From: a virus | Length of the DNA: 64,000 bases | IMG/VR virus record: IMGVR_UViG_3300046808_001241 | Span: 153,183 to 217,182 of that record | Strand: one strand, 5' to 3' | Shown here: positions 1-64,000 of the stretch, in pieces | How the letters are laid out: the number at the start of each line of letters is the position of its first letter | Position numbering within the stretch: position 1 is the first letter of the stretch | Translations under genes and position numbers: made by a program | Notes under the pieces: generated by a model | The model's database searches: none | What the model saw: the letters and a program-made list of their open reading frames with translations, nothing else | What the model was told of the DNA's origin: nothing

Positions 1-3000
1 GATTTAGTTAAGCTTTTTTTAACTGCTCCAGCTAGTTGGCCAGCAACAGGAGGCTCCTTTAACCATTGGTTTTTTTCTTGCCAGTCATAAAGAGAATCTT
101 GATCCTGTTTTGATAATCCTCTTCCTCCGATATGTACTTTTTCGTTTTCTGTTAAAAACTCCCCAGATAAATTCAAAGTCTTAAGAGATGTAGTAAATTC
201 TTTGTTGATGAATTGAGAAGCTCCAAGATTTTGTGGCAAGAAGTATCCGCCTACATCATCCCTTGTATAGATGTCTTCTAAAACAGGAACCGTTGCAACA
301 GTGGGATAAAATCTATTAGGTAAATTTGCCCAAGGCTTTGGAGAACTAAAAAATAATTCAGGAGTAGGAGTTTCAAGATCTTGAGTAACATCTGTAGATA
401 CAGTCCAAACGAAGCTGCTCAAAGCATAATATAAAATTTCTACAGGCAATCCGTTTTTAGTATTTGTTAGAGTAATCGGAGTAGCAGAGGTATTATAATA
501 TACCGACAAGTCTTCCTGACGTTTAGATCTAAAGATTGAAGAAAGATTTGAAAATTGTGAAGTAGTTGCGGACAGATAACACCATTGTGTATCATCAACG
601 AACGTTTTATAGTTAATTGGCTGTTTCCACTCTAGAGTATAACTTTTTCTATTATAGTCTATAACGCTTCCATAAGATATTTCGAATGGAGAAATTATTG
701 GACTGTGGTTGGGCAAATAGCTATCAATGTAGTTATTTGGATATCCCCAAGAATAAATTCCCTTGAATCTTGTTGATGAAGATTTGTCTAAATAAAGCTC
801 AGCCCAGTATGGTCTTGCTCCTGGAGCATTTTGTTGAGCTTTGTTTGTGTTATAGTTCCAACCAAATAAATCATGTTCGATTAAGAAACCGTTCGTAGAT
901 GTTGTAAAATCCAATAAAACTTCTTCATCAGAAAATTCAGGAACAACTGATATTAAAGGAATATTTGTCGACTCAAAAACTCTTGCTCCTCCAACTTTTG
1001 TTGCAGTGACAGCAATTGAATACGTTCCAGTAATAGGAGGAGTAAATGTTGGGGCGAAGGTGTTTAAAATCCATTGTTGCTCGCCGTCTTCTAATCTTTC
1101 GATTCTCCACGCATTAATTGCAGTAATTTCAGTAAATTGAGTAGAAGGATATTGAGGATCTGTAGATCCAAAAGGCTTTTGTTGGAATGGCCAATTAATT
1201 GCTGTGTAGTTAACATCCGAATTTATTGCAATCTTGTCAAAAGATGACCAAACCGTATTAATGTTTTCTGAAGTATTTTCGACCTCGACAGTTGAAAGCA
1301 AGTACGAAGTTGTAGTAGGCCGTCTTTCATATCTAATAAAGTCTCCGGCATTTAGCTTCATCTGAGAAGACTTTTCAGTAGGAGCCCATGTTCCGTCTGC
1401 TTGCAATTTAGCTTCAGCCCAAACTGTTGCAGGAGTTAAAAATTTATAATTTACGGAATATGGAGGAAATTGTTCTTCTTGGGTTTTTGATGTAGCTCTG
1501 TAATAAAAATATACTTTTCCTGGTTTAAGAGTAAGAGGAGTAGTTGAAAGTAGGTTATTCGAAGTCCAAGCTCCATCACCCCAACTGTGTTTTGTTTTAG
1601 TTTTATACCAAGCAATTTCAGTAGAAGATTCAAACGTACCGCTTAAAGAATCCCTCCATGAACCAAAATCAAATTCATCTAGTTTGTTTGTTGTGTCTTC
1701 GATAACACAATCAGCAAACATATTATTGTCTTGCAATTGTCTTCCGGTATGTCCAAAAGGACTATAATAGACTTGTTTGCAAGTGCACTTTTGCCATTCA
1801 AAGCTAGAGACAGAAGGAGTGTTTGTAGTAAAAGGACAATCAGCACTATGTGGAATAGTAGCAAAAACGTCATTTACACTTGTTTCGGGGCCCTGCCATA
1901 AAAATCTTGTAAAAACTCCAGGAGCAAATAAAGCACTGAATCCGTCTTGTTTGTGAGTTTTATAACCACTTAACTGAACCATTGCTGCAGAAAGCCAAGC
2001 ACATTCAAGAGCGGCATCTGACTCATCTTTATAGTTATTAACTTTGTAAATTTTGTCTGCTAGCTCAAAAGAAGAAGCAGCAATAGATAAAGATGTTGAT
2101 ATGTCTTGAATAGAAACAGCATTGCAAGCTCCTGCAAATGAAATCTTTTCTAAATACGAATTGAATTCAGATTCCTCATTTACCGTTCCATATGGCCACA
2201 AAAGAACGTTTGTGGAGTTAGGAGAAACAGGCAATGAAGTTCTTTCAAAGCGATATAACCAAGCTCCACTTAATTCCCCGTAAGGGATTGTTGTGTCTTC
2301 GGTACGATCTGTTCTAATATAGACTTGATCAGCAAAATTTGGGTTTTTATTAGGAATTGCACCAGAGCTAATCAAAGTTGTGTTATTCAGTAATATAACA
2401 TCATGAGTGTCAGCTGGTAAGGTTTGAGACCAATAAGCTTGATTAACTTGAGCTTTTAAATCTTTTGATAGAAAATCAAACCCTTGTGTAAATTCTAAGC
2501 TCGAACCAGTCCATGGAATATTGATTCCAGATAAACCATATCCCGGAAACGGAAATATAAAAGATGTGGTGGAATTTTGCTTGAGAGAAGACTTAACTGT
2601 TTTCGGTTCTTGTTCAAAGTCTTTATAATAAAGCCAAGCACTTTCAACTCGTTCTCCATTTTTGACAAAGACGACATCTGAATCTTCAATTGTTGCTCCA
2701 GCAGTAGCTCCTTCAATTTTTAGTGAACTCAGAGCTACGGGAGTCAGCTTTCCTTTTATAGCTACACTGTTGTCCAGAGTGCCATACGGATAATAAAAAT
2801 AATTGTTTCCTGCTTGAAGAGGAACGTCTGTTGTTTCTGTTACCGAAGAAGCAGCAGTAAATGTTACTGTATACTTGTCTTCTGAAAGATAATTTTGTAA
2901 AAAACTTCCGTATAAGTCTGCATCAGATGTTTCAAGAATATTAGAAGTAAGTTCAGAAACAAATGATTCAACATCCGAACTTAATGGAAGACTCAATGAA

Positions 3001-3698
3001 CTAAACAACCATTCAGAAGAGGAAAGCACGATTCCTTTTGTGAGGAAGAATTGTTCTGTTGCATCATGAAACAAATTATAGTATCCTGATACAGGAAGGC
3101 TGGTAGATTGATCAAAATAAACGTGATCATCATAAACTTCTTCTACTTGAATTACTAACGAATCTTGAAGAGCAGAAAATTGAGGAACGACAGTTTGTAA
3201 GGATGGGTCTAGTTCGTTGTTTAATGAAGAAAAAGTTTCGAACAAATAGCGGTAAATTTCTTGCTCGATTGATGTAGGAGTTCCAACTGTATTATACTTT
3301 ACTTTGGTGTTTTTAAGTTTATTGCGAAGCTTTAGATAATACAGAGAAATATCTTTAAGCTTTTTAGCAAAGTAAGGAATAGCTAAAAGAAGTTCTTTTT
3401 CGTCAGCTAAATTTACCTTGTTGTACCAAAGGTTTTTTTCTTCTTCAGAAAAGAACAATTGGAGTTGGTCTAGAAGATAAAGATACTTTTGCCTTAAAAC
3501 AAATTTTTGAGAAAGCTGCTTTTCTTTATTGTTAGCAAACCACTCTAAAACATATCTTTGATAGTGGTACGGAGCATCCTTTTCAGCAAGACTAGGTCTG
3601 CGCTGCTTCCATTCAAGATACGAGAACGGAGCATTTAAGTCAGTCTTTGTACCCTGGGGCTCGTTACTAACAATCTGTTTAAGATATTTCGGTTCCAC
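1..3698 (-). CDS. Very large virion structural protein, C-terminus beyond the left edge
   Basis: An uninterrupted minus-strand reading frame runs from a GTG at 3698 to the left edge, more than 1230 codons with no stop. GTG is chosen because an in-frame TAA lies 12 nt upstream and no ATG or TTG comes between. The N-terminus (EPKYLKQIVSNEPQG) leads into a charged helical region rich in Lys, Leu and Tyr over about 180 residues, then a long Thr/Ser/Asn/Tyr-rich part typical of beta-rich phage structural proteins. It is the last visible gene of the baseplate operon (gp25-like, gp6-like, PKD/propeller protein, tryptophan-repeat protein), so a baseplate wedge or fibre-network role is inferred. Position and size would suit a gp7- or gp10-like role, but I see no motif proving it. 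Confidence 0.75.
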   Translation of the reverse strand, partial: MEPKYLKQIVSNEPQGTKTDLNAPFSYLEWKQRRPSLAEKDAPYHYQRYVLEWFANNKEKQLSQKFVLRQKYLYLLDQLQLFFSEEEKNLWYNKVNLADEKELLLAIPYFAKKLKDISLYYLKLRNKLKNTKVKYNTVGTPTSIEQEIYRYLFETFSSLNNELDPSLQTVVPQFSALQDSLVIQVEEVYDDHVYFDQSTSLPVSGYYNLFHDATEQFFLTKGIVLSSSEWLFSSLSLPLSSDVESFVSELTSNILETSDADLYGSFLQNYLSEDKYTVTFTAASSVTETTDVPLQAGNNYFYYPYGTLDNSVAIKGKLTPVALSSLKIEGATAGATIEDSDVVFVKNGERVESAWLYYKDFEQEPKTVKSSLKQNSTTSFIFPFPGYGLSGINIPWTGSSLEFTQGFDFLSKDLKAQVNQAYWSQTLPADTHDVILLNNTTLISSGAIPNKNPNFADQVYIRTDRTEDTTIPYGELSGAWLYRFERTSLPVSPNSTNVLLWPYGTVNEESEFNSYLEKISFAGACNAVSIQDISTSLSIAASSFELADKIYKVNNYKDESDAALECAWLSAAMVQLSGYKTHKQDGFSALFAPGVFTRFLWQGPETSVNDVFATIPHSADCPFTTNTPSVSSFEWQKCTCKQVYYSPFGHTGRQLQDNNMFADCVIEDTTNKLDEFDFGSWRDSLSGTFESSTEIAWYKTKTKHSWGDGAWTSNNLLSTTPLTLKPGKVYFYYRATSKTQEEQFPPYSVNYKFLTPATVWAEAKLQADGTWAPTEKSSQMKLNAGDFIRYERRPTTTSYLLSTVEVENTSENINTVWSSFDKIAINSDVNYTAINWPFQQKPFGSTDPQYPSTQFTEITAINAWRIERLEDGEQQWILNTFAPTFTPPITGTYSIAVTATKVGGARVFESTNIPLISVVPEFSDEEVLLDFTTSTNGFLIEHDLFGWNYNTNKAQQNAPGARPYWAELYLDKSSSTRFKGIYSWGYPNNYIDSYLPNHSPIISPFEISYGSVIDYNRKSYTLEWKQPINYKTFVDDTQWCYLSATTSQFSNLSSIFRSKRQEDLSVYYNTSATPITLTNTKNGLPVEILYYALSSFVWTVSTDVTQDLETPTPELFFSSPKPWANLPNRFYPTVATVPVLEDIYTRDDVGGYFLPQNLGASQFINKEFTTSLKTLNLSGEFLTENEKVHIGGRGLSKQDQDSLYDWQEKNQWLKEPPVAGQLAGAVKKSLTK

Positions 3699-3714
3699 TA
3701 ATAGTAATTATTCG

Positions 3715-4533
3715 TCAAATTGCTAAAAGAGGCACCTTAAATTGCTGTCCGTTAATAGTAATAACCAAGCTAGAAATACATTCTGTAATTGTTTGGCCGG
3801 GTTCTATAGAAACATTGCTCAAAGAGACCGCACCCGTCAAATCCCCTCCGGAAAGAGGCAAAAAGTTTGAGTGAGAATATTGTAAAGAAATTGAGTTGTC
3901 CCAATTTGTTGCAGAATTTGTTTGAACTGTTGAGAATGCGCTATCCCAATTTGCAGAGAGATCCCTTAATTCTGCATCAAATGTATTGTCAATTTCCCAT
4001 GTTGCGGAATTGGTTTGGACGACGGTATAAACCTCATTCCAAGCTCCTGAATTTGACTCTACGAGGGTATATGCAGTTTGCCAGTTTGCTGACAAATCCC
4101 GTAATTCCGTATCAATGGAGTTGTCAGTTTCCCAAGTAGCAGAATTAGCTTGAATCAGAGTATAGCTTTCAATCCACGATGCAGAATTTGATTCAACCGT
4201 TGAAAACGTACTATCCCAATTTGCAGACAAATCCCTTAATTCCGTATCAATGGAGTTGTTAGTTTCCCAAGTAGCAGAATTTGTTTGAATTAACGTATAA
4301 GCTTCTTCCCAAAATGCAGAGTTTGAACTAACAAGAGTATAAACAGATTCCCAATTGCCTGACAAATCTTTTAAATCAGTTCCTTGATATTTAAACAAAT
4401 CAGGAAGACTATCTTGAACTGTTTGAAAAGTTGTTCTTAGTTCCCCTGTAGCACTTGCTTTATATCCTACAAGATAATCCCCACTTTCGAGTGATGTAGA
4501 AAGATCAAAATCTGTTAGCTTCTTGTTTGCCAT
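3715..4533 (-). CDS. Tryptophan-repeat tail fibre-like protein
   Basis: This 272-residue protein contains three full copies and one partial copy of a 45-residue repeat (about residues 54-215). Each repeat has the pattern DLSxNWxSxxxxVxSNSAxW, then YTLIQxNSATWE, then DTELR. Within a repeat, Trp residues recur about every 14-16 positions, which suggests a regular rod or trimeric fibre. After the repeats comes LPLSGGDLTGAVSL, a signature seen near the distal parts of many phage tail fibres, then a compact C-terminal domain. It sits 4 nt after the PKD/propeller gene and is followed by the giant gene running off the left edge. A short fibre or baseplate-attached spike is inferred. The repeats are also near-identical in DNA, so copy number could vary by recombination. 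Confidence 0.7.
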   Translation of the reverse strand: MANKKLTDFDLSTSLESGDYLVGYKASATGELRTTFQTVQDSLPDLFKYQGTDLKDLSGNWESVYTLVSSNSAFWEEAYTLIQTNSATWETNNSIDTELRDLSANWDSTFSTVESNSASWIESYTLIQANSATWETDNSIDTELRDLSANWQTAYTLVESNSGAWNEVYTVVQTNSATWEIDNTFDAELRDLSANWDSAFSTVQTNSATNWDNSISLQYSHSNFLPLSGGDLTGAVSLSNVSIEPGQTITECISSLVITINGQQFKVPLLAI

Positions 4534-4537
4534 AATG

Positions 4538-7500
4538 TTAATTATCGCTTATTAAGCGTTTTGTTAAAATGTTGTTGAACATAGTTTCTACCAAACCATT
4601 GTCACCATACCACTCTTCATAGGAGGAAAGTGTATAATCAACGGTTGTGAAATCAGAGTCCCAATTGATTATATTGCCTTTATAACCAATCTGCTCTTCG
4701 TTGTACTCAAAGAAGTAATAATTGTCAAAAATCGGTTCCCTTAATCCTTCAACTTGTATAGCAGAAAGTTGATATTTTAGATTCGGAGAAGGAAGCTCGA
4801 TCGACATATTGTTGATGGTTAAAATGTCTCGTTCGTTTTGAATATCGATTAAGATATTTCCAGCACTTAAAGGAGCAACGTAAACCAGTTGATATTTGTC
4901 GCTGTAAATACGATCTTTTGCAAAAATATACTGACCTGCAGAAACAAATGATGCTTCAGACAACACAGGACCTATGTTTTTGTTTAAATCTGTTTCATAA
5001 ACAACCTGGCCTCTTAATCTGTGTTTTGGTACTGAAAATAGATTTATTAATCTGCTTACTTCTACAGGAAAGTCTGTTCCGTAAATGTTAGCTGGTACAG
5101 ATAATTGTTCTGCAAACGATAATAACTGTGTTATTTCAGCCGTTTCGAAGTCTCCATGAGTCTGTACGAAGTTTGCAATTCTTTCATAGGCCACTCTTCC
5201 GATATCTTCTTTTGTAAGAATTCCGTCTCCAGCAACAGCTGACAAAAATTCATCAAATAAGATAGGATTTTCTTTTAGAATTTCCGGAAGAGCAAGAGAT
5301 TTAAAATACCCAGCACAATCAAACTCTTCATTAACTTTTGCTATATTGAATGAATTGTTTAGATCATACACATTAAACGGGGTAGAAGATCCTCTTACAG
5401 GTAATGAACTATAAGAACCACTATATTTTTGATACCATCTGTTTCCACTCCAATCTCCACCTGCTTGAGCCGACCTTACCTTTTCTTCAGGCAGAGCGCT
5501 TATATAATTTGTTCCACCTATTACTACATAATTTGTGTTTGCAGTAGGAATTAATTCAAATGTGTTCAAACTGCCAAATGGATCAGAAGTTTTAAATACA
5601 AACAACACGTTTTCTTCCGAATCCACAACCCAAACGCGATCAAAAACATCTACTGTCAACCCTCCCCAAATTTCGTTTTCATAATAGGCTTTATGAATAT
5701 CTTCCGGAGTATATCCAGAAACTTCTTCAAACGATTTTGTTGCTCCGTAAAATTTGTAGTGAGTAAATGTTTCGGTTGTATTATTATATTTGCTTAAGAA
5801 ATTGTAGCCGTGGGTAACCCATAGATTGTTGCTACGATCCAACATTATATAGCTTGGTCTGATAGCTCCCTCTATTGTCTTCAGGAGCGTTCCGTCAGTT
5901 CCTGAATGAAGTTGAATTTTATTTGAGTCCCGACAAGCAACCCAAACATTGTTTTCCGGATTTATTGTTAATGAAATAGGAACACTTGTTAAAGGAAGAG
6001 AAGTAGCTCTAAACAACTCTGCTCCAGTGTCTCCATCAAACTTGATCAAAGCAGAGCTGATTGTATGGGAATAACAAGCCCATGCATCGTTGTTGGAGTC
6101 AGTTTCAACTATTGGAGGAGAAACTAGCATCGAACCTTCTGCAGATAAACCAAGTGTTGTGTTTGGGGTGGCTGATAAAACTAAGTTCAATGAAGAATCT
6201 AGCTTTAACAAAACTTCCCTGCTATATAAAGAAATCCAGATATTACTAAAACGGTCAATTGAAATATGAGAAGGGACGTTGTAATCATCTCCAGTATAGC
6301 TAGAAATTGGAATCGTTTGATTAATTCCTAGTCCTCCATTCAAAACATAAAGAACGTCTTGATCCGCGTCTGTTGCATATAGCTTGTTTTGAATTGGATC
6401 AAAAGCCATTCCATAAACGTTCGAAGTACCAGACAATTGATAGTTTGCCAAATTTGCTGCAGTTAAAACAGGAACGCTAACATAAGAAGCAGAGCCCTCT
6501 ACAAGAATTCCCAAATCTTTATAGTATTGAATGTTTCCGCAAATTGTTGAAGAATATGTAACGATATCAATTCTGTTTATTGTGCTAACATTTGGATGGG
6601 AAACATAAACATTCGCATAAATTGGATATCCATCCGGAAAAGAAAAAGCTAAAGTAGAGCTTCCGGTTTCTTGGTTTGCAGCAATTGTGCTTACTGCAAC
6701 TACCACAGAAGAACTAAGAGGAGATAAAGGTGTAATTGTAGTAAAAAGATAACCGCTGGTAGTATTATCTTGTTCGTCAAATGCTTTGAAATACAAAGGG
6801 GCTTCAGAAGAGTTATAAGAAGTACCGTCGACTTCTACTGTATAATAATCTTCAGGAATTAGAGAACCTCCTTCTGCAGACAATACGAGTTTGACTTTGT
6901 TTACACCTCCAAGTTCGTTTGTTCTTGGATACGAAAGAACTTTTGACGGTTGAGTTGATGCATTACCGAACTCGTCAAGCAACGTAGGGTCAAATTCGCA
7001 TGTAATCATCACAGGAATTGGTACGTTTGACCATTTGATTGGATGAATGTCGCTGAGATAGTTTTCTGTGACTTTTAGTCTTGTTGGAATAGCATCATTG
7101 ATCTGCCAAGAAATTACAGCACGAGCAACTTCTGAATTGCTATAACTATAATACGGATATCTTAAAGACTCCGGAGGATATGTAAATCTTTCCGTGCTTA
7201 GCGTTGCAGCTAATAAAAGAGGACAGCCGCCTCCGGAGGCTAAGTCATCAACATAATAAAATGAAGCACTACCAGAAACAGCAACGACTTTATTATTTCT
7301 ATAAATTGGATTGGTTTTTAATACAATAGGACCATCTAAGTCTTGATCAGTTTCGGCATCGACAAACCTCCAACGAGGAACCAAAAATTCCCATTTTTCT
7401 GGAACAGCATAGCTGGGTACTGAGTTTGTGTTAAATGCTTGCAAGACGATTGATAAAGGCTGATCAATTTTTGATGACGTCAATTCAATAGTAAAGGGAG

Positions 7501-7822
7501 AATCAGATTTAACGCTTGGAGTTCCATAAGCACTCGGAAGCTGAGTAAAAATCAAAACATCTCGAAAGATGTAATCAACATCAACATCCGTTTGATCGGT
7601 TAATAAAAACCCTTCGTCCGTCCAAGCTGATAAACCAACTCTATAAACTCCAGGAAATCCATATGTAGCTGTGACAGAAGGAGTGTTATATTCAAATAAT
7701 CCATTTCCTAGATCCCATGAAAATTGAGTATATTCGGCTGGAAATTCTGCTGTGTATATGAAATCTGTTGCATATACATTGCCTTTTTGAGATTCCGGAG
7801 TAACTGTGAAATAGTTAGGCAT
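4538..7822 (-). CDS. Baseplate-associated protein with PKD-like domain and NHL-type beta-propeller
   Basis: The protein is 1094 residues long. Residues about 20-90 look like a PKD/Ig-like domain (FSWDLGNGLFEYNTPSVTA, then YGFPGVYRVGLSAWT). The middle (about 450-740) carries repeated motifs such as VYGMAFDPIQNKLYATDAD, HISIDRFSNIWISLY, LTINPENNVWVACRD and IMLDRSNNLWVTHGY, which match blades of an NHL/SMP-30-type propeller. The C-terminal 250 residues are unrelated to these folds and contain a helical stretch. Its start codon abuts the stop of the gp6-like gene, so it belongs to the baseplate operon. A structural baseplate component with carbohydrate- or protein-binding modules is inferred. No enzymatic motif was seen. 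Confidence 0.7.
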   Translation of the reverse strand: MPNYFTVTPESQKGNVYATDFIYTAEFPAEYTQFSWDLGNGLFEYNTPSVTATYGFPGVYRVGLSAWTDEGFLLTDQTDVDVDYIFRDVLIFTQLPSAYGTPSVKSDSPFTIELTSSKIDQPLSIVLQAFNTNSVPSYAVPEKWEFLVPRWRFVDAETDQDLDGPIVLKTNPIYRNNKVVAVSGSASFYYVDDLASGGGCPLLLAATLSTERFTYPPESLRYPYYSYSNSEVARAVISWQINDAIPTRLKVTENYLSDIHPIKWSNVPIPVMITCEFDPTLLDEFGNASTQPSKVLSYPRTNELGGVNKVKLVLSAEGGSLIPEDYYTVEVDGTSYNSSEAPLYFKAFDEQDNTTSGYLFTTITPLSPLSSSVVVAVSTIAANQETGSSTLAFSFPDGYPIYANVYVSHPNVSTINRIDIVTYSSTICGNIQYYKDLGILVEGSASYVSVPVLTAANLANYQLSGTSNVYGMAFDPIQNKLYATDADQDVLYVLNGGLGINQTIPISSYTGDDYNVPSHISIDRFSNIWISLYSREVLLKLDSSLNLVLSATPNTTLGLSAEGSMLVSPPIVETDSNNDAWACYSHTISSALIKFDGDTGAELFRATSLPLTSVPISLTINPENNVWVACRDSNKIQLHSGTDGTLLKTIEGAIRPSYIMLDRSNNLWVTHGYNFLSKYNNTTETFTHYKFYGATKSFEEVSGYTPEDIHKAYYENEIWGGLTVDVFDRVWVVDSEENVLFVFKTSDPFGSLNTFELIPTANTNYVVIGGTNYISALPEEKVRSAQAGGDWSGNRWYQKYSGSYSSLPVRGSSTPFNVYDLNNSFNIAKVNEEFDCAGYFKSLALPEILKENPILFDEFLSAVAGDGILTKEDIGRVAYERIANFVQTHGDFETAEITQLLSFAEQLSVPANIYGTDFPVEVSRLINLFSVPKHRLRGQVVYETDLNKNIGPVLSEASFVSAGQYIFAKDRIYSDKYQLVYVAPLSAGNILIDIQNERDILTINNMSIELPSPNLKYQLSAIQVEGLREPIFDNYYFFEYNEEQIGYKGNIINWDSDFTTVDYTLSSYEEWYGDNGLVETMFNNILTKRLISDN

Positions 7823-9633
7823 TAAATGACTTTATCTGTTTCTTGTTCCAAGACTTCGATTTGCGAAAAAACACTCTGTAAGTTATCGTAATACACAAAT
7901 TCAAAATCTTTCATTTCTATATCATTGACAATCGATTGTTTGTCTAAATCCGGATACGAAGGATTCCACATAAACAAAGAAAGTCCATTGAACGTTTCGT
8001 CTGTATCCAACCTTCTTGTAATAATTTTCGAAACTCCATCAACTGCTAGAATACTTTTAGCTAAAGAGCTGTATTCAAAAAGACCTCCAAGAGTCGCATT
8101 TGTAGGATTGAAGAAGTCTTTAAAGATCGTTTCTACTTCTGATGCAATAGATCTAGTGGATCTTTTATTGTTCGTTGAACGGATAATTTCCAATCTACAA
8201 AAATCTTTATCAGAAACAACTACTTCGTCATTAGTTTTAACACCAATGGATACTGCTTTAAACACTGGATCTAAAAACGTAATTTCAGAAGTAAGAGTCT
8301 TGAGCGAATCAATGTTTGATTTAATGATTTCTTTTTGAGCAGGCAAAAGGTACTTTAATGTTGATTGCTGACTAACTTTTGGAACACAGCAAATATAAAC
8401 GTTATTGAAATTACAGCTATCTGCATAAGCAATTTGATTCAACAAAATCTGCCTAAATGAAGTTGGAGAAACTTGTATGTCATTAAAATATTTTAAATAA
8501 TCGCTGGTATAATCCCAGTTTGAAAACACTCTTACGTCGTTAATAAAGTTGGAGAAGTTTGTTCTAATGAAGGTTTCGTAGTCTTCTTTTGTTACTAAGC
8601 GATATTGGCTCTTGAAGTTTGCAGGAGCATTTTTTCTAATATCATCTGCTGTTTCAATATCTTTTGGAACGGTTGAGCCCACAACATTATTGAAAAACAA
8701 ATTGTTTAATTGGTTTGTGTTTAAGTATGTGAACTGTTCGTTGTTTACTTCAGTCAGTAACGGTCCAAATGTTGAAGTATTAAAGATTGACTTCGTTCCA
8801 GTAGAAATTTCCCCAGGTCCGATAATTCCTTGCTGGCCAGAGCTTTGCAAATAATAAATTGCTACTTGATCGTTTTCTTCAAGCTTTCTTCCATTAATAC
8901 CATCCCCGAAAGTAACTTCATAAAGAAGATCAGAATTTAATCGTTTTTCGAACGATCTGGAAAAAGCTTGTTCCGTATAAAGTGTTGGAACGTTTGCATA
9001 TTGCACCCAACGATTTTGACGAGACTCATACACATATACATCGATGTTAAAGTGATCCACAAAAATGTTTGAAACGTTAATTGTAACAACTTCATTAGGA
9101 TCTCCGCTAGCTCTATATAATGGATTTTCACGATAAATTCCTTGGTATAAAAGTTTTTTGTTTGTTAAGTCTGTAAGTTCTACTGCTTGCGGGTCTGTTG
9201 ATATTGCAAACGAGACGTCTTCGTTAAACGAAAATGGAACTCCAGCAACAGTCAAATAGGTATAACGAGGTATTGTATAAAATCCTGCATTAAGATTTTG
9301 TGCCGAACATTGAAAAGCAAGAGTCGAAGTCTGATAGCCAATTGGTTTGTAGTCAAGAAGCTTTACAATTCTGCTAATGTTTTCATATAACTGAGCTTCA
9401 GTAAAGATCGACTCCGTACTAGTTCTGTTAAGATAGAACATCAAAGTGTTAAAAGAATATGAAATAATATCAATAATAGCAGCTAGATTTGAACCAATAT
9501 AGTTTTGATCGGTATAGATGCCCTGATCATTCATTCTTTGAATAATCAAATTACGAAGCGATATAGCATCAAATGCTGCGTAGCTATCTTTAGGTAGCGG
9601 ATATTCGTTTGTTGGTACTATTTCGTTGGCCAT
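7822..9633 (-). CDS. Baseplate wedge protein, T4 gp6-like (baseplate J family)
   Basis: The 603-residue protein has the layout of gp6/baseplate J-like wedge proteins. It has a conserved N-terminal region (YIGSNLAAIIDIISYSFNT, then LYENISRIVKLLDYKPIGY), a middle with FGDGINGRKLEENDQV, and a region YRLVTKEDYETFIRTNFSN typical of the family. In T4, gp6 forms the inner wedge ring around the central hub. It follows the gp25-like gene by one base and overlaps the next gene at its stop, as in T4-like baseplate operons. A gene of this type about 600 residues long is normal for the family. High confidence in the family, moderate in the exact T4 equivalent. Confidence 0.88.
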   Translation of the reverse strand: MANEIVPTNEYPLPKDSYAAFDAISLRNLIIQRMNDQGIYTDQNYIGSNLAAIIDIISYSFNTLMFYLNRTSTESIFTEAQLYENISRIVKLLDYKPIGYQTSTLAFQCSAQNLNAGFYTIPRYTYLTVAGVPFSFNEDVSFAISTDPQAVELTDLTNKKLLYQGIYRENPLYRASGDPNEVVTINVSNIFVDHFNIDVYVYESRQNRWVQYANVPTLYTEQAFSRSFEKRLNSDLLYEVTFGDGINGRKLEENDQVAIYYLQSSGQQGIIGPGEISTGTKSIFNTSTFGPLLTEVNNEQFTYLNTNQLNNLFFNNVVGSTVPKDIETADDIRKNAPANFKSQYRLVTKEDYETFIRTNFSNFINDVRVFSNWDYTSDYLKYFNDIQVSPTSFRQILLNQIAYADSCNFNNVYICCVPKVSQQSTLKYLLPAQKEIIKSNIDSLKTLTSEITFLDPVFKAVSIGVKTNDEVVVSDKDFCRLEIIRSTNNKRSTRSIASEVETIFKDFFNPTNATLGGLFEYSSLAKSILAVDGVSKIITRRLDTDETFNGLSLFMWNPSYPDLDKQSIVNDIEMKDFEFVYYDNLQSVFSQIEVLEQETDKVI

Positions 9634-9634
9634 A

Positions 9635-10135
9635 TTATCTGTTTCTGGATGTTTCTACAAAAATAAATGATTGTTGTTTGACGTCCAAAATAGTATTTAT
9701 AGACGTTGTTGTATTTAAAATAGGGATTGAAACAATAATTGTTATTTCATATTCATTGTCGTCTGGCTTTGCTACTACATTACAACGTTCCAGCTTGACT
9801 CTCGGTTCATACTTGTCAATAGCTGTTACAATCCTTTCCCCAATCATCTGACCGTTTATTTCAGTTATTGGTTCAAAAAGCCATTGATAGATGTCTAAGC
9901 CATACAAAGGAAATAAAAACCTTTGGCCAGGCAGAGTGTTAAAAAGATTTCTTAAAGAATTTCTGATTGCTCTTTCATCAAAATCTACTTGGGTATCGTT
10001 TCCTTCAATTTTTCTTTGTTGAGACGTGCTAAATTCACTAGACTTAGCAAAATCCAAATGCAGATCTTTAAACACATATTGCTTCTGCTTGAATTGCTCT
10101 GCTATTTGTTCCAGATTAGCGATCTTGATTGCCAT
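9635..10135 (-). CDS. Baseplate wedge protein, T4 gp25-like
   Basis: A 166-residue member of the gp25 (lysozyme-like fold, non-enzymatic) family. The core LFNTLPGQRFLFPLYGLDIY followed by QWLFEPITE is the signature of gp25/GpW-type baseplate wedge proteins, and the tail contains the usual beta strands ending in a conserved hydrophobic segment. The family nucleates the wedge and contacts the sheath. It is the first gene of the minus-strand baseplate operon. An AATAAGTA octamer lies 6 nt upstream of the ATG, resembling the late promoter pattern of this genome. Confidence 0.88.
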   Translation of the reverse strand: MAIKIANLEQIAEQFKQKQYVFKDLHLDFAKSSEFSTSQQRKIEGNDTQVDFDERAIRNSLRNLFNTLPGQRFLFPLYGLDIYQWLFEPITEINGQMIGERIVTAIDKYEPRVKLERCNVVAKPDDNEYEITIIVSIPILNTTTSINTILDVKQQSFIFVETSRNR

Positions 10136-10185
10136 TAAAATTACTTATTCAAAGAAAATTTGAATGAGATTTTTGAAATAAAATT

Positions 10186-10193
10186 GATAAATA
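10186..10193 (+). promoter_or_regulatory. T4-type late promoter octamer GATAAATA
   Basis: GATAAATA lies 6 nt before the ATG of the following gene. In T4 the octamer occupies about -13 to -6, so the transcript would begin at or next to the start codon. Confidence 0.6.
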
Positions 10194-10199
10194 AGATTC

Positions 10200-10730
10200 A
10201 TGAGCAAATTTGATACGTTACTTGAAGCTGAAGCAGAGAAGTTTCAGTCTGGAGGATATATGGTAGGACAGAGAATCCGCTTTAAGAAAGACGCTTTACA
10301 AAGCGAATATGTTAAAACACGTGCTCAATCCTTTCAAGATATTATTAAAGCTTGTATGGATCCTGGTTTTGATTTGAACCTTCGCATTGGAGCAACTAAA
10401 TCAATTTATCCAACAACAACACAAAATTACGGTAACGGAACTCAACAATCAGCCGGTGTATTTTTTGACATATATATTGAATATGCCCCTGGTTTGTTTA
10501 GAAATCCAATGACAGTACCACTGGAAATTGTTGAAGAAATCCCAGGAGATGAAGGAAGAGGCCCAATTCCCGACAGTCTCCGTCGTAAAAATAAGATTCA
10601 TGGTCCAGAAGAACAAAAAGCTGAATCAGATATTAAGGCAAACGTGAATTTAACAACTCAGAATGTTAAATTGCCTGGCTCCAATAAATGGGATGACACC
10701 AAACCAGGTGGGGGAAATTTCAAACCGTAA
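10200..10730 (+). CDS. Conserved hypothetical protein, probably late
   Basis: A 176-residue protein that I cannot assign. It starts with FDTLLEAEAEKFQSGGYMVG and has a compact mixed alpha/beta region to about residue 115. A Pro/Gly/Lys-rich, probably disordered tail ends in KPGGGNFKP. It is divergent from the gp25-like gene and is preceded 6 nt upstream by a GATAAATA late promoter octamer, so it is likely a late gene, possibly a virion or assembly protein. It has no membrane segment or catalytic motif. Confidence 0.7.
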   Translation: MSKFDTLLEAEAEKFQSGGYMVGQRIRFKKDALQSEYVKTRAQSFQDIIKACMDPGFDLNLRIGATKSIYPTTTQNYGNGTQQSAGVFFDIYIEYAPGLFRNPMTVPLEIVEEIPGDEGRGPIPDSLRRKNKIHGPEEQKAESDIKANVNLTTQNVKLPGSNKWDDTKPGGGNFKP

Positions 10731-10773
10731 GTAGAAATTTCAAAAAAACCAATTAACCTAATACGCACGACCT

Positions 10774-10971
10774 ATGTTCAAAAATATTTACTACAAAACC
10801 TTAGTTTGGACTTCTTATCAAATTGGAGATATTTTGAGTAATTTTGAATATGAATGGAGTTATAACCTCTATCAAAAATGCATGAGCTTTTCTTTAGATT
10901 GCGATGAGCATATTGATTTTTGGTTTTGGAAAGAACCTCCTTTGAACGACGATGAGGATGACAATTTATGA
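10774..10971 (+). CDS. Small acidic-tailed protein upstream of nrdB
   Basis: A 65-residue protein rich in Tyr, Trp and Phe with a strongly acidic C-terminus (PPLNDDEDDNL). Its stop overlaps the nrdB start by 4 nt (ATGA), which implies translational coupling to nrdB. Function unknown. Confidence 0.6.
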   Translation: MFKNIYYKTLVWTSYQIGDILSNFEYEWSYNLYQKCMSFSLDCDEHIDFWFWKEPPLNDDEDDNL

Positions 10972-11960
10972 AAACACAAAACAGACCTAAAATATTTGAA
11001 GAACAGATAGCAAGAAAGCCAAATCATTTTTCTTGGACGGACTCGTTCGTCGAGAGTATTCAAAACGGATTTTGGACGCATCGGGAATTTAACTTCAAAT
11101 CAGACATTCAGCAATTTAAAGTTAATTTGACCGATCAAGAAAGAGATATTATTATCCGCACGCTTTCTGCTATTGGACAAATTGAAATTGCTGTAAAAAC
11201 ATTCTGGGGAAAGCTCGGAGAGAATTTGAGATTTCCAAATTTTTCTGACCTAGGTTATACTATGGCCCACACAGAAGTCATTCACAATAATGCTTATGAG
11301 CGTCTTATTGACGTATTAGGCTTAAGTGAAGTGTTTGAAGAAAACTTAAAACTTGATTGGATTCAAGGACGGGTTAACTATCTTCGTAAATACACTCACA
11401 AGTTTTATAAAGATTCAAAGAAACAATATCTTTATGCTATTATCTTGTTCACGTTGTTTGTTGAGAACGTTTCGTTGTTTAGTCAGTTCTATATCATTAA
11501 CTGGTTTGCAAGGTTCAAAAACGTTCTTAAAGATACAGACCAACAAGTCAAATACACACGCAATGAAGAAAACCTCCATGCTTTGATTGGCATTAAAATT
11601 ATCAACACTATTAGAGAAGATTATCCAGAAATGTTCGATGAAGAGCTGGAACAAAAGATTCTTCACGAGGCAGAAGAGGCTTATAAGTCAGAAGCAAAGA
11701 TTGTGGATTGGATGATTAACGGCATTCAAGAAGAAGGATTGACTGCTCCAATCCTCAAAGAATTCATTAAGAACAGAATTAATGAATCGTTAACTCAAAT
11801 TGGTTTTAAAACAGCATTTGAAGTTGATAAAGATCTTTTAAAGACTACAATGTGGTTTAATGAAGAATTGCTTGGAGAGAACGCGACAGATTTTTTTCAT
11901 AGTCGGCCCACTTCATATGCAAAGAACAATCAATCATTTTCTGAAGATGACTTGTTTTAA
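10968..11960 (+). CDS. nrdB: Class I ribonucleotide reductase, small (radical-bearing) subunit
   Basis: The 330-residue protein is the beta subunit that makes the tyrosyl radical used by NrdA to reduce ribonucleotides. Expected di-iron ligands are visible: Glu73, Glu103 and His106 (in HTEVIHNNAY), Glu166 (LFVENVSLF) and Glu201/His204 (NEENLHA). Tyr110 is at the radical position. The C-terminal tail, NNQSFSEDDLF, is the flexible peptide that docks on NrdA. It is preceded by a coupled small gene and followed by a homing endonuclease gene whose own last 11 codons repeat this exact tail. nrdA lies about 2.8 kb downstream, so the pair is split by inserted genes. Confidence 0.95.
   Translation: MKTQNRPKIFEEQIARKPNHFSWTDSFVESIQNGFWTHREFNFKSDIQQFKVNLTDQERDIIIRTLSAIGQIEIAVKTFWGKLGENLRFPNFSDLGYTMAHTEVIHNNAYERLIDVLGLSEVFEENLKLDWIQGRVNYLRKYTHKFYKDSKKQYLYAIILFTLFVENVSLFSQFYIINWFARFKNVLKDTDQQVKYTRNEENLHALIGIKIINTIREDYPEMFDEELEQKILHEAEEAYKSEAKIVDWMINGIQEEGLTAPILKEFIKNRINESLTQIGFKTAFEVDKDLLKTTMWFNEELLGENATDFFHSRPTSYAKNNQSFSEDDLF
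11925..11960 (+). repeat. Direct repeat copy 1: nrdB 3' end
   Basis: These 36 nt, ending in the nrdB stop codon, match 13683-13718 at 34 of 36 positions. Both encode NNQSFSEDDLF and the stop. Confidence 0.95.
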
Positions 11961-11997
11961 GTTATAAGCTGACTTTACTCGAAAAAGTACACGACTT

Positions 11998-12011
11998 AGA
12001 TTAAGTAATCT
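11998..12011 (+). promoter_or_regulatory. Small hairpin just upstream of the endonuclease start
   Basis: AGATTA-AG-TAATCT (an AGATT/AATCT stem with a 4-nt loop) ends 3 nt before the ATG at 12015. It would cover the ribosome binding region of the homing endonuclease gene and could keep its translation low, as reported for several T4 homing endonuclease genes. Confidence 0.35.
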
Positions 12012-12014
12012 TGT

Positions 12015-13718
12015 ATGTTTACACGCGTATTTGATACAAAGTCTTTTATCGATAAATCCAAACAGAAATTTAGTTCCAAATTTAGTTACGAGGATACGGT
12101 ATATACAAAATCAACAAATAGACTTAACGTAATTTGCAGCATTCACGGCAAAGTCGAAATTCTTCCAGGAGTGCACTTGTCTGGAGCGGGATGCCCGAGC
12201 TGTTCGAGGGCGTTAAATGGCTTGAGTCATAGAATGGACACTGAAACGTTTATTAAAAGAGCTCAAGCTAAACATAATAATTTTTACAATTACGACAAAG
12301 CAACATTTCAAGGTAGTTTAAAAAACCTAATAGTCACTTGTCCTGTGCACGGAGATTTCGCAATTCAAGCAAGTCGACATATAAATAACGGAGCTGGTTG
12401 CTCAAAGTGTGGTTTTATTCGTCGTGTAAAAAAATGCACTACCCCACTCGATGTGTTTTTAGAAAAGACATCCAAAAAACCAAATTTCGAAAATTATGAT
12501 TTCAGTTTAGTTAACTTTAAAAATAAAAAAGAATGGGTTACCGTTATTTGTAAAAAGCACGGAGAGTATAAAACTAAACCTAGATATATTGATAATAGTG
12601 CGTTTTTCGGTTGTAGTCAGTGCAAATGCGAAAGCAGAACTTTCACTACTGATACTTTTATCGAAAAAGCTAAACAAATACATGCCGAAAGATATCTTTA
12701 TGATAGAGTCGAATATAAAGATTCACACACAGAGGTGACACTAATCTGTAAAACTCACGGAGATTATATTTGCAAACCTTATGTACACTTGGCGGGAGGA
12801 GGCTTTTGTCCAAGCTGCACTAACAATGGTGTAAGTTCTTATGAGAGAGAAATAAAATTATTTTTGCAACAAAACGGCATCAGCATAGAATCTTCTTTTA
12901 GAGGATTTGACGGATTGAAGGAAATAGATTTAATTTGTCACAACAAAAAAATAGGAATTGAAGTTAATGGGTTATATTGGCACTGTGACTTATACAAAGA
13001 AAAAAACTTTCATAAACACAAAACGGAAACTTTGTTAAAGCAGGGATATCGACTAATTCATATATTTGAAGACAGCTGGCTTCTCAAAAAAGACGTTTGT
13101 TTGTCAATTTTATTGAATGCGTTTAATAAAACTCCCAATAAAATTTACGCAAGAAAGTGTGAACTAAAACTAATTTCAGATAAAGAGTCAAAACATTTTT
13201 TAAATGCAAACCACGTACAAGGTTCTTGCGTTTCTAAAATAAGATATGGTTTATTCTATAATAACGAGCTTGTATCGGTTATGACCTTCGGCTCTAACAG
13301 AAAAAATTTGGGCAATAAATCAAAACCAAATGAATACGAACTACTAAGGTTTTGTAACAAAACCTACACCAATGTCGTTGGAGGAGCTTCTAAACTGTTT
13401 GCTTCTTTCATCAAACAACACAACCCTCGGAAAATAACAAGCTATTGCAATAGAAGTATCGGAACGGGAAATCTATACAAGCAGCTTGGATTTCAGTTTT
13501 TATACAATACGCCTCCAAACTATTTTTATGTCAGAGGAAGTACAAGATTGCCGAGATTTAAATTTCGAAAAGATGTGTTAATTAAACAAGGACATGATAA
13601 AAACAAAACAGAAGCTTGCATTATGAAGGAATTAGGGTATAATAGAATTTATGACTGTGGAAGCATGAAATTTGAATGGACAAATAATCAATCATTTTCC
13701 GAAGATGACTTGTTTTAA
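12015..13718 (+). CDS. Homing endonuclease, zinc-ribbon repeats plus EDxHD/Vsr-like nuclease, with nrdB-tail C-terminus
   Basis: The protein is 567 residues long. The first 270 residues hold four repeats of the type Y..........V.CxxHG.......H......GCxxC, each with paired cysteines and a HG motif, typical of DNA-binding modules in phage endonucleases. Next is a Vsr/EDxHD-like nuclease core: EIDLICHNKKIGIEVNGLYW, then HKHKTETLLKQGYRLIHIFE and DSW. The remaining 200 residues are the domain commonly joined to this nuclease (ELLRFCNKTYTNVVGGASKL). The last 11 residues, NNQSFSEDDLF, are identical to the end of NrdB. It lies between nrdB and nrdA as a free-standing mobile gene. I see no intron core, so this looks like an intronless insertion that duplicated the nrdB end. 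Confidence 0.85.
   Translation: MFTRVFDTKSFIDKSKQKFSSKFSYEDTVYTKSTNRLNVICSIHGKVEILPGVHLSGAGCPSCSRALNGLSHRMDTETFIKRAQAKHNNFYNYDKATFQGSLKNLIVTCPVHGDFAIQASRHINNGAGCSKCGFIRRVKKCTTPLDVFLEKTSKKPNFENYDFSLVNFKNKKEWVTVICKKHGEYKTKPRYIDNSAFFGCSQCKCESRTFTTDTFIEKAKQIHAERYLYDRVEYKDSHTEVTLICKTHGDYICKPYVHLAGGGFCPSCTNNGVSSYEREIKLFLQQNGISIESSFRGFDGLKEIDLICHNKKIGIEVNGLYWHCDLYKEKNFHKHKTETLLKQGYRLIHIFEDSWLLKKDVCLSILLNAFNKTPNKIYARKCELKLISDKESKHFLNANHVQGSCVSKIRYGLFYNNELVSVMTFGSNRKNLGNKSKPNEYELLRFCNKTYTNVVGGASKLFASFIKQHNPRKITSYCNRSIGTGNLYKQLGFQFLYNTPPNYFYVRGSTRLPRFKFRKDVLIKQGHDKNKTEACIMKELGYNRIYDCGSMKFEWTNNQSFSEDDLF
13683..13718 (+). repeat. Direct repeat copy 2: nrdB 3' end fused to the endonuclease gene
   Basis: This is the second copy of the nrdB 3' end, in frame with the endonuclease. 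The two differences from copy 1 are both synonymous, which suggests the peptide is under selection or the duplication is not very old. Confidence 0.95.
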
Positions 13719-13721
13719 AGT

Positions 13722-14489
13722 ATGAGTAAAAGTCATTCTTGGCTTTCAGACCAACTTAAAGGTTTTCCTAACTTTGCAAAAATGTTTCGAGATGTTCTTG
13801 CAGAGGAATTGCAGCAAACCTATTTGGAAGAAGGTTTGATTGCGTCTTGGGATATTGAAAAATTAATCAAAAGAATATCAAACATTATTGGAGACAAAAT
13901 TTTAGAAGTACAAAAAACTACTCTTCCAGACTTTTTAAAAAATACCAACTACGGAGAAGTCTTTACTGTTAATATATTTTTAAAAGAAAAACTAACAAAA
14001 GAAGAAACAAATCAAGTAGACCAACTTTTGGATTTGTTTGGGTATACTAATGCTTTGTGGATTGAACCAGACGGACTTCAGTTGCAGCTAGAACCAAGGT
14101 ATCCAGTCAAACTTAACGAACTTATAAAACAAACTTCTGACAACTATCTTTTCCATATAACTCAAAAGAAATCGCTAGACAAGATTAAAGAAATAGGATT
14201 AGCTCCAAGACCTTCAGAAACTAAATTTGAACATCCGGGAAATAGAATTTATTTGTTGTGGCTGCCAGCAGTACAAAATAAAGGGTTGATTGTGAACGCT
14301 CTTGTTAAACAGTTAGCAAACAACAAAAAGCTGGAAGAAAAAGATTTTGCTGTTATGATGCTAAAATATAACCCTAAATACGACTACTACCTAGATGATA
14401 CTACAACATTGCTCGATCAAAAAATTATAGCAATGTTCACCACAAATAATATCAACCCAAAAGAAATTGTTAAAATTATAAATTTATGA
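13722..14489 (+). CDS. ADP-ribosyltransferase-fold-like protein, paralog 1 of 3
   Basis: A 255-residue protein homologous to the two tandem genes at 31058 and 31792. The shared pattern is: an N-terminal helical part with EEGLI; a middle ending in QLEPRYPVKL; then YLFHITQKKSLDKIKEIGLA; HPGNRIYLL about 25 residues later; and a C-terminal part YYLDD...FTTNNINPKEI. The order His-Thr, GL.P, R-x-Y, then 'I.P..I' resembles DarT/DUF4433 or RNA 2'-phosphotransferase folds that use NAD. The fold call is by eye and catalytic residues are not proven. It starts 3 nt after the endonuclease stop and overlaps the next gene by 4 nt. A host-directed modification enzyme is a hypothesis only. Confidence 0.6.
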   Translation: MSKSHSWLSDQLKGFPNFAKMFRDVLAEELQQTYLEEGLIASWDIEKLIKRISNIIGDKILEVQKTTLPDFLKNTNYGEVFTVNIFLKEKLTKEETNQVDQLLDLFGYTNALWIEPDGLQLQLEPRYPVKLNELIKQTSDNYLFHITQKKSLDKIKEIGLAPRPSETKFEHPGNRIYLLWLPAVQNKGLIVNALVKQLANNKKLEEKDFAVMMLKYNPKYDYYLDDTTTLLDQKIIAMFTTNNINPKEIVKIINL

Positions 14490-14731
14490 AACGAATATAC
14501 AAACATTATCCGAATATATTCAATTTCAAAATTGGTAAAAAACTAAATATCGGACTTTGGAAGTATCAATCTAGTATAGTTTTTAGATGGATAAATCTCC
14601 ATCCAAAAATTTGGAAGTTTTGGAGATTAAATTACTTAAAGGGTAAGTTTGTATACTTTGAGTGCACAATATATAAAAAAATAGAAATTTGGTGGGACGG
14701 ATTTTTATTTCAAATAGTGCTAGATAAATGA
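14486..14731 (+). CDS. Small basic aromatic-rich hypothetical protein
   Basis: An 81-residue protein, very rich in Lys, Trp, Ile and Phe (KIWKFWRLNYLKGK, IEIWWDGFLF). Its ATG overlaps the stop of the preceding gene (ATGA), which supports it being translated. It is probably a small beta-rich domain. Function unknown. Confidence 0.55.
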   Translation: MKRIYKHYPNIFNFKIGKKLNIGLWKYQSSIVFRWINLHPKIWKFWRLNYLKGKFVYFECTIYKKIEIWWDGFLFQIVLDK

Positions 14732-14754
14732 GAAATTTTTTATAAGATTAACAT

Positions 14755-16404
14755 ATGACTGAAAAATACTATTGGCTTAACAATGACTCGCGAAAATTTC
14801 TTGAGCGTGGATATCTTCTTGAAGAAGAAACTCCGGAACAACGAATTCGAGACATTGCAGAAGCTGCTGAAAAATATCTTGGTATAAAAGGGTTTGCTGA
14901 TAAATTCGAAGAATACGTTGCAAAAGGTTTCTACAGCTTAAGCTCGCCTGTATGGTCCAACTTTGGAAGAAAACGTGGTCTTCCTATAAGTTGTTTTGGA
15001 TCTTACATATCCGATACAATGGAATCGATTTTGCATAAAGTTTCAGAAGTAGGTATTATGACAAAACACGGAGGAGGAACTTCTGCATACTTTGGAGCAA
15101 TTCGAGGAAGAGGAACTACAATCTCTTGTGGAGGAGAATCTACAGGATCTGTACATTTTATGGAGCTTTACAACAAGCTAATGAATGTCGTTTCGCAAGG
15201 TAATGTTCGTAGAGGCTCATTTGCTGCATATCTTCCCATCGATCACAAAGATATTGAAGAGTTTCTTGAGATTCGTTCAGAAGGACATGACATCCAAGAA
15301 ATGTCGTTTGGTGTATGTGTTTCTGATCAATGGATGAAAGACATGGTTGATGGAGACAAAGACAAACGCAAGATTTGGTCCAAAGTCATTAAAAAGCGGT
15401 TCGAATCTGGTTATCCTTATATCTTTTTTTCTGATACAGCCAATAATAACGCTCCACAAGTTTATAAAGACAAAGGACTAAAGATTCACAATTCCAATCT
15501 TTGCACGGAGATTTTTTTATCCAACTCAGAAGAGGAATCTTTTGTTTGTGATCTATCGTCACTTAATCTCGAAAAGTGGGATGAAATCAAAAATACAGAT
15601 GCTGTTCAAACATTAGTGTACTTCCTCGACGCTGTGATGTCAGAGTTTATTGACAAAACAGAAGGCATGCAATTCATGGAAGCTCCAAGAAAGTTTGCGA
15701 TTAACCAAAGAGCTCTTGGTGTAGGTGTTCTTGGATGGCATTCGCTGCTCCAAACTAAGATGATTGCTTTTGAGTCATTTGATGCGAAGATACTTAATGT
15801 GGATGTTTGGAAGACAATACGGGAACGAGCTGACAAAGCCACAGAAGAACTTGCTGGTCTTTTTGGAGAACCAGAATTGCTTAAGGGCTATGGAAGAAGG
15901 AATACAACAACTCTTGCCATTGCACCCACAACCAGCTCAGCGTTTATCTTGGGCCAAGTATCCCAGTCAATTGAGCCCTATAATTCAAACTATTATGTTC
16001 GCGACTTGGCTAAAGGTAAGTTTTCATACAAAAATCCATACCTTAAATCACTGCTAAAACAAAAGGACAAAGATAATGATGAAACATGGTCTTCGATTCT
16101 TGCTCATGGTGGTTCTGTTCAGCATCTTGATTTCTTATCAGATAATGAAAAAGACGTATTCAAAACTTTTGGAGAGCTTTCCCAAAAAGAAATCGTCATC
16201 CAAGCGGCGCAAAGGCAAAAATACATTGATCAAGGTCAATCCTTAAACGTAATGATTCCTCATGATGCTAAACCAAAAGACGTTAATGAGCTTTTGATAT
16301 TTGGTTGGGAACAGGGAATCAAGAGTTTCTACTACCAAAAATCTACCTCGCCCTCACAAAAGCTAGCTAGATCGATTCTTACCTGCAAATCTTGTGAAGG
16401 GTAA
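14755..16404 (+). CDS. nrdA: Class I ribonucleotide reductase, large (catalytic) subunit
   Basis: At 549 residues this is a short form without the N-terminal ATP-cone, so it probably lacks dATP overall-activity inhibition, a common adaptation in phages. Active-site residues are visible: Cys80 (PISCFGSY), the thiyl radical centre Asn248/Cys250/Glu252 (NSNLCTEI), Cys265 (FVCDLSSLNL), the Tyr526-Tyr527 radical relay (SFYYQKST), and the C-terminal redox pair Cys544/Cys547 in TCKSCEG. It works with NrdB encoded upstream. The following membrane protein gene overlaps its stop by one base, so both are in one operon. I see no AGGAG-like site before the ATG. Confidence 0.95.
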   Translation: MTEKYYWLNNDSRKFLERGYLLEEETPEQRIRDIAEAAEKYLGIKGFADKFEEYVAKGFYSLSSPVWSNFGRKRGLPISCFGSYISDTMESILHKVSEVGIMTKHGGGTSAYFGAIRGRGTTISCGGESTGSVHFMELYNKLMNVVSQGNVRRGSFAAYLPIDHKDIEEFLEIRSEGHDIQEMSFGVCVSDQWMKDMVDGDKDKRKIWSKVIKKRFESGYPYIFFSDTANNNAPQVYKDKGLKIHNSNLCTEIFLSNSEEESFVCDLSSLNLEKWDEIKNTDAVQTLVYFLDAVMSEFIDKTEGMQFMEAPRKFAINQRALGVGVLGWHSLLQTKMIAFESFDAKILNVDVWKTIRERADKATEELAGLFGEPELLKGYGRRNTTTLAIAPTTSSAFILGQVSQSIEPYNSNYYVRDLAKGKFSYKNPYLKSLLKQKDKDNDETWSSILAHGGSVQHLDFLSDNEKDVFKTFGELSQKEIVIQAAQRQKYIDQGQSLNVMIPHDAKPKDVNELLIFGWEQGIKSFYYQKSTSPSQKLARSILTCKSCEG

Positions 16405-16856
16405 TGCAAGGGATTAGTCATAGAGTTTTCAATAGCGTTTTAGCAAGCGACTTGTTGATTTTATTTTATAAACAACAGCCCTTGCTGACATCTATTGTTG
16501 CTGGAGGCATGATTCTGTTTAGCAGTTTTCCTGATAAAGTAGAAGAATTTAATCTTAAACACAGAGGCATAAGCCATTCAATAATATTATATCTTTTACT
16601 TGGAGTATTATATTATTGGTTTTCAATTCATCTTCATAACTATTTTGATTGGATTGTGTATATTGGATATGGTTTAGTAGCAGGATCAATAGGACACATC
16701 CTTGCAGATATGTTTAGTAAAAGAGGAGTAAGAATTCTTGGAGCTAAGTTTAATTACGGTCTATATACTACAGGAAAAGTTTCTGAGCAGATCTTTTTAT
16801 TTGGATTTGCTTTAGTGAATTACCTGTTGATATACTGGTTCGTGTTTTGTAAATAG
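16404..16856 (+). CDS. YdjM-like membrane-bound metal-dependent hydrolase family protein
   Basis: A 150-residue integral membrane protein with about four hydrophobic segments. It has the DUF457/YdjM pattern: DKVEEFNLKHRGISHSI near residue 50 and GHILADMFSKRGVRILGAKF near residue 100. The conserved HRG.SHS and H..AD motifs would bind metal. In bacteria YdjM is an SOS-regulated inner-membrane protein of unclear role. Its start overlaps the nrdA stop by one nucleotide. It is rare in phages next to nucleotide reductase genes. The family call is good, the function is open. Confidence 0.75.
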   Translation: MQGISHRVFNSVLASDLLILFYKQQPLLTSIVAGGMILFSSFPDKVEEFNLKHRGISHSIILYLLLGVLYYWFSIHLHNYFDWIVYIGYGLVAGSIGHILADMFSKRGVRILGAKFNYGLYTTGKVSEQIFLFGFALVNYLLIYWFVFCK

Positions 16857-16896
16857 TCTTTGGCAACACACTGCTTTAGAAAGGACACATATACAC

Positions 16897-17109
16897 ATGA
16901 CAAAAAACGCTTACGAAATCCGTTTGGATGTTCTTCAAATGGCTCATGCAGATGCTCAAATGCGTTATCTTGAAAAACTTAACACAGTTAGAGATAACAC
17001 AGGAAAAGTTACTGACGGAAAACACATTGACGAACTCTTTCCAAAGACCTCAGACATCATTGACAGAGCAGAAGAACTCTATGCTTTTGTTGAAGACAAA
17101 GGTCTTTAA
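16897..17109 (+). CDS. Small conserved T4-like phage protein of unknown function
   Basis: A 70-residue helical, acidic protein beginning MTKNAYEIRLDVLQMAHADA, a type I recognise from T4-like cyanophages and related marine phages as a conserved hypothetical. An AAAGGA site lies about 11 nt upstream of the start. A strong hairpin terminator follows 17 nt downstream. Function unknown. Confidence 0.75.
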   Translation: MTKNAYEIRLDVLQMAHADAQMRYLEKLNTVRDNTGKVTDGKHIDELFPKTSDIIDRAEELYAFVEDKGL

Positions 17110-17125
17110 TTAGGAGTCGAACCCA

Positions 17126-17166
17126 AGCCCTTCTGAGCTACCAACTTGGAAGGGCTCTTTTTTTTT
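17126..17166 (+). terminator. Rho-independent terminator of the nrd operon
   Basis: The stem AGCCCTTC (17126-17133) pairs with GAAGGGCT (17149-17156), with a 15-nt loop, followed by CTTTTTTTTT. It ends plus-strand transcription before hsp20. Confidence 0.85.
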
Positions 17167-17189
17167 GTTGAGAAATAATTCTTTTGAAG

Positions 17190-17197
17190 GATAAATA
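17190..17197 (+). promoter_or_regulatory. T4-type late promoter octamer GATAAATA for hsp20
   Basis: With T4 geometry the start site is G17203, which is exactly the first base of the left arm that is complementary to the hsp20 3' end. Confidence 0.6.
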
Positions 17198-17202
17198 AAT
17201 TT

Positions 17203-17222
17203 GCTCAGTGCTCCAAAGGGCT
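17203..17222 (+). repeat. Left arm of long-range inverted repeat in the hsp20 5' leader
   Basis: GCTCAGTGCTCCAAAGGGCT is complementary to 17769-17790 apart from two single-base bulges. It forms the predicted 5' end of the hsp20 mRNA. Confidence 0.75.
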
Positions 17223-17263
17223 GAACAACAAACATAACTCGCTTAATAAAGGAGATATTAAAA

Positions 17264-17758
17264 ATGACAAATAAACTAACTACATACGTACCTGGACACT
17301 ATGCGTCCACAGAGCGTCACTTCAGCCAGCTGCCCGCTCTGTTTTCATCCCGCTGGTTCAACTCAATCTTTGACGATACTTTCCCAGAGAAAGTTCTTGA
17401 AGATCAAAATGCCTTCTACCCTTATAACATTTCCGTTGTAAAAGAAGGAGAAGATACCCAAAAATACATCCTCGAAGTAGCTCTTGCTGGTGTTGGTAAA
17501 AACAACATCTCGATTGACGTCAAAGATGATGTGTTGACAATTGGAGTATTGAAAGAAGATAAGGAACCCGAACAAGGTCAATCTTATCTGAAGCGTGGAA
17601 TTAGTCGTCGAAAGTCGACTTTTTCATACAAGCTTGATACAAACCAAGTAGATGTGAAGAAAATTCAATCTGCTTACATCGATGGTCTTCTAACAGTAAC
17701 AATTCCTGTTAAGAAGAAAGAAACCCATAAAGTTGATATTAAGGTTAATATTGACTAA
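17264..17758 (+). CDS. Small heat shock protein, Hsp20/IbpA family
   Basis: A 164-residue protein with an N-terminal amphipathic part (RWFNSIFDDTF) and an alpha-crystallin domain from about residue 50. The domain includes YILEVALAGVGKNNISIDVK and the late strand motif DGLLTVTIPVKK. The family prevents aggregation of unfolding proteins and is known in T4-like cyanophages. AAGGAG lies 8 nt before the ATG, giving this gene a canonical ribosome site, unlike the structural genes. The gene forms a self-contained unit: a late octamer upstream, a 60-nt leader, and a 3' end complementary to the 5' end. The leader also contains AACTCGCTT, found again in two places near 63.1-63.3 kb. Confidence 0.93.
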   Translation: MTNKLTTYVPGHYASTERHFSQLPALFSSRWFNSIFDDTFPEKVLEDQNAFYPYNISVVKEGEDTQKYILEVALAGVGKNNISIDVKDDVLTIGVLKEDKEPEQGQSYLKRGISRRKSTFSYKLDTNQVDVKKIQSAYIDGLLTVTIPVKKKETHKVDIKVNID

Positions 17759-17768
17759 TAACTAAAAA

Positions 17769-17797
17769 AGCCCTTTTGGAGCACTGGAGCTTTTTTT
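17769..17797 (+). terminator. hsp20 terminator / right arm of inverted repeat
   Basis: AGCCCTTTTGGAGCACTGGAGC is followed by TTTTTTT. Its best complement is not local but the 5' leader at 17203-17222. A weaker local stem (AAAGC-CC with GG-A-GCTTT) is also possible. Confidence 0.65.
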
Positions 17798-17804
17798 AAA
17801 AAAC

Positions 17805-18158
17805 CTATTTAGGCTTAGTTGGCCAGACTACTTCTTCAGGGGTTTTAAATGTAGTTGGAACGTCTCTTAGAGTCTGACGATAAGCTAGCCATGCTTCTTT
17901 GGAAGGCTTTGGATTAGCATCTGGAAAGACAGACCAATCAGAGTCTTTTAAAAGAGCATCGCGTTGGGATCTAATTTGTTCCCAAGTAAGAGGATCAACA
18001 GGTTCTGGTGTGTTACCTTTTTCGAGCCAAGCAAGATATGCTTGGTAATCGCTATTAGTAGGATCAAATGCGAAACTAACTTGCGGTGTCACCCCAACGC
18101 TCATAGCGTGATTTGGAACAATTTGACTTGGTGAGGTTTTATAAAGTTTGTACATCAT
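17805..18158 (-). CDS. Phage tail assembly chaperone-like small protein (APC type)
   Basis: About 117 residues from the ATG at 18158. An upstream in-frame ATG at 18191 would overlap the preceding gene, so the later start is preferred. The C-terminal half has the pattern WEQIRSQRDALLKDSDW, then PKPSKEAWLAYRQTLRDVP, which is the signature of the small proteins encoded after tail fibre genes (Phage_tail_APC-type). These are thought to help fibre assembly or attach to its tip. It is the last gene of the long tail-fibre operon and directly follows a fibre-like gene, consistent with that role. Confidence 0.7.
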   Translation of the reverse strand: MMYKLYKTSPSQIVPNHAMSVGVTPQVSFAFDPTNSDYQAYLAWLEKGNTPEPVDPLTWEQIRSQRDALLKDSDWSVFPDANPKPSKEAWLAYRQTLRDVPTTFKTPEEVVWPTKPK

Positions 18159-18169
18159 AAGGTTTAATA

Positions 18170-19072
18170 TTATAATTCGCATCCAGTCCACAAGATTCTA
18201 CTGCCAGCAGTTTGACATTGCAAATCATATACAGCAGAACTTATAACTCCGCTTCCGCCACCAAGTTGTGCATGGCCAACAGTTAGACTAGCCCATAAAA
18301 ATTGAAATGTTGCTGTCGAAAATGGTACCCCGCTAACAAGAAAAGTGCCTGACACACTTACTCCTGTTGGAGGAATTCGTGGAGTGGTGATAAATTGAAA
18401 CAAAACACTTACATAGCTGGGTGTAGAGTGTCCACGACCCAAACAAATTGTTTCATACCCTGATGTGTAATTATATGCTGGTAAATACCTCTGACACAAA
18501 GCGAGTTCAGTTCCAATAGGTCTGTGCTCAAAAACAGTAGGAACGTTTCCTTTTTCAAGCTGAGGTAATGAAAAAGTTCCTCCAACGAAACTTACTGTAA
18601 CATTTGATCCTCCTGTTAAAGTAAACGTTTCGCCTTTTGTTCTTGCTGTTCCATTTACTGTAGCAGTGGCTGTTCCGGTCCAATTTAAAACATAAGTTCC
18701 AGATTCAACGTTCAGTCCTTCTACTACCTGCTCTACTCCTCCTGCAGGAGCCGTAAAAGTAGCTATGTTCTGGGATGTCAAAAAGGATAAATTCTGACCA
18801 GAAGTAACAACTCTCCATCTATCTACCGTGTATTGATTTGCTTGAGTCGTTGTTGCTCCAGAGATGTAGCCTCTTTGATTAATAAGACCTTGAGCGTTGA
18901 TGAGTTTGTTTCTAAAGCAAAAGTTCAAGCTTGGGATTGAGCTTCTATTTTCAAGCTCACAAACAGCAACATCCAAATTCTTAAAATTATTATTAATTTT
19001 TACGAGAGAATTGCCAATACATTCTGTTCTTTCAATGTTTTGAACATATTGATCACCAGTGCAAGTAGCCAT
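18170..19072 (-). CDS. Tail fibre-like protein with shared N-terminal CIGxSL module
   Basis: A 300-residue protein. Residues 15-42 (TECIGNSLVKINNNFKNLDV) carry the docking-like module found at the start of five other proteins in this operon. The body from about residue 50 (NKLINAQGLINQRGYISGAT, then VDRWRV) and the middle beta domain with SLPQLEKGNVPTVFEHRPIG match many phage tail fibre proteins with a carbohydrate-binding-like jelly-roll. The C-terminal 90 residues are a variable beta domain that could contact the receptor. It is followed by a chaperone-like gene, as usual for receptor-binding fibres. A role in host adhesion is inferred. Confidence 0.75.
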   Translation of the reverse strand: MATCTGDQYVQNIERTECIGNSLVKINNNFKNLDVAVCELENRSSIPSLNFCFRNKLINAQGLINQRGYISGATTTQANQYTVDRWRVVTSGQNLSFLTSQNIATFTAPAGGVEQVVEGLNVESGTYVLNWTGTATATVNGTARTKGETFTLTGGSNVTVSFVGGTFSLPQLEKGNVPTVFEHRPIGTELALCQRYLPAYNYTSGYETICLGRGHSTPSYVSVLFQFITTPRIPPTGVSVSGTFLVSGVPFSTATFQFLWASLTVGHAQLGGGSGVISSAVYDLQCQTAGSRILWTGCEL

Positions 19073-19098
19073 ATCTTTAATTATTCAAAAGAACTCAA

Positions 19099-20913
19099 TT
19101 AACGACTAACTTCTTCCCAATCCATAGAAGCAAGCATTCCCGAACCATTAACAGTATCCGTAGAAGCAACTAAAGTAATTTCATATGGAGTCTTTGTTAA
19201 ATTGTTTCGTTCTAATTGGAATTTGAATAAAGCCTCTTTAAGAATATCTAAGTTTGGAGAGCCTTGGTTAGAAGCATTCAAGAAGCCACTTGCAAGGATT
19301 CTTCCTCCTGCATAGCTTGTTCCGGTTATATTATACTCAACAGCGCTGTCATCCCCAGCATCAACCCAACTTCCTCCGCTTGTAGCACCGCTAGCTTTTA
19401 TTTGCCAATTATAGTTAATGCCATTTCCTGTTCCAAGAATTGACAGAGCGGTAAGAATAACAATGGCATCTAACCTATCAGGAGTTGTTTTTAACTTAAT
19501 TGAAATAATTGGATAATACGTATTTGTTGCTGCAAATGTTCTTGGTGTAGTAATTGGAATGCTGACTGCTTGTTGCAGACCTCTTAGTTCGTAACCGCCT
19601 TCAGAAATTACTGTGGAGCAGACTTGTTTTAGAGTGCGAGAACCAGACGTTGCACCTTTATTAGTAATTTCATATCTTAAAGGTAAGGAAGCAGTTGTAA
19701 TGTATGTAGAAGCAATTAAATTTGCGTGATGGAATGAATGACAGACAACGAATTGACCATTAATAACAAGGCCACATCTTACCGTTCCGACCCCAAGCCA
19801 TTCAATATCCATCCAAAAGATTTGAGCTTTTGTAATGTCAAGCGTGAGACCAGAAGGGCCGTTTCCGTCAAGTTTGTCCCCATTCCATGCAGAAAGAGGA
19901 ACAATTGTTTCAGAGGAAGGAGAGCCATTAACAAGACTTCTTTCAACAAAGCTAATTGTTCCATCATCCAGCTGAATATAAATTCCATTATCTTGGCCAA
20001 AGTAACCAACTCTTTGTCGAAGATTGGTTGCAGAAGGAGCCATGATAAACGTGTTCATGACTTGTAAAGATTTCCCAGCTTGATAGCTAAAGACTTTTGT
20101 TGTTTCCCGGATGACAGAAGAACCAGACAAGTTACTGACTGTCATGTCAATCAATCCTTGATTTTGGTTGAATGAGGTAGAACCCCCGACTGCAGTTAAA
20201 GAAGACCAAAGATTGTTGTCTCGATACCTGTGAGAAGAATCAAACAAGGTTAGAGGACTGGATGTTCTTAGACGACCAAATGCATCAAAGGTTGGAGAGT
20301 GCGCAAAAGTAACAGGAAACCCAACAGAAGGATCAACGGTTGCAGTAATTGGATTTGTTACATTAACATTTAAAGATGACGTTGCAGAAACAACAGTTAC
20401 ATTATTATTGTTGAGATCTTTTAAAGCAATTGAGTTAAGAACATTAACTCCAGTCGTTGGATTAGTAACGGTAATAGAACCAGAGACTCCAACAGTATTA
20501 GAAATATTAACAGCAGTTACTGGAGCAACTTCAAAGACTCTTAGAGCACTCAGAGTTTTATTGACTGCTGCAAAGTTCCCAGCTTTGTCCCCAATTGTTA
20601 TGTCATCAACAGAAGATTCTAAGTCCTGAGTAAGAACCTTGAGAGCATTTCCTTCTGAACCTCCTAATTGAACGATGGTAGCTCGAATTGTATGATTGAC
20701 TCCATCTGTTAGTTCTACTGCTCCAATGTTAATATCCGAAGCACTTAAAGAGATTGAAAGATCGCTTAAGTTTGTAATATAACCAGCACGAGCAAATAAA
20801 GGTCTATTGGCATCGTTTTCAACAGGAACCCAAGAAAATGTTTCGGCCATTCCAACATTATATGAAGGAGGTTGACCAGGAGTGCCAGTAAGTTTTGGAG
20901 TAAGAGTAGCCAT
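19099..20913 (-). CDS. Virion structural protein (tail/fibre), 604 residues
   Basis: A beta-rich, Thr/Ser/Asn/Val-rich protein without cysteine clusters or catalytic motifs. The first 60 residues include GMAETFSWVPVENDANRP. Residues about 130-200 are Val/Thr/Asn repeats (VNISNTVGVSGSITVTNPTT). The C-terminal half has a jelly-roll-like section (SFHHANLIASTYITTASLPL) typical of large phage structural proteins. It belongs to the tail-fibre operon and follows a 68-residue gene by 18 nt. GATAAGTA lies 7 nt before its ATG. It is probably part of a fibre or spike shaft. Exact role unknown. Confidence 0.7.
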   Translation of the reverse strand: MATLTPKLTGTPGQPPSYNVGMAETFSWVPVENDANRPLFARAGYITNLSDLSISLSASDINIGAVELTDGVNHTIRATIVQLGGSEGNALKVLTQDLESSVDDITIGDKAGNFAAVNKTLSALRVFEVAPVTAVNISNTVGVSGSITVTNPTTGVNVLNSIALKDLNNNNVTVVSATSSLNVNVTNPITATVDPSVGFPVTFAHSPTFDAFGRLRTSSPLTLFDSSHRYRDNNLWSSLTAVGGSTSFNQNQGLIDMTVSNLSGSSVIRETTKVFSYQAGKSLQVMNTFIMAPSATNLRQRVGYFGQDNGIYIQLDDGTISFVERSLVNGSPSSETIVPLSAWNGDKLDGNGPSGLTLDITKAQIFWMDIEWLGVGTVRCGLVINGQFVVCHSFHHANLIASTYITTASLPLRYEITNKGATSGSRTLKQVCSTVISEGGYELRGLQQAVSIPITTPRTFAATNTYYPIISIKLKTTPDRLDAIVILTALSILGTGNGINYNWQIKASGATSGGSWVDAGDDSAVEYNITGTSYAGGRILASGFLNASNQGSPNLDILKEALFKFQLERNNLTKTPYEITLVASTDTVNGSGMLASMDWEEVSR

Positions 20914-20930
20914 TTAGGCTTACTTATCGC

Positions 20931-21137
20931 TTAAACTTCTTTTGCCCAACTGCGCGGAGTCATTTCAAATCCAAGATCTTTAATGGTTTTGTTGGTATTT
21001 CCGCTCAATTCAATTTGATATGTTTCAACTGGAGCTTGGCAAGTGTTTGCAGCAGTTTCGTCAGTATAGACATTGCAAATAGCAAAGTCAAAACCTTTTT
21101 CAGGATCAATATTAATTATGTCGATTCGATGTAGCAT
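20931..21137 (-). CDS. Small hypothetical protein in the tail-fibre operon
   Basis: A 68-residue protein with a mixed beta pattern (MLHRIDIINIDPEKGFDFAI). An ACTAAATA octamer sits exactly 5 nt before its ATG, which supports it as a genuine late gene. Function unknown. It could be a fibre-attachment or capping peptide. Confidence 0.6.
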   Translation of the reverse strand: MLHRIDIINIDPEKGFDFAICNVYTDETAANTCQAPVETYQIELSGNTNKTIKDLGFEMTPRSWAKEV

Positions 21138-21142
21138 AATGT

Positions 21143-21150
21143 TATTTAGT
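21143..21150 (-). promoter_or_regulatory. Late promoter octamer ACTAAATA, 5 nt before the start codon
   Basis: Minus-strand ACTAAATA, five bases, then ATG at 21137. T4 geometry puts transcription start on the A of the ATG. Confidence 0.55.
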
Positions 21151-21152
21151 AT

Positions 21153-22529
21153 TTAAAATTTATTATTAAACGGAGAAGTAACAAAATTCATATCAAGAGA
21201 AACCGTGTCATATGTATTTGTTGGATCGTAGATGCGGGCGGTTGTGCTGTCATGTGGAACGCAAAATACTTTTCCGTTTTGCATGAGTACTGCACCAAAT
21301 CCTGACCCTCCTCCAGTAAAAACTGCACTTGAAGTGATTAAAGTATCCGATACAGGATCGTATATCTTGGCATTTGTTGTAGATGCGTAGGATAAAGGTG
21401 GAATGAACACTTTTCCATTAGGAAGAATAACTCCACCAGCAGCAAACAAACCTCCTGGATATGTTCCGCTTGGTACAGTAGTTGTATCCGTTATAGGATC
21501 ATAAATCCTAGCAGTAGTGTTAGAAGCAGGAACGCAAAAAACTTTTCCGTTAGGTAATAGAACTGCTCCTAGAGAAGAACTGCTTGATGCAAATGTTCCG
21601 CTTGGAGTAGTTAAGGTGTCTGTAACAGGATCATAAATTCTTGCAGTAGGACCATCTTCAGGATTGCAAAATACTCTACCGTCTGAAAGAAGTACTGCTC
21701 CCGAAAAAGAATATGCTGGAAACGTTCCACCCGCAATAGTTGATGAATTTGTTGACGGATTATAAATTACAGATGGTCCAGAAGTACCCATGTGTCTTAG
21801 ACAATAAACTCTACCGTCTGGAAGTAATACTCCTCCATAATAATTATCAGGAAAACTTCCACCAGCAATACTTACGGTATCTGTAGTGGGATTGTATATT
21901 CTAGGACTATTACCTTGATTTGGGATACAAAATACTCTTCCATCTGGAAGCAAAACTCCCCCATTCGAAAAATAACCTCCTGGATACGTTCCGTTCGGAA
22001 CGGTTGTAGTATTGGTTATTGGATCATATATTCTAGCTGTAGTGCTAAAGCAAGGAACACAAAACACTCTTCCGTCTCGCATTAGAACTCCTCCAATAAA
22101 AGCGGACCCACCCGGAAAGGTCCCATTTGGAGTAGTCAATCGATCCCCAACAATCACATCGTTATTCCTAATAGTATCTAACAAGGCAGCTCTATAATTG
22201 ACCCATCCAGACCCAATTTGATTATTTGTAGCGCTTGTTTGAGGAGTTGAGTTCCAAGTTGGAAATGGTCTTGCTCCTCCCCATTGCGTCCCATTGAATG
22301 TCATCATCTGACCAGAAGAAGCTCCAGAAACGCTAACAACTGCTGATAAGACTTTTGAAGTGCTTTGATAAGTCAAATCAATATTAGCAGAATCAACAAT
22401 ATTTAAACTTCCTCCAGTAGCAGATAAGCTTAAAAGGTTTGCAGAAAGTGTTTGGAAAGCTCCATTGAGATATTCAAGAGAGTCCCCAATACATTGATCT
22501 TCAGAAATTGGAATGCCAGCGAGTGTCAT
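21153..22529 (-). CDS. Seven-repeat beta-propeller adhesin, paralog 1
   Basis: A 458-residue protein. Residues 1-35 hold the shared module (GIPISEDQCIGDSLEYLNGA). A short beta segment follows (IDLTYQSTSKVLSA), then seven repeats of about 46 residues. Each is built as GGVLLPDGRVFCIP plus TARIYDPxTDT, a Kelch-like propeller pattern. The conserved end TARIYDPTNTYDTVSLD closes the ring. Two near-copies follow immediately downstream. In the middle blades the Asp/Gly turn residues are kept while surface positions vary. Host-surface binding on the tail is inferred; an enzymatic role is not indicated. Confidence 0.8.
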   Translation of the reverse strand: MTLAGIPISEDQCIGDSLEYLNGAFQTLSANLLSLSATGGSLNIVDSANIDLTYQSTSKVLSAVVSVSGASSGQMMTFNGTQWGGARPFPTWNSTPQTSATNNQIGSGWVNYRAALLDTIRNNDVIVGDRLTTPNGTFPGGSAFIGGVLMRDGRVFCVPCFSTTARIYDPITNTTTVPNGTYPGGYFSNGGVLLPDGRVFCIPNQGNSPRIYNPTTDTVSIAGGSFPDNYYGGVLLPDGRVYCLRHMGTSGPSVIYNPSTNSSTIAGGTFPAYSFSGAVLLSDGRVFCNPEDGPTARIYDPVTDTLTTPSGTFASSSSSLGAVLLPNGKVFCVPASNTTARIYDPITDTTTVPSGTYPGGLFAAGGVILPNGKVFIPPLSYASTTNAKIYDPVSDTLITSSAVFTGGGSGFGAVLMQNGKVFCVPHDSTTARIYDPTNTYDTVSLDMNFVTSPFNNKF

Positions 22530-22534
22530 GTTAG

Positions 22535-22542
22535 TATTTATG
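22535..22542 (-). promoter_or_regulatory. Late promoter octamer CATAAATA, 5 nt before the start codon
   Basis: The octamer includes the TAA stop of the upstream gene and is followed by five bases and the ATG at 22529, so stop, promoter and start are packed into 16 nt. Confidence 0.6.
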
Positions 22543-23917
22543 AGCCAAAGTTTACATATGGACTAGTAACAAAATTCATATCAAGAGAAACTGATTGATA
22601 CGTCGAAGTTGGATCGTAAATTCTTGCTGTAGTACCGTTGTGCACAAACACTTTTCCGTTTTGCATTAAAGTTAATCCACCATATGATACAGAGCTCATT
22701 CCTATATCTACTGAGCGACTCGTATCTGTCAATGGATCGTAAATGTGAGCGCCACCACCAAATCCAACTATTAATACTTTTCCGTTTGGAAGAACACAGG
22801 CATCTCCAGAACCAAAATTAGAGCCCCCACTTGGTGTAGATACTGTATTGGTTATTGGATCATATATTCTTGCTGGAGCTGGGCTTGTATCACTCGCTGT
22901 AGTATAACTAGTGCAAAAAACTTTTCCGTTTGGAAGTAAAACCACCTTTGACGTAAATTGAGGCAGCCCTCCAACGGTTGTAGTCGTTAATGTAGTGACA
23001 GGGTCATATATTCTTGCTGTACCGTCACCTGCAAAAATAGGCACAAATATTTTTCCGTCAGGAAGAAGTGTAGCTGATTGAGCATATGCTCCTCCGGAAA
23101 CGTAGGCATAAATTGGCGTAGCAGGCACGAAAACAGTTCCTGTAACAGGATCCCAAATATGTGCATAGCCACTATAACCCGGAATAGTAAATATTTTTCC
23201 ACTAGGTAAAACTATAGCAACTACTCCTTGACTCGTTAACCCAGACCAAGATCCAGAATTTGTAACTGTTTCGGTTACATAATCCCAAATAGCTGCTTGA
23301 GGAGCTGTATGTGGATTTACAAATACTCTTCCGTCTGGAAGCAAACAAGCTCCAATATATTCCGGACCTCCAAACGTTCCACCTGGAACTGTAATGGCAT
23401 TTGTAGAAGGATTATAAATACGAGCTGTAGTTGTATTTACTGGAGGTAAAAATACTCTTCCGTCTTTAAGTAGAATTCCTCTAGACCATAATCCATTTAT
23501 TGTTCCGCTTGGAGTAGTCAATCTATCCCCAACAATGTCCCTATTATTCCTAATAACATCAGTCAGAGCTCTTTGATAATTTAAAAATCCGCTATTGCCA
23601 ATTTGGTTATTAACAGCGCTTGTTTGAGGAGTTGAGTTCCATGTCGGAAATGATCTTGCTCCAACAAATGCTGACAAAGTGCTGCTATAAGTCATTCTTT
23701 GACCGTCTTGAGCAGTCAGTGCTAAAGTTGCTGTCAAGGTCTTTGTTGAAGAATTATAATCCAAATCAATAGTTGAAGAATCTTTGGCAGACAACGCATT
23801 AAAGCTTGCAGAAACGCTATAAACGTTTGTAGAAAGAGTTTGAAAAGCGCTATTAATATATTGAAGAGAATCGCTTATGCACTGATCTTCTGAAATTGGA
23901 ATGCCATTAAGAACCAT
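22538..23917 (-). CDS. Seven-repeat beta-propeller adhesin, paralog 2
   Basis: A 459-residue paralog of its neighbours. The N-terminal module reads GIPISEDQCISDSLQYINSA, with the usual Gly of CIGDSL replaced by Ser. The linker IDLDYNSSTKTLTATL is shared. The seven blades are more diverged than in the other two copies: VLLPNGKVFCTS, ACLLPDGRVFVNP and IVLPSGKIFTIP. The end TARIYDPTSTYQSVSLDMNF is conserved. Divergence concentrated in the blades with conserved ends fits receptor-driven change of a tail adhesin. Confidence 0.8.
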   Translation of the reverse strand: MVLNGIPISEDQCISDSLQYINSAFQTLSTNVYSVSASFNALSAKDSSTIDLDYNSSTKTLTATLALTAQDGQRMTYSSTLSAFVGARSFPTWNSTPQTSAVNNQIGNSGFLNYQRALTDVIRNNRDIVGDRLTTPSGTINGLWSRGILLKDGRVFLPPVNTTTARIYNPSTNAITVPGGTFGGPEYIGACLLPDGRVFVNPHTAPQAAIWDYVTETVTNSGSWSGLTSQGVVAIVLPSGKIFTIPGYSGYAHIWDPVTGTVFVPATPIYAYVSGGAYAQSATLLPDGKIFVPIFAGDGTARIYDPVTTLTTTTVGGLPQFTSKVVLLPNGKVFCTSYTTASDTSPAPARIYDPITNTVSTPSGGSNFGSGDACVLPNGKVLIVGFGGGAHIYDPLTDTSRSVDIGMSSVSYGGLTLMQNGKVFVHNGTTARIYDPTSTYQSVSLDMNFVTSPYVNFGS

Positions 23918-23921
23918 AATG

Positions 23922-25310
23922 TTAGTATTTATTTACGAATGGGCTTGTTACAAAATTCGTATCAAGAGTAATTGGTTGATAAGAATCTGTTGGATCATAG
24001 ATGCGGGCGGTTGTGCTGTCGCAAGGCACTAAAAACACTTTTCCGTTAGGAAGGAGAACACCTCCAAAAAAAGGAAAACCAAGAGGATAATTCCCACTCG
24101 GCGTAGTCAATGTATCGGTAACAGGATCATATATTTTCGCTGTTGTGTTATTATTATTCGGAATACAAAATACTTTTCCGTTTGGAAGAAGAACTCCTCC
24201 AAAAAAAGATCCAGAATACGTTCCAGCAGGTATTGTCAATGTGTCTGTTACTGGATCATAAATACGAGCGGTTGTAGAGGTATTTGGAACACAAAATACT
24301 TTTCCGTTTGGAAGAAGAACGCCTCCTGCAAAAGCTCCTGCTGTAGGATACGTTCCTGTAGGGGTCGTTAATGTGTCTGTTGCTGGATTGTAAATACGAG
24401 CAGTTGCAGAGTTGTGTGGAACAGAAAAAACTCTACCGTCACCAAGAAGAACGCCTCCTATAAAAGCAAAAGTTCCTGTAGGATATGTTACTGTAGGGAT
24501 CGTTAATGTGTCTGTTGCTGGATTGTAAATACGGGCAGTTGTGGATTGATTAGCTGGAAGACAAAATACTCTACCGTCACCAAGAAGAACACCACCCCTA
24601 AAGGCTCCACCTCCAGGATATGATCCTGTTGGAGTTGATACAGTATTTGTTATTGGATCATAAATACGAGCGGTAGTGCTATAATATGGTACACAAAAAA
24701 CTTTTCCGTTTGGAAGAAGAACGCCTCCTGCAAAGGCATAATTTCCAGGATATGATCCTAATGGAGTTGATACAGTATCTGTTATTGGATCATAAATGCG
24801 AGCGGTTGTAGAGTTGCTCGGTACACAAAATACTTTTCCGTCTGGAAGAATAACTCCTCCTTCAAACGCCTCGCTTCCCGTGTAAGTCCCATTTGGAGTA
24901 GTCAACCTATCTCCACTAATGTCCCTATTATTCCTAATAACATCAGTAAGTGCTCTTTGCCAGTTTGCAAAGCCATTAATAGATGTTCCACTTAATTGCA
25001 AATTTTGAGCACTTGTTGCGGGAGTCGAGTTCCATGTTGGAAAAGGTCTTTGATCAACCCACTTTTGCTGGACTGCATCATAAGTCAAAGTTTCACCAGC
25101 AGAAGCAGGTACAGAAATTGTTGCAGAAAGAACTTTCGATGAGCTGTTATAAAATAGAGCAACTTGGTCATTGCTTAGCACATTTAAATTTGCAGCTCCT
25201 AATGAAATTCCTTTAACATTTGCCGAGAGGGACAAAAAAGCATTGTTGATTGTGTCTAATGAATCTCCAATACAATCATTTTCGGAGATAGGAATGCCGG
25301 ACAAAACCAT
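23922..25310 (-). CDS. Seven-repeat beta-propeller adhesin, paralog 3
   Basis: A 462-residue protein with the N-terminal module GIPISENDCIGDSLDTINNA and the linker VALFYNSSSKVLSATISV. It has seven very regular repeats (GGVLLPNGKVFCVPxxSTTARIYDP type). Repeats 3 and 4 (GGVLLGDGRVF) are almost identical at the DNA level, which suggests recent blade duplication or gene conversion. The C-terminal end matches the other two paralogs (ARIYDPTDSYQPITLD). It is the first of the tandem trio in transcription order. Confidence 0.82.
   Translation of the reverse strand: MVLSGIPISENDCIGDSLDTINNAFLSLSANVKGISLGAANLNVLSNDQVALFYNSSSKVLSATISVPASAGETLTYDAVQQKWVDQRPFPTWNSTPATSAQNLQLSGTSINGFANWQRALTDVIRNNRDISGDRLTTPNGTYTGSEAFEGGVILPDGKVFCVPSNSTTARIYDPITDTVSTPLGSYPGNYAFAGGVLLPNGKVFCVPYYSTTARIYDPITNTVSTPTGSYPGGGAFRGGVLLGDGRVFCLPANQSTTARIYNPATDTLTIPTVTYPTGTFAFIGGVLLGDGRVFSVPHNSATARIYNPATDTLTTPTGTYPTAGAFAGGVLLPNGKVFCVPNTSTTARIYDPVTDTLTIPAGTYSGSFFGGVLLPNGKVFCIPNNNNTTAKIYDPVTDTLTTPSGNYPLGFPFFGGVLLPNGKVFLVPCDSTTARIYDPTDSYQPITLDTNFVTSPFVNKY
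23926..23933 (-). promoter_or_regulatory. Late promoter octamer AATAAATA
   Basis: It lies 8 nt before the ATG at 23917 and just upstream (promoter side) of that gene; the previous gene's stop is embedded next to it. Confidence 0.5.
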
Positions 25311-25315
25311 GTGTA

Positions 25316-25323
25316 TATTTATT
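25316..25323 (-). promoter_or_regulatory. Late promoter octamer AATAAATA, 5 nt before the start codon
   Basis: It contains the upstream gene's TAA stop; five bases later comes the ATG at 25310. Confidence 0.6.
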
Positions 25324-27307
25324 GGTTAAAATCCGTTTTCCAACCAAGTACATGAATTGGAATTAACATTTCGTCATTTGTTGCAGCTAGTGAACCTTCT
25401 GCTAAACTATTTCCTGGACGCTTAACAAAGAATCTTACTATTTGACCTTCTTTGTTTCCTTTAAAATCTGTAGAAAGAGATGCAAAAGTTGTATAATTTA
25501 TAATTCCATACTGAGCTGGATAAGCCGAAACTCTAACAACTTCGGTATTTGCAAAATCAAAATTATAATCAGTTCCTTGAGAAACTAATTTACCACCAAA
25601 ATCCCATGAAACACTAGAAAGAGGAACTGTAGAAATACCACCTTCAACATCGCTGATCATTGCAAGATTGTATCTAAAATTGTTATTAACTTTTGAGAAA
25701 TTACCTCCAACAAGAACTGAATTTTGATACTTCGTCAATGAACTATTGATTAAAGAAGGACCGTTCTGAATAGTTGGCTTCCAGTAAACATATTCCCCAG
25801 TTGATGTATCAGAAGTAAAGCTAGTCTTTTTAACAGAGCAGAGATAACTTTGGTGCTCGTCATTAATTCTTGTGAATCTTCCGTAGCAATAGATTTCAGA
25901 ATTCGTGTCTTGATCTTGAGTTACGAAAGAAGTTACAGGACCATTAAACTTTGGTTTCCAAACTGGTTGAATTAACAATGAATTAGTTTGAATCTTATAA
26001 GAGACTGCATTGTAGTAAACTGTCTGTGCTCCATTATCCCTTGGATTTGAGTTAAATTCAGAATCTGTAAAGCATCTGGAAAATTCACCACCAACATAAA
26101 GATAGATTGAACCACCATCAGACGTTGTATCATCCACAGTTAGAGTGTAAACTGGACCATTAATAATTGGCTTCCAAGCAGCAAGTCTAACACCATTTTC
26201 GTCAATACAGCAAAGATTTTGACATGTTAGTGTTGTATTGGTGTTAATTTTAAACTGACCTCCGACAAAAATCTTTGTTCCAGAGTATGCAATAGAATTG
26301 ATCGTACAAGGACCAGAGAAAATTGAAGAAATGTCAGATAACGAAGCTATTGGGTTTGATACAACAGTTGTTAAATCAATTCTGAATAACCCATTGGAAG
26401 TTAATCTAAGTCCAGAAACAACAGAAGCACTTTGTGTTCCATAGTTAACATAGTCAAAAGCTCCTCCAACAAACAAGTAATTTCCAATAATTTGTACAGA
26501 GTTTACAGAGCCGTTAACATAAAATGGATAAGAGACTCCTGTGCTCTTATTATAGAGACAAAGACCTCTTCCTTTAAAGCCTCCTTGGAATGAACCGCCA
26601 ACGATTAAGAAAGTAGAATTAGAAGCAATTGTATCAACAGAACCCAGAGGACCTAAGTCACCTCCAGTTGAGAATGGATTAGAAATATACGAACCAGTAG
26701 CTGATAAAAGAGGCTCCACTGCTCCAGCACTCAAGCTGATGACGCCAAATTTTCTTGAAACCGTTCCTCCAATTTCTAAAAATTCCCCACCAACATAAAG
26801 ATCTGTTCCATCAACAAGTAAACTATTAACTGTATTATCAAACCAGATTGGACCTCTGGAAGAAACGGAAGAAGCACTATTCAAAGCATAGACTGTCATT
26901 CCATCAACTCCGGAAGCAGTCCACAGAAGGGTTACTTGAGGAATTCGATCGGTCAAGCAAATTGTAGAAAATGTTGCAAGAGGCTTTGGATCGGATGTTG
27001 AACTAACATATGGGAACGTCGTAACTTTTACAGAAGTTCCGTCAAGAAGAGAAATTGTAGAAGGAGAAGCAATAGAGGTTGATTCAAAATCCGTTTGCCA
27101 AGTAAAAGAATTCTTAGTAGAGATTTGAACTTCGTGTCTTTGTTGTTCCGTAATAGACTCTTCGATCATCGTTCCCAATCCAGCAATAACAGAAGGAACT
27201 TCACACAAGCCTTGATCAAGAGCAGAAAAATTAGTATTAAATGTTACTAAAGAATCTCCAATGCATTGATTGGCTCCAACTTGTTGTGTAAAATTACAAA
27301 CTGACAT
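25319..27307 (-). CDS. Large beta-propeller tail protein with VGGxF repeats
   Basis: A 662-residue protein. The N-terminal module is ANQCIGDSLVTFNTNFSALD. From about residue 150 to 560 there are seven repeats with the core VGGEF/VGGSF/VGGAF/VGGQF/VGGEF/CYGRF/VGGNF, spaced 50-70 residues, each followed by a short 'ISL...G' or 'L...G' strand. This pattern resembles delta-60-type propeller repeats. The last 90 residues (VSWDFGGKLVSQGTDYNFDF) form a separate beta domain. A tail-attached adhesin or fibre head is inferred, sharing its docking module with the three smaller propellers downstream. Confidence 0.78.
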   Translation of the reverse strand: MSVCNFTQQVGANQCIGDSLVTFNTNFSALDQGLCEVPSVIAGLGTMIEESITEQQRHEVQISTKNSFTWQTDFESTSIASPSTISLLDGTSVKVTTFPYVSSTSDPKPLATFSTICLTDRIPQVTLLWTASGVDGMTVYALNSASSVSSRGPIWFDNTVNSLLVDGTDLYVGGEFLEIGGTVSRKFGVISLSAGAVEPLLSATGSYISNPFSTGGDLGPLGSVDTIASNSTFLIVGGSFQGGFKGRGLCLYNKSTGVSYPFYVNGSVNSVQIIGNYLFVGGAFDYVNYGTQSASVVSGLRLTSNGLFRIDLTTVVSNPIASLSDISSIFSGPCTINSIAYSGTKIFVGGQFKINTNTTLTCQNLCCIDENGVRLAAWKPIINGPVYTLTVDDTTSDGGSIYLYVGGEFSRCFTDSEFNSNPRDNGAQTVYYNAVSYKIQTNSLLIQPVWKPKFNGPVTSFVTQDQDTNSEIYCYGRFTRINDEHQSYLCSVKKTSFTSDTSTGEYVYWKPTIQNGPSLINSSLTKYQNSVLVGGNFSKVNNNFRYNLAMISDVEGGISTVPLSSVSWDFGGKLVSQGTDYNFDFANTEVVRVSAYPAQYGIINYTTFASLSTDFKGNKEGQIVRFFVKRPGNSLAEGSLAATNDEMLIPIHVLGWKTDFNQ

Positions 27308-27312
27308 GATGT

Positions 27313-27320
27313 TATTTATT
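27313..27320 (-). promoter_or_regulatory. Late promoter octamer AATAAATA, 5 nt before the start codon
   Basis: Same arrangement: it overlaps the previous stop codon, and the ATG at 27307 follows after five bases. Confidence 0.6.
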
Positions 27321-27522
27321 CAACCACTTCTACAACAGAAGCAGGAATCCCTACAAACAACCCACCATATACTGGAAAGTTTGCATTATAGTAAGTGTCT
27401 CCGTCTTGTAAAAAAGTGGCTTTAACTTCTCCAGCTTCTCCGTTTAATGCATCACTAATGTCATCCCATTTTGCGCCAAATTCTGAGACCAGTCCCGTTT
27501 TTTTTATTTTAATTTTAGACAT
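27316..27522 (-). CDS. Small hypothetical protein in the tail-fibre operon
   Basis: A 68-residue protein starting MSKIKIKKTGLVSEFGAKW. It overlaps the preceding gene by 8 nt and ends in a late octamer. The middle contains a Gly/Asp turn-rich stretch. Function unknown. Confidence 0.6.
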   Translation of the reverse strand: MSKIKIKKTGLVSEFGAKWDDISDALNGEAGEVKATFLQDGDTYYNANFPVYGGLFVGIPASVVEVVE

Positions 27523-28189
27523 AAAATATATTCATTACCATGCTATTTGCTGCTTGAGCGTTAGTATTGTTGTTGTCAGCAATTCCCGCTACTATTCTAA
27601 ATGAAATTCCATTCTGGAATTTAAAACCAGATGTTGGCCACCTAAGTCCTCCTCCACCTGCAAAGGTTTGGTACCAAAGCGACCAAGCAATTACAAAAAT
27701 AGGAATGTCTGCAGAAGTTGGAGTAGTGGCTTTATCATAAAGTTTCAAATACATCATGGTTCCGTCATTTGAGGGCCATGAATTATAAGTTCCAGCTGAA
27801 AATGACATTTCCCCTATAATTCCAGGCGAAGCTTTAACTACTGTAGCGTTTGTGGTAGCAGCATTAGTGTATCTAAAAATACTTGAATAACCTTCGACAG
27901 CAGGAGAAGAATCTATAACTAATTGCGGAGTATCATAGATTACTTGTAGTTGATCTCCAGAAGAATGAGTGGATGTATCAACTTTAAGAGTTAAGACTTT
28001 TGTTCCGCTGTTCCAACTAAAGTAACCTGTACTAGATTGACCGGTTGCATAAAGAAGCGTTCCTCTTGTTTGATTAAGAACAGCAAGAAGACCAGCTATG
28101 TTAAATCCATTAACAGCGGAAAAGTCAAGAGTTCCAGCGTTTGCTGCACCTGGCGTAAAAGTGGGATTGGTTGATAGTATAGATTTCAT
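27515..28189 (-). CDS. Beta-rich virion protein, probably fibre-associated
   Basis: A 224-residue Ser/Thr/Ala/Asn-rich protein (NQTRGTLLYATGQSSTGYFS, then GTYNSWPSNDGTMMYLKLYD) without known motifs. It lacks the CIGDSL module but follows a 78-residue stand-alone copy of it by 8 nt, so the two might act as a split pair. The C-terminus (NSMVMNIFYV) is hydrophobic. Role inferred only from its operon position. Confidence 0.6.
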   Translation of the reverse strand: MKSILSTNPTFTPGAANAGTLDFSAVNGFNIAGLLAVLNQTRGTLLYATGQSSTGYFSWNSGTKVLTLKVDTSTHSSGDQLQVIYDTPQLVIDSSPAVEGYSSIFRYTNAATTNATVVKASPGIIGEMSFSAGTYNSWPSNDGTMMYLKLYDKATTPTSADIPIFVIAWSLWYQTFAGGGGLRWPTSGFKFQNGISFRIVAGIADNNNTNAQAANSMVMNIFYV

Positions 28190-28197
28190 ATATTAAT

Positions 28198-28434
28198 TTA
28201 TCCAAAAATTAAAGCATAAGGAATGAGAGGAGCTTCTGCAGAAAGAGTCCTTGTGTAAGAATCAAAAGTTAGATCAACTGTTGGACTGTCGACAACATTA
28301 AAAGAATCTACAGCAGTTAATAGCTGACAAACATTATTCCCAAGCACGGAAAAATTCGAGTTGATCTTGGGAAGAGAGTCACCAATACACTCAGTACCTA
28401 AAATTGTTTGAATGGGATTCTGTACACAAGACAT
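28198..28434 (-). CDS. Stand-alone CIGDSL docking-like module
   Basis: A 78-residue protein consisting almost only of the module that begins the larger adhesins: GTECIGDSLPKINSNFSVLG, then the linker strand VDLTFDSYTRTLSAEAP. It has no receptor domain of its own. It may cap or seed the attachment site, or pair with the 224-residue neighbour. GATAAATA lies 9 nt before the ATG. Confidence 0.65.
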   Translation of the reverse strand: MSCVQNPIQTILGTECIGDSLPKINSNFSVLGNNVCQLLTAVDSFNVVDSPTVDLTFDSYTRTLSAEAPLIPYALIFG

Positions 28435-28442
28435 AATAACAA

Positions 28443-28913
28443 TTATTTATCGTCGATTTTCAGAATTTCTTCATTTTCCGGCATTATTAGCTTCTTCATA
28501 ATTTCTTCGCGAGAAGCTACGAGAATGTTGTTGTTAGTGACTTGCTTTGGAGCTTGATTAAGTTGAGCAATTTCTTTTCTTCCTTCAATCCTTACTCGTT
28601 CTAGTTGTTCGTCCCTATCTGCTTTTTTGTCAATTAAATTTGTTTTATTCAAAGCATCTAACATTTGAGCAGTAGAAGCAATGAGTTTGGCTAATGCTTC
28701 AACGTCTTTTGCATCCCCGGAACTTGTTGTAGCTTGAGTCAAATCTTGCACAGCTCCAACACTTGCTTCAATAACAGCTTTGGTCTTGTTTAAAAAATAT
28801 TGTTCCGTATCTTCTTTATTAAGCACTGGATCTGTTTCGAATGCCTTTTTTGTATTTGGTGCAGGCATTTCGAATGAACTTAATTCATCGAGAAGTGTTT
28901 GGATATCGTCCAC
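28443..28913 (-). CDS. Putative terminase small subunit (T4 gp16-like)
   Basis: A 156-residue, almost entirely helical acidic protein from a GTG start. The central part, QYFLNKTKAVIEASVGAVQD followed by a spacer and KDVEALAKLIASTAQMLDAL, resembles the helical hairpin of T4-like gp16 proteins that forms the ring bound by the large terminase. The C-terminus is basic then acidic. CTAAATA lies 6 nt before the GTG. The large terminase is not in this window, so the call rests on helical pattern and length alone. Confidence 0.45.
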   Translation of the reverse strand: MDDIQTLLDELSSFEMPAPNTKKAFETDPVLNKEDTEQYFLNKTKAVIEASVGAVQDLTQATTSSGDAKDVEALAKLIASTAQMLDALNKTNLIDKKADRDEQLERVRIEGRKEIAQLNQAPKQVTNNNILVASREEIMKKLIMPENEEILKIDDK

Positions 28914-28931
28914 GAATATTATTTAGCACAG

Positions 28932-28959
28932 TTGACTTGTTTTGAAAAGGTTTTATATT
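28932..28959 (+). promoter_or_regulatory. Candidate sigma-70-like promoter for the dUTPase operon
   Basis: TTGACT (28932-28937), a 16-nt spacer, then TATATT (28954-28959), 7 nt before the ATG at 28967. It resembles the host housekeeping consensus. Confidence 0.5.
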
Positions 28960-28966
28960 AATTCTG

Positions 28967-29158
28967 ATGCAAATTACTATTCAAACTCGTGCAGGACTAT
29001 TCATTGTCCCAGAACACAAAGAAGCAGAGCTTATTATGTGGCTTCAAACCAACGCCATCAAAGCGGGTCAACAAACGGTATATGAGCAAGGCCAAACAAT
29101 TAGCCAAGGATATACTGGCCGTCAGTTGATTTCGGAGGATCTTGGAAGGGAGTTTTGA
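28967..29158 (+). CDS. Small conserved phage protein of unknown function
   Basis: A 63-residue protein (MQITIQTRAGLFIVPEHKEA) of a type seen in T4-like marine phages. It has a beta hairpin, a helix, then a Gln/Gly-rich end. The dUTPase ATG follows after a GGGAG site inside this gene's 3' end, so both are in one message. Confidence 0.7.
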   Translation: MQITIQTRAGLFIVPEHKEAELIMWLQTNAIKAGQQTVYEQGQTISQGYTGRQLISEDLGREF

Positions 29159-29160
29159 TT

Positions 29161-29670
29161 ATGAAACACATTCTAGGACCCAATTCAAGAAGCACTCTTA
29201 CAAACGTTCAAGAAGGAGACAGCCAACCAAATGCTGTTGATCTTCGTTTGGATAAAGTTTTTAAGATTCTTCCAACTGTATTTGAGATTTCTGACACTCA
29301 TAAGAAGTTGAGAGAAACTCAAGAAGTGCTTCCTGATGAAGAAGGATATTTTAATCTTGAAGTAGGAGATTATGAGATAGTTATGAGTAATATTATTAGC
29401 GTAGGAAGTGGAGAATCTGGTTGGATTATTATAAGAAGTTCGTTAAATAGGTCTAACATCTTCACCACGTCGGGCTTGTTTGATAGCAAATACACTGGTT
29501 GCGCTGCGGCCTGTTTGCATGTTGGTACAGGGCCTGCTCGAATCAAAAAAGGAACTCGCGTTGCTCAATATCTAAGTTTTGATGCTGAAATGCTCCATGG
29601 TTATAATGGAAGTTATGGATTTGGAGCAGATGGAAAACCAAAAGCAGATGAAGCAAAATATCACGCGTAG
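29161..29670 (+). CDS. dUTPase / dCTP deaminase superfamily enzyme
   Basis: A 169-residue protein with the trimeric dUTPase motif order: NAVDLRLDKVF (motif 1), IIIRSSLNRSN (motif 2), SGLFDSKYTGCAAACL (motif 3), IKKGTRVAQYLSF (motif 4) and a Gly-rich C-terminal NGSYGFGADG (motif 5-like). It would remove dUTP, keeping uracil out of DNA and supplying dUMP, in line with the nrd genes. dCTP deaminase is the alternative; the motif-5-like tail favours dUTPase. ATG 29161 is chosen because it has GGGAG about 8 nt upstream; an in-frame TTG two codons earlier is less likely. Confidence 0.8.
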   Translation: MKHILGPNSRSTLTNVQEGDSQPNAVDLRLDKVFKILPTVFEISDTHKKLRETQEVLPDEEGYFNLEVGDYEIVMSNIISVGSGESGWIIIRSSLNRSNIFTTSGLFDSKYTGCAAACLHVGTGPARIKKGTRVAQYLSFDAEMLHGYNGSYGFGADGKPKADEAKYHA

Positions 29671-29676
29671 CGACTA

Positions 29677-30771
29677 TTAATAAAGCCGTTCGCATTGCTT
29701 TAAATGACTAGGCTTTCGTCTACCTCCAAAACACCATGCTAAGTCTAAATCTTTTTCTGCATAAGACCAAAGATACCCATGAGCTGATCTTGTTCCATTG
29801 CTTTTTCTGCAGCACTCTATAATCGCAGACGTATGGTTCTTGCCAACTGCCTTGGCTGCGTCAAGAAAACTACGAAACGTTTGTATGTATTCCCCTGAAA
29901 AGTTATATTGAGTTACCGCTCTAACTGCTCTTCCTGTACTCTTTTTCATTTTGGGTCGAGGGTCAATGGGTAGGCCACATTTAAAGGCTGCGACCCTTTG
30001 AGAGCGATTAGTTGGTATATATGGTCCTGGGGACTTGAAAGTAAATGTCCATCTAAATCCCAAAGATATAGAACCTATTCTAGCGCTTTTGTATATATTT
30101 CCTGAACCTTCTTGTCTATAACCTAGTATGCAATCCTTTGCAGTTTGGGCATTGGGATATCGGTTTATGTAGTTCCCGTGCAAATCCCATTGATATACAG
30201 GTCTTTTCTTCTCAAAACACCACTCCAAATCAAGCTGCTCGTTTTCATAAGACCAAAAATATCCTCCGGTAGATTTTTGACCGTCGCTTCTCATGCAACA
30301 CGCACTTACTGCAGAAGAAGTGTTTTGTCCGCAATGTTGCGCAGCAGCCAAACAACTGGGAAACGAGCGAATATATTCTCCGAACAAGTTATATTGCTTG
30401 ACTGGGGAACATAATTTATGACTCGGTTCTTCTCCCAGCTTTATGTTGGTAAGAATACCGCCCTCATCGAGATTGGATCGTCCCCATTTTTGTATCAATC
30501 TTTTTTCTTCATCTAATGCAGTTTGCTCGTCAAAACTTTCAAATACTATTTCATATTTTGGTCCATAACCTAACTTTTTTAATTTTTCTATTTTATTAAA
30601 TTTGTATGGATTGCTCATTTTATCAGAAGACCAGTTGTGATAATGCGCTTCGACTCGCTTTCCTTTTCCCTTTCCAACATAAAAAGGTTGATCATTTCTT
30701 GGGTCTATGAGAACATAGACGTAGTACATAGAATCTGCAGGTAGTTTTTGATTTTCGTTTGTCATAAGCAT
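29677..30771 (-). CDS. GIY-YIG homing endonuclease with NUMOD-type DNA-binding repeats
   Basis: A 364-residue protein. Residues 15-110 form a GIY-YIG-like nuclease domain (YYVYVLIDPRNDQPFYVGKG, KGKRVEAHYHNW, then ALDEEKRLIQKWGR). It is followed by three repeats of about 55 residues beginning VKQYNLFGEYIRSFPS, VYQWDLHGNYINRYPN and VTQYNFSGEYIQTFRS. These are NUMOD1-like modules, and the first and last end in SxGYxWSY. It is a free-standing mobile gene placed antisense between dUTPase and the next plus-strand gene. ATG at 30771 or 30765 could serve as start. A hairpin covers the first ATG, and a second copy of the start region lies about 40 nt upstream. Confidence 0.88.
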   Translation of the reverse strand: MLMTNENQKLPADSMYYVYVLIDPRNDQPFYVGKGKGKRVEAHYHNWSSDKMSNPYKFNKIEKLKKLGYGPKYEIVFESFDEQTALDEEKRLIQKWGRSNLDEGGILTNIKLGEEPSHKLCSPVKQYNLFGEYIRSFPSCLAAAQHCGQNTSSAVSACCMRSDGQKSTGGYFWSYENEQLDLEWCFEKKRPVYQWDLHGNYINRYPNAQTAKDCILGYRQEGSGNIYKSARIGSISLGFRWTFTFKSPGPYIPTNRSQRVAAFKCGLPIDPRPKMKKSTGRAVRAVTQYNFSGEYIQTFRSFLDAAKAVGKNHTSAIIECCRKSNGTRSAHGYLWSYAEKDLDLAWCFGGRRKPSHLKQCERLY

Positions 30772-30784
30772 AATTACTTATGCT
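30767..30784 (-). promoter_or_regulatory. Hairpin over the endonuclease start codon
   Basis: AGCATAA (minus strand) pairs with TTATGCT around a 4-nt loop. The first ATG of the GIY-YIG gene lies inside the stem, so translation would be masked in transcripts that include the upstream arm. Confidence 0.45.
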
Positions 30785-30853
30785 CAAGCGCTTTATTTTT
30801 TGGTTCGTTTGACATAAGCACTCTTCCTACCATTAAAGCGCTTGAGCTTTTTT
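30782..30853 (+). ncRNA. Candidate 72-nt stem-loop RNA / terminator, element 1
   Basis: A perfect 14-bp stem (30782-30795 with 30834-30847) encloses a 38-nt loop and is followed by TTTTTT. CATAATTA at 30769-30776 lies 5 nt before the first stem base, the spacing of late promoters here. Its architecture and length match 63240-63311. At the least it is a plus-strand terminator; the unusually large loop and the promoter-like octamer suggest a discrete RNA. Confidence 0.5.
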
Positions 30854-30875
30854 AATTTCATAGTAAAGTGTCTTC

Positions 30876-31061
30876 ATGCATAAATTTAAAGTAGGGGACA
30901 GAATCTGTAAGCCAAAAGGCTATACATTTGATGGAGAAGTTCGTTCCGTCTTTGAGACAATTAATGGAGACGTGAGAGTTGTTGCTGAGTTGACTACTTC
31001 TAATGGTCTTGGAATGCTTCATATTTTTAGCGAATCTCAGTTAGAATTGAGAGCAGAATGA
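30876..31061 (+). CDS. Small beta-barrel-like hypothetical protein
   Basis: A 61-residue protein (FKVGDRICKPKGYTFDGEVR, VFETINGDVRVVAEL) with the look of an SH3-like small beta domain, common in phages near replication genes. Its stop overlaps the next start (ATGA), so it is coupled to the ADP-ribosyltransferase-like pair. Function unknown. Confidence 0.65.
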   Translation: MHKFKVGDRICKPKGYTFDGEVRSVFETINGDVRVVAELTTSNGLGMLHIFSESQLELRAE

Positions 31062-31795
31062 ATCACCAGTCGTTTATAGATTACTTCAATAGAGAAGAAC
31101 AACTCATCCTTCAAGAAGGTCTAATAACGACATATCCAGCATCTGCTTTTGAGCATGCTTTAAAAACAAACTTTAAAGAGCATATTAAAGAATTGTTTGT
31201 AGATAAAAACTTTCTTGGTTTCAAAACAAAGTTTGAGCTACATTTAAAAGATGTTTCTAAATTAAAAGAAATTGAAAAATTTGCAAATACTTACGGTTAT
31301 CATTTTGGAGCTTTTAAAGACAATCCTCCAATGGTACAAATCGAACCAAAATATCCTTACAAAGTATTCAAAGATGATCTACCAGAAAAAGCATATCATA
31401 TTACAAGAAACGAACATCTTCAAACAATTCTTAATAAAGGATTGACTCCAAAAGAATCAAAAACGTTTTTTAAACATCCAGGAAATAGAATTTATTTGTT
31501 TGTTACGAAGAATTTGCAAGACGTTTTAAAGCTAAAAGAGCTTCTCAAAAAAACTTTTTCTGCTAGAGAACAAAACGTTGGGTTATCGGTTCTAGAAATA
31601 GATTCGTGGTCAGAAGTTTATTACCTAGATCCTAACCTTGAACCAAAAGATATTTCCAATCATAGCTTAAGAATCTTTACTTTGAGAAACATACCTCCTC
31701 AAATGATAAAATTTTTGCCAGAACTTTCAGATAATAATGGAAAAATCACAAAATCAGTAGAAGATTTCAAGTATCGACAAAATTTAAAGAAATGA
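31058..31795 (+). CDS. ADP-ribosyltransferase-fold-like protein, paralog 2 of 3
   Basis: A 245-residue protein. Blocks shared with the paralogs are: QEGLITTYP (residues 19-27), IEPKYPYKV (95-103), YHITRNEHLQTILNKGLTPK (113-132), HPGNRIYLF (140-148), LEIDSWSEVYYLDPNLEP and RNIPPQMIKFLPELS. The YHIT/GLTP/RIYL order resembles NAD-using ADP-ribosyltransferase-like folds (DarT/DUF4433, KptA). Whether the catalytic Glu is present is not clear by eye. It overlaps both neighbours by 4 nt, in an operon that ends with the clamp loader. An internal virion-carried or early effector are both possible. Confidence 0.6.
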   Translation: MNHQSFIDYFNREEQLILQEGLITTYPASAFEHALKTNFKEHIKELFVDKNFLGFKTKFELHLKDVSKLKEIEKFANTYGYHFGAFKDNPPMVQIEPKYPYKVFKDDLPEKAYHITRNEHLQTILNKGLTPKESKTFFKHPGNRIYLFVTKNLQDVLKLKELLKKTFSAREQNVGLSVLEIDSWSEVYYLDPNLEPKDISNHSLRIFTLRNIPPQMIKFLPELSDNNGKITKSVEDFKYRQNLKK

Positions 31796-32574
31796 GTGAC
31801 GATAAAATAGAAAAAATTACTCATATGACTTTTTATGAGTTTTATAAGCAAGAAGAGCGATTAGTGCTTGCTGAAGGTCTTATAAAGTCCTACCCAATTT
31901 TAAATTTTAAATTGGCTGTTTTACATACTTTTAGAGAGCATCTTTTACATATTGGAATCGGCCAATCTTTTGGAATGGATATAAATCTTGTTATCGTTTT
32001 AGATGAAAGAGACGAAGTTGCTCTTAAAGAGATTGAAGAATTTGCTGACACGTATGGTTATCATCTAGGATTTACAAAAAAACTTTTATATAAAGGTAAA
32101 GCTTGTAAAAGCCACCAGTTTGATCCAAAATATCCAATTGTCATCTCCAAAGAATATATTCCAAAAGTAGGCTTTCATATTGCCAGAAACGAACATTTGA
32201 AAAGCATTTTTGAAATTGGGCTAACTCCTAAAACGAGTAAGAGTGATTTTAAACACCCGGGCAACAGAGTATACCTTCTGGTTGCAAACTCTGTTAATTC
32301 AATTCTAAAGACTAAAGAAGTTTTAAGAGGACATGCTAAACGAAAAAAGCCGAACGAGATTGTTGAGTTGTCTGTGCTAAAAGTCAATATTAATGAAGAC
32401 TTGGTTTATTATTTTGACCCCAATCTTGAGCCAGGAGCTATTGATCCGGAATGCTTTGGAATGTTTGTTCTCAGAAACATTCATCCAGCATATGTTGAAC
32501 TTCTTCCGGAATTGTCGGATAATAAAGGAGTTTCGTCGAAATATAAAGAGTACCACAAAAATTTAAAGAAATGA
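31792..32574 (+). CDS. ADP-ribosyltransferase-fold-like protein, paralog 3 of 3
   Basis: A 260-residue tandem duplicate of the preceding gene. It has the same blocks: AEGLIKSYP, FDPKYPIVI, FHIARNEHLKSIFEIGLTPK, HPGNRVYLL, VYYFDPNLEP, RNIHPAYVELLPELS. Here His-Ile-Thr becomes His-Ile-Ala. The Thr after the presumed NAD-binding His is therefore not absolutely conserved. It ends in KNLKK like its neighbour (QNLKK), supporting direct duplication. The ATGA overlap with the clamp loader gene indicates co-translation. Confidence 0.6.
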   Translation: MSDDKIEKITHMTFYEFYKQEERLVLAEGLIKSYPILNFKLAVLHTFREHLLHIGIGQSFGMDINLVIVLDERDEVALKEIEEFADTYGYHLGFTKKLLYKGKACKSHQFDPKYPIVISKEYIPKVGFHIARNEHLKSIFEIGLTPKTSKSDFKHPGNRVYLLVANSVNSILKTKEVLRGHAKRKKPNEIVELSVLKVNINEDLVYYFDPNLEPGAIDPECFGMFVLRNIHPAYVELLPELSDNKGVSSKYKEYHKNLKK

Positions 32575-33503
32575 CCAATCCACTTTCGTCGCTTTGGGTA
32601 GAAGCTTATAGACCAAAAACTCTTGAAGATATAGTCTTATCAAAAGATGATAGAGAGTTTTTTGAATCGCTACTAACAAAAAAAGAGATTCCTCATCTAC
32701 TATTTGCTGGCTCACAAGGTCTGGGAAAAACTTCTTTGAGTCTTATAATTGCAAAACAACTTGCTCCAGCCTCTTACATGATTCTTAATGCTTCCGACAC
32801 AAACGGAATTGACACAGCAAGAGGAACTATTTCGAATTTTGCCAAAACAAAATCAATTGATGGTAATATGAAAATCATTATATGCGATGAGTTTTGCAAT
32901 TTTTCGGTAGAAGGACAGAAATGTCTGCGCAATTTAATGGAGTCTTTTGCAGAAAATACTAGATTTATAATTACAGCAAATTACCTTCACAAAGTAATTG
33001 CTCCAATTCAAAGTCGTTGCCAAATTATAAATTTAAACCCGACTCTTGAATCAACTGTTGCACGAATTGTAGAAATCCTCAAGAAAGAAAACATAACAAT
33101 TCCTCAAGATCAAAAGCCATTGCTGCTTAACCATATTCGCAAGTATCTTCCTGATATCAGAAGAATTGTGAATGATATGCAGAAGTTTAGTGTTACAGGA
33201 ACACTCAACATTAAAACTGATGTTGCTTTGGAATTTGTTGAAAAGATCTTTAAGAAGCTTTGCAATAAACCCAATCTTGTCAACATCCGAAAAGAGATTA
33301 TCGAAAACGAGAGAGCATTTTCTAATGACTATCACTCGTTGCTCAAGCAATTATTTGAAGTAGTTTTTGAGTCTGATCTTCCTTCCGAGAAAAAGACTGA
33401 AGCAATGCTAATCATTTCCAAATCAATGGAACAACAAAGCTTCGTCATTGATAAAGAGATTGGAGCTTTTTCAGCTCTTATAAGCCTTTCCAAAGTCTTT
33501 TAG
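32571..33503 (+). CDS. Sliding clamp loader ATPase subunit, T4 gp44-like
   Basis: A 310-residue AAA+ protein. SLWVEAYRPKTLEDIVLS at the N-terminus is the family signature. Walker A is GSQGLGKTS (residues 47-55), Walker B is IIICDEF (Asp106/Glu107), and the SRC arginine-finger motif is at 148-150. The C-terminal collar domain is helical. With a small subunit it opens the sliding clamp for DNA polymerase. The small subunit (gp62) is not adjacent here, which differs from T4. It converges with the minus-strand tail operon, overlapping the next gene's stop by 4 nt. Confidence 0.93.
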   Translation: MTNPLSSLWVEAYRPKTLEDIVLSKDDREFFESLLTKKEIPHLLFAGSQGLGKTSLSLIIAKQLAPASYMILNASDTNGIDTARGTISNFAKTKSIDGNMKIIICDEFCNFSVEGQKCLRNLMESFAENTRFIITANYLHKVIAPIQSRCQIINLNPTLESTVARIVEILKKENITIPQDQKPLLLNHIRKYLPDIRRIVNDMQKFSVTGTLNIKTDVALEFVEKIFKKLCNKPNLVNIRKEIIENERAFSNDYHSLLKQLFEVVFESDLPSEKKTEAMLIISKSMEQQSFVIDKEIGAFSALISLSKVF

Positions 33504-33793
33504 CTTCTTCCACAGCATCTTCTTGGAGCTTGGGATTGAGGAGCGGTTGCAGCAGTGTTTGAGATAGGACCTGCAGAAGGAGTTGAAGCTTTAAAGACAG
33601 AAGTGGGACGATTTGTGTGCTGAACGGTTGGCAGAGAAGGAGATTGGACTCTGCCAATAAGAATAGACAAATTTCTTGAAGCTATAACAGAATCTTTACA
33701 GGGAGCTGTTTTGGCTTTTACTTCATCGTTTTCCAAAGCATATCCAACATACATTCCGTCTTCTTGAACTATTTTAAGTTTGTATTTGTTCAT
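33500..33793 (-). CDS. Small protein at the end of the tail operon, Cys-Cys tail
   Basis: A 97-residue protein. An N-terminal beta part (KLKIVQEDGMYVGYALENDE) is followed by a Pro/Ser/Thr/Ala-rich disordered half ending in RRCCGRS. It overlaps the hub gene by 4 nt (ATGA), so it is translated with the tail module. A virion or assembly role is inferred from position only. Confidence 0.6.
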   Translation of the reverse strand: MNKYKLKIVQEDGMYVGYALENDEVKAKTAPCKDSVIASRNLSILIGRVQSPSLPTVQHTNRPTSVFKASTPSAGPISNTAATAPQSQAPRRCCGRS

Positions 33794-35607
33794 AAAACTT
33801 TATCAAATTGAGATTCCTTTTCTTTGAATCTGTGAAGTTTAACAGCATATATCACGTTCATGTAAGAACCAGCTTCAAATAAATGATCTACTTTTACAAC
33901 AAACCACTGGCCGTATAATTTATTATTATAATCATTATCTGCACAACCTGCAACTTTATCAATTCCAATGAATGTTCCAGATTCCCTCAATGTAAGGCCG
34001 TATGTTTTAAAACAAATACAAGCATTTTGGAATAAACCTGTATAAAGCAAATTATGAAATCCGTTTTTTTGCCTGACTATTTCGTTGTCTCCATTCAAAG
34101 TAAACGTTGGAAATACATTGCGGTCTTTTTTTGTTTGATGTAAAGTAGGAAGAAATAGTTGTTCTTCGTCAGTTCCTTTTTTGTATAGCTTTGAAATGTA
34201 AGATTTGCTGATTGCTTTTCTTGCAGATAACACATCGTTTCCTTGAAATTGTATATTGAATTGTCTTTTTCCTATGTCAACAGAATATACTGGCGTTGTA
34301 TTAAACATTGTAGAATTTGTTTCCGGGGACATATCTACAAAACTGTAAGAAATTATTTGTCCATATTTAAAAGTTTTTAAATCAACATCTTTTCCGTTTC
34401 CTCCCATTGGAGCTCTATGAATGACAGCAGCAGGAGTTTCTTCTTGATCAGTATGGGAGGTGACAAAAAAATGTTCCTTTTGCAGTTCGCCTGGACCACT
34501 ATCAGTATTTCCTGCTTTTTCGAAAAAATCTGTTAGAGGAGTTAAAACTAAAGGTTCGATCAAACCATAAGACGTAGCTCGTTCTGTGTGCAATAAACAT
34601 AAATCATTTAATTGAGCTCCTTCAACTCCCTCAATTGATTTAGAACTAACATGATGAGCATAAACGTATTCTAGATCATCAAACGCTGTATATTGTGCAG
34701 GAGATGTATAAAATATACTACTCGATCCAGTGTCCCAACTAATTCCAGGAGATACCGAAAATTCATAACTTCCTCCATACTCTGGTTTTGATAAAGCTTC
34801 GTTTAATATTTCAAGCATTGCCGTTCCTGTCTTTAATGCTCTTGGCGTTCCATTAGATGTTACTCCGTTTGCAAGTCCTTCCACTAACTCCACATCTGGA
34901 CTATTTGCTGTAGAGTACTCCAAATTTGTTGTTTTTAAAATTTGATATCTAACATCATGAAACTTTAGTCTTACACATTTCATGTATGTTGCTAAAGGTC
35001 CTTGAATGCCCGGAATATTGTTTACGTCTTCTATATCGTATATCGAAAACAAATAAGAGAGCGTCCACTTTGTATCATTCTTATCAATTTTAATCCCATC
35101 TCCTTTTTCGCCTGGAGCTGACTCCGGAACAATTATTAATCTTAATAAGTCAAATCCATCTCCTCTAAACTCATACGATTCTAATGCTTTTCCGTTTTGT
35201 CTTGCTGCTTCCTCCACTCTTCCGGAAGTTGAAGTTTTTCTTTTTTGTCCTCCATTTCCGGTTGGAATATTTGGAGTTCCTTCTGGCAAATACATAAAAG
35301 TAATAGCTCCGCCGGCAACCCAATCATTAACTGTATCACTAATTGTCATTCCAAGCACTGCTGCTGGATTTATAAAATATCTTTGAGGGCTGTCAAAGTT
35401 TCCACTATTGTCAAGATATAATTCTATATTGTGTAAAATTTCATTGTATTTTTGTTTGAAAGTATTTCCCGCTGTAAACCCGCTTTTAGGTTGAGTTTGT
35501 TCCCTTCCGTCAATTGACTGAAAGCTCTGAGTTACTGAAGAAGGCAAAGTTCCAGCATTATCCAATGTCGCAAATCCTTGAGCTGTCGAATTTATATTAA
35601 AGCTCAT
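33790..35607 (-). CDS. Putative baseplate hub structural protein
   Basis: A 605-residue beta-rich protein. The C-terminal part has YGQWFVVKVDHLFEAGSYMN followed by VIYAVKLHRF, the kind of strand pair found in hub proteins of the gp27/gpD class. The region around 320-345 (YTAFDDLEYVYAHHVSS) also resembles hub domains. It lies directly after the gp53-like gene in transcription order. I infer a central hub component. A T4 gp27 equivalence would need structure-based comparison. Confidence 0.6.
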   Translation of the reverse strand: MSFNINSTAQGFATLDNAGTLPSSVTQSFQSIDGREQTQPKSGFTAGNTFKQKYNEILHNIELYLDNSGNFDSPQRYFINPAAVLGMTISDTVNDWVAGGAITFMYLPEGTPNIPTGNGGQKRKTSTSGRVEEAARQNGKALESYEFRGDGFDLLRLIIVPESAPGEKGDGIKIDKNDTKWTLSYLFSIYDIEDVNNIPGIQGPLATYMKCVRLKFHDVRYQILKTTNLEYSTANSPDVELVEGLANGVTSNGTPRALKTGTAMLEILNEALSKPEYGGSYEFSVSPGISWDTGSSSIFYTSPAQYTAFDDLEYVYAHHVSSKSIEGVEGAQLNDLCLLHTERATSYGLIEPLVLTPLTDFFEKAGNTDSGPGELQKEHFFVTSHTDQEETPAAVIHRAPMGGNGKDVDLKTFKYGQIISYSFVDMSPETNSTMFNTTPVYSVDIGKRQFNIQFQGNDVLSARKAISKSYISKLYKKGTDEEQLFLPTLHQTKKDRNVFPTFTLNGDNEIVRQKNGFHNLLYTGLFQNACICFKTYGLTLRESGTFIGIDKVAGCADNDYNNKLYGQWFVVKVDHLFEAGSYMNVIYAVKLHRFKEKESQFDKVL

Positions 35608-35610
35608 AGT

Positions 35611-35955
35611 TTATTTTTGAATTTGAGTTAATATTTCAGTAACAACTGTTTTTATGGGAATTCTAATTACATTACCATGAACAAGAGGCTTTGTTGGATC
35701 TTGTAGACCATTGGCCATCAAAATAACCCACCAAAGATTTGGAGTTTTATATTTTTTATACGAGATGTATGGCCAAGTATCCCCAAACTTGATAGCATAA
35801 CTTTCAAATAAATTGTCCGGAAGATCGGTTGGAAAGACCACAGTCTGAAGCAAATTATAAAAATACATGCCGTTCTGGTCTTGATAAACGTTGAAAATAT
35901 TTTCAAGATGCTCAATATCTAATCTTGGCAATTCTTTTATTTGATTTTGTTTCAT
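35611..35955 (-). CDS. Baseplate wedge protein, T4 gp53-like (LysM-like)
   Basis: A 114-residue protein: VFPTDLPDNLFESYAIKFGD, then TWPYISYKKYKTPNLWWVIL and MANGLQDPTKPL, closing with GNVIRIP. The pattern 'Y.I..GDTWPYIS...Y..P.LWWVI...N......L..G..I.IP' fits gp53 and the LysM-like baseplate proteins. gp53 joins wedges around the hub in T4. It sits between two larger baseplate genes with 2-3 nt gaps. Confidence 0.75.
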   Translation of the reverse strand: MKQNQIKELPRLDIEHLENIFNVYQDQNGMYFYNLLQTVVFPTDLPDNLFESYAIKFGDTWPYISYKKYKTPNLWWVILMANGLQDPTKPLVHGNVIRIPIKTVVTEILTQIQK

Positions 35956-35957
35956 TG

Positions 35958-37205
35958 TTACTTGGTAATTTGTCTTTGAGCAGCGGCTGCAGCCGCATCA
36001 GCTCTGCCTCCTCTTGTTATGCTTCCGGCTGCTCTTAGATTGCCTCCGAGCGCAGCAGTAGCTGCGTCTGCTCGACTAGGTTCGTTCGTTTGTTGTTGTG
36101 CAGCTCTTGCGGCAGTTTCTTCTGCAATCGACCGTGTGCGTTCAGCGCGATCAGATGAAATTGTACTAGTACTGACGAACTTTTTAGCAGCCCCATTAAC
36201 AACTGCTTCAAATTGATTTTTGCTCGGCATTGTCATTTCTGATAATGTTAAAGTAACTTGATATGCATCTGGAATGATATATGATTCTCCGTCCATCATT
36301 CTTACGTTTCCTAAATTTTCTACATTAATATTTGTCATTGCTGCTGCATAGCAATAATATTGACCAGGTATAAAAACATCATAAAACACAGGAGGAACGC
36401 CAGTAATATAGTCTCGTTTGTTAAAAAGATTTTGACTCATTAACAAGTAAATTAAGTCTCGGTTTTTTGCCCAAGCCCAATCATTAAGAGTATTATACAA
36501 AGGAAAAGAAATTGTAATTTGTCTTCCGGAATGACCGGCAAAGATTCTTGGCCTATCAAAAACACCTACAGAAGGATATTGCCAAGCGAGAGATGTTTGA
36601 GCAGCTGCTGCAGCAAATTCCCCAGTTTTAGTCATATTTTCTACAGTTCCTGCTAATGCCTTACCCGTAGATCCAAACATACCCAATAATCCAGATACTC
36701 CTCCACCAAGTTGCTTTAAACTTTCCCCAATTGGATCTAGCTGTTGCCATTCTGGTGTTCCAAGCTCAAATCCAGTTTTATTAAAATATGGAAACCAATA
36801 AGAAAAATCCGTTGGTTCATCTTTGGCAAAAATTTCTTGATATACATCTAAAACTTCGCGAGTCTCCCCTCCTTTACCTATAGCATTGAAAAACGTTTGA
36901 GGAGTAAGCTTTGAGTACAAATCTAATTGCTTTTTGATAGATGTTTCATTGCACTTATATTCAATTAATCTTACATATGGAATATCGTCTCTATTTTTGC
37001 GAGGAGAAGGTGTCCAATCATAGTCCTTAACAACATTTATAGTTCCGCTAGACCAACCGTCTTCCAATTTAGGAGCGAGGCTATTTGCTAAGCTTCCTTC
37101 TCCTTTGTCTTTTGAGAAGGTGTCTTTAGCAAAGGATGCAACTCCTCCAAGCGCTTGATTCAACGCAGTGAACGTTCTTTGAAGAGGAATTGCTTGACTG
37201 CTCAT
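35958..37205 (-). CDS. Baseplate / tail-tube-cap-like structural protein
   Basis: A 415-residue protein. The conserved core is VFDRPRIFAGHSGRQITISF, PLYNTLNDWAWAKNRDLIY, PPVFYDVFIPGQYYCYAAAM, then IPDAYQVTLTLSEMTMPS. This order (P-G-x-Y-Y, then 'IP.AY.V.L.L.E') resembles tail tube cap or baseplate proteins such as gp48/gp54 of T4. The C-terminal 80 residues are Ala/Arg-rich and probably helical. It follows the tape measure gene and precedes the gp53-like gene. TATAAATA lies 5 nt before its ATG. Confidence 0.6.
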   Translation of the reverse strand: MSSQAIPLQRTFTALNQALGGVASFAKDTFSKDKGEGSLANSLAPKLEDGWSSGTINVVKDYDWTPSPRKNRDDIPYVRLIEYKCNETSIKKQLDLYSKLTPQTFFNAIGKGGETREVLDVYQEIFAKDEPTDFSYWFPYFNKTGFELGTPEWQQLDPIGESLKQLGGGVSGLLGMFGSTGKALAGTVENMTKTGEFAAAAAQTSLAWQYPSVGVFDRPRIFAGHSGRQITISFPLYNTLNDWAWAKNRDLIYLLMSQNLFNKRDYITGVPPVFYDVFIPGQYYCYAAAMTNINVENLGNVRMMDGESYIIPDAYQVTLTLSEMTMPSKNQFEAVVNGAAKKFVSTSTISSDRAERTRSIAEETAARAAQQQTNEPSRADAATAALGGNLRAAGSITRGGRADAAAAAAQRQITK

Positions 37206-37210
37206 AATAT

Positions 37211-37218
37211 TATTTATA
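37211..37218 (-). promoter_or_regulatory. Perfect late promoter octamer TATAAATA, 5 nt before the start codon
   Basis: It exactly matches the T4 late consensus, overlaps the tape measure TAA stop, and is followed by five bases and the ATG at 37205. Confidence 0.7.
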
Positions 37219-39412
37219 CCGCAACAAACCTCGAAGCTTCAACTACTCCAAGTCTAAAATTAGAAATATCTGGATTTCCCAACCCTGCTACTTGAGAAGA
37301 TGTTGCTCTTGGTGCTTGAGGAGACATTTGAGAATTGTTTACTACTACAGGGGCTTGAGCAATTGTTCCAGATTCTTTAAGTGCTTTTGCTAAGTTATTA
37401 AATCCGTTAATAAGATTTGATAAACCTTGATTTGTTGAACCTGTATTGTTTGCAATTTTTTCAAGAATAGTTTCAGCTTTTGCAAACGAGTTACTCTTCA
37501 AAGAAGTTAAGTCAAACTTATTCAAAGGGATGACAGCTTCTGGACCTGCTTCCCCCACTAGAGCTTTTGTAGGCTTAGTGACAACTCCACCTTCAGCCAT
37601 AGCAACGTCAACTTTATCAGTTTTTTCTAAGTAATCATTGACTTTTTTTAAACGACTTTCAGCTGTACGTATTTCTCCTTGAAGTTTAAATATCCTATCT
37701 TCCCTAATTTTGTACTTCTCCATTTCTTGTTTATCGGAGCGGTCTAATTTATTAAAGCTCGTTTGAGCTAACTTTTCTTCTTCTAGCTGTTTGTTTAATG
37801 CACTAAACTCTTCTTCTATTTTTTTCTTTTCTTCTGTACGTTGAGCTTTTTTTTCTTCCGCCCTTTCTTCTATGGGTTGAAATAACCGCTGAGCTTCAGA
37901 AGACGACATAGCATTAAAAAGATCTTCACCTAATTCTGCAGACTTTTTGTCATTTGAGGGCAAATTTTTGTCGACGTTGATTGGAGTTGCAGTTGGAGCA
38001 GAGGCTGTAGTCGATGTGACACCAGCTTCTATTTGTTTGTCGAGCTCGGCTATTTTATTTTCAATGTCACCTTTATTTCTAGTTCTTGGATTTTTTAGTT
38101 GAGCTTCTAATTTTTGCTTCTCTGCTTGTAAATCTTCTTTAGACTTAACAATTGGTAATTGATCGTCAGACATTGGTTCGCTATTTACTTCGTCTGCAAA
38201 GTATTGCATTTCGATATCAGACAAAGCACTAAACTCTTTCCAGAGCTGATACAAGTCATAAGCTGTCCAAATAGTAAAACCAATATTAATTGCTGCTCCT
38301 ACCCACCCAACAACAGGAATAGCTGCCAATCCTGCTGCTGCAGCTAATTTAGTACCAATCTTTGCAAAAATCGAGGGAGCTTTACGTTTTATATAAACCA
38401 TGAACACCCTCCACACTCTAGTTGCTTTAGCTGATGCAACAAGTTTAGTGGCTACTTTTTGACCGGCCATAAAGCCCGTATAACCTGCAACGGTTTGAGC
38501 TCCTTCTATTTTTACGTCTTTCTTTTGAGCCTGTGTTTGAGCTTTAGCTAATTCTGTATCTTTTGCGTTATTTGTTTCTTTCGCTTGCTCAGCAAATTGT
38601 TTTAAATCTTCTGTATTGACTTTTTCGAGCTCTTCGTCTTTTCCAAGTAATTTACCAGTAGCCCAAGAAGCTCCTGCTGCAAGAACTGCTCCTCCTAACA
38701 TACTAGCTAAACCAAGGCCTGCTCGTCTCGGACCTCCTTTTACTGCTGCTGAAGGCTTTCCAGGAGCTCCTGCTTTGGGAGGCTTTCCCGCTTTTCCTTT
38801 TCCGCCTCCAAATAGCGAACTTAAACCTAATGCTTCGAGTATTCCGCCACCTGCACCTCCTGCTTCTTGCTCCTCAACTGCTTTTGCAAGATTTTTGAGA
38901 GTTTTATTGAGATCTTTAGCAAAGTCTTTTAATCCTTCTTTGATTGCTTGAGGCAATACATCTAAGAGAGACTTATTCAAGCTTTCTAAACTATTACCAC
39001 CAAAAGCATCAATGGAAACTGATTGTATTTCTTCTAATTGCTGGAGTTTGGTGTTTTGAGCTTGATCTGCTGGTTTTGAACCAACGTTTTCGACTTTAGC
39101 TGGCTTTTGTTCTTTTGTATCTTTTGCTAGAACGGTAGTGGCAGATGAGAGGGTTGGGCTTTTTTGTTTCGTTGATTCTATTGCTTTTAAAATTTTTTCA
39201 AGAGGCCTGGCAAAAACAGAAGAAAACGTATTTACAAAACTATTTTGAGATTCTAATTTTAACGTTCTTTCTATATTTTGCAGAGACTCTTGCTGTTTGT
39301 ACAACGACTTGGCGATAGATTGGAAAATCTTTACATTTTCTGCGTTTTGCAAATTTGAACGCACAGACGTTTGTTTTAAAGCGTCTATTAAAATTTGATT
39401 TTGATCAGCCAT
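37214..39412 (-). CDS. Tail length tape measure protein
   Basis: A 732-residue protein. It has long helical and coiled-coil stretches (residues 1-200 and about 470-610, rich in Glu/Lys). An Ala/Gly-rich hydrophobic region around 250-380 includes AAAAGLAAIPVVGWVGAAIN. The hallmark C-terminal box is AEGGVVTKPTKALVGEAGPE followed by AVIPLNKF, found in many tape measure proteins. At about 1.5 angstrom per residue the tail would be roughly 110 nm. It follows the two gp26-family genes, in the place where tail chaperones precede the tape measure. Confidence 0.88.
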   Translation of the reverse strand: MADQNQILIDALKQTSVRSNLQNAENVKIFQSIAKSLYKQQESLQNIERTLKLESQNSFVNTFSSVFARPLEKILKAIESTKQKSPTLSSATTVLAKDTKEQKPAKVENVGSKPADQAQNTKLQQLEEIQSVSIDAFGGNSLESLNKSLLDVLPQAIKEGLKDFAKDLNKTLKNLAKAVEEQEAGGAGGGILEALGLSSLFGGGKGKAGKPPKAGAPGKPSAAVKGGPRRAGLGLASMLGGAVLAAGASWATGKLLGKDEELEKVNTEDLKQFAEQAKETNNAKDTELAKAQTQAQKKDVKIEGAQTVAGYTGFMAGQKVATKLVASAKATRVWRVFMVYIKRKAPSIFAKIGTKLAAAAGLAAIPVVGWVGAAINIGFTIWTAYDLYQLWKEFSALSDIEMQYFADEVNSEPMSDDQLPIVKSKEDLQAEKQKLEAQLKNPRTRNKGDIENKIAELDKQIEAGVTSTTASAPTATPINVDKNLPSNDKKSAELGEDLFNAMSSSEAQRLFQPIEERAEEKKAQRTEEKKKIEEEFSALNKQLEEEKLAQTSFNKLDRSDKQEMEKYKIREDRIFKLQGEIRTAESRLKKVNDYLEKTDKVDVAMAEGGVVTKPTKALVGEAGPEAVIPLNKFDLTSLKSNSFAKAETILEKIANNTGSTNQGLSNLINGFNNLAKALKESGTIAQAPVVVNNSQMSPQAPRATSSQVAGLGNPDISNFRLGVVEASRFVAV

Positions 39413-39455
39413 TTTTGTTTATATTACTTAACAAAACAGCTTCAAGATAGGGTTA

Positions 39456-40229
39456 TTAACGAATAGTAAAGAACGTACTATCAATTGCTAAATAAAAACC
39501 ATTAACGATCAAACAACCATCAATCAATGTTTTTTGCTTTTCGATATATTCTGCTAGTTGTTGAACAATTTTAGCTGGTAATTTTTCAAAAATATCTAAG
39601 CGTTCTTTAAATGACATAGAATTGATTTCAATTTGCTTGTCATCGATTGCAACAGTTTTAATGTATTTGACTAATTCGTTTATAAAAGCTTCTCCTAAAA
39701 ATTTTTTTAGTTCATCTGAATCACTAGAATTTACAGAAATATCTTTATAATATTTGTTTAATTCGTGTTCAGTTTGAAGAGAAGGAGTTTCAAGAGTCAG
39801 AGTAACCTTTCCTTCAGTAATTGCTTTTTCTTGAAACAATTCCTTATTGCTTTTAATCGATTGCAAAATTTGTTGTTTTACCGAACTTACATCTATTTCG
39901 GTTTTTGCGTCATCGTCATTTGTAAATTGAATGAGTGGAGAAATAGTTTGAGCACGAGTTTCTAATAAGAATAACAACTTGTCTAAAATGTTTATTTCAT
40001 TAAGAGATGGTTTATTAACGAGAGAGTCTACAAAGATTTTAGTAGTAGTTTCGTTAAAAGCTGATTGAGTAAACGGAGAATCAATTGTTGCTTTAATAAT
40101 TTCCCGAAGTTGGGACGTTGTAAGAGGCTTGCACTTTACTGTTGAGTCATTTGTTAATTCTAGATCAAACGTTTGTTCATTAACAAGTTCGTTCAATAAA
40201 TCATAAAATTCTTTGTTTTCTTGACTCAT
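39456..40229 (-). CDS. T4 gp26-family baseplate/tail assembly protein, copy 1
   Basis: A 257-residue helical acidic protein. It contains CKPLTTSQLREIIKATIDSP, FTQSAFNETTTKIF and LNEINILDKLLFLLETRAQT, the pattern of the T4_baseplate (gp26-type) family. A similar but diverged gene precedes it, and the tape measure follows. This is where other phages put tail assembly chaperones, so such a role is plausible. ACTAAATA lies 5 nt before the ATG. Confidence 0.7.
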   Translation of the reverse strand: MSQENKEFYDLLNELVNEQTFDLELTNDSTVKCKPLTTSQLREIIKATIDSPFTQSAFNETTTKIFVDSLVNKPSLNEINILDKLLFLLETRAQTISPLIQFTNDDDAKTEIDVSSVKQQILQSIKSNKELFQEKAITEGKVTLTLETPSLQTEHELNKYYKDISVNSSDSDELKKFLGEAFINELVKYIKTVAIDDKQIEINSMSFKERLDIFEKLPAKIVQQLAEYIEKQKTLIDGCLIVNGFYLAIDSTFFTIR

Positions 40230-40234
40230 ACCGG

Positions 40235-40242
40235 TATTTAGT
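40235..40242 (-). promoter_or_regulatory. Late promoter octamer ACTAAATA, 5 nt before the start codon
   Basis: It overlaps the TAA stop of the preceding gene; five bases then separate it from the ATG at 40229. Confidence 0.55.
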
Positions 40243-41137
40243 TTTGTTCTTCAAACATTCCACTGTCATCAAACCCCTCATCTGAAGCATCTTGAATGTC
40301 TTGATCTGAAGATGTATCTGGAGATCTTGCTTTCAGAGATTGTTCTAGCTTGCGGACCATATATGTATATTCCCCCGGACTTAGCGTTTCTACATAACTT
40401 AAATCCAAATGTCCTAGATGAGATAGATAAAACAAATTATCATAGAATACATCCAAAGGCTCGTTAAAAAGAAGTTTTGTAAACCAAATTAAAGATTCTA
40501 AAGAAGGTGTAAACGTTAGAGTTTGATCCACTCCATATTTTTTAAGAAAGTTGTTTTTTGCAGATTTAATAAAAAAATCTTCAAAACAATCTATAAATTG
40601 TAACGCGAGCTTGGGAGGAAGATTATCAAACACATTTGTTGCTTCTGTATTTGTTTTAAACTCGAACGATTTATTTTTAATGCAAACTTCATTTAAAAAA
40701 TAAATGTATTCGTCTTTTACTCCTTCTTCACACAATCTTGCTAAAGAAGGACTGTTGAATCGTATTTGGATATTATTGTCTGCCAACTGTATTTCACTAA
40801 ATGGTTTATAAAATTCGATAATACTATTTTTGATATAGTTTAAATCTAACTCCAGGCCCATTTGCTTTTCGTCTTTTGTAACAGAAAGTTTTATCGAATC
40901 TCCTTGAGAGTTAATTCTTAATTGCAAAACAATTAAAAGAATATCAACAACCGACATTTGCTTGATTTGTTCAGAAGGCTTGTTAAGCAAAGAGCTAAAG
41001 ATATCAGAAACAGTTTCGCAGAAGATATCTTTGTCGGGCTCATCGCCAAACGAACACTTTAGCAATTCTTTATACTGCTTTATGTTCAACTCAGAACAAA
41101 AAAACTTGTCTGATAATGTTTCTATGGAAAACTTCAC
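40238..41137 (-). CDS. T4 gp26-family baseplate/tail assembly protein, copy 2
   Basis: A 299-residue protein from a GTG start. Its layout parallels the next gene: NIKQYKELLKCSFGDEPDKD, then VVDILLIVLQLRIN where the partner has ILDKLLFLLETRA, then NIQIRFNSPSLARL where the partner has VTLTLETPSLQTE. The C-terminal tail is strongly acidic (DIQDASDEGFDDSGMFEEQN). The two probably arose by duplication and act as an assembly pair for the tape measure or hub. Confidence 0.65.
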   Translation of the reverse strand: MKFSIETLSDKFFCSELNIKQYKELLKCSFGDEPDKDIFCETVSDIFSSLLNKPSEQIKQMSVVDILLIVLQLRINSQGDSIKLSVTKDEKQMGLELDLNYIKNSIIEFYKPFSEIQLADNNIQIRFNSPSLARLCEEGVKDEYIYFLNEVCIKNKSFEFKTNTEATNVFDNLPPKLALQFIDCFEDFFIKSAKNNFLKKYGVDQTLTFTPSLESLIWFTKLLFNEPLDVFYDNLFYLSHLGHLDLSYVETLSPGEYTYMVRKLEQSLKARSPDTSSDQDIQDASDEGFDDSGMFEEQN

Positions 41138-41147
41138 TTATAGGGAC

Positions 41148-41972
41148 TTATTGCCCCGCTACTTGATTTCCTACTGCTTCTGGAGAAAGACTTATCCTTT
41201 CTTCGGAAGTAAGAGAAATATTAGGCCTGTATTCTGGCTGATATTGCATCATTGGAGCGTTTACCGGAGTTGCTACTTCAACCCTACCGTTCATTGTTAT
41301 TTCCGGAGAGTTTCCAGATTCTGTATCGACGGTATAGTTGTTGTAAACAAACCTTGCCTCCCTTAGCACTGGAGAAGTAACCGGTCCGTATTGATACTCT
41401 TCTTCAGAAACTCCAATACAGCAAATGTCTTTGAACTTCATTGTCTGAATAATGAACGGACCTTTTGGAGTAATTGCGAACTTATGACAAGTCAGATTCG
41501 TTCTATACTTTATATCAGACCGCATTATCAAACCAAAATTAGCTGTTGCTAATGACCAACCTCTGAGAAACGAATCCGCAAACGAAACGTTTGTGTCAAG
41601 AAATGTCATCCGCATAATAGGTAAATCGTTTCGACCAGCACCTACATATGAACGAAGAAACCCATTGTATTTTATGTTTCCTTCTACAATAGCTTCTGTT
41701 CCATCCCCAGGCAAACCAACTGCTTGACAGAACATACAACCTCTGTTCTTTTGATAGTAATCTGTCAATATTGTGCTTGCTGTATCGAGTGTTGCCCACT
41801 TACCAATATTGTTTGGTTCGTAGTCATATGCTTTTTGAATTGCACTTACGAGGCTGCCAAGATCATCAAAAGAAACAATCCATTGAGCTCCTTTGGGAAT
41901 TGCAGACGCAGGACGAGTTAAAAATCCTTGAAGGAACTCGTAAGCGTTTTGTTTAACAAGATCAGTAGCCAT
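41148..41972 (-). CDS. Tail-tube-fold protein (gp19/gp54-like)
   Basis: A 274-residue protein. The region YVGAGRNDLPIMRMTFLDTN, then FADSFLRGWSLATANFGLIM, KFAITPKGPFIIQTMKFKDI and REARFVYNNYTVD has the strand order of tail tube proteins and their baseplate relatives. Three Cys around residues 79, 82 and 166 and a Cys pair at 187-188 are unusual for a tube protein. The last 45 residues are Pro/Gln-rich. A dedicated tube protein may lie elsewhere, so it could be the tube initiator rather than the tube itself. Confidence 0.55.
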   Translation of the reverse strand: MATDLVKQNAYEFLQGFLTRPASAIPKGAQWIVSFDDLGSLVSAIQKAYDYEPNNIGKWATLDTASTILTDYYQKNRGCMFCQAVGLPGDGTEAIVEGNIKYNGFLRSYVGAGRNDLPIMRMTFLDTNVSFADSFLRGWSLATANFGLIMRSDIKYRTNLTCHKFAITPKGPFIIQTMKFKDICCIGVSEEEYQYGPVTSPVLREARFVYNNYTVDTESGNSPEITMNGRVEVATPVNAPMMQYQPEYRPNISLTSEERISLSPEAVGNQVAGQ

Positions 41973-41991
41973 CTTATAAGCTACTTAAGGT

Positions 41992-42471
41992 TTAAACCTT
42001 TGGCAAAGCAGATTGTTCAGCACCAGGTTGGGCTTCTGCTCCTTCGGAAGGAGGCATTTGATCCACAGCAGCTTCCGGTGCAAGACCCTTCATAGCAGAA
42101 GTTTTAATGTATTCAACAACATCATCAAAGATCGTTTCAAGCATTGAGTTCGTAAACTCTTTTTGTTCTTCAGGCTTTTCGAGATTGATTGCAGTGACAG
42201 AGAATGATTCAGAATCCGATTCTTGTTTGACCTTAAGCTTCATTGCAGGAAGACTTTGTTCCTGAGTGTCTAAAGTAATTTCCTTGACGTTGTTTGGCTG
42301 ACTGGCAACTTGCTTAACCATAGTTTCAACGTCTTTAGTTTTTGAAACATAATCGTTATCCTTAAGAATTTTGATAAGTGAACGAAGGTTATCCTCAAAC
42401 GTAGCATCAACATATTCCCGTTCGTGGAGGGCACACATAGCCTTTTCAAAAATCAGATCAAATTTCTTCAT
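41992..42471 (-). CDS. Hypothetical protein between clpC and the tail module
   Basis: About 159 residues from the ATG at 42471, chosen because it lies 4 nt after the clpC stop; a start 19 codons earlier would overlap clpC. The first half is helical (FDLIFEKAMCALHEREYVDA, FEDNLRSLIKILKDND). The C-terminal part is Pro/Gly/Ala/Gln-rich and acidic, probably disordered. Co-transcribed with clpC. A substrate or adaptor of ClpC is possible but unsupported. Confidence 0.6.
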   Translation of the reverse strand: MKKFDLIFEKAMCALHEREYVDATFEDNLRSLIKILKDNDYVSKTKDVETMVKQVASQPNNVKEITLDTQEQSLPAMKLKVKQESDSESFSVTAINLEKPEEQKEFTNSMLETIFDDVVEYIKTSAMKGLAPEAAVDQMPPSEGAEAQPGAEQSALPKV

Positions 42472-42475
42472 GGAA

Positions 42476-44965
42476 TTATTTAATGGTTTTGGACGAATTT
42501 TTGACAGAAGAAAATGATATTGCATCATTCTTGATAGTCACTTTAATCTTCGAGCCGTTTGTGAACTTGCCTTCCAACAAGCAGTCAGCTAGAGGATCTT
42601 CAATATATTTTTCAATTGACCTACGAAGCTGTCTTGCTCCGTACTTTGAACTGTAACCTTTTTCGAAAAGAAAGTCATAAACCTTAGTATCAAAGACCAA
42701 TTCCATATTCTTTTCCTTTAGACGATCTGATACTTTGTCGACTTCAAGCTTTACAATCTTGGAAATATCTTCCTTTGTTAAAGAGCGGAAGACAATAATA
42801 CTACTCAAACGATTTATAAACTCTGGTTTAAAGTGCCTCTTTGCTTCTTCTGACATCTTCTGAGCTGTGTCTTCGTGAGTATCATTTTCTGCAACTGGAG
42901 CTCCGAATCCAAGAGTAGTTTGTTTTTTAATCAACTCTGCTCCAAGGTTGGAGGTCATAATGATAATAGTATTTCGGAAATCAATCTTCCGTCCAAGCGA
43001 ATCCGTAACATTACCTTGCTCCAGAATTTGAAGAAGAATATTCACAACGTCCGGATGAGCCTTTTCAATTTCATCAAAGAGTACTACCGAATACGGACGG
43101 CGTCTTACTTGTTCAGTTAGTTGTCCTCCTTCTTCATAACCAATATAGCCTGGAGCTGCTCCAATAAGTCTGGTCAAAGAAATCTTGTCCATGTATTCAG
43201 ACATATCGAATTGGATCAAGCAGTCTTTAGATCCAAACATATATTCAGCAATCGTGCGAGTAAGAAATGTCTTTCCAACGCCTGTCGGACCCAGAAACAA
43301 AAACGAACCGATTGGTCGATTTGGATCTTTCAAATTGACTCTTGCTCGTTTGATTGCCTTCACTACAGCATCCACAGCTTCGTCTTGACCAATCACATGC
43401 TTCTGCAAAGTCTTGTGCATGTCGATCAGTTTTGCAGATTCTTTCTGATCAATCTTTGTTACAGGAATGCCAGTCCACTTAGACAAGACGTGCGCAATGT
43501 CTTCCCGTGTTACATCTACAACAATTTCGTGTTGGTTCTTTTTCCATTGATCAATCGTTTCTGTTAGTTTTGATTTGAGTTTGTTTTCTTCATCCCTCAG
43601 CAAAGCAGCTTTTTCAAACTCTTGATTTTTAATTGCTTGCTGCTTTTCTTCATCAATCCGTTTGACAGACTCTTCGAGTTCTTTAGTAATTGGTTGCTTA
43701 ACCGTAGCTGCAATTCTAGCCTTTGCTCCAGCTTCATCCATCAGGTCAATTGCCTTGTCAGGAAGAAAGCGATTTGTAATGTACCTGTCGGATAGAATGG
43801 CGGATTCTTCCAAAGCTTCGTCAGAAAACTTAGCTTTATGATGCTCTTCGTACTTTGGTCTAATTCCCTTCAAGATTTGAATAGTGTCTTTTACAGAAGG
43901 AGGTTCGACAGAAACTTGCTGGAACCTTCTTTCCAGAGCACTATCCTTTTCAATATACTTCCTGTACTCAGTTACTGTAGTTGCTCCAATACATTGCAAC
44001 AACCCCCTACTCAATGCAGGCTTGATCATATTAGAAGCATCCATCGTTCCTTCTGCAGAACCAGCTCCAACAATTGTATGCAGCTCGTCAATGAATAGAA
44101 TTATGTTCTTATCCTCTTCAATTTCTTTCATGACACCTTTGAGACGCTCTTCAAACTGTCCTCTGTACTTTGTCCCAGCAACCATCAAAGCCATGTCGAG
44201 AGCAATGATCTTTTTGTTTTTGAGAATTTCAGGAACCCTTTCTTCTGCAATTTCGATAGCAAGACCTTCTGCAATTGCTGTTTTACCCACTCCCGCTTCC
44301 CCAACGAGGACAGGATTGTTCTTGGACCTCCTGCAAAGGATTTGAATGACCCGCTCGATTTCATCTGCTCGACCGACTACTGGATCAAGCTTGTGTTCTT
44401 TTGCTTCGTCTGTTAGATTCCTTCCGTATGCTTTAAGGTTTGGAGTCTTCTTATTTGACTTCTTGGTTGTGTTTTGTTTTGGAGGACCGGCAGCCACTGG
44501 TTCTTTTTTGTTATAGTTAGGATCCAACTCAGCAAGAATTTCCTCGCGAGCTAGTTCCAAATCAATATCAAGCTGGTTTAGAACATATACAGCAAGACCA
44601 TCGCCTTCTGCAAGAAGTCCCAACAACAAGTGTTCCGTGCCAATATAAGAATGGCCCATGTCCTTTGCTTCTTTTTCCGCAAGACGGAACACTCTTTCTA
44701 GTCGAGGAGTAGCAGTCGGTATTTCGTTTTTTGGAGACGTTTGAGTATCTGCATCCTCAAGTTCTTTATGAATAGCTTTCTTAATATCTTCAAAGCTTGC
44801 TCCCATCTTCTGCAATACACTTACAGCAATTCCTTGGTTTAATTTAAGTAGTCCAAGGAGCAAATGTTCCGTGCCCACATAATCGTGGTTCATTTGCCTT
44901 GCTTCTTTTTGAGATTGGTTGATTGCTTCAACGGCTCTTGGCGTAAAATTATTAGGAAAATCCAT
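42476..44965 (-). CDS. clpC: ClpC-type AAA+ unfoldase
   Basis: At 829 residues it is a complete ClpC. It has two N-terminal Clp_N repeats (RAVEAINQSQKEARQMNHDY near 10-30 and RVFRLAEKEAKDMGHSYIGT near 91-110), D1 Walker A GEAGVGKT (222-229), a UVR-like helix (IKNQEFEKAALLRDEENKLK), and D2 Walker A GPTGVGKT with Walker B VVLFDEIEKAH. The D2 loop contains KKQTTLGFGAP; the Leu-Gly-Phe tripeptide is the ClpP-docking motif in bacterial ClpA/C/X. It could therefore feed host ClpP, since no clpP is visible here. It heads the tail operon and is divergent from the next gene, with overlapping start codons. Confidence 0.95.
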   Translation of the reverse strand: MDFPNNFTPRAVEAINQSQKEARQMNHDYVGTEHLLLGLLKLNQGIAVSVLQKMGASFEDIKKAIHKELEDADTQTSPKNEIPTATPRLERVFRLAEKEAKDMGHSYIGTEHLLLGLLAEGDGLAVYVLNQLDIDLELAREEILAELDPNYNKKEPVAAGPPKQNTTKKSNKKTPNLKAYGRNLTDEAKEHKLDPVVGRADEIERVIQILCRRSKNNPVLVGEAGVGKTAIAEGLAIEIAEERVPEILKNKKIIALDMALMVAGTKYRGQFEERLKGVMKEIEEDKNIILFIDELHTIVGAGSAEGTMDASNMIKPALSRGLLQCIGATTVTEYRKYIEKDSALERRFQQVSVEPPSVKDTIQILKGIRPKYEEHHKAKFSDEALEESAILSDRYITNRFLPDKAIDLMDEAGAKARIAATVKQPITKELEESVKRIDEEKQQAIKNQEFEKAALLRDEENKLKSKLTETIDQWKKNQHEIVVDVTREDIAHVLSKWTGIPVTKIDQKESAKLIDMHKTLQKHVIGQDEAVDAVVKAIKRARVNLKDPNRPIGSFLFLGPTGVGKTFLTRTIAEYMFGSKDCLIQFDMSEYMDKISLTRLIGAAPGYIGYEEGGQLTEQVRRRPYSVVLFDEIEKAHPDVVNILLQILEQGNVTDSLGRKIDFRNTIIIMTSNLGAELIKKQTTLGFGAPVAENDTHEDTAQKMSEEAKRHFKPEFINRLSSIIVFRSLTKEDISKIVKLEVDKVSDRLKEKNMELVFDTKVYDFLFEKGYSSKYGARQLRRSIEKYIEDPLADCLLEGKFTNGSKIKVTIKNDAISFSSVKNSSKTIK

Positions 44966-45503
44966 GCCAAGCTATCCTAAAACAACATGGAGATATGTCA
45001 ACCTCGTAACGATAATTACATCTGTGTTAAACTTTATTGATGTTCTTTTAAAAAATAGTTCTTCGCTGCAAGCGAAGATCTATACGGCTGCTTCCAAAGC
45101 TGCAGAAAATCCTGCTATTGGAATTACAATTATTAATCCTGCTGCATCCCATGTCATCAAAGACTGTGCAATGATTACAATGAAGTGTTTGCCTTTGTAT
45201 GTATTTGCGGAATATAAAGAACCTTTCAAAGAACTTTGTGGAAAATTTACCAAGAAAGACATCAACGAATTTGTAGAAGAGACAAAGAGCGATTCTGTAT
45301 TAAATCTTCTTTTGACAGCAATCCTAGCAAGAGCTCAAAAAGAAATGCCGAATATTTTTAAGCCAACAAAAGTAGCAGAAGCTCCTCTTAATGTTCTTGG
45401 AGATGGAATCGATCCTTACGGTGGCTACTACTCAGAGCAAGTTGTCGTGGAGACTAAAGAACGTTCTACGGAAGAAATATTGCAAGAAGCATTCAAGTGT
45501 TGA
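44964..45503 (+). CDS. Hypothetical protein divergent from clpC
   Basis: About 179 residues from the ATG at 44964, which overlaps the clpC start on the other strand; the longer form starting at 44919 would lie inside clpC. It has a weakly hydrophobic segment near residue 10-25 (NLVTIITSVLNFIDVLL) and a central part with NPAIGITIINPAASHVIKDC. The end (KERSTEEILQEAFKC) is helical. Its last 76 nt overlap the convergent nucleotidase gene. No family recognised. Confidence 0.6.
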   Translation: MPSYPKTTWRYVNLVTIITSVLNFIDVLLKNSSSLQAKIYTAASKAAENPAIGITIINPAASHVIKDCAMITMKCLPLYVFAEYKEPFKELCGKFTKKDINEFVEETKSDSVLNLLLTAILARAQKEMPNIFKPTKVAEAPLNVLGDGIDPYGGYYSEQVVVETKERSTEEILQEAFKC

Positions 45504-46012
45504 GTGATGTAGTTTGAGACTTGTTCCGAGCTGTTAAAGTCAATTGCCTTGCACTTGATTGGAGTTCCTCCCTTTTGTTCCCATCTTTCCAAGAAGTCGT
45601 GCCAGTCATCAATTAATATATTTCCTGAAGCTCTTCCGTTTGCACTCTTGTCTTGTACAAGCAGTATATCTTTAGGAGGACAGAATGCTAAATGCTTTTC
45701 AACCCATTTGATCTTTGCTCGCTTTGATCCATTTATATCCAACTTGCAAGGACGAGAGAGGATTGTATATTCCCCAGCAAAGTCCACGACTGCTTTGATC
45801 AGAGCTTCGTTGAATGGAAACGGTTCCAGGTCTTCAAACATTTGTTCCGCTCCTTCTGGAAATGTATGGTCGAAGTACGTTTTATTTCGAAAGTACATTC
45901 GCAGAATAGCTAACTGATTTTCATTCAACTCCACGAACTTCTTTTGAAACATTCGGAGTGTCATATAATCATACAGATTAGCAAGCACTCCATCCATATC
46001 TACGTAAATCAT
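45428..46012 (-). CDS. 5'(3')-deoxyribonucleotidase-like HAD phosphatase
   Basis: A 194-residue HAD-superfamily protein. The nucleophile motif is YVDMDGVLAN (residues 3-12, Asp5 and Asp7), YTILSRPCK fits motif II, the Lys region is KRAKIKWVEKHL, and the acidic motif is ILIDDWHDFLERW. This order matches NT5C-type nucleotidases, which dephosphorylate deoxynucleoside monophosphates. In a phage it would help balance dNMP pools alongside nrdA/B and the dUTPase. Its start overlaps the preceding gene's stop by 4 nt. Confidence 0.82.
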   Translation of the reverse strand: MIYVDMDGVLANLYDYMTLRMFQKKFVELNENQLAILRMYFRNKTYFDHTFPEGAEQMFEDLEPFPFNEALIKAVVDFAGEYTILSRPCKLDINGSKRAKIKWVEKHLAFCPPKDILLVQDKSANGRASGNILIDDWHDFLERWEQKGGTPIKCKAIDFNSSEQVSNYITQHLNASCNISSVERSLVSTTTCSE

Positions 46013-46668
46013 TTTGAAGCTACTAGTAGAGTTGTATTGCCTTGTTTTTCTGAAATTGTATCAACGAAAACGTTTGGAAAGTTTTTACTATACATCGTTT
46101 CAATAATTCTTTTATACAATTTCAGCCGTTTAGATTCAGAGTTATCCACCCTAATAACAAATCCTCTTAGATTAGTTCTACCATAAAAGCTTTGATTAAT
46201 TGCTCGTTCAATACCTCTAAACAGTTCTACGGAATAAATTCCAGTTGTTCCTGTCAACTTTGTACCAGAGCTTTCATCCACAAACATAACATAAGCCATT
46301 TGTTCGTTATTTTTTAAATCTTTAAAGTTGTTCTTATAATTGTCAGAAACGGTATTGTCATACTTGGCTGTGTTCATCTGGTTTCCAACAAGAAACTGCT
46401 TTGTAAGATCTGATGTGATAAAATTAATCTTCACAAAAAACTTCTGACCGTTCTTTAAAACAATTTCGTAAACATCTTCTTCGCCATGTTCCGTCTTCTT
46501 TCCTTTTTCAATTTGTTCAATGCTTTCAAACAACCAAGCCGAGCTGCTATTCAAAAAGAAATCATCAGAAAGAACTTCATCAAGGTTGGACTCATTTATC
46601 AAAGCTTCAATATCTTTCATCTTTTGATAGATGTCCTCCAAAGTCAAATTGTACGAATAAGGTTTCAC
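46009..46668 (-). CDS. Hypothetical protein upstream of the nucleotidase
   Basis: A 219-residue soluble protein. Residues 60-85 (YEIVLKNGQKFFVKINFITS) and 150-170 (GRTNLRGFVIRVDNSESKRL) suggest an alpha/beta domain. I recognise no family. It is the first gene of a two-gene minus-strand unit with an ATGA overlap to the nucleotidase, divergent from the RadA-like gene. Confidence 0.6.
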   Translation of the reverse strand: MKPYSYNLTLEDIYQKMKDIEALINESNLDEVLSDDFFLNSSSAWLFESIEQIEKGKKTEHGEEDVYEIVLKNGQKFFVKINFITSDLTKQFLVGNQMNTAKYDNTVSDNYKNNFKDLKNNEQMAYVMFVDESSGTKLTGTTGIYSVELFRGIERAINQSFYGRTNLRGFVIRVDNSESKRLKLYKRIIETMYSKNFPNVFVDTISEKQGNTTLLVASK

Positions 46669-46820
46669 GAGAAAATATTCTAAAAGATTTTTGTTGATTG
46701 TCCACTAAGAATTTTGTAACGTTTAGCAAAGAACTATTTTTTGATATTGGACAAGCTGATTATTTTTCAGTTGTGTTGTCCATTTGTTTTATTGATTATA
46801 TTTGCATAGTCAAACAACAC

Positions 46821-47735
46821 ATGAACGTACTCAATATCAACTCCGCTAACAAGAACTTTACGCGAGCTCAAGACGTTGTCATTCCGGAAATATACGGACG
46901 GCGCTTCAAGACTGGTTATGGAGCTCTTGATGAGCTATTCGGCAATCAAGGATTTATTCCTGGTCAGATGATTACTGTTGCAGCTGGAGCAGGAACCGGA
47001 AAATCTTGCTTTTTGCTGCAGATGATGCAAGCTCTTGAAAATGTTGGTAAGCGCACTGCCTACATTTCCGGAGAAGAGAATTTAGAACAAGTTTCGTTTA
47101 CTTGCAAACGCCTTGGAGTTAGCACAGTTCCTCTTGCAAACATGACCGACATCGATGAGATTGAGCAAGCTGTGGTTGAGCACAAGATCGAGTTTCTTGT
47201 TCTTGATTCATATCCAACTCTGACAACTAAGAAGAAAATGAATCTTCGTCAGAAAGAAGAGTATATTGTTGGACGTCTTGTTCGCATCGCAAAAGAGAAT
47301 GAAGCTTGCATTGCAATTGTGCTTCATATGAATAAAGATGGCAAAACATTTCGCGGAACGACTTTACTCAACCACTCGATTGATACTTTCTTGACTATTG
47401 GTAAGAATCCTGATGATATGCACCTTCGAGACTTTATGATTCATAAGAATCGTTTTGGAGGTGGTTCGTTTGTATCTTTTGAGTTCGGAGTTCAAGGTTA
47501 TACTTTTGAAGCTGTGGAGGATACTTCAAATGAAACTCCAATGACGAAGACTAAGAAGACTTCCAAAGCTGATATTATTCTTGGAGCTTTGACTACTCCG
47601 AAGACTGCTGCACAGATTGTTGAAGAGACAAATGTTGGAGGAGCATATCTTACTTCAATTTTGAGAGAGCTCGTTACTCAAGGCAAAGCTGAGAAGAACG
47701 GTCGTGGAGCAGAAGCAACTTACATCAAAAAATAA
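46821..47735 (+). CDS. RadA/RecA-like ATPase with C-terminal winged helix
   Basis: 304 residues from the ATG at 46821. A longer frame begins at 46698, but its extra 41 residues are hydrophobic and unlike the family, so the later ATG is preferred. Walker A is GAGTGKS (56-62). YISGEENLEQVSFTCKRLGV and IEFLVLDSYPTL (Walker B) follow, as in RadA. RadA's zinc finger and Lon-like domain are missing. The last 60 residues (TAAQIVEETNVGGAYLTSIL) form a winged-helix DNA-binding domain. A role in phage recombination or replication restart is inferred. Confidence 0.83.
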   Translation: MNVLNINSANKNFTRAQDVVIPEIYGRRFKTGYGALDELFGNQGFIPGQMITVAAGAGTGKSCFLLQMMQALENVGKRTAYISGEENLEQVSFTCKRLGVSTVPLANMTDIDEIEQAVVEHKIEFLVLDSYPTLTTKKKMNLRQKEEYIVGRLVRIAKENEACIAIVLHMNKDGKTFRGTTLLNHSIDTFLTIGKNPDDMHLRDFMIHKNRFGGGSFVSFEFGVQGYTFEAVEDTSNETPMTKTKKTSKADIILGALTTPKTAAQIVEETNVGGAYLTSILRELVTQGKAEKNGRGAEATYIKK

Positions 47736-47739
47736 TTTG

Positions 47740-47768
47740 TTGACTAGTTTTAAAACTTAAACTATTAT
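47740..47768 (+). promoter_or_regulatory. Candidate sigma-70-like promoter
   Basis: TTGACT (47740-47745), a 17-nt spacer, TATTAT (47763-47768), 9 nt before a tiny membrane-peptide ORF. This is one of the best host-type promoter matches in the window. Confidence 0.6.
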
Positions 47769-47777
47769 ATCAAAATT

Positions 47778-47837
47778 ATGTTGCTGACCGATATACTACT
47801 AATCGTAATTGTTATTATTCTGCTCGTCCGTCGATGA
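47778..47837 (+). CDS. 19-residue single-span membrane peptide
   Basis: A 19-codon ORF: MLLTDILLIVIVIILLVRR. It is almost entirely hydrophobic with a basic end, so it would insert as one transmembrane helix. Its stop overlaps the next gene's ATG (ATGA), and a promoter lies directly upstream. Both points support real translation, either as a membrane peptide or as a coupling leader. Confidence 0.5.
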   Translation: MLLTDILLIVIVIILLVRR

Positions 47838-48070
47838 AGGTCAAAGAACTCATTCAAAAGCTATCCAAATTCGATCCAGAAATGCGAGTGGTCGTTGATG
47901 GATACGAATGTGGCTATGACGAAGTTGATAAGATTAGAACAGTTCGCATTACTCCAAATCCTAAAGCAAAAGAAAAGGATTGGGAAGGAGAGTTCGAATT
48001 TGTTATTGACGGAGATAAGGAAGAGTCTCGACAACTAGAGCTTGCTTTGTATCTTCCGAGAAAATCATAA
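47834..48070 (+). CDS. Small conserved phage protein (MKVKELIQKLSKFDPE type)
   Basis: A 78-residue protein of a type widespread in phages. The N-terminal KELIQKLSKFDPEMRVVVDG forms a helix then strand, followed by a Tyr/Asp motif (YECGYDEVDKI), then a strand-rich acidic half. Function unknown despite wide conservation. Confidence 0.75.
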   Translation: MKVKELIQKLSKFDPEMRVVVDGYECGYDEVDKIRTVRITPNPKAKEKDWEGEFEFVIDGDKEESRQLELALYLPRKS

Positions 48071-48072
48071 GT

Positions 48073-48162
48073 ATGGAGATGTTGAGCTCCAAAACACTAT
48101 CCTTAATCATTGTTGTAGCTACATTCTTTTTAGTAGTGCTGTTTGATTTGCTTTGCCAATAA
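48073..48162 (+). CDS. 29-residue membrane peptide
   Basis: MEMLSSKTLSLIIVVATFFL continues as a single hydrophobic span and ends DLLCQ. The start is 2 nt after the preceding stop, in the same operon. It would form one transmembrane helix. Function unknown. Confidence 0.4.
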   Translation: MEMLSSKTLSLIIVVATFFLVVLFDLLCQ

Positions 48163-48167
48163 ACGAA

Positions 48168-48197
48168 AAAGCTCCCAAGAGTTACCAAGGGAGCTTT
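48168..48197 (-). terminator. Bidirectional hairpin terminator
   Basis: AAAGCTCCC / GGGAGCTTT, 9 bp with a 12-nt loop. The T run is stronger on the minus strand, ending the adhesin cassette 1 message, but it also closes the plus-strand operon. Confidence 0.75.
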
Positions 48198-48217
48198 AAC
48201 TTTAACAATAAACTGAA

Positions 48218-48532
48218 TTAGACTTCTTCAGAAGCTACTGGAATAAGAGCAGCTGCTTCTTCCATAGAAATGACTTCTACTTGCGAGAAGAGATCGGTAT
48301 CCAAGAGACCAAAGCCTTGAGCATAGAGACCTCCAGGTTGGATCTCAGTAAGAAGATCTGCGCAAAGCATAAATCGACCATCTGTAAGTTCTACTGGAGA
48401 AGCTTTATGCTTAGATTGAAAGGTTTCTTGAGTGGACTCTAGAATGTTTTTGAGAGAAGAATTAAGGATCAAAGCCAAAGACTTAAGTTCTTCGTATGAT
48501 TTGTTTTGTTGGATGAGTTCTTGTAAGTTCAT
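48218..48532 (-). CDS. Cassette 1 partner protein ending in PVASEEV
   Basis: A 104-residue protein about 80% identical by eye to the partner in cassette 2 at 54080. It starts MNLQELIQQNKSYEELKSLA and has a helical N-terminal half, a strand pair (ELTDGRFMLCADLLTEI), and ends AALIPVASEEV. The same last seven residues end the otherwise unrelated partner in cassette 3. It follows the lectin-like gene by 11 nt, as fibre chaperones do. An assembly chaperone or adhesin subunit is inferred. Confidence 0.7.
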   Translation of the reverse strand: MNLQELIQQNKSYEELKSLALILNSSLKNILESTQETFQSKHKASPVELTDGRFMLCADLLTEIQPGGLYAQGFGLLDTDLFSQVEVISMEEAAALIPVASEEV

Positions 48533-48543
48533 AATAAGAAAGA

Positions 48544-49371
48544 TTAGATTGCTGCTTGGATTGCTGTCATGAGGTTTGTTACTCTAGTGTCGAGGAGGGC
48601 GAGGTCGATGGACTCGCCGATGGAGTAAAAGGAGAGGCGGGAATTGCTGTATGTAGTAGCCCCGTTTGTTCGGTAAACAAAAATTTCTGCGGATAAAGGC
48701 TCAACAGAGGTTCTTGTTAGAGTGTGAGAGCCTTGTTTTGCTCTGAAAATATAATTTAAATTATTGTTTCGGCTTAGTCCTAAAAGACCAGTGGCATCCC
48801 CTTTTGATGAAATGGTATCATAGGTGGTGGCGGGGTTTCGGCTTCTCGTAGTCAGGTTTTGAGTTGCGGAGCTTCTGACAAAGTATGTCTGTCCGCTGTT
48901 TGAATTTCCTGCTCCAATATAGGCAGGCCCACCAATTGTTTGCGCGGTCGTTGCATAAACGCTTAAATGCTGGTTATCTTGCGGGTCGGCGTTGTTATTT
49001 CGCCGAGAGTTTAAATACTTAGTTGAGCCGTTTCCGATCAAACCTGTTTCTCGATTATAATCATCAGAAACAAAGTTAAAATTGGTAGGAGCAGCTCCAA
49101 CAAGAGGAACCAAAGCTCCGTTTAATGTCCTTGCTCCAGCAAGAATGCAAGATGCTTTTAAAGAGTTCCAAATACCATCAGACTTACATCCAATGATAAA
49201 AGAATCAATTGCTTGCTTAACAGGATCTTCCAAAGAAGCTCCGTCAGCAGCCTCTACTGCAGAGATATAAGCTGCAGCATTTGCATCAGATACCGAATAA
49301 CCAGCAGGACCGGTTTCAAATATAGTTTTACCTTGTATTTTTGTGTTACCTTGTAGTTTAATTAGTGCCAT
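48544..49371 (-). CDS. Cassette 1 lectin-like adhesin
   Basis: A 275-residue protein. The first 20 residues (LIKLQGNTKIQGKTIFETG) match those of the cassette 2 and 3 proteins. Residues 25-110 (SVSDANAAAYISAVEAADGA, then LNGALVPLVGAAPTNFNFVS) are almost identical to cassette 2. The middle (about 125-235) is entirely different. The end, SRLSFYSIGESIDLALLDTR, is conserved again. The Ser/Thr/Asn/Gly-rich middle looks like a concanavalin-like beta domain. Conserved flanks with a replaced centre suggest modular exchange of a receptor-binding domain. Confidence 0.72.
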   Translation of the reverse strand: MALIKLQGNTKIQGKTIFETGPAGYSVSDANAAAYISAVEAADGASLEDPVKQAIDSFIIGCKSDGIWNSLKASCILAGARTLNGALVPLVGAAPTNFNFVSDDYNRETGLIGNGSTKYLNSRRNNNADPQDNQHLSVYATTAQTIGGPAYIGAGNSNSGQTYFVRSSATQNLTTRSRNPATTYDTISSKGDATGLLGLSRNNNLNYIFRAKQGSHTLTRTSVEPLSAEIFVYRTNGATTYSNSRLSFYSIGESIDLALLDTRVTNLMTAIQAAI

Positions 49372-49381
49372 ATGTGGGATT

Positions 49382-49389
49382 TATTTATC
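49382..49389 (-). promoter_or_regulatory. Late promoter octamer GATAAATA of cassette 1
   Basis: It lies 10 nt before the ATG at 49371. The upstream T-rich tract and the CACATATG-type start context recur before the other cassettes. Confidence 0.6.
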
Positions 49390-49414
49390 AAAAAAAACAA
49401 ATTTTCAAACCTTG

Positions 49415-49422
49415 CATAAATA
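49415..49422 (+). promoter_or_regulatory. Late promoter octamer CATAAATA for rmlB
   Basis: It lies 8 nt before the rmlB ATG at 49431, divergent from the cassette 1 promoter 25 nt away. Confidence 0.5.
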
Positions 49423-49430
49423 ATTTCCTC

Positions 49431-50417
49431 ATGAATATTTTAATTACTGGGGGATTAGGCTTTATTGGTTCAAATTTTATTGAGTTAATCATTAATAAAC
49501 CGGAAGTAACCTGTGTTGTTAATATTGATTGTCCTTCTAGGCTTTCCGCTGCAGCAGACACAGAAAACTGTAAACAATTTAAAGAAAATCCAAAATACCA
49601 ATTCCATGACATTTGGTTGGAGCACTTGGACGTAAAGTTAAACATTGATAGATTCAAACAAATTATCGAAACCAACGAGATTACACACATTGTTCACTTT
49701 GCCGCAGAATCGCATGTTGATAATTCCATAACAGGTCCCAGACAGTTTGTATTGTCAAACATTATGGGAACGTTTAATCTTTTAGAGCTTTGCAGACAGT
49801 TTTATCCAACGATTCGTTTCCATCACATTTCTACCGATGAAGTTTATGGAAGCTTAGGAGAATTTGGAGCATTCACAGAAGAAACTCCTTATGATCCTTC
49901 TTCCCCATATTCAGCTTCTAAGGCAGCTTCGGACCATCTTGTAAGAGCTTATTTTAGAACATACAAGCTCCCAGTTACTATTTCAAATTGTTCAAACAAC
50001 TATGGACCAAACCAACATTTGGAAAAGTTCATGCCAGTTGTTATTAGTTCCATTTTAAACAATAAAAAAATTCCTGTCTATGGAACTGGATCAAACGTTA
50101 GAGATTGGATATATGTCGAAGACCATTGTGAAGCAGTTTGGAATGTTCTAATCAAAGGCAAACTTGGAGAATCATATAACATTGGAGGAAATTGTGAAAA
50201 ACAAAACCTAGAAATTATTACTGAAATATGCAAGCAAATGGATAAAGATCCGAATGACTTTATCGTATTTGTAGAAGACAGAAAAGGTCATGATTACAGA
50301 TATGCCATTGACAATATCAAATATTTGAGTACTATTGGAGAGAAACCAAAAACATCTTTTGAAGAAGGTGTTCAAAAAACAATTCAATATTATGAAAACC
50401 GAATACTACACACCTGA
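49431..50417 (+). CDS. dTDP-glucose 4,6-dehydratase (RmlB) family enzyme
   Basis: 328 residues from the ATG at 49431, where the family's NAD motif begins (MNILITGGLGFIGSNF); an upstream in-frame ATG adds 22 residues unlike the family. Further motifs are FAAESHVDNSI, STDEVYGSLGEFGAF and the catalytic YSASKAASDHLVRAY, then NCSNNYGPNQHLEKFMPVVI and YGTGSNVRDWIYVEDH. It converts dTDP-glucose to the 4-keto-6-deoxy sugar, the precursor of rhamnose-type sugars. In a phage it could supply sugars to modify the host surface, virion proteins or DNA. No partner sugar enzymes are visible here. Confidence 0.88.
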   Translation: MNILITGGLGFIGSNFIELIINKPEVTCVVNIDCPSRLSAAADTENCKQFKENPKYQFHDIWLEHLDVKLNIDRFKQIIETNEITHIVHFAAESHVDNSITGPRQFVLSNIMGTFNLLELCRQFYPTIRFHHISTDEVYGSLGEFGAFTEETPYDPSSPYSASKAASDHLVRAYFRTYKLPVTISNCSNNYGPNQHLEKFMPVVISSILNNKKIPVYGTGSNVRDWIYVEDHCEAVWNVLIKGKLGESYNIGGNCEKQNLEIITEICKQMDKDPNDFIVFVEDRKGHDYRYAIDNIKYLSTIGEKPKTSFEEGVQKTIQYYENRILHT

Positions 50418-50649
50418 TGGCCAACATCCCGATGATGCTATTGCGAACGTAAAAAACTTCATTAACGAACTATCAAACGTTCAAGAACAATACTTCAACA
50501 AGCTTGTAGAGGATTTGCGATTGACAGATGAAGGAGCTGATTGGTTGTTTGATTACATCTACAACTCCGGAGAAGATGGCAAGTATCTGACCTTTGAAGA
50601 GCATATGTCATTTTACAAGAAGACCTACGACGAGCTCGTTGAACAATGA
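50392..50649 (+). CDS. Small hypothetical protein overlapping rmlB
   Basis: 85 residues from the ATG at 50392, which overlaps the rmlB end by 26 nt; a longer frame from 50335 is less likely. Acidic, helical and Tyr-rich (AIANVKNFINELSNVQEQYF, ADWLFDYIYNSGEDGKYL). Its stop overlaps the next gene (ATGA). Function unknown. Confidence 0.6.
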   Translation: MKTEYYTPDGQHPDDAIANVKNFINELSNVQEQYFNKLVEDLRLTDEGADWLFDYIYNSGEDGKYLTFEEHMSFYKKTYDELVEQ

Positions 50650-50801
50650 AACGAGAACTCCTCAAACAAAAGATCCAAATGCTTAAACAGGATTTAGCAA
50701 TGATAACAGAAGATTCCATTGCTTTTGAGAATCTTAAGATGGAGTTGAACTATTACGAAAATCAGCTAAGGTTGATGGATGAAGCTGCTAAAAACATTTA
50801 G
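50646..50801 (+). CDS. Small coiled-coil protein
   Basis: A 51-residue ORF (MKRELLKQKIQMLKQDLAMI, then FENLKMELNYYENQL) with heptad-like Leu/Ile spacing, coupled by an ATGA overlap to the gene before and running 23 nt into the gene after. Probably a small helical bundle protein. Confidence 0.5.
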   Translation: MKRELLKQKIQMLKQDLAMITEDSIAFENLKMELNYYENQLRLMDEAAKNI

Positions 50802-51339
50802 AGAATACATTTATAGAAAGTATCACATTTGGGACGCTTTGGACTTGCTTCCTTATCGTTTCCGAATGTATTATTACGATCACTTTAAGCCAATCTTTTT
50901 TCCAAAACACAAAAAGGTTCGTGCTGCTGTTCCCAGGACTTGGGCAGATATTACTTCAATGATTGTTGATGTAAACTTTGCAATGATTAAAGAATTTTAT
51001 GAGGATGAATATCTTGATGGAATGGTTGATTGGGAAGGCTCCAGTGAGGGTCATAAGAAGTTCGAACAATGGCTGAAAGAAGCTTATGTGTATGCAGCTC
51101 ATAAACGTCCTTCATTAGAAGCAGAACGAGACAATTCTTATCCTCCATCAAGACCTTTTGATGAATGGTTCGAAGAAAAGACTGATGAGAAAGGAAGAAG
51201 AGTCCTTCAAATGAAAGACGATGGAGTTCCTTATGAAGTAAAGTATAAAGATGTCATTCGTCTCGACAAAAAAATTGAAGAGAACGATACAAAGTTTCTC
51301 AAAGAAATGATTGAATATAGGGAGTACTTTTGGACATGA
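50779..51339 (+). CDS. Conserved hypothetical protein
   Basis: A 186-residue charged protein. The block YHIWDALDLLPYRFRMYYYD near residue 15 and PRTWADITSMIVDVNFAMIK near 52 are strongly aromatic and likely conserved. The C-terminal half is Glu/Lys-rich and helical. It overlaps the next gene (ATGA). I recall similar proteins in other large phages but know no function. Confidence 0.65.
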   Translation: MKLLKTFREYIYRKYHIWDALDLLPYRFRMYYYDHFKPIFFPKHKKVRAAVPRTWADITSMIVDVNFAMIKEFYEDEYLDGMVDWEGSSEGHKKFEQWLKEAYVYAAHKRPSLEAERDNSYPPSRPFDEWFEEKTDEKGRRVLQMKDDGVPYEVKYKDVIRLDKKIEENDTKFLKEMIEYREYFWT

Positions 51340-51569
51340 AAATTTTTAAAGACTGGAAAGAGAATGACATTGCATCGTTTGTAATGTTTCTTGCAAAAGA
51401 AGCACAAAGACAAAAGAGAAGGATGAGGTATTATCATCAACGTTTCATGAAAGACGGAGAAGTCAATTCAATGAACATATATCAAATTCAACAAGGACAA
51501 GCTGTAGAAGCTGATACGTTGTTTATTATTGCCAAAGAACATTTTAATTTTGGTAAAAGGAAGTCCTAA
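51336..51569 (+). CDS. Small basic hypothetical protein
   Basis: 77 residues from the ATG overlapping the previous stop. Contains FVMFLAKEAQRQKRRMRYYH, a strongly basic helix that could bind nucleic acid. Function unknown. Confidence 0.55.
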   Translation: MKIFKDWKENDIASFVMFLAKEAQRQKRRMRYYHQRFMKDGEVNSMNIYQIQQGQAVEADTLFIIAKEHFNFGKRKS

Positions 51570-51651
51570 TTATATGAATGGGATTTCTGATCGATTTTTT
51601 GATATATCTGTTGTTTCTTAGTTGACCCGTCCTTCTTAAGAGGAGATCGTA

Positions 51652-51915
51652 TTGTTAATGGAAGAACACAAACCTCTAAAAGTTGATGGGTTCGATGACT
51701 GCATTGTTGGTCTTGTTGAACGATTTGGAATGGATCCAGTCTTTTGTTATGACAAGCAGAAGATCGTCGCGAAGATTATGACAGAGGAAGGTATTCATTT
51801 CGAGCAAGCTATCGAGCACTTTGAGTACAACATCGTCGGTTCATGGGTTGGTAAAGGCACACCTTGCTTTTTGACAAGACATATTGATTGTTGCCTTGTC
51901 CATCACGAGGACTGA
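51652..51915 (+). CDS. Conserved phage protein (GFDDCIVGLVERFG type)
   Basis: An 87-residue protein. The block DGFDDCIVGLVERFGMDPVF, then YDKQKIVAKIMTEEGIHFEQ and FEYNIVGSWVGKGTPCF, is shared by small proteins of many large phages. AGAGGAG lies 6 nt before a TTG at 51652, which favours that codon over the ATG two codons later. An upstream TTGACC-GTCC element recurs before the gene at 52291. Function unknown. Confidence 0.72.
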   Translation: MLMEEHKPLKVDGFDDCIVGLVERFGMDPVFCYDKQKIVAKIMTEEGIHFEQAIEHFEYNIVGSWVGKGTPCFLTRHIDCCLVHHED

Positions 51916-51926
51916 TAGTATCCATA

Positions 51927-52259
51927 ATGAAGGCTAAGAAAGATGAATTTGTATATTTGGTTTACTGCAACAAGGAACCGATTGTTTATGGATGCTATAA
52001 ATCAAAGCATGATGCTGTGCGCTATGCTGTTACTCTAATTCGCTACAGAAAGAATTTAGCAAAAGAACGGAATCAGACGTTTGGTTATTATCATTTTTTG
52101 CCTTTGTTGCAACCATCTCAAATTAAGTGGATGAATGATCCAGATAGTCCATGCTACAGTGATTTGTTAATCTTTTCAGCTTGTCTAATGGGAGAAAAGA
52201 AAGAGGAATGGAGTGACGATGGTTGTCAGGTTAAAGTAGTGAGAAGGATTTTGAGTTGA
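51927..52259 (+). CDS. Small hypothetical protein
   Basis: 110 residues from the ATG at 51927 (a longer frame from 51888 overlaps the previous gene). Tyr/Lys-rich: FVYLVYCNKEPIVYGCYKSK, HFLPLLQPSQIKWMND. Function unknown. Confidence 0.6.
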   Translation: MKAKKDEFVYLVYCNKEPIVYGCYKSKHDAVRYAVTLIRYRKNLAKERNQTFGYYHFLPLLQPSQIKWMNDPDSPCYSDLLIFSACLMGEKKEEWSDDGCQVKVVRRILS

Positions 52260-52290
52260 CCAGTCCGCTTAGTTGAAGGAATATATCAAT

Positions 52291-52554
52291 ATGAGAAACA
52301 AATTAACTACTGAGACTTTTTTAGATAAAGCATTCGATAAACTATTTCAAGCTGTTGGTTTTGAGAAATGGGATAGAGAGTTTACAAAGCAAGACAGTTG
52401 GTATATGCAAAAGACTTGGACCACTGATCAATCAAATGAATATAAGAAGTGGTTTCTTACAGAAGTTAAAAAAGATTTGAAGCTTAAAAAAACTCAAGCT
52501 GAAAAAGAATGGAATTGGTTCAACCTTATGTGGGGTTGGAAAGAACAAAATTGA
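52291..52554 (+). CDS. Small Trp/Lys-rich hypothetical protein
   Basis: 87 residues from the ATG at 52291, chosen because GAAGGA lies 10 nt upstream. Notable blocks are FEKWDREFTKQDSWYMQKTW and EKEWNWFNLMWGWKEQN. The pattern is familiar from other large phages without known function. Confidence 0.6.
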   Translation: MRNKLTTETFLDKAFDKLFQAVGFEKWDREFTKQDSWYMQKTWTTDQSNEYKKWFLTEVKKDLKLKKTQAEKEWNWFNLMWGWKEQN

Positions 52555-52556
52555 TT

Positions 52557-52823
52557 ATGTTAAAATTTATCAAATCCCTTTATAAACGTTATAGAAATCG
52601 TTCTGTAATGAAAGAATATCTCGAGGAGCTTAAAAAGGATAACTCCTTTTATTACACGGATGAAGATGCTTTCTATGAACTTGAAAAAAGACTACAACAT
52701 TTTGAAGTAGGACGGAATACAAACTCATTTGTTGTTGATCTTCCAGAAGAAATACCTGAATCGATTGTTGGCGATGATAAAGCAAGCTTTGTGTCATACA
52801 ACGGAGTTCGGTATCACAAATAA
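52557..52823 (+). CDS. Small hypothetical protein
   Basis: 88 residues from the ATG just after the previous stop. A basic N-terminus (KFIKSLYKRYRNRSVMKEYL) is followed by an acidic part with DLPEEIPESIVGDDKASF. Function unknown. Confidence 0.55.
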   Translation: MLKFIKSLYKRYRNRSVMKEYLEELKKDNSFYYTDEDAFYELEKRLQHFEVGRNTNSFVVDLPEEIPESIVGDDKASFVSYNGVRYHK

Positions 52824-52830
52824 AACTAAT

Positions 52831-53085
52831 ATGTACTGTAAAAATTGTGCCGATCAAATCGAACCAGAGCGTCTCGAAATTCTACCAGCAACTGTCTTTT
52901 GTTCAAGCTGTGCCAGGACTTTGAATGTGGTCAAACCTCGAAAAGGAATTATGGTTTGGCATTCGAAAGATTGTGCTGAATTGCAAACAATGTCTGCAGA
53001 TTATTTTGAGAAAAATCGAGACTACTTTACTCCCAATGGAACCAGGAGTGTAATGAAAACCTTTTTTTCGAAAGAAACTTACTAA
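52831..53085 (+). CDS. DksA/TraR-like zinc-finger protein
   Basis: 84 residues from the ATG at 52831; the longer frame from 52729 overlaps the previous gene. The N-terminal motif YCKNCADQIEPERLEILPAT then VFCSSCARTL has the C-x2-C ... RL...P... C-x2-C form of the DksA/TraR zinc finger. The long coiled coil of DksA is absent, so if it acts on RNA polymerase it does so as a reduced form. The C-terminal half is unrelated. Confidence 0.62.
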   Translation: MYCKNCADQIEPERLEILPATVFCSSCARTLNVVKPRKGIMVWHSKDCAELQTMSADYFEKNRDYFTPNGTRSVMKTFFSKETY

Positions 53086-53089
53086 AACT

Positions 53090-53257
53090 ATGAAAGAAAA
53101 ACACTACATCAAGCAACTGGAAGACAAAGCGTTTGAGTTAGTTCAAATGCTAACTGATAATTCATTGTATAGTTTTTTGTCAGATAGGGAACGCAAGCAA
53201 GTGGGTCAGATTCTTCGAGACATTAGCCAAGCAAAGACCGAATATCAGACTGCTTAA
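53090..53257 (+). CDS. Small helical hypothetical protein
   Basis: A 55-residue ORF (YIKQLEDKAFELVQMLTDNS, LSDRERKQVGQILRDISQAK), 4 nt after the previous stop and with the same codon habits. Function unknown. Confidence 0.5.
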   Translation: MKEKHYIKQLEDKAFELVQMLTDNSLYSFLSDRERKQVGQILRDISQAKTEYQTA

Positions 53258-53273
53258 ATGATTAAGTAAGTGA

Positions 53274-53672
53274 ATGAAGTCAAAAGACCAAATTCTTTTA
53301 GAAAATGCATACGCTCGTACCTATGGAATCAGAAATGTAAAAGATTCTGAAGTAGAGCAAATGATTGAAGCTCTTAATAAGATTCAATCTCAAGTAAGTG
53401 TTATGCATCATGGTCAACTTACAAATCTTAAACAACATCTCGAGAGTGTTGTTGGTAAGATCGACAGTCGTCTGACTTCAAGCAAGACAACAAAAGATCT
53501 TGCAGACAAACATGGAGTTTCTGTTGAAGAGATCGAAGCCCAACTCGAAAAGGGAGTTAAGGTTGAGATGGAGCATACAAAGAACACAGACTCTGCTCGT
53601 AAGATTGCTCTTGATCATCTTGCAGAAGTTCCAAACTATTACGACAAGCTTGCTCAAGTAGAAGCAAAGTAA
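53274..53672 (+). CDS. DUF5661-like phage protein
   Basis: A 132-residue helical protein. The end contains the block VKVEMEHTKNTDSARKIALD then HLAEVPNYYDKL, which I recognise as the conserved core of the DUF5661-type family (EmEHt..A..IA.DHL.E.p.YY). Function unknown. The next gene starts 1 nt after its stop. Confidence 0.65.
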   Translation: MKSKDQILLENAYARTYGIRNVKDSEVEQMIEALNKIQSQVSVMHHGQLTNLKQHLESVVGKIDSRLTSSKTTKDLADKHGVSVEEIEAQLEKGVKVEMEHTKNTDSARKIALDHLAEVPNYYDKLAQVEAK

Positions 53673-53673
53673 T

Positions 53674-54036
53674 ATGAAATTTGATTTGCTTGTTGAATCG
53701 TTCCTTAAGGGAGTCAAAGACGATCCAGAAGATCTCAAACTTTTTATTGAAAAGCGTTCAGCAGGAGCAAAGAAGATTGCAGAATCCACAGAGAAGAAAG
53801 GAAAGTATGCAACGCTTACTGCTATTCACTTTAAAGCAAAAGAGATTCCTTATAACCAAGCTTTAAAGCATTGGAATGATGAAGATTCAAAGTTTATTGA
53901 ACAGAAATCAGACGAATGCTTTGATAAGCTAAAGAATTGGAAAAATATGTCTCAGCGAGAGTTTCAGCATGTGATGGGACAGCTAGAAGCTTACGGAGAG
54001 GTTTTCATCCGTTCCGTCGAGACTAAACAAAAATAA
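53674..54036 (+). CDS. Hypothetical protein, last gene of the small-gene operon
   Basis: A 120-residue helical, Lys/Glu-rich protein (FLKGVKDDPEDLKLFIEKRS, FKAKEIPYNQALKHWNDED). It ends just before a bidirectional terminator. Function unknown. Confidence 0.6.
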   Translation: MKFDLLVESFLKGVKDDPEDLKLFIEKRSAGAKKIAESTEKKGKYATLTAIHFKAKEIPYNQALKHWNDEDSKFIEQKSDECFDKLKNWKNMSQREFQHVMGQLEAYGEVFIRSVETKQK

Positions 54037-54040
54037 AAAA

Positions 54041-54060
54041 AAGCCCTCCGAAGAGGGCTT
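54041..54060 (+). terminator. Bidirectional hairpin terminator
   Basis: AAGCCCTC-CGAA-GAGGGCTT; an 8-nt T run follows on the minus strand, and CTTTAT follows on the plus strand. Confidence 0.8.
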
Positions 54061-54079
54061 CTTTATCTAGCACTAATTG

Positions 54080-54394
54080 TTAGACTTCTTCAGAAGCTAC
54101 TGGTAGAAGAGCAGAAGCTTCTTCCATTGTAATAACAGATACTTGTGTAAAGAGGTCTGTGTCAAGGAGACCAAACCCTTGAGCGTAGAGCCCCTTTTGT
54201 CCAATTTCTGTTAAGAGATCTGCGCAGAGCATGTAAGAGCCATCGGTAAGCTCTACTGGAGATGCCTTATGCTTTGATTCAAGAGTAGCTTGAGTTGATT
54301 CCAAGATGTTTTTAAGATTTACATCAAAGACTAAAGCTAGATCTTTAAGCTCTTCGTATGATTTATTTTGTTGAATGAGTTCGAGTAGGTTCAT
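54080..54394 (-). CDS. Cassette 2 partner protein ending in PVASEEV
   Basis: A 104-residue close relative of the cassette 1 partner (MNLLELIQQNKSYEELKDLA, ELTDGSYMLCADLLTEI, ending ALLPVASEEV). Changes cluster around residues 20-40 and the region after 'TEI'. It follows the cassette 2 adhesin by 11 nt. An assembly partner is inferred. Confidence 0.7.
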   Translation of the reverse strand: MNLLELIQQNKSYEELKDLALVFDVNLKNILESTQATLESKHKASPVELTDGSYMLCADLLTEIGQKGLYAQGFGLLDTDLFTQVSVITMEEASALLPVASEEV

Positions 54395-54405
54395 AGTATT
54401 AAAGA

Positions 54406-55218
54406 TTAGATTGCGGCTGCGAGGGCGGTCATGAGGTCAGAGACGCGGGTGTCAAGGAGCGCAAGGTTAAGGGATTCGCCGATGGAGTAAAAGTTTAAAC
54501 GACTGTTGGTTGGGCCGTTTAACGCTCCATTATATGATCTAGCAAAAACAAATAAATTGGTGGAAGACGGAGCCGAGCTTGCCGCGGCGCTAGTCCCCGT
54601 GCTTTTTAGATATCTCATTTGTGTAGTTGTTGGTCCAGATCTGGAAGCACCAATAAAACCAACAGGATAATTTCCAACATTTACTGCTTGCCAACTAGCC
54701 GCACGTACTATAAAACCTGTATTTGCAATGATGTGAGAAGTAGAACCTCCGCTAGCGACACTTGCACCAAATAGATACCCATCTGTTCCAACAATGCTAG
54801 TCGAGTGTTTATTTACAGCCATATGAAAATTGTCTTGTGGATCGGCGTTGTTTGCTCTGTTAGAATTTAAATATTTCGTTGAACCATTGCCTTTAAGTCC
54901 TGTCTCGCGGTTATAATCTGCGGAGACAAAATTAAAATTGGTTGGGGCAGTTCCAACAAGAGGAACCAAAGCTCCATTCAATGTCCTTGCTCCAGCAAGA
55001 ATACAAGAAGCTTTTAAAGAGTTCCAAATACCATCAGACTTACATCCGACAATAAAGTTTTCAATAGCAATCTTAACAGGATCTTCAAGAGTAGCTCCAT
55101 CAGCAGCCTCTACTGCAGAGATATAAGCTGCAGCGTTTGCATCGGATACCGAATAACCAGTATCGAAAATAGTTTTACCTTGAATGTTTGTTTTACCGAG
55201 TAGTTTGATCATTGACAT
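54406..55218 (-). CDS. Cassette 2 lectin-like adhesin
   Basis: 270 residues from the ATG at 55218; an earlier in-frame ATG at 55236 is less likely because the late octamer and CATATG context match the other cassettes at 55218. The N-terminal block IKLLGKTNIQGKTIFDTG and the next 85 residues match cassette 1. The central part (HSTSIVGTDGYLFGASVASG to PSSTNLFVFARSYNG) is unrelated to it. The end, SRLNFYSIGESLNLALLDTR, is shared. The 3' portion of the gene is visibly GC-richer than the surroundings, which suggests transfer. Confidence 0.72.
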   Translation of the reverse strand: MSMIKLLGKTNIQGKTIFDTGYSVSDANAAAYISAVEAADGATLEDPVKIAIENFIVGCKSDGIWNSLKASCILAGARTLNGALVPLVGTAPTNFNFVSADYNRETGLKGNGSTKYLNSNRANNADPQDNFHMAVNKHSTSIVGTDGYLFGASVASGGSTSHIIANTGFIVRAASWQAVNVGNYPVGFIGASRSGPTTTQMRYLKSTGTSAAASSAPSSTNLFVFARSYNGALNGPTNSRLNFYSIGESLNLALLDTRVSDLMTALAAAI

Positions 55219-55226
55219 ATGGGACT

Positions 55227-55234
55227 TATTTATC
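55227..55234 (-). promoter_or_regulatory. Late promoter octamer GATAAATA of cassette 2
   Basis: It lies 8 nt before the ATG at 55218, with the same T-rich upstream tract as cassette 1. Confidence 0.6.
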
Positions 55235-55251
55235 AAAAAAAAACAAATTTT

Positions 55252-56145
55252 CTAACCTCTTACGAAAAATTCTTTAAAACTTTCAGAGGTTTGTGTGCGA
55301 GCTCGTAAACTAGCCATTGTATCTTTGGGTCCCAGCATCTTTTGAGCGGTAAGTTGAGAACCTTTCAATACTTCATCAGAGATTCCATACTTCTTTGGAT
55401 CCAAGCCATGTTTCGTTAACAGTTTCTTTAGCTGCACTCGAATCTTTTCTTTGTCTGGTCCAGTTGACATATGAAGTTGTTTGATCAGCTCCACGATTTC
55501 CTTTTCATGTGGTTGGAGTTCTTTTACCTCTGCAGTCGAAGATGCTTTGTAGTAACCATCTTCTAACGGACTTTCGATAAGAATGTCATCTTCTGGAACG
55601 TTTGGATAAACATGCTTGGCAAATGGAATGATATATTTGTCTAATATTTCTTGTTGAGTATCCCAAATGGAAACGACGACATTGTTCTTGATCTTCCACA
55701 TTCTTCCGAGCTTGTAGTGATCTGCAGTTTCGATATTATATTTCGTATAGACCGTGAAGTTTGGATACTTCTTTTCTAGTTGTTCGAAGTAGCTGTCCAA
55801 GTCTTTATCTGGAGAGAAGAACCGAACTCCGAGTTCTTTCAAGCTATTATAATCAAATTCAAGATGACCCAAGAGTTCAAAGAAGTTTGTGTGAGAAGTA
55901 GCGTGCTCCCCTTCTTCTCCAATGTCTTTAGAAACAACGCACAGGCCAAGCTTTGAATCAAACGAATTGATTTCGTCCTTATCTTTGTTCCATGGATTTA
56001 AATGATCAGGAACAATAAGAAGTTCATCAACAATGAATGTGATTGGATTTCCTTCCTGTTCATCATAGGCATAGTATTCATCTTCGAACTTAATAGTGTC
56101 CGGAGATTCGAACAATACATTCCTAACAATCTGGTTAAAATCCAT
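55252..56145 (-). CDS. Hypothetical late protein
   Basis: 297 residues from the ATG at 56145 (an earlier frame start at 56262 would cross the divergent promoters). Acidic with many Tyr/Asp: MDFNQIVRNVLFESPDTIKF, FDSKLGLCVVSKDIGEEGEH. The helical tail SLRARTQTSESFKEFFVRG could be a packaging signal or assembly tail, but I know no match. TATAAATA sits exactly 5 nt upstream, so it is a late gene. Confidence 0.62.
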   Translation of the reverse strand: MDFNQIVRNVLFESPDTIKFEDEYYAYDEQEGNPITFIVDELLIVPDHLNPWNKDKDEINSFDSKLGLCVVSKDIGEEGEHATSHTNFFELLGHLEFDYNSLKELGVRFFSPDKDLDSYFEQLEKKYPNFTVYTKYNIETADHYKLGRMWKIKNNVVVSIWDTQQEILDKYIIPFAKHVYPNVPEDDILIESPLEDGYYKASSTAEVKELQPHEKEIVELIKQLHMSTGPDKEKIRVQLKKLLTKHGLDPKKYGISDEVLKGSQLTAQKMLGPKDTMASLRARTQTSESFKEFFVRG

Positions 56146-56150
56146 AGGAT

Positions 56151-56158
56151 TATTTATA
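56151..56158 (-). promoter_or_regulatory. Late promoter octamer TATAAATA (minus), half of a divergent pair
   Basis: A perfect octamer 5 nt before the ATG at 56145. It overlaps the plus-strand octamer at 56155-56162. Confidence 0.65.
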
Positions 56159-56162
56159 AGTA
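56155..56162 (+). promoter_or_regulatory. Late promoter-like octamer TATAAGTA (plus), half of a divergent pair
   Basis: Five bases separate it from GTG at 56168, the predicted start of the HExxH protein gene. Confidence 0.55.
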
Positions 56163-56167
56163 CTTGG

Positions 56168-57064
56168 GTGAAGTTCGACCAGTTCAGTACAATTATATTA
56201 GAAGCTAAGTTCCGACAAAGTTCTAAGCAATTGGTGGAACAGGTCAAGAAGATTGCTTCCATCTATTTTAATCGATATAATTCAAATAACGTTAATATAA
56301 AAGAACTGATTGAGCAGGATAAAATCGCTTCATTCAAGGACAACAAGCATTACAAAGAGTACTTTGATTACTTTGAGCTTAAGAAGATGCCGAAGTACTT
56401 TACTCCTTCGGATAATTTATTAGCAACTGTGACAATAACTGACTTGGAAACAAAGGAACCCAAGAAAATTGATGTTTATTGCATATATGGAGACATTGGA
56501 GATACTGACTATGCAGCTTATGGACATGAATATAATTCAATCAATATCTATGACAATAACATAAAAGGTCTTTCCGAACGTCTTGTTCAATCAAAGATCC
56601 TTCATGAACTCACACATGGGTTTCAACAACATAAAGAGCAAACAAAGAAGTTCCAACAAATGATTGGAAAGGATAAAGTATTTGATTGGGAAACGTACTT
56701 TAAAGAACCAATCGAGTTTGACGCCCATCTGAACGAAATTGCATACAATATCAATCAAAAGCACAGAGAGTTCTTGAAGGGTATCATGGCAACAAAAGAA
56801 CTTCCAATCAAAAAATTGCTGAAGATGAGACTGGAAACGTTCATGAAAGAATTGAAAGTCTTTATTCAGGCTCCGCTTGAAGCATATACAGAACTGAAAG
56901 AACTTCCTTTACCGAAGTGGACCGAATCATTCCAAGACTTTATTTCTACAATTAAGACCAACAAGAAGCTTTGGAATAAATTTAAGTTAAAGCTCCAGAA
57001 CCTTTATAATGATTTAGAAAAGAAGAGTGTTAGAATCATGCAGAGAAATTCCCTTATAAGCTGA
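56168..57064 (+). CDS. Putative zinc metallopeptidase-like protein (HELTH)
   Basis: 298 residues if GTG 56168 is used; the frame upstream to 56096 overlaps the divergent gene, and the TATAAGTA-5nt-GTG spacing supports GTG. ILHELTHGFQQHKEQTKKFQ contains HExxH, the zinc-binding catalytic motif of metallopeptidases. A nearby EFDAHLNEIAYNINQ could give the third ligand. The rest is helical, Lys-rich. It may act in the virion or on host proteins late in infection. The motif is short, so the enzyme call is moderate. Confidence 0.6.
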   Translation: MKFDQFSTIILEAKFRQSSKQLVEQVKKIASIYFNRYNSNNVNIKELIEQDKIASFKDNKHYKEYFDYFELKKMPKYFTPSDNLLATVTITDLETKEPKKIDVYCIYGDIGDTDYAAYGHEYNSINIYDNNIKGLSERLVQSKILHELTHGFQQHKEQTKKFQQMIGKDKVFDWETYFKEPIEFDAHLNEIAYNINQKHREFLKGIMATKELPIKKLLKMRLETFMKELKVFIQAPLEAYTELKELPLPKWTESFQDFISTIKTNKKLWNKFKLKLQNLYNDLEKKSVRIMQRNSLIS

Positions 57065-57091
57065 ATAATCTGCTTGATTGTTGTCTGGATT

Positions 57092-57099
57092 CATAAGTA
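57092..57099 (+). promoter_or_regulatory. Late promoter-like octamer CATAAGTA, 5 nt before the start codon
   Basis: Five bases separate it from the ATG at 57105. Confidence 0.5.
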
Positions 57100-57104
57100 A
57101 TAGA

Positions 57105-57380
57105 ATGAGATCCGCTTGCAGAAATTTTGTACAAAGATTACAAAAACATAGAACGATTGCTTTGCCGCCGAAGCACGAATTGTTTCACAGACAAACAACT
57201 ACATCAATAGCTCAACCAATTAACTATCTACCAGAAGAAAATTTTACATTCAATCTTTCCAATTCAACCGATACAGACGGAGACGGTTATACAGACGAAG
57301 TAGAAACACTAGCAGGGACAGACATTAATGATTCAGCAGACTTTCCTGTTTCCCTTTTTAATGTATTCAATGGAGTTTAA
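57105..57380 (+). CDS. Small protein with thrombospondin-3-like calcium repeat
   Basis: 91 residues from the ATG at 57105. The C-terminal part has DTDGDGYTDEVETLAGTDIN followed by DSADF, the D-x-D-G-D-G...D..E..xGT form of thrombospondin type 3 repeats that bind Ca2+. Such repeats often link domains in secreted bacterial proteins. It ends 2 nt before the 492-residue gene, so the two probably make a complex or were once one protein. Confidence 0.62.
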   Translation: MRSACRNFVQRLQKHRTIALPPKHELFHRQTTTSIAQPINYLPEENFTFNLSNSTDTDGDGYTDEVETLAGTDINDSADFPVSLFNVFNGV

Positions 57381-57382
57381 AC

Positions 57383-58861
57383 ATGCAGAATAAAATTCAA
57401 TTAAACAATACCGGAACATTTACAAAGCAGAATTCTGTAAGTTTTGATCCATCATTGTGGGCAGCAACTAACGGAACGATCAATTGGTCGTCAGTGCCAG
57501 ACGAGACCCCATATACAGAAGCCGATGTCTTTCATACTCAGCTTACACACACCCCAGCAACGAGTGCAGATATTGGTTGGACGATAAGAGTTGGTAAAGG
57601 AGGACAGCTTTATTATATCGATTTAGAAGGTTTGGGACAAATAATATGCCCTAATAGATCATTTTCCCCTTGGAATGATGATTGCATGACAACAACTGTT
57701 TATAGTTCTGATGTCGTTGATACCGATGATGAATTAAAGGTTGGATCCTATAACGACAATTGGGTTAATGGTTATATTCACGGTTCTGGTATGTATGTCA
57801 AACCTCACATGGATCCGCTAAACAATAAAGCATTTTTTAATCCGATCTTGCACGAAGAGTTTAATGGTAGCGACAGAAGTTATTCGATTATTAACTGGGG
57901 TCTTGTTCCAAAGCCTTCCATTAATCGCGGAGATGTATTATTTTATTCCAGATATAGAGATATTGGCAATGGAGTTCTGGAAATTACATTCTATTGCTAT
58001 AATTTTGGAAACAGAGTTTATGATTTTGCAGAAACTCCATGGTGGGCTGTGCGACCCAGCAGATTTCCAAATATGGTTGAAGGAATAAATGGAACGTCGT
58101 CGTTTAAAGTAAATAACAGAGTATTTGGAACCGGTTCAATCCCACCCAAAGGAGGTTGGGGAGCACATACAGTCAATCCTTCGGATCCAAATTCAATAGC
58201 ATGTGCATTAGTTTGGGGTTCAACGAGCACGGGAATGGGTGTAAATTTTGGAGTAGTTAATACTGGAGAAAGAGACATGGCTTTAATTGCTCCATCGAAA
58301 TCGGTCTTTTCGATGCCGTACGGTACAGGAATTAGATATAGAAGGTATTGCGTTTTTGGAAAGCTATCAAACGTTGCAGATATATGTTCAAAATTAGATC
58401 AATATTCATTCTTTGAAGAAATAGAATTTCCTGAAACAAATTCAGGTAAGCTTCCTCTATACAACGGACTTGCAGAAGGACAAACGATTTTATCAAAAAC
58501 TCCGAACGGTTCGCCAGTTTGTTATACATATCCAATTCCTGTTAAAGATTCCTTGCCTTTGTTATTAATGAAGAACAAATCAACCAATACATATTTCTTA
58601 ACAACCGATCCGTATGCTGCTTGCAATAAAGATCCTTTTACAAATCCTTATCCAGTTGGTCATCCAAAATATGCAACGTATCAAAATAGACACGTTTATC
58701 AAGTCTATGATGACAATTCAGAATGGATTTCATTGCTTGGTTTCGTAAAAATAATTGATAGTCCGCTTCTTCCTGGTTTCGTACCGTTGTCGGATGTCGT
58801 TTCCACTCCTTTTGTTACTGGAGAAAAGACACCAGCGGGCCAACTAATGGTAATGGTTTAG
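57383..58861 (+). CDS. Unknown 492-residue late protein, possible surface-acting virion protein
   Basis: Trp/Tyr/Asn/Gly/Pro-rich, strongly beta-like: WAATNGTINWSSVPDETPYT, RVGKGGQLYYIDLEGLGQII, YNFGNRVYDFAETPWWAVRP. The Trp-rich, Cys-poor composition and the preceding Ca-binding protein are like extracellular carbohydrate-active proteins, but I recognise no family or catalytic residues. There is no signal peptide, as expected of a virion protein. It is in the same late unit as the thrombospondin-3-like protein. Confidence 0.6.
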   Translation: MQNKIQLNNTGTFTKQNSVSFDPSLWAATNGTINWSSVPDETPYTEADVFHTQLTHTPATSADIGWTIRVGKGGQLYYIDLEGLGQIICPNRSFSPWNDDCMTTTVYSSDVVDTDDELKVGSYNDNWVNGYIHGSGMYVKPHMDPLNNKAFFNPILHEEFNGSDRSYSIINWGLVPKPSINRGDVLFYSRYRDIGNGVLEITFYCYNFGNRVYDFAETPWWAVRPSRFPNMVEGINGTSSFKVNNRVFGTGSIPPKGGWGAHTVNPSDPNSIACALVWGSTSTGMGVNFGVVNTGERDMALIAPSKSVFSMPYGTGIRYRRYCVFGKLSNVADICSKLDQYSFFEEIEFPETNSGKLPLYNGLAEGQTILSKTPNGSPVCYTYPIPVKDSLPLLLMKNKSTNTYFLTTDPYAACNKDPFTNPYPVGHPKYATYQNRHVYQVYDDNSEWISLLGFVKIIDSPLLPGFVPLSDVVSTPFVTGEKTPAGQLMVMV

Positions 58862-58882
58862 AATTGACCTGCAAAATTCCCT

Positions 58883-58890
58883 TATAAATA
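58883..58890 (+). promoter_or_regulatory. Late octamer TATAAATA facing into the HNH gene (antisense)
   Basis: A perfect octamer on the plus strand with no plus-strand gene downstream. It would start an RNA antisense to the HNH gene. A 38-codon ORF at 58899 lies in that RNA but has nothing else to support it. Confidence 0.4.
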
Positions 58891-58895
58891 GAATT

Positions 58896-59225
58896 CTAAT
58901 GCAGTTTCCCAAACCAATAAGCAGCATCAGCGACAACGTCTGGATTGATCTTCTTGTAGTCTCCCAGATGACCAAAATGAAGATGGTGGTTGCAAGACTT
59001 GATTCCTTCGCATAATGTAATCAAATTGGTTGGATCCAGTTCTTTAGAAGGATCGGCAGAAAAAGAGATAATATGGTGGATTTCCAATTTCTTTGTTCCT
59101 CCACATACTGCACAAGTTGGAAACATTTGCAGATGCTTCTTCCTAACCGCTGGCCACTTGGAAGAACGCTTGGAACCAACCTTGGCTTTTCCTTGAATAA
59201 CGTCCTTTATGTGCTTTAGGATCAC
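58896..59225 (-). CDS. HNH endonuclease
   Basis: A 109-residue single-domain HNH protein. CAVCGG (zinc Cys pair), LEIHHIISFSAD (catalytic HH), NLITLC and CNHHLHFGHLGD complete the fold. It could be a homing endonuclease, or a packaging-associated HNH protein as in some phages, but it is not beside terminase here. A free-standing mobile gene is more likely. Confidence 0.82.
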   Translation of the reverse strand: MILKHIKDVIQGKAKVGSKRSSKWPAVRKKHLQMFPTCAVCGGTKKLEIHHIISFSADPSKELDPTNLITLCEGIKSCNHHLHFGHLGDYKKINPDVVADAAYWFGKLH

Positions 59226-59238
59226 AACAGTATTTAGT

Positions 59239-59472
59239 TTAGATGGTCTTCTTCAGGCGATCGTCCTGCCTCTTGATTTCTTCCAGATAATGAATGAGGA
59301 TCTTAATATCCTGATCTTTCATGTAGATCTCTTTGCCAGCTCGTTCTAAAGCCCGGCCAGCTTCATTCATCCTCTTCTTATACTCATCAGCAACAAATCC
59401 ATCATAATATAAGCCGACTCCAATTGCTCCGAAACATATTCCCAAAAGCCAGCTTGAAATGATATCCTTCAC
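59239..59472 (-). CDS. Small membrane protein with cytoplasmic coil
   Basis: 77 residues from a GTG start. SSWLLGICFGAIGVGLYYDG is a transmembrane helix, and the rest is a charged helix (EAGRALERAGKEIYMKDQDI). CTTAATTA lies 6 nt before the GTG. The shape (N-terminal anchor, coiled body) resembles an inner-membrane spanin, but no partner is adjacent. Confidence 0.55.
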   Translation of the reverse strand: MKDIISSWLLGICFGAIGVGLYYDGFVADEYKKRMNEAGRALERAGKEIYMKDQDIKILIHYLEEIKRQDDRLKKTI

Positions 59473-59489
59473 AACAACTAATTAAGATT

Positions 59490-59615
59490 ATGACTGCAGA
59501 AGAACTACAGGAAGAAAACAAAGAACTTAAAGAACAAATCGAAGAACTAAAACAAATTATAGATAGCCTTCGAAACGTTACAGCAACAAACAACCTGAAG
59601 ACCTTTGGAAATTAA
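59490..59615 (+). CDS. 41-residue coiled-coil protein
   Basis: MTAEELQEENKELKEQIEEL then KQIIDSLRN, a regular heptad pattern. ACTAATTA lies 5 nt before the ATG, the late-gene spacing of this genome, and a terminator follows at once. It overlaps an antisense frame that I consider a shadow. Confidence 0.5.
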   Translation: MTAEELQEENKELKEQIEELKQIIDSLRNVTATNNLKTFGN

Positions 59616-59648
59616 AAAAGCTCCCAAAGACTAGCTAAGGGAGCTTTT
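59616..59648 (-). terminator. Bidirectional hairpin terminator
   Basis: AAAAGCTCCC / GGGAGCTTTT, 10 bp with a 13-nt loop, with T runs on both strands. The same sequence type ends cassette 1. Confidence 0.8.
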
Positions 59649-59664
59649 GTTAGGAGAGAAGAGC

Positions 59665-59919
59665 TTAAACTTCCTCAGAAGCTACTGGAAGGAGAGCCTC
59701 ATACTGTTCTTGAGTAAGTTCATCACAAGCCTCAGCAGCAAACCTCTGAGCAATTGGTTCGATAGCTGCAATTAAGCAGCAACCATCTTCTGCCTTTGTT
59801 GCTTCTGCTGCGGGAGTAAACCATGTAGAAGCATGATTATTAGGATAACCAGACTCTGCATCCATAGCAAGTCTAATTGTTTCGTATTTATCGGGCATGA
59901 TTTTGAAGTATTTGTTCAT
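59665..59919 (-). CDS. Cassette 3 partner protein ending in PVASEEV
   Basis: An 84-residue protein unrelated over most of its length to the other two partners (YETIRLAMDAESGYPNNHAS, CCLIAAIEPIAQRFAAEACD), but ending EALLPVASEEV as they do. The last 20 codons are also conserved as DNA. It follows the cassette 3 adhesin by 9 nt. The shared end suggests a common contact, for example with the virion or the adhesin. Confidence 0.68.
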   Translation of the reverse strand: MNKYFKIMPDKYETIRLAMDAESGYPNNHASTWFTPAAEATKAEDGCCLIAAIEPIAQRFAAEACDELTQEQYEALLPVASEEV

Positions 59920-59928
59920 ATGATTTTA

Positions 59929-60744
59929 TTAGTAAAGGTTCCACTTATTGTTGAGGTATAATTCAACTCCTTGTCGTTGGGATGTCGTTAATACCGAGTT
60001 GTAGATAATCACCTCTGCAATATCTCCATTTAGGTAATCTGGGGCGTAGGTGTCGCCGCCGAGGGAGGTCACGGCTGAGTTGGTGTCTGGAGTGCTCCCG
60101 GCAGTCTGGAATCCCCCCACTCGATCTGTTCCCGCTCCGTTTTTGTACGCAGTAAGAGCAGCGGATCCGTAGTTGTGAACTGATCCAGCAAGCACCCATT
60201 CGTTGGTAGACATGCTCGCAGCTTTCACAAATTGGTATCCATTACTATCAAGGCGACGGCCACCGGCTTCTATGGTGGTGGTCAGGTAGATTGTGGCGCG
60301 TGTAGTGTTGGATAACCCACCTATGCTGTTATGAATAATAGCTTGAGAACCAGATAATGCTTTTGCAGTTTTGCAAACAGCGAACATTGTTAGGCCGGTT
60401 GTGTTGCGTACAATCGGACTGGACGAAAGAGTCAAGATGTCGTTTGATCCGTCGAATCTTAAAACGTTTTTGCCGTTTTTAATCCCGGTTTTTAAAATCG
60501 GCCTTGCATTGGCAGTGTCTTGCGTTAAGTGACGAGCGTTTCCGGATTTATCTTCAATCCGAGCCACAGCAGATCCATCAGTAGTAACTAATGATCCTCC
60601 AACAGTAGAATCATAAAGCGTATTAGAATCTGCAGCATCCAACCAAAGCTGCAGCCCTGAAATGTCTGAAGGCGTTTGCGGACCAGTATCGAATATAGTT
60701 TTGCCTTGAATGTTTGTTTTACCGAGTAGTTTAATTAGTGACAT
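59929..60744 (-). CDS. Cassette 3 adhesin with LamG/concanavalin-like domain
   Basis: A 271-residue protein. Residues 2-20 (LIKLLGKTNIQGKTIFDTG) are those of the other cassettes. The rest is a recognisable concanavalin A-like/LamG fold: DISGLQLWLDAADSNTLYDS, IEDKSGNARHLTQDTANARP, LRFDGSNDILTLSSSPIV and the closing GDIAEVIIYNSVLTTSQRQG. These domains bind glycans. The 3' half is strikingly GC-rich compared with the AT-rich window, a sign of recent acquisition onto the conserved 5' end. Confidence 0.8.
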   Translation of the reverse strand: MSLIKLLGKTNIQGKTIFDTGPQTPSDISGLQLWLDAADSNTLYDSTVGGSLVTTDGSAVARIEDKSGNARHLTQDTANARPILKTGIKNGKNVLRFDGSNDILTLSSSPIVRNTTGLTMFAVCKTAKALSGSQAIIHNSIGGLSNTTRATIYLTTTIEAGGRRLDSNGYQFVKAASMSTNEWVLAGSVHNYGSAALTAYKNGAGTDRVGGFQTAGSTPDTNSAVTSLGGDTYAPDYLNGDIAEVIIYNSVLTTSQRQGVELYLNNKWNLY

Positions 60745-60754
60745 ATGTGCCTTT

Positions 60755-60762
60755 TATTTATC
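60755..60762 (-). promoter_or_regulatory. Late promoter octamer GATAAATA of cassette 3
   Basis: It lies 10 nt before the ATG at 60744, with the same start context as cassette 1. Confidence 0.6.
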
Positions 60763-61103
60763 CAATTCATTTTTTTTTTGCCTATGAATAAAGAAAAATT
60801 TATAAGACCAACCCATAAAATAATACACGAGAATTTTAAACGATTTCCCGTAGCTAGAATAATAATAAAATAATATCAAAAATAGTAATATAATCTCCAG
60901 AGCAGAGCCCAATTAGCTAAAAATTAATAAAAATTCCCCTGATAACCTTACAGAAATATATTACCAGAATTTTTCCGTAGAAATTTAATAAGTTCTCGAC
61001 GCTAGAAAAGATAAAAAAATAATAACAAAATTGTCCAATAAATTCCGCTTAGCAAATAAAAGAATACTTGTCCTGTCCAATGCTTCAGGAGAGACTAATA
61101 AAG
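60763..61103 (+). other. AT-rich intergenic region, no convincing gene
   Basis: About 340 bases, very A-rich. A 29-codon ORF at 60784-60873 has no supporting feature. Two short segments resemble each other: CGTAGCTAGAATAATAATAA (from 60849) and CGACGCTAGAAAAGATAAAA (from 60999). An upstream region with promoters or an origin is possible. I see no clear promoter. Confidence 0.5.
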
Positions 61104-61712
61104 ATGAAGACACAAGCACAAGAGATAGCTTCTTATATCCAAGAAGAGTACGAGAAAGAACTCAACAAGAGGAATTCTGAGGAATGTTCACGAAGTGAAG
61201 AGAATTCGCGTAGCAGTGACCAGATCAAAGAGAATTCGCGTAGCAGTGCAGAGATCTCTACAGATACTGAGAAATTGTCACGAAGTGAGAGGAATTCCGG
61301 AGAGTACTTTAGAGACAGTAAGCAGGCCCATACAAAGGCTTCTCTCAACATTCGGATAAACAATCTCCAATTCCGCTCTACGAGCCAATCTTCTGGAGAG
61401 TTCATCAAGTGGTCTGTCAATCCTCTTCACAACAATCTCCTCTCTTACCTGGACAATGGCTGGGAAGATCATGGAGATCGTATTACTAAGTCTCATTGCT
61501 CTATGCAGAAGTCTCTCTTCAGTCTTCCAGAGACTTGTATAGTTATTGGTTGGCTAACAGTTTGTCCAGATGAGAATTGTTGTGATCTCTCTTCTGTAGG
61601 TCCTCGGATTCTTGAGTTGTCTCTCTCTGAAAGGAATGACTTCTTTGAGGTCTATACTCTAGCTGAAACTAAACTTCTTACTCTCTCTAATGAATCAGAA
61701 AACGAAAATTGA
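61104..61712 (+). CDS. Hypothetical protein with Ser-Arg repeats
   Basis: 202 residues from the ATG at 61104; a TTG 12 codons upstream is less likely. Residues about 25-75 are built from Ser/Arg/Glu repeats (ENSRSS twice, SRSE twice), encoded by short palindrome-like DNA repeats. The C-terminal part (LPETCIVIGWLTVCPDENCC) is a different, Cys-containing domain. Codon and base use (many TCT/CTC, AGG and GAG) differ from the rest of the window, which suggests a separate origin. Confidence 0.6.
   Translation: MKTQAQEIASYIQEEYEKELNKRNSEECSRSEENSRSSDQIKENSRSSAEISTDTEKLSRSERNSGEYFRDSKQAHTKASLNIRINNLQFRSTSQSSGEFIKWSVNPLHNNLLSYLDNGWEDHGDRITKSHCSMQKSLFSLPETCIVIGWLTVCPDENCCDLSSVGPRILELSLSERNDFFEVYTLAETKLLTLSNESENEN
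61199..61248 (+). repeat. 20-bp direct repeat, 30-bp period, inside the Ser-Arg gene
   Basis: AGAGAATTCGCGTAGCAGTG occurs at 61199-61218 and 61229-61248. It is flanked by TCACGAAGTGA palindromes at 61188-61198 and 61278-61288. Confidence 0.9.
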
Positions 61713-61941
61713 AATCTATGAAAAGCTTCTCTATAAGCTGGCACATTATTACTCTACTTCTGAAGCTGGAGGAGTTGATGAGCTTTGTAAGAATGTTGAC
61801 CGATGGGTCTATAGTCTCTCTCAGGAGAATTCTGAAGAAACAGATAGGTTAATTGACTGGGCTTATAGGACTTTGGATAAGACTCCTCATACTGATAGGA
61901 CTATTAGGCACCGGTTGAAGAAATCAAAAGTTCTTGTATAG
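61690..61941 (+). CDS. Small hypothetical protein
   Basis: 83 residues, overlapping the previous gene by 23 nt. Helical: KIEIYEKLLYKLAHYYSTSE, EETDRLIDWAYRTLDKTP. Same CTCTCT-rich base use as its neighbours. Function unknown. Confidence 0.55.
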   Translation: MNQKTKIEIYEKLLYKLAHYYSTSEAGGVDELCKNVDRWVYSLSQENSEETDRLIDWAYRTLDKTPHTDRTIRHRLKKSKVLV

Positions 61942-61950
61942 TATTTTTAA

Positions 61951-62166
61951 ATGAAAATTAAAGACTTCGAAGATAGTTTCTACTGGTGGCTTGAAGAGAT
62001 TCCTGTAGATGAGATTGAGGATGTAGAGGCTCAGAAGATCATTGAGGACTATAGGGAAGGTACCTATGATGTTACTCAAGCTTCCACAATGCTTGAAACA
62101 TTCTGTGCGGAATCTATTAAGAGTTGGATTGACATGAACAAGCAATACGGAAAGATGTTCAAATGA
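61951..62166 (+). CDS. Small acidic hypothetical protein
   Basis: 71 residues (FEDSFYWWLEEIPVDEIEDV, TYDVTQASTMLETFCAES). Its stop overlaps the next ATG (ATGA). Function unknown. Confidence 0.58.
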   Translation: MKIKDFEDSFYWWLEEIPVDEIEDVEAQKIIEDYREGTYDVTQASTMLETFCAESIKSWIDMNKQYGKMFK

Positions 62167-62324
62167 TCACTATTCTTTACTTCATTTGGATTGCATATAC
62201 AGTAACTTCTCTCTCTGTAATTCTTGGGCTGGTTTTTCTCTCGATTCTTGCAAAGGCTGAGAAGAAAAAGAATGATCTAAGGATTCGAGAAATGCTTACA
62301 AAGAGACCGACTGATTCAGAATAG
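62163..62324 (+). CDS. Small single-span membrane protein
   Basis: A 53-residue ORF. MITILYFIWIAYTVTSLSVI continues as a transmembrane span to LSILAKAE, then a basic tail (KKKNDLRIREMLTKRP). Coupled by ATGA to the previous gene. It ends 12 nt before the tRNA. Confidence 0.5.
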   Translation: MITILYFIWIAYTVTSLSVILGLVFLSILAKAEKKKNDLRIREMLTKRPTDSE

Positions 62325-62336
62325 ATTCTCTCTCTC

Positions 62337-62410
62337 GCAGTATTAGTTTAATGGTAGAACGGAGCTCTTCCAAAGCCCAGACGAGAGTTCGATTCTCTCA
62401 TGCTGCACCA
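62337..62410 (+). tRNA. tRNA-Gly (anticodon TCC)
   Basis: A 74-nt cloverleaf including an encoded CCA. The acceptor stem is GCAGTAT/ATGCTGC (one G-U pair), the anticodon loop is CTTCCAA, and the T arm is GAGAG-TTCGATT-CTCTC. One A-C mismatch lies in the anticodon stem. It reads GGA codons, which are common in this AT-rich phage's Gly-rich structural genes. Confidence 0.88.
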
Positions 62411-63180
62411 TTCTCTACCAGAACATTTTCTCTCCCTTCTCTCTACACTCTTCTCTCCCGAAGGACAGATCAACAGTTTACACAGCTCTTGATTCTCAAT
62501 ACTTTACATCAGTTCTAACAAAAAGAACAACAACAAGTTACAAACTGTCCCAATTCTTATAAAGCTTTTCAAATCAACAAGTAACGTAAACCCTTTAAAG
62601 CCAACGAGCTACACAAGATAAAATCTATATACCCCTGAGTAACAAACCTTGAAAGAGATTGATCTCTCGTTAGCCCTGTCCTTGTTTTTGGTCATCCGAG
62701 GCTCGCTGACCTTTTCCGAATATGATTCTATCTTCAGAGCTTTGGTTGGACAAGTCACCAAGAATTTTGGGGCCTTTAAGTCTCACTCAATGACTTTTTC
62801 GGTTAGGTGGCGCTGTGGACATAATCCCCCCGTGGACCCTTTTGAAAGGGTTGGGAGGATTATTTGACACTTCAATACTTTTCGTATGAGTCTGTATGCC
62901 GCGTAAGGTCTTTCGACCGTAGTTCTTCAGATTACTTCTAATCAACGACTCTGGTTCCTATATCATCGATTCGAACTACTCCCCACATTCGGAACGGGTT
63001 TTCATTCATTCAGATTTGGTTAGCTAGCAGTCCACTCCTACACTCCAGACAAGAGCTTATAGTGGATGTTGTTTAACGAGTGACGTTCTCATTGAGTCCT
63101 TTGACTCGAACCAAACTATTCGTTGATGGTCGTCCTAACTCGCTTCAACCATTACAGTTAAAGCTTTATGTTCATATTTT
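62411..63180 (+). ncRNA. Candidate large structured noncoding RNA beside tRNA-Gly
   Basis: About 770 bases without a credible gene but with GC-richer islands and many local stems: AGAGA/TCTCT (62654-62667), GGTCA/TGACC (62690-62711), GGTC/GACC around 62907-62918, and GAGTC-CTTT-GACTC near 63094-63107. The longest is a rod, ATAATCC-CCC with GGG-A-GGATTAT, capped by ACCCTT-TTGA-AAGGGT (62821-62863). A 72-codon plus-strand frame at 62649 looks accidental. Its size and its position next to a tRNA in a phage recall GOLLD- or ROOL-type RNAs, but I cannot align it to either. Exact ends are unknown. Confidence 0.5.
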
Positions 63181-63225
63181 ATTTATCTATTTCCTTGAAA
63201 TTTTTTTGAATTATTGTATGTTTTG

Positions 63226-63233
63226 TATAAATA
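63226..63233 (+). promoter_or_regulatory. Perfect late promoter octamer TATAAATA
   Basis: T4 geometry places transcription start at 63239/63240, the first base of a perfect 14-bp stem. Confidence 0.65.
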
Positions 63234-63239
63234 ATTTTT

Positions 63240-63311
63240 GCTCCAGTACAGAGATTATTCTTTAAACTCGCTTTAAGGCTTTATGTTCACCCTCTGTACT
63301 GGAGCTTTTTT
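63240..63311 (+). ncRNA. Candidate 72-nt stem-loop RNA, element 2, upstream of bS21
   Basis: GCTCCAGTACAGAG (63240-63253) pairs perfectly with CTCTGTACTGGAGC (63292-63305) and is followed by TTTTTT. The 38-nt loop contains a second hairpin, CTTTAAA-CTCGC-TTTAAGG. It has the same stem and loop lengths as 30782-30853. It is either a free late RNA or a terminator/attenuator in the bS21 leader, since the bS21 ATG comes 17 nt later. Confidence 0.6.
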
Positions 63312-63327
63312 AATAATTAAATTTCCA

Positions 63328-63531
63328 ATGAATTACAATTTTGAAGTCAAAATAAGAAACAACGAGCCGATCGACAGAGCACTGAAAGTATTAAAAGGCA
63401 AGCTTGAATCAGATGGCCTCTTTGATGTAGTCCGTTCGAAGAGATCGTTTGAGACTCCGACCCAAAAGAAGAAGAGGAAACTCAAAGCTGCCCACAAGAA
63501 GGCCAAGCAGGCCAGATCTCGCAGAGACTAG
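63328..63531 (+). CDS. rpsU: Ribosomal protein bS21-like
   Basis: 67 residues from the ATG at 63328; a longer frame from 63283 begins inside the stem-loop and is not used. VKIRNNEPIDRALKVLKGKL and the basic tail QKKKRKLKAAHKKAKQARSR match bS21 (compare the bacterial 'V..nEp.d.ALrrFKr'). bS21 sits near the anti-Shine-Dalgarno end of 16S rRNA in initiation. Phage-encoded bS21 is known in marine phages and probably replaces the host copy to favour phage messages. No AGGAG-like site precedes it. Confidence 0.88.
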   Translation: MNYNFEVKIRNNEPIDRALKVLKGKLESDGLFDVVRSKRSFETPTQKKKRKLKAAHKKAKQARSRRD

Positions 63532-63683
63532 TCTTTTCTATACAGTTCAACGTAGAGTTGATCAAAACGATTTATACGCGATCCTAGTGCCAAGACGGCC
63601 TGGATTTGCGTACGGGCTTTGTCTAGAGATCTTGAACAAAGATGTTGCCTTGTCCAAAAGGATTCTCGAATATAGACAGCGTT

Positions 63684-63890
63684 ATGAATACAAAATTGTC
63701 AGATGCACAAAAGCAACTAATCGACGACCTGATTGCAAATACTATCCTTCCTGCTTTGCAAGAAGACGTTTGCATTCCAAATATGGATGACATGGATGAA
63801 GGACATCCAGCACACGATCTAGTCTATGAAGATCGTGTAGATGTGCTTTATGGTGAAGCACTTAACTATCTCAAGAACAACCTCCTCTAA
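63684..63890 (+). CDS. Small acidic hypothetical protein
   Basis: 68 residues from the ATG at 63684; a longer frame starts at 63642. MNTKLSDAQKQLIDDLIANT, NMDDMDEGHPAHDLVYEDRV. Helical and acidic. Function unknown. Confidence 0.55.
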   Translation: MNTKLSDAQKQLIDDLIANTILPALQEDVCIPNMDDMDEGHPAHDLVYEDRVDVLYGEALNYLKNNLL

Positions 63891-63905
63891 TAGAAAGAAT
63901 TGTAT

Positions 63906-64000
63906 ATGAAAGTAAATAGCCTAATCCTCCTAGCACTAATGCTTCCACTCGTTGGCTGTTCGACTGTTGATCAAGCCAAGAAGGATTTCAAGAACTTTAA
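63906..64000 (+). CDS. Predicted small lipoprotein, cut by the right edge
   Basis: Only 31 codons are visible. MKVNSLILLALMLPLVGCST is a lipoprotein signal with the lipobox LVGC (Cys18), then VDQAKKDFKNF. It would be lipid-anchored to a host membrane. An outer-membrane spanin (lysis) is one possibility; the partner and full length lie outside the window. Confidence 0.65.
   Translation, partial: MKVNSLILLALMLPLVGCSTVDQAKKDFKNF

Follow-up and report, generated by a model that had tools for sequence, protein, structure and literature searches.

The nrdB locus and its duplicated gene end

The window, i.e. the whole stretch of 64 kb that was analysed, belongs to a virus record of 217 kb. On its plus strand, nrdB (10968-11960) encodes a full-length class Ia ribonucleotide reductase small subunit of 330 aa (Ribonuc_red_sm, E = 3.5e-44; PHROG 86) that ends in ...AKNNQSFSEDDLF followed by its own stop. 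A spacer of 54 bp (11961-12014), which had no match to the post-nrdB DNA of the three closest nrdB relatives L001-L003, separates the nrdB stop from the start of an ORF at 12015-13718. This ORF encodes a protein of 567 aa ending in ...MKFEWTNNQSFSEDDLF and represents a free-standing homing endonuclease gene (HEG) of the EDxHD/Hef-like type. Further downstream on the same strand lie gene X (13722-14489; 255 aa, no family) and nrdA (14755-16404), encoding the class Ia ribonucleotide reductase large subunit (Ribonuc_red_lgC, E = 7.3e-97).

The last 11 residues, NNQSFSEDDLF, and the subsequent stop are common to NrdB and the adjacent endonuclease. On the DNA level, positions 11925-11960 and 13683-13718 are identical at 34 of 36 bases, and both mismatches (AAC/AAT and TCT/TCC) are synonymous, as described in the initial annotation. 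A chance similarity of the two tails was ruled out, since the second-best forward match to the 36-base tail within the 64-kb window reached 23/36 and the top score in 100 first-order Markov shuffles was 25/36. A weaker repeat of 44 bp (11925-11968 and 13683-13726; 39/44, 88.6%) crosses the stop and reaches the start codon of the next gene, whose ATG in the downstream copy corresponds to ATA in the upstream one. The HEG is flanked by the two gene-end copies, one of which restores nrdB. Because the nrdB reading frame is complete ahead of the insert, no removal of an intron or intein is needed to restore the gene.

Identity and C-terminal boundary of the endonuclease

The endonuclease contains DUF723 zinc-binding repeats (PF05265) and a Vsr-like nuclease domain (residues ~266-358; 12810-13088) with its best PDB sequence match to 3r3p (E = 1.4e-6), an entry listed as 'Mobile intron protein'. 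Within this domain, D305, E316, G319, H323, H333 and K336 are invariant among 54 homologues. The protein also matched PHROG families named HNH or homing endonuclease, and MTES_1575 with E = 6e-5, a value under the curated cut-off. Together, the repeats, the nuclease domain and the PHROG families argue for the EDxHD-type endonuclease that had been proposed for this ORF. PDB 3r3p is the EDxHD enzyme I-Bth0305I, with which the window HEG shares the nuclease domain; I-Bth0305I is an intron protein, whereas the window HEG has no intron and additionally carries the zinc-binding repeats and a Mom/GNAT-like domain. The latter, at residues ~375-511 (13137-13547; PF25680, E = 1.7e-4; PHROG 1384, E = 2.9e-7; Foldseek 8bv8, E = 2.5e-7), resembles phage Mu Mom and GNAT acetyltransferases and is common to Hef-like HEGs.

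Ten aligned homologues stop just past the motif YDCGxxKFxW, which corresponds to residue 555 in the window HEG. In an AlphaFold2 model built with 54 sequences (mean pLDDT 91), the final strand spans residues 550-556, while the last seven residues (561-567) have a pLDDT of 47 and are disordered. As the homologues end at about 555 and the modelled fold ends at 556 before passing into disorder, the 11-residue tail is predicted to be an add-on after a complete endonuclease fold. A misread end of the HEG was rejected since the tail-less homologues stop at the same place.

nrdB junctions in related phages

In the insert-free relative L003, gene X starts three bases past the nrdB stop and a single tail is present; the duplication did not pre-exist in this relative, which had been named as the comparison that matters for an insertion near the nrdB end. 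The window nrdB is 86% identical to that of L003 on the protein and 79% on the DNA level. Window positions 10963-11960 align to L003 4187-5181, and 13682-14479 align without a break to L003 5145-5942 (85%). The L003 tail is aligned twice in this way, and therefore the copy in the HEG is the one that keeps the ancestral neighbour gene X. This copy also agrees with L002 and L003 at both differing bases (AAT, TCC), which are two sites only. Given that nrdB is directly followed by gene X in L003, the tail of the HEG (13683-13718) can be read as the displaced original nrdB 3' end, with the last 11-12 codons of the HEG being derived from nrdB tail DNA. The present nrdB tail (11925-11960, with the weak extension to 11968) would be a copy beside the gene body that arrived with the insert as part of a cassette, a foreign origin suggested by position and two bases. 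With a DNA identity of only 79% in nrdB, L003 is not a near-isogenic empty site, unlike L247 in the tail sheath case described below.

The closest relative of the HEG (L116, 46% identical) sits between nrdB and nrdA and overlaps each of the two genes by a short stretch. It has its native end, KFEWKNT followed by the stop, and no duplication, and represents a tail-less state at the same nrdB locus. The presence of an EDxHD/Hef-like HEG at nrdB is variable: it was found in the window and in L116, and not at 70 other nrdB junctions. Among 72 nrdB ends, a second tail copy occurred in the window only, one of the two ends that are followed by a HEG.

At the end of NrdB, strong conservation of the peptide extends over about 80 related phages. 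Its exact 11-codon pattern was present in 57 IMG/VR stretches and, after deduplication, all matches except the window HEG were NrdB ends; an endonuclease at another locus ending in the peptide, which had been considered as a possible objection to the insertion, was not found among these exact matches. A donor phage carrying this HEG after nrdB was not found by profile search among the Hef-like HEGs of IMG/VR, the closest HEG being 46-47% identical. A two-sequence profile search for nrdB-linked HEGs yielded only L116 and two distant matches, and a search for gene X relatives, which could have revealed further empty nrdB sites, found none.

The window nrdB was 97% identical to L001 in one comparison and 89% in another. 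A tract of 240 bp (11148-11387) is 97-100% identical to L001 and the flanking nrdB segments are mostly 80-93% identical; the tract is likely to reflect a recent exchange, perhaps around a cleavage site. The nrdB genes of L002 and L003 are ~98% identical and are followed by unrelated genes three bases after the stop (L002:6990-7245 and L003:5181-5952), which marks the nrdB 3' end as an apparent boundary of cargo exchange. Gene X resembles, by eye, an ORF upstream of nrdB in L003 (3456-4202; HIT..GL.P, GNRIYL). In L003, nrdB may thus be flanked by two paralogues of one family that is possibly ADP-ribosyltransferase-like.

The same architecture at tail sheath and baseplate wedge genes

Hef-like HEGs were gathered from IMG/VR and the DNA flanking each of them was checked for repeats. 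At E <= 1e-6, flanking repeats were detected for 14 of 103 HEGs and for two of 138 other long ORFs (p = 0.0003). Both exceptions among the controls are tandem paralogous ORFs on the minus strand of the window (21153-23917) that start with M[VT]L[NA]GIPISEDQCI; no other control ORF gave a strong match. Ten of the 14 HEG repeats are end copies of the neighbouring gene. L133 and L135, which look like tandem HEG paralogues, L104 with a duplicated terminator, and the ambiguous L143 were left out of this group. In L104 (Yersinia phage phiR1-37), the Hef-like HEG is flanked by two copies of a terminator hairpin (2852-2895 and 4703-4747) with 87% identity.

Besides the window, eleven loci have copies of a neighbouring gene end flanking a HEG, nine at the tail sheath gene and two at the baseplate wedge gene. 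The duplication at nrdB is hence part of a recurrent pattern across three genes. Copies of the sheath 3' end were found in L186, L187, L160 and its near-duplicate L159, L174, L157, L153 and L137 (the HEG of L137 lying in opposite orientation); L325 has a decayed sheath relic (KFIITPIGDSFKKD) right after the HEG stop. The 5' end of the wedge gene is copied in L117 and L139. The cases comprise about six independent HEG lineages, with L186/L187 and L157/L174/L159/L160 as sets of close relatives. The sheath-end copies span four HEG lineages and are in frame in two of them: the HEGs of L157 and L153 end in frame within the sheath tail (..KPTGASFENI and ..KFIDVGA, each followed by the stop), parallel to the window. 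Of the 78 sheath 3' ends compared, 26 have a HEG downstream and six of these have a second tail copy, which was absent from all 52 ends without a HEG (p = 0.0009).

The sheath gene also allowed a closer comparison with an empty site. The insert-free junction of L247 is 98% identical to L186 and contains a single copy of the 64-bp repeat that flanks the L186 HEG. L187, which carries the same HEG as L186, has the L247 allele in its distal copy (AAAAT-TTTTAATCACC, -TTTT) and another allele in the proximal copy that completes the sheath gene (AAAATAACTTAATCACC, AACT). Because the distal copy corresponds to the empty-site allele and the proximal one differs, the alleles indicate that the proximal end came with the element and that the distal one belonged to the recipient. 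Distal copies can drift, as seen from an E to K exchange in L187 and the lost frame in L325. In L186, the distal copy is identical to the proximal one, so that the insertion model requires a later gene conversion there.

The wedge-gene HEGs of L117 and L139 are 50% identical and end the native remnant at the same codon (RQYY). As two HEGs that differ this much share it, this boundary suggests a cleavage site or a preferred joining site. About 90% of the sampled HEGs have no gene-end duplication, and therefore other junction outcomes are commoner. A second Hef-like HEG of the same virus (L102; G000:C1:104569-105477) is located after the putative major capsid gene, and no copied gene end was found at this paralogue. 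In L001, a HEG directly ahead of nrdA (7672-8804) looks GIY-YIG-like by eye, with no more than weak matches to DNA-binding families in PHROG. Upstream of this HEG, an nrdA 5' end is represented by about 50 bp, and nrdA itself starts with a different N-terminus, possibly a mirror-image case in another HEG family.

Origin of the duplicated nrdB end

An insertion of the HEG near the nrdB end, which supplied a replacement end and displaced the native tail, is very probably the explanation for this arrangement. An insertion that left a full nrdB and a tailed endonuclease had been put forward as the simplest reading, and it gains support from the insert-free L003 and from the same architecture at other genes. 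A free-standing EDxHD/Hef-type HEG would have entered nrdB about 12 codons before the stop, bringing along a replacement 3' end that was placed beside the gene body, so that NrdB remained complete. The 12 codons that originally closed the gene in the recipient would have ended up beyond the HEG where, being in frame by chance, they became the final codons and the stop of the endonuclease. The trigger was presumably a double-strand break at or near the nrdB junction, followed by a one-sided invasion of a donor carrying gene and HEG via homology in the gene body. The repair would be anchored in nrdB because post-nrdB DNA differs even between the close relatives L002 and L003. As the downstream flanks are non-homologous in these phages, the other end was probably joined into the remaining tail by illegitimate or microhomology joining. 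Phage HEGs act via double-strand-break repair. One-sided homing, with homology at one side only and illegitimate, microhomology-based joining at the other, is documented for T4 (PMC2988022). The tailed C-terminus of the endonuclease would be a neutral scar and, since relatives did likewise at other genes, the tail is best taken as a mark of the landing site of the HEG and not as a new function.

A course in two steps would differ from this insertion only in the trigger, because the end products are otherwise identical. The HEG would have come to lie after nrdB in another phage, and a later, cutting-independent recombination with a genome carrying nrdB and gene X would have fused the end of the HEG with the second tail. 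The hypervariable cargo behind nrdB, as in L002 and L003, is in line with such a course, as are the L001-like nrdB (89%) and the L003-like gene X (85%) of the window and the 240-bp nrdB tract nearly identical to L001. It is nonetheless rather unlikely, as gene-end duplications are enriched at HEGs compared to other ORFs and the junction codon is common to the divergent wedge HEGs L117 and L139, both of which point to endonuclease-driven breaks. If the nrdB tail had first been duplicated locally in tandem and the HEG had then entered between the repeats, two tails flanking the HEG would also result, and short duplications of this kind do arise in phage genomes. However, no second tail was present at the HEG-free junctions (70 nrdB ends and 52 sheath ends) and the L187 copies are different alleles, the distal one matching the empty allele, which makes this order of events highly improbable.

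The tails of class Ia small subunits bind the large subunit. The initial annotation had suggested as a more interesting reading that the endonuclease uses the tail to bind NrdA or to be regulated by it. In such a case, the endonuclease would be recruited to the ribonucleotide reductase, inhibit it or be regulated by it, and the duplication would be kept by selection. The two copies indeed agree in all 11 residues, which form the C-terminus and for which exposure and disorder are predicted, and the peptide is the one conserved at the NrdB end. Both base differences could, however, have arisen in nrdB, and for this reason they are uninformative on selection acting on the HEG copy. No second HEG with this tail was present among the exact matches in the 57 viral stretches, the sister HEGs of L157 and L153 end in sheath tails, and copies that are out of frame undergo decay (L187, L325). 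Moreover, the HEGs of L157 and L174 are 93.8% identical, and the former reads in frame into the tail copy while the latter stops just before it. Since a HEG with ~94% identity stops before the tail, the tail is judged to be dispensable. A selected interaction of the tail is disfavoured because L157 and L174 differ and the tails vary with the neighbouring gene, related HEGs carrying the tail of whichever gene they adjoin. A functional NrdA-binding tail was thus rejected as the leading reading and is hardly credible.

Relation to known systems and implications

The closest precedent is a group of mobile ORFs in fungal mitochondria at which gene C-termini are duplicated (PMC3630166). Foreign C-terminal ends of atp6, atp9, cox2 and nad3 are carried by these ORFs, and the native end persists downstream of them (PMC3630166). 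As in the window, an endonuclease ORF occupies the 3' region of an essential gene (atp6 in Allomyces; atp6, atp9, cox2 and nad3 in Glomus), the element brings a replacement C-terminus, and the displaced native C-terminus is found downstream and still matches a close relative; the mobile ORF is sometimes in frame with the host gene (PMC3630166). The fungal systems are mitochondrial, with LAGLIDADG or GIY-YIG enzymes and duplications of ~50-280 bp (PMC3630166), whereas the phage cases involve a phage-borne EDxHD HEG, copies of 30-111 bp and both 3' and 5' gene ends. In the window, the displaced native end additionally becomes the C-terminus of the endonuclease, unlike in the fungal ORFs. The comparison links intronless homing in phages to gene-end replacement in fungal mitochondria. 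A literature search of openly licensed papers found no phage report of a gene-end duplication flanking a HEG, and the duplication seems to be a variant of HEG insertion that has gone unremarked in phages.

It is a tentative and rather doubtful proposition that cassettes regenerating a gene end are a general, selected strategy of free-standing phage HEGs. If true, replacement 3' or 5' ends of the target would let HEGs settle within the coding part of essential genes with no intron or intein involved, and the remaining short direct repeat would also permit exact loss of the HEG. The ends of nrdB, tail sheath and baseplate wedge genes, and perhaps of nrdA with the GIY-YIG HEG of L001, would then have been replaced repeatedly by such cassettes. 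Copies of gene ends reveal the entry point of a HEG and which copy is native, and they show how free-standing HEGs move between phages with differing downstream genes. An apparently functional peptide tag becomes a datable homing scar, and the identity of a C-terminal peptide should not be read as evidence of an interaction. As a curiosity of a single locus the duplication is of modest interest; for homing research, the interest lies in its recurrence at three genes.

Among phage systems, the free-standing T4-type HEGs mobE and hef (the latter of phage U5) are likewise located at the nrdA/nrdB locus, and cleavage of nrdB is reported for both Hef and MobE (PMC2988022). They are intergenic, and a gene-end duplication is not mentioned for them in the available text of that source (PMC2988022). 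In mycobacteriophage Omega, an HNH insertion (gene 51) gave lysin A a new 3' end, a similar remodelling of the neighbour's 3' end upon HEG acquisition that was ascribed to repair errors or to the context of a distantly related donor (PMC3706429). Unlike in the window, 35 bp were lost there and a new end was gained without a retained duplicate (PMC3706429). A HEG inside essential coding sequence is also known from split genes, namely Aeh1 nrdA with mobE and T4 gene 60 with mobA (PMC2988022). Two polypeptides result from the split in these cases (PMC2988022), whereas in the window the gene end is restored and only a remnant displaced. Among the relatives of the window, nrdA seems to bear an intein in L005 (6997-8995) and L003 (5949-6779). 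In L005, the nrdA frame stops inside the intein and an HNH-like ORF follows, which resembles a fractured-gene arrangement.

Follow-up and report, generated by a model that had tools for sequence, protein, structure and literature searches.

Genomic Context and Coding Content

The stretch of DNA analysed here, referred to as the window, comprises 64,000 nucleotides and forms the end of a phage contig of 217,182 bases. A tRNA-Gly gene and a phage gene for ribosomal protein bS21 are separated in it by a non-coding gap, which extends from position 62411 to approximately 63330 (Table 1). A preliminary description of this DNA had placed a non-coding stretch of about 770 nt after the tRNA; the gap is real but longer, reaching the start of the bS21 gene. 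The absence of a credible gene, also proposed there, is borne out by a genome-trained hexamer model, whose scores were trained on the long open reading frames (ORFs) of the contig: all frames in 62411-63330 score as non-coding, with one exception. This sole non-negative frame, a 38-codon GTG frame, spans the junction of the two elements RNA B and RNA C, and its conservation is precluded by the variable distance between the conserved motifs in the relatives (17, 18, 19, 26, and 29 nt). The premise of near-complete coding density did not hold, as a crude gene call gives 31 gaps of at least 250 nt in the 217-kb contig, some of which contain tRNAs and a tmRNA.

Structured non-coding RNA is predicted in the gap, as had been supposed, but on the minus strand and in the form of two elements rather than one 770-nt RNA. 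The minus strand of the 920-nt gap folds with a z score of -3.5 (20 shuffles). A plus-strand RNA was considered and rejected, since folding on that strand is close to background both for the 920 nt (z -1.6) and for 62740-63175 (z -1.09). The promoters of RNA B and RNA C are both directed to the minus strand. The GC skew is positive in nearby plus-strand genes and mostly negative in the gap, where the AT skew is also negative over much of the length. The hairpin noted earlier at 62821-62863 is present, with 11-nt arms that are 91% complementary, a nested 6-bp stem, and a TTGA loop (inverted repeat I12).

Table 1. Features in and around the non-coding gap, in window coordinates.
Feature	Positions	Strand	Description
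tRNA-Gly (TCC)	62337-62410	+	neighbour on the strand opposite to RNA C and RNA B
Possible 3' extension of C or of B+C read-through	62411-62626	-	non-coding
RNA C including promoter	62753-62632	-	small structured RNA element (predicted)
Sigma70-type promoter of C	62725-62753	-	-35 TTGTCC (62753-62748), N17, -10 TAGAAT (62730-62725)
Predicted transcript start of C	near 62718	-	from the sigma70-type promoter
Conserved core of C	62627-62713	-	match to covariance model R1, 56.5 bits, E 5e-14 (this copy belongs to the building set of R1)
Hairpin P1 of C	62690-62711	-	GGUCAGC / GAUGACC, one mismatch, loop GAGCCUCG (62704-62697)
Pseudoknot of C	62673-62702	-	loop GCCU (62702-62699) with GGGC (62676-62673)
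3' part of C	62640-62672	-	UAAC (62672-62669) / GUUA (62643-62640) enclosing hairpin AGAGA-UCAA-UCUCU (62667-62654)
RNA B (candidate)	62740-63175	-	436-nt closed multibranch fold; contains hairpin 62821-62863
T4-like late promoter of B, GATAAATAAAA	63177-63187	-	RNA B would start right behind, near 63172
Divergent T4-like late promoter TATAAATA	63226-63233	+	faces bS21
Rod hairpin, start of bS21 leader	63240-63305	+	14-bp perfect stem (inverted repeat I2)
Phage ribosomal protein bS21	63331-63531	+	Pfam PF01165, E 1.8e-16

RNA C and Its Relatives

Eight metagenomic phage contigs were found to carry RNA C, with ten copies in all, and several of these contigs are apparently only distantly related. 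The first relatives were obtained from a search of 50 viral records reached via two proteins of the phage. One contig, G004, gives a single clear DNA match to the window copy, in reversed orientation (41 nt, 88%, E 8e-9). A second relative, G002, has another piece in common, located near its contig end, and G002 and G004 match each other at 71% over 94 nt. In these three copies, the loop GAGYCUCG is constant, while the stem of P1 is formed by different sequences: GGUCAGC/GAUGACC in the window, GGU/ACC in G002, and AAGAGU/ACUCUU in G004.

Further relatives were sought by scanning 2.9 million viral contigs with the pattern CTCGRN{5,21}CAGGRCKAACRRGA, which returned 109 stretches, mostly due to chance, and among them five further contigs carrying true relatives. 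The similarity of these five to RNA C extends well beyond the scan pattern (BLAST to G002 down to 3e-13). Because the scan fixed CTCGR and CAGGRCKAACRRGA, the five contigs found with it are in part bound to be constant at these positions; the bias does not extend to position Y16, the stem, the promoter, or the 3' part, nor to two of the G052 copies, which number three in that contig. A scan with ATCTTGTGTAGCTCGTTG yielded, besides G002, unrelated GC-rich contigs only. The covariance model R1 scores members at 56-82 bits, the building members matching by construction, versus at most 20 bits for everything else in the records and loci searched, and the matches at or below 20 bits (L150, L163, L175, L200, and L230) were attributed to chance by the look of their sequences. 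No homologs of RNA C were detected by blastn in 50,697 phage records (INPHARED) or in 72,556 plasmids (PLSDB), nor were any seen in seven jumbo or T4-like phages, the last search having been run without a positive control. A single exact pattern scanned against prokaryote genomes gave no match.

Where their proteins can be named, the carrier contigs are tailed phages, with terminase and sheath proteins in G055 and ribonucleotide reductase (RNR) and a tail fibre in G052. The gene neighbours of RNA C differ between carriers. The tRNA next to the gap in the window lies on the other strand, and a tRNA is no constant companion of the relatives. Two carriers show additional features. G052 (loci L264-L268), a phage contig of 86 kb, contains RNA C three times, a bS21 gene, and 24 predicted tRNAs. 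In G051, two near-identical copies of TTGAGAATGARTCTCA, resembling a regulator box, directly follow RNA C (L146:9935-9985).

Fold and Promoter of RNA C

All statistics described in this section refer to a sample of only ten copies, three of which come from one contig. RNA C is laid out as a hairpin with loop GAGYCUCG, which pairs with a downstream CAGGRCKAAC to give an H-type pseudoknot, followed by one or two hairpins. The complementarity of the stem around the loop, summed over the ten copies, is 98 versus 43.9±7.3 for shuffled sequences, the highest value in 2000 shuffles being 72. Its mean is 9.8 when the flanks come from the same copy and 6.1 when they come from different copies. In the window, the 5-bp pairing GGUCA/UGACC of P1 has a p value below 0.001 against its own shuffles; P1 is poor in L146.

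In alignment A1, 85.7% of the cells are paired, compared to 80.5±1.2% after shuffling and at most 53% when the alignment is slid. Covariation on A1 amounts to 0.193 versus 0.104±0.020, with none of 500 shuffles as high and a sharp drop upon sliding; since relatedness alone can exceed shuffles, the slide control carries more weight. The pseudoknot pairing between loop GYCU and downstream GGRC is possible in all ten copies and is picked unprompted by RNAalifold. Within it, Y16 and R46 form a C-G pair in eight copies; in the other two (G004 and L146 of contig G051), whose 3' forms differ, the pair is U-A. The fold also contains an invariant U-G pair, and the inner hairpin of the 3' part is paired in 92% of the cells of the alignment.

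Two forms of the 3' part can be distinguished. In type 1 (window, G004, G054, and the three G052 copies), the sequence continues in a manner similar to GAAGGUUnGUUAGC and can close AAC/GUU, and in type 2 (G002, G051, G053, and G055) it continues CCGAGGGUAGGG...CUGCCC and can form GGUAG/CUGCC. In the window, similarity of the following 62411-62626 to G002 and G004 is only short, and no clear terminator is recognized there by sequence on the minus strand. Some copies resemble the 790 loop of 16S rRNA (GCGAACAGGA); this likeness was dropped because the window copy lacks it.

Promoter boxes resembling TTGnnn-N17-TATAAT occur in all ten copies, with a summed score of 89 versus 67.1±2.7 in shuffles. 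Taken alone, the window promoter has a p value of 0.024, and those of G004 and G053 are weak on their own. The -10 box ends 20-24 nt before the loop, which places P1 where the transcript is expected to begin.

RNA B and the Leader of the bS21 Gene

RNA B would start directly behind a T4-like late promoter. In this phage, the GATAAATAA motif is strongly concentrated ahead of ORF starts: of its 21 occurrences in the contig, 17 precede such a start by 8-45 nt, whereas permuted motifs do so in 6 of 37, 3 of 44, and 1 of 22 cases. The minus strand of RNA B folds at -124.4 kcal/mol (z -3.28), none of 100 shuffles being as low. In a 25-shuffle test the value is -4.1, which none of 110 random windows of the same length reaches, 4 of the 110 being at -3.29 or lower. 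A search for homologs of RNA B returned only the promoter and short chance pieces, and its fold is therefore single-sequence evidence. The chances that RNA B is a real RNA are considered to be about even. Putative RNAs that follow late promoters in G002 and in G004 were tried as relatives of RNA B and discarded, showing neither similarity to it nor an unusual fold. Two late promoters of G004 are each followed by a stretch of approximately 300 nt in which no clear gene is seen (L134:8135-8490; G004:22374-22090); the first stretch folds ordinarily.

A divergent TATAAATAA at 63226 is directed at the bS21 gene, so that two late promoters stand back to back, at 63187 (minus) and 63226 (plus). The bS21 leader opens with the rod hairpin, whose loop sequence complements the 5' end of RNA B, with a duplex energy of -32.6 kcal/mol versus -12.8±3.2 kcal/mol for random windows. 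This complementarity consists of two collinear direct repeats of 17 and 12 nt (D2 and D3): the start of RNA B (63174-63136, minus) is partly repeated in the rod loop (63254-63292, plus), and the divergent late transcripts would be complementary there. It may reflect antisense control or may be a mere trace of local duplication. In the former case, RNA B would pair through its 5' end with the loop in the leader of bS21, the divergent late gene, and might tune bS21 synthesis, making RNA B a possible antisense regulator; control of bS21 by RNA B is nevertheless a tentative proposal, on the unlikely side. The complementarity suggests a concrete, hypothetical way in which RNA could control a ribosomal protein that a phage encodes.

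Functional Interpretation

Comparison of the ten copies indicates that RNA C is very probably a structured RNA gene, representing a new family of pseudoknotted small phage RNAs. The possibility of a new class, raised at the outset, is supported by relatives with complementary but non-homologous stems, by the covarying pseudoknot, and by a promoter at fixed distance. RNA C would be read from its sigma70-type promoter as a small RNA of the minus strand, its 5' end folding as an H-type pseudoknot in which the stem is free in sequence and loop GAGYCUCG pairs with CAGGRC, and one or two hairpins would follow. Since several large phages, apparently distinct from one another, carry it beside different genes, it most likely acts in trans, possibly by binding a conserved host or phage factor via the GAGYCUCG/CAGGRCKAAC core. 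Candidate RNA B, known in this phage only, would be transcribed from its late promoter and would be able to read into C. The joint reading, in which RNA C is a standalone trans-acting small RNA and RNA B a late, lineage-specific fold possibly tuning bS21, is regarded as fairly probable. Its homology, complementary stems, covariation, promoters, and complementarity to the leader are computational results; transcription and its timing, action in trans, factor binding, and control of bS21 are inferences.

Alternatively, RNA C could be a cis-acting leader, a riboswitch or attenuator of the following gene. This would suit the position of the pseudoknot where the transcript is expected to begin, one G052 copy that closely precedes a plausible gene, and another G052 copy after which come a hairpin and T run resembling a terminator and, beyond these, an ORF. 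However, at least five copies (window, G002, G051, G053, and G054) have no plausible same-strand gene close downstream, and, combined with the differing neighbours, this makes a leader quite unlikely and a trans role the likelier inference. Of similarly low probability is a single long late RNA of the minus strand, approximately 760 nt in length and comprising B and C, which would resemble GOLLD in having a variable 5' part and a conserved 3' domain, in self-assembling, and in being made at lysis. The late promoter ahead of RNA B and the lack of a clear terminator between B and C are compatible with such a transcript, but RNA C has its own promoter at equal spacing in the relatives and in G002 and G004 occurs without RNA B, folding of the full 765 nt (z -1.6) shows no gain over that of the separate parts, and the Rfam GOLLD model gives no match. 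It is very unlikely that RNA C is a DNA element such as a recombination, replication, or packaging site: its inverted repeats, its location at intergenic gaps, and the three copies in G052 could be read in this manner, but the promoter lies at a fixed distance, and the pseudoknot pairing and the invariant U-G pair suit RNA rather than duplex DNA. Finally, that the gap is simply the untranslated 3' part of a plus-strand tRNA operon, terminated by the rod at 63240-63305 with the rest folding by chance, is hardly credible despite the upstream genes and tRNA on the plus strand and the TTTTTT after the rod, as the plus strand folds close to background, the TATAAATA at 63226 points to the rod as the beginning of the bS21 transcript, and relatives keep the minus-strand features.

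The preferred reading of RNA C as a standalone trans-acting RNA can be extended further. RNA C might found an RNA class of unrelated large phages whose pseudoknot captures a host factor, coupled in this phage to an RNA B that controls bS21 by pairing, so that the two would constitute an RNA-based switch of host translation; this extension is speculative and unlikely as a whole. Phage-encoded structured RNAs are already known as a broad kind, and it is the family of RNA C that is new. To our knowledge, few structured RNA families common to phages have been described, and their functions are mostly open. With its small size, clear promoter, and definable pseudoknot, RNA C lends itself to preparation and study as an isolated RNA, and the question of what phage structured RNAs bind thereby becomes approachable.

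Comparison with Known RNAs and Phages

Membership in GOLLD, ROOL, OLE, or HEARO, which the preliminary description had considered, is not supported: with Rfam 15, none of the four reaches the gathering score in the window, and none appears up to E 5 in 62300-63400 on either strand. The loci in G002, G004, and G051-G055 likewise give no match to these four families up to E 1. At gathering score, Rfam finds nothing but tRNAs and a tmRNA across the window, the loci of RNA C, and most of the contig, and no weak match is credible.

RNA C is similar to GOLLD and ROOL in that these are phage-encoded, structured, and often near tRNA genes, but it differs from them in a core of only about 90 nt, its own sigma70-type promoter, and its occurrence without RNA B. 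GOLLD has a conserved 3' part and a variable 5' part and rises at lysis (PMC12286853). This layout resembles the succession of RNA B, which has no homolog, and the conserved RNA C, although the latter has its own promoter and stands alone in the relatives. OLE RNA binds ribosomal protein bS21 as part of the OLE RNP (PMC12054373), and the phage gene for the same protein adjoins RNA B here. However, OLE is approximately 600 nt long and found mostly in Bacillota, and the link at the present locus would be base pairing with the bS21 leader rather than protein binding. The abstract of a report on freshwater phages (PMC9723584), which mentions no RNA, describes large phages with bS21 lying among terminase and capsid genes and expressed late along with structural genes, the predicted hosts being Bacteroidetes. 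Compared to that description, bS21 here adjoins RNAs B and C, and the promoter of RNA C is sigma70-type. The binding of bS21 by OLE and the late phage bS21 serve as parallels to our reading, not as tests of it.

Two minor observations were made in this phage group. At contig positions 24603-25036 (L120:4603-5036), a tmRNA whose predicted tag is unusually long (33 residues, AEDNTSDLLAEAEYIFNNADEFLAGVEEYELAA) lies beside a tRNA array. In addition, GGACAG(N)TCAA / TTG(A/T)GC(T)GTCC pieces recur in short intergenic gaps (L108:6500-7560; window 61030-61100) and are possibly the promoter motif of another gene class.

Follow-up and report, generated by a model that had tools for sequence, protein, structure and literature searches.

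A stem-loop before a phage bS21 gene and its counterparts beside homing endonuclease genes: candidate antisense RNAs resembling RNA-OUT

RNA-OUT of IS10/Tn10 is a stem-loop of about 70 nt, made from its own promoter, whose loop can pair with the transposase mRNA at its 5' end and start region; it is transcribed opposite RNA-IN and overlaps it, which makes the complementarity automatic. For the homing endonucleases of T4, reviews list cis hairpins, autorepression and promoter choice as means of control (PMC2988022), and the RBS-sequestering hairpins of I-TevI, Aeh1 mobE and segB are located in cis on the endonuclease mRNA (PMC2988022, PMC3014915). In cyanophage S-PM2, an antisense RNA of ~225 nt, CfrI, overlaps psbA and an endonuclease gene, its function being unknown (PMC2984593). 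No small trans-acting RNA from T4 has been functionally characterised (PMC3014915).

Here we describe a stem-loop located directly before the bS21 gene in a 64,000-nt stretch of viral DNA (hereafter the window; IMG/VR record IMGVR_UViG_3300046808_001241, positions 153,183 to 217,182), together with four others that are built alike. Judged from its sequence, the stem-loop probably represents a small antisense RNA in its own right, with little connection to bS21, and we consider it fairly likely that elements of this build give rise to late antisense RNAs of ~72 nt which, like RNA-OUT, would mask the 5' end and start codon of an mRNA. The likeness to IS10 RNA-OUT extends to the size of the stem-loop, the possession of its own promoter and in four of the five elements, a loop complementary to the mRNA start of a mobile-element enzyme. 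In contrast to RNA-OUT, the predicted RNA is encoded at a separate, divergent site, as a perfect stem of its own that encloses a diverged version of the beginning of the mRNA. The enzyme differs as well, being a homing endonuclease, as do the promoters, which are of the T4 late type. The small-RNA gene does not overlap its target gene, as a cis-antisense RNA in the strict sense would. CfrI, too, is an antisense RNA of a T4-like phage that is tied to a homing endonuclease gene, but the present elements are predicted stem-loops of ~72 nt situated outside the endonuclease gene. The cis hairpins of the T4 family are likewise RNA hairpins by an endonuclease start, accompanied by a late promoter and thought to restrain translation, whereas the hairpins reported here would belong to a separate transcript on the opposite strand, upstream of the predicted +1 of the mRNA. 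Since a divergent stem-loop antisense RNA of such build is not described in the literature we searched, we regard the elements as a putative new version of mobile-element antisense RNA.

The element before bS21 spans positions 63240–63311 of the plus strand (72 nt). Its arms, 63240–63253 and 63292–63305, are complementary at 14 of 14 positions, enclose a loop of 38 nt and are followed by TTTTTT at 63306–63311, a putative intrinsic terminator; stem length, loop length and T run agree with a preliminary description of the locus. The late-promoter motif TATAAATA noted there is present at 63226–63233 on the same strand, although the spacer to the stem comprises six bases (ATTTTT) instead of five; the predicted +1 falls at 63239/63240. 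An additional CTCGC hairpin that had been proposed inside the loop turned out to be weak and unstable and is missing from the centroid fold. The folding energy of the RNA is −26.7 kcal/mol (z ~ −6, equalled by none of 200 shuffles). Perfect inverted repeats with arms of 14 bp or longer and a loop not exceeding 80 nt number two in the whole 64 kb, against ~0.1 in shuffled sequences. At the Rfam gathering score the element has no family, its sole match being an opposite-strand chance hit to mir-785 far below threshold, and an Rfam search of the surrounding region returned tRNA-Gly only.

Exact copies of TATAAATA are not enriched in the window (7 seen, 4.4 expected). The wider motif NATAA[A/T/G]TA, however, is strongly placed 12–22 nt before start codons in the phage's own genome. 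Sense sites of NATAAATA lie within 11–20 nt before start codons in 30 of 40 cases, antisense sites in none of eight, and for ORFs of at least 60 aa 52 of the 60 upstream cases of ATAAATA, ATAATTA and ATAAGTA are found 12–22 nt before ATG, as compared to 0/6 for ATAACTA; the background frequency of ATAANTA is 0.0004 per base. It is this placement which makes a T4-type late promoter in front of the 63240 stem credible. Under the T4 rule the late +1 lies six bases after the motif, and all +1 positions given here are predictions by analogy with T4. Compared with T4-type late promoters (TATAAATA; NATAAATA in S-PM2), motif and position relative to genes are the same, but the first position is mostly G or A, the sixth tolerates T or G, and mRNAs without a leader are predicted by the spacing that occurs most often. 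This spacing, in which NATAAATA starts exactly 13 nt before ATG, applies to 17 of 43 ATAAATA sites in the 217-kb record; leaderless late mRNAs are a suggestive prediction for a phage with its own bS21.

A hairpin scan of this record and of related phage records, which were located via a 604-aa virion protein, covered ~2.5 Mb with both strands read and yielded four more elements constructed in this way, one in the window and three in two related phages. The second element of the window occupies 30782–30853 (plus strand), with stem GCTCAAGCGCTTTA formed by the 14-bp arms 30782–30795 and 30834–30847, a 38-nt loop and the T6-containing sequence TTTTTTAAT; its late-promoter motif CATAATTA at 30769–30776 (plus strand) ends exactly 5 nt before the stem. 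One relative contributes two elements (L148 2839–2905 and L121 6296–6368), another relative the fifth (L146 4228–4162, minus strand). Common to all five are a perfect 14-bp stem, a loop of 38–45 nt, a run of T5–T7 and a loop core that recurs upstream. A late-promoter motif is found 5–10 nt before the stem in every element, and on the opposite strand a further late motif precedes the start of each pairing region at a distance of 5 nt. The suggestion that we are dealing with a discrete small RNA made from a late promoter is thereby supported at the sequence level, as each of the five stem-loops carries its own promoter motif and T run. As a separate observation, the two divergent late promoters overlap as a quasi-palindrome (e.g. 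CATAAATACTTATC) at 30769–30782, at L121 6280–6295 and in the L146 region, resembling a compact bidirectional late promoter.

The check for covariation in related phages gave a positive result: across the five elements all 70 of 70 stem pairs are Watson–Crick, even though the sequences differ and all 14 positions vary. The two orthologous elements beside GIY-type endonuclease genes differ by a single compensatory stem-pair change, T-A to A-T. The stems of the two HNH-type elements are almost wholly different, with 21 nt of loop spanning the antisense core being identical. It should be noted that only three phages underlie these numbers, that the independent cases are likewise three (GIY, HNH and 63240), and that the viral collection was searched via close protein and DNA patterns only. 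Searches of IMG/VR that started from the endonucleases led back to the same phages and to no other intact relatives, the HNH genes of T4-like cultured phages and the Rhizobium phage GIY gene that we checked are without the hairpin, and blastn in the phage collection found no further members; one match at E=1e-3 was discarded, as it lies in an AT-rich part of an endonuclease coding region. Double matches in a scan with the HNH loop core were confined to the two known HNH phages. A looser, wider hairpin scan recovered the same elements plus likely coding-region repeats, the latter at a rate similar to that in a reversed-sequence control. An 18-mer common to unrelated contigs was judged a search artefact.

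In four of the five elements the divergent partner is a free-standing homing endonuclease gene. The second element of the window faces a GIY-YIG/NUMOD1 gene on the minus strand, extending from 29677 to about 30765–30771, whose late-promoter motif CATAAGTA at 30775–30782 (minus strand) places the predicted +1 at 30769; the predicted mRNA start, GCUU-AUG, pairs with the loop of the small RNA. The L148 gene likewise encodes a GIY-YIG enzyme with NUMOD1, and the L121 gene (PHROG 655, 'homing endonuclease', 1.8e-39) and its 63%-identical L146 homologue encode HNH enzymes. DNA homology between the GIY loci ends at window position 30852 and L148 2910, that between the HNH loci at L121 6378. In both families this end lies no more than about 3 nt from the end of the T run, and on the other side homology continues into the neighbouring gene. 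Because cassette homology stops there, the small RNA is the outermost conserved part on the T-run side, an indication that the endonuclease cassette includes it. Several observations stand apart from this comparison. The L148 cassette lies between a diverged N-terminal fragment (1725–1940) and a full copy (2934–3869) of a clamp-loader gene resembling gp44; the arrangement looks as though the target of the cassette had been partly duplicated upon insertion. Another HNH/homing endonuclease gene of the window (12015–13718, plus strand; phrog_559) showed no antisense stem-loop alongside in the scan. Elsewhere in the window, a ClpB-like ATP-dependent protease/AAA+ protein is encoded at 42476–44965 on the minus strand (phrog_4871, E 8e-263).

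All five loops carry a near-copy, 16–18 nt in length, of upstream sequence on the same strand, so that the loop core is antisense to the divergent transcript over the first ~17 nt of the latter, beginning within a base of the predicted +1. This antisense relation does not figure in the preliminary description. In shuffled sequences a match as good as the observed one was never reached in 3000 trials for four elements and once in 3000 for the remaining one, and among other hairpins above the same score cut-off in the ~2.5 Mb (both strands) the best upstream match was 11 nt. For the four endonuclease-linked elements the 16–18 nt of complementarity reach from the predicted +1 through the start codon (GCUU-AUG and GACUAAAAU-AUG). 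Cognate loop–mRNA duplexes within the endonuclease families have calculated energies of −21 to −30 kcal/mol, compared to −4 to −14 kcal/mol between families. At the 63240 element, the antisense segment of the loop (TTAAGGCTTTATGTTCA, 63273–63289, plus strand) is identical to 63158–63174 at 16 of 17 positions (0/3000 shuffles) and the loop–target duplex reaches −32.3 kcal/mol. A divergent late promoter, GATAAATA, at 63180–63187 on the minus strand puts the predicted +1 at 63174. The predicted 5' end of the target RNA (63137–63174, minus strand) contains two blocks that pair with the loop, 63174–63158 and around 63148–63137, with the 13 nt between them bulged out.

We propose a model in which RNA polymerase would start in both directions from intergenic T4-type promoters late in infection. 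The small RNA would end at its own stem and T run, and its long perfect stem would present the ~38-nt loop in single-stranded form, free to pair with the first ~17 nt (from +1) of the divergent, near-leaderless endonuclease mRNA. The duplex would hide the start codon and keep the 30S subunit from binding, and it might in addition be exposed to RNase III. The endonuclease level would then stay low while the number of templates rises, as RNA-OUT achieves for IS10, and the endonuclease cassette would carry its own restraint, as IS10 carries RNA-OUT. The 63240 element would be a member of the same anatomy whose divergent partner, from ~63174 leftwards, is without an intact gene.

Several points speak against this model. 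The duplex of the window GIY pair contains a one-base difference between endonuclease start and loop with no sign of co-change, the T4-like endonuclease genes we checked in cultured phages are without the element, and at 63240 no gene can be recognised in the target, while 13 nt split the antisense copy. The elements could instead be ordinary intrinsic terminators that end leftover plus-strand transcription before the next gene (here bS21), with a non-regulatory loop. A strong stem with T6, plus-strand genes following in every case and the need of free-standing endonuclease insertions to fit the transcription of their neighbours (PMC2988022) are consistent with such a role, which we nevertheless consider unlikely: a loop of 38–45 nt is unusual for terminators, a promoter motif directly precedes the stem each time, and the loop is best conserved in the 16–18-nt segment which all five copy from the divergent 5' end, starting at about +1. 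A DNA-level operator, at which the endonuclease would bind the repeated core and repress both back-to-back promoters, has a precedent in I-TevI, which binds an operator overlapping its own late promoter (PMC2988022), and the cores do form direct repeats flanking the promoters. We hold this to be very improbable, since it gives no reason why a perfect stem that covaries, together with a T run, should surround one of the copies, and since the copy starts at the mRNA +1 and takes in the start codon without overlapping the promoter. Control of bS21 itself, by an attenuator, leader or binding site, is a further rival; an attenuator had been offered in the preliminary description as the alternative to a discrete small RNA, and of these two only the small RNA is supported. 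The bS21 gene (63328–63531, plus strand, 67 aa; PF01165, 59.9 bits) does begin shortly after the element, with 16 nt between T run and ATG. It is preceded, however, by its own late-promoter-like motif AATAATTA at 63312–63319 (plus strand), after the T run and 16 nt before the ATG, which is inside the range used by the phage's late genes and predicts a 3-nt leader. A leader or attenuator should lie within the bS21 transcript and accompany the gene in relatives; upstream of bS21 in three related phages (loci L117–L119) no hairpin was seen on inspection, and the other four elements adjoin homing endonuclease genes and are not near bS21. The association with bS21 thus looks accidental, bS21 being a neighbour and probably not the target, and its control by the element appears extremely improbable.

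With the antisense RNA retained as the preferred reading, the nature of the 63240 partner has to be considered. The divergent transcript may extend over 62411–63174 of the minus strand, where only short ORFs of chance length occur, no Pfam, PHROG or Rfam match was obtained, and Pfam, PHROGs and tblastx revealed no endonuclease remnants. These ~760 nt without convincing ORFs adjoin tRNA-Gly(tcc) at 62337–62410 and have, on the minus strand, a late promoter of canonical sequence. The simplest and most likely reading is an endonuclease locus that has decayed; the region would otherwise be an unrecognised RNA. As a sub-case of the antisense model, the 63240 element could regulate a functional minus-strand noncoding RNA instead of being the orphan of a lost endonuclease. 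The canonical GATAAATA promoter, the lack of an ORF of note, a GC content of 0.41 compared to 0.37 for the window and the fold of minus-strand positions 62620–63175, which is slightly more stable than expected by chance (556 nt; z −2.5, none of 100 shuffles as good), would fit such an RNA. We still regard it as unlikely, because z-values in sliding windows of this strand (−1.1 to −2.6) are only mildly under the control (mean −0.7, sd 1.3), no Rfam family applies, the homologue search found none and the corresponding region of the related phage is unlike. A structured plus-strand RNA in 62411–63239 was rejected (z −0.43). Short conserved blocks shared with L121 (62584–62619, 63171–63245 and 63563–63621 against 11318–11353, 11168–11244 and 11547–11605) surround bS21 in permuted order, and on the idea of a split RNA or split gene the coding and RNA readings disagree. 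A further 200-nt segment at 63725–63924 of the minus strand folds with z −4.55 and is antisense to a small ORF. Finally, the 63240 element might act as a free-standing anti-homing RNA, kept after loss of the endonuclease, that would pair in trans with the matching endonuclease mRNA starts of co-infecting phages and block homing, a role that we consider decidedly doubtful.

Homing endonucleases make up about 11% of the T4 genome (PMC2988022). As mobile genes they abound in T4-like phages, where cis hairpins and autorepression are known to hold them in check. An antisense RNA that recurs as part of the cassette and is copied from the 5' end of the mRNA would constitute a new self-limiting route for endonuclease genes, and the elements described herein provide a candidate sRNA–target pair that is open to direct test. 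It would also suggest a route by which antisense regulators are born, namely the duplication of a target's start into a hairpin.
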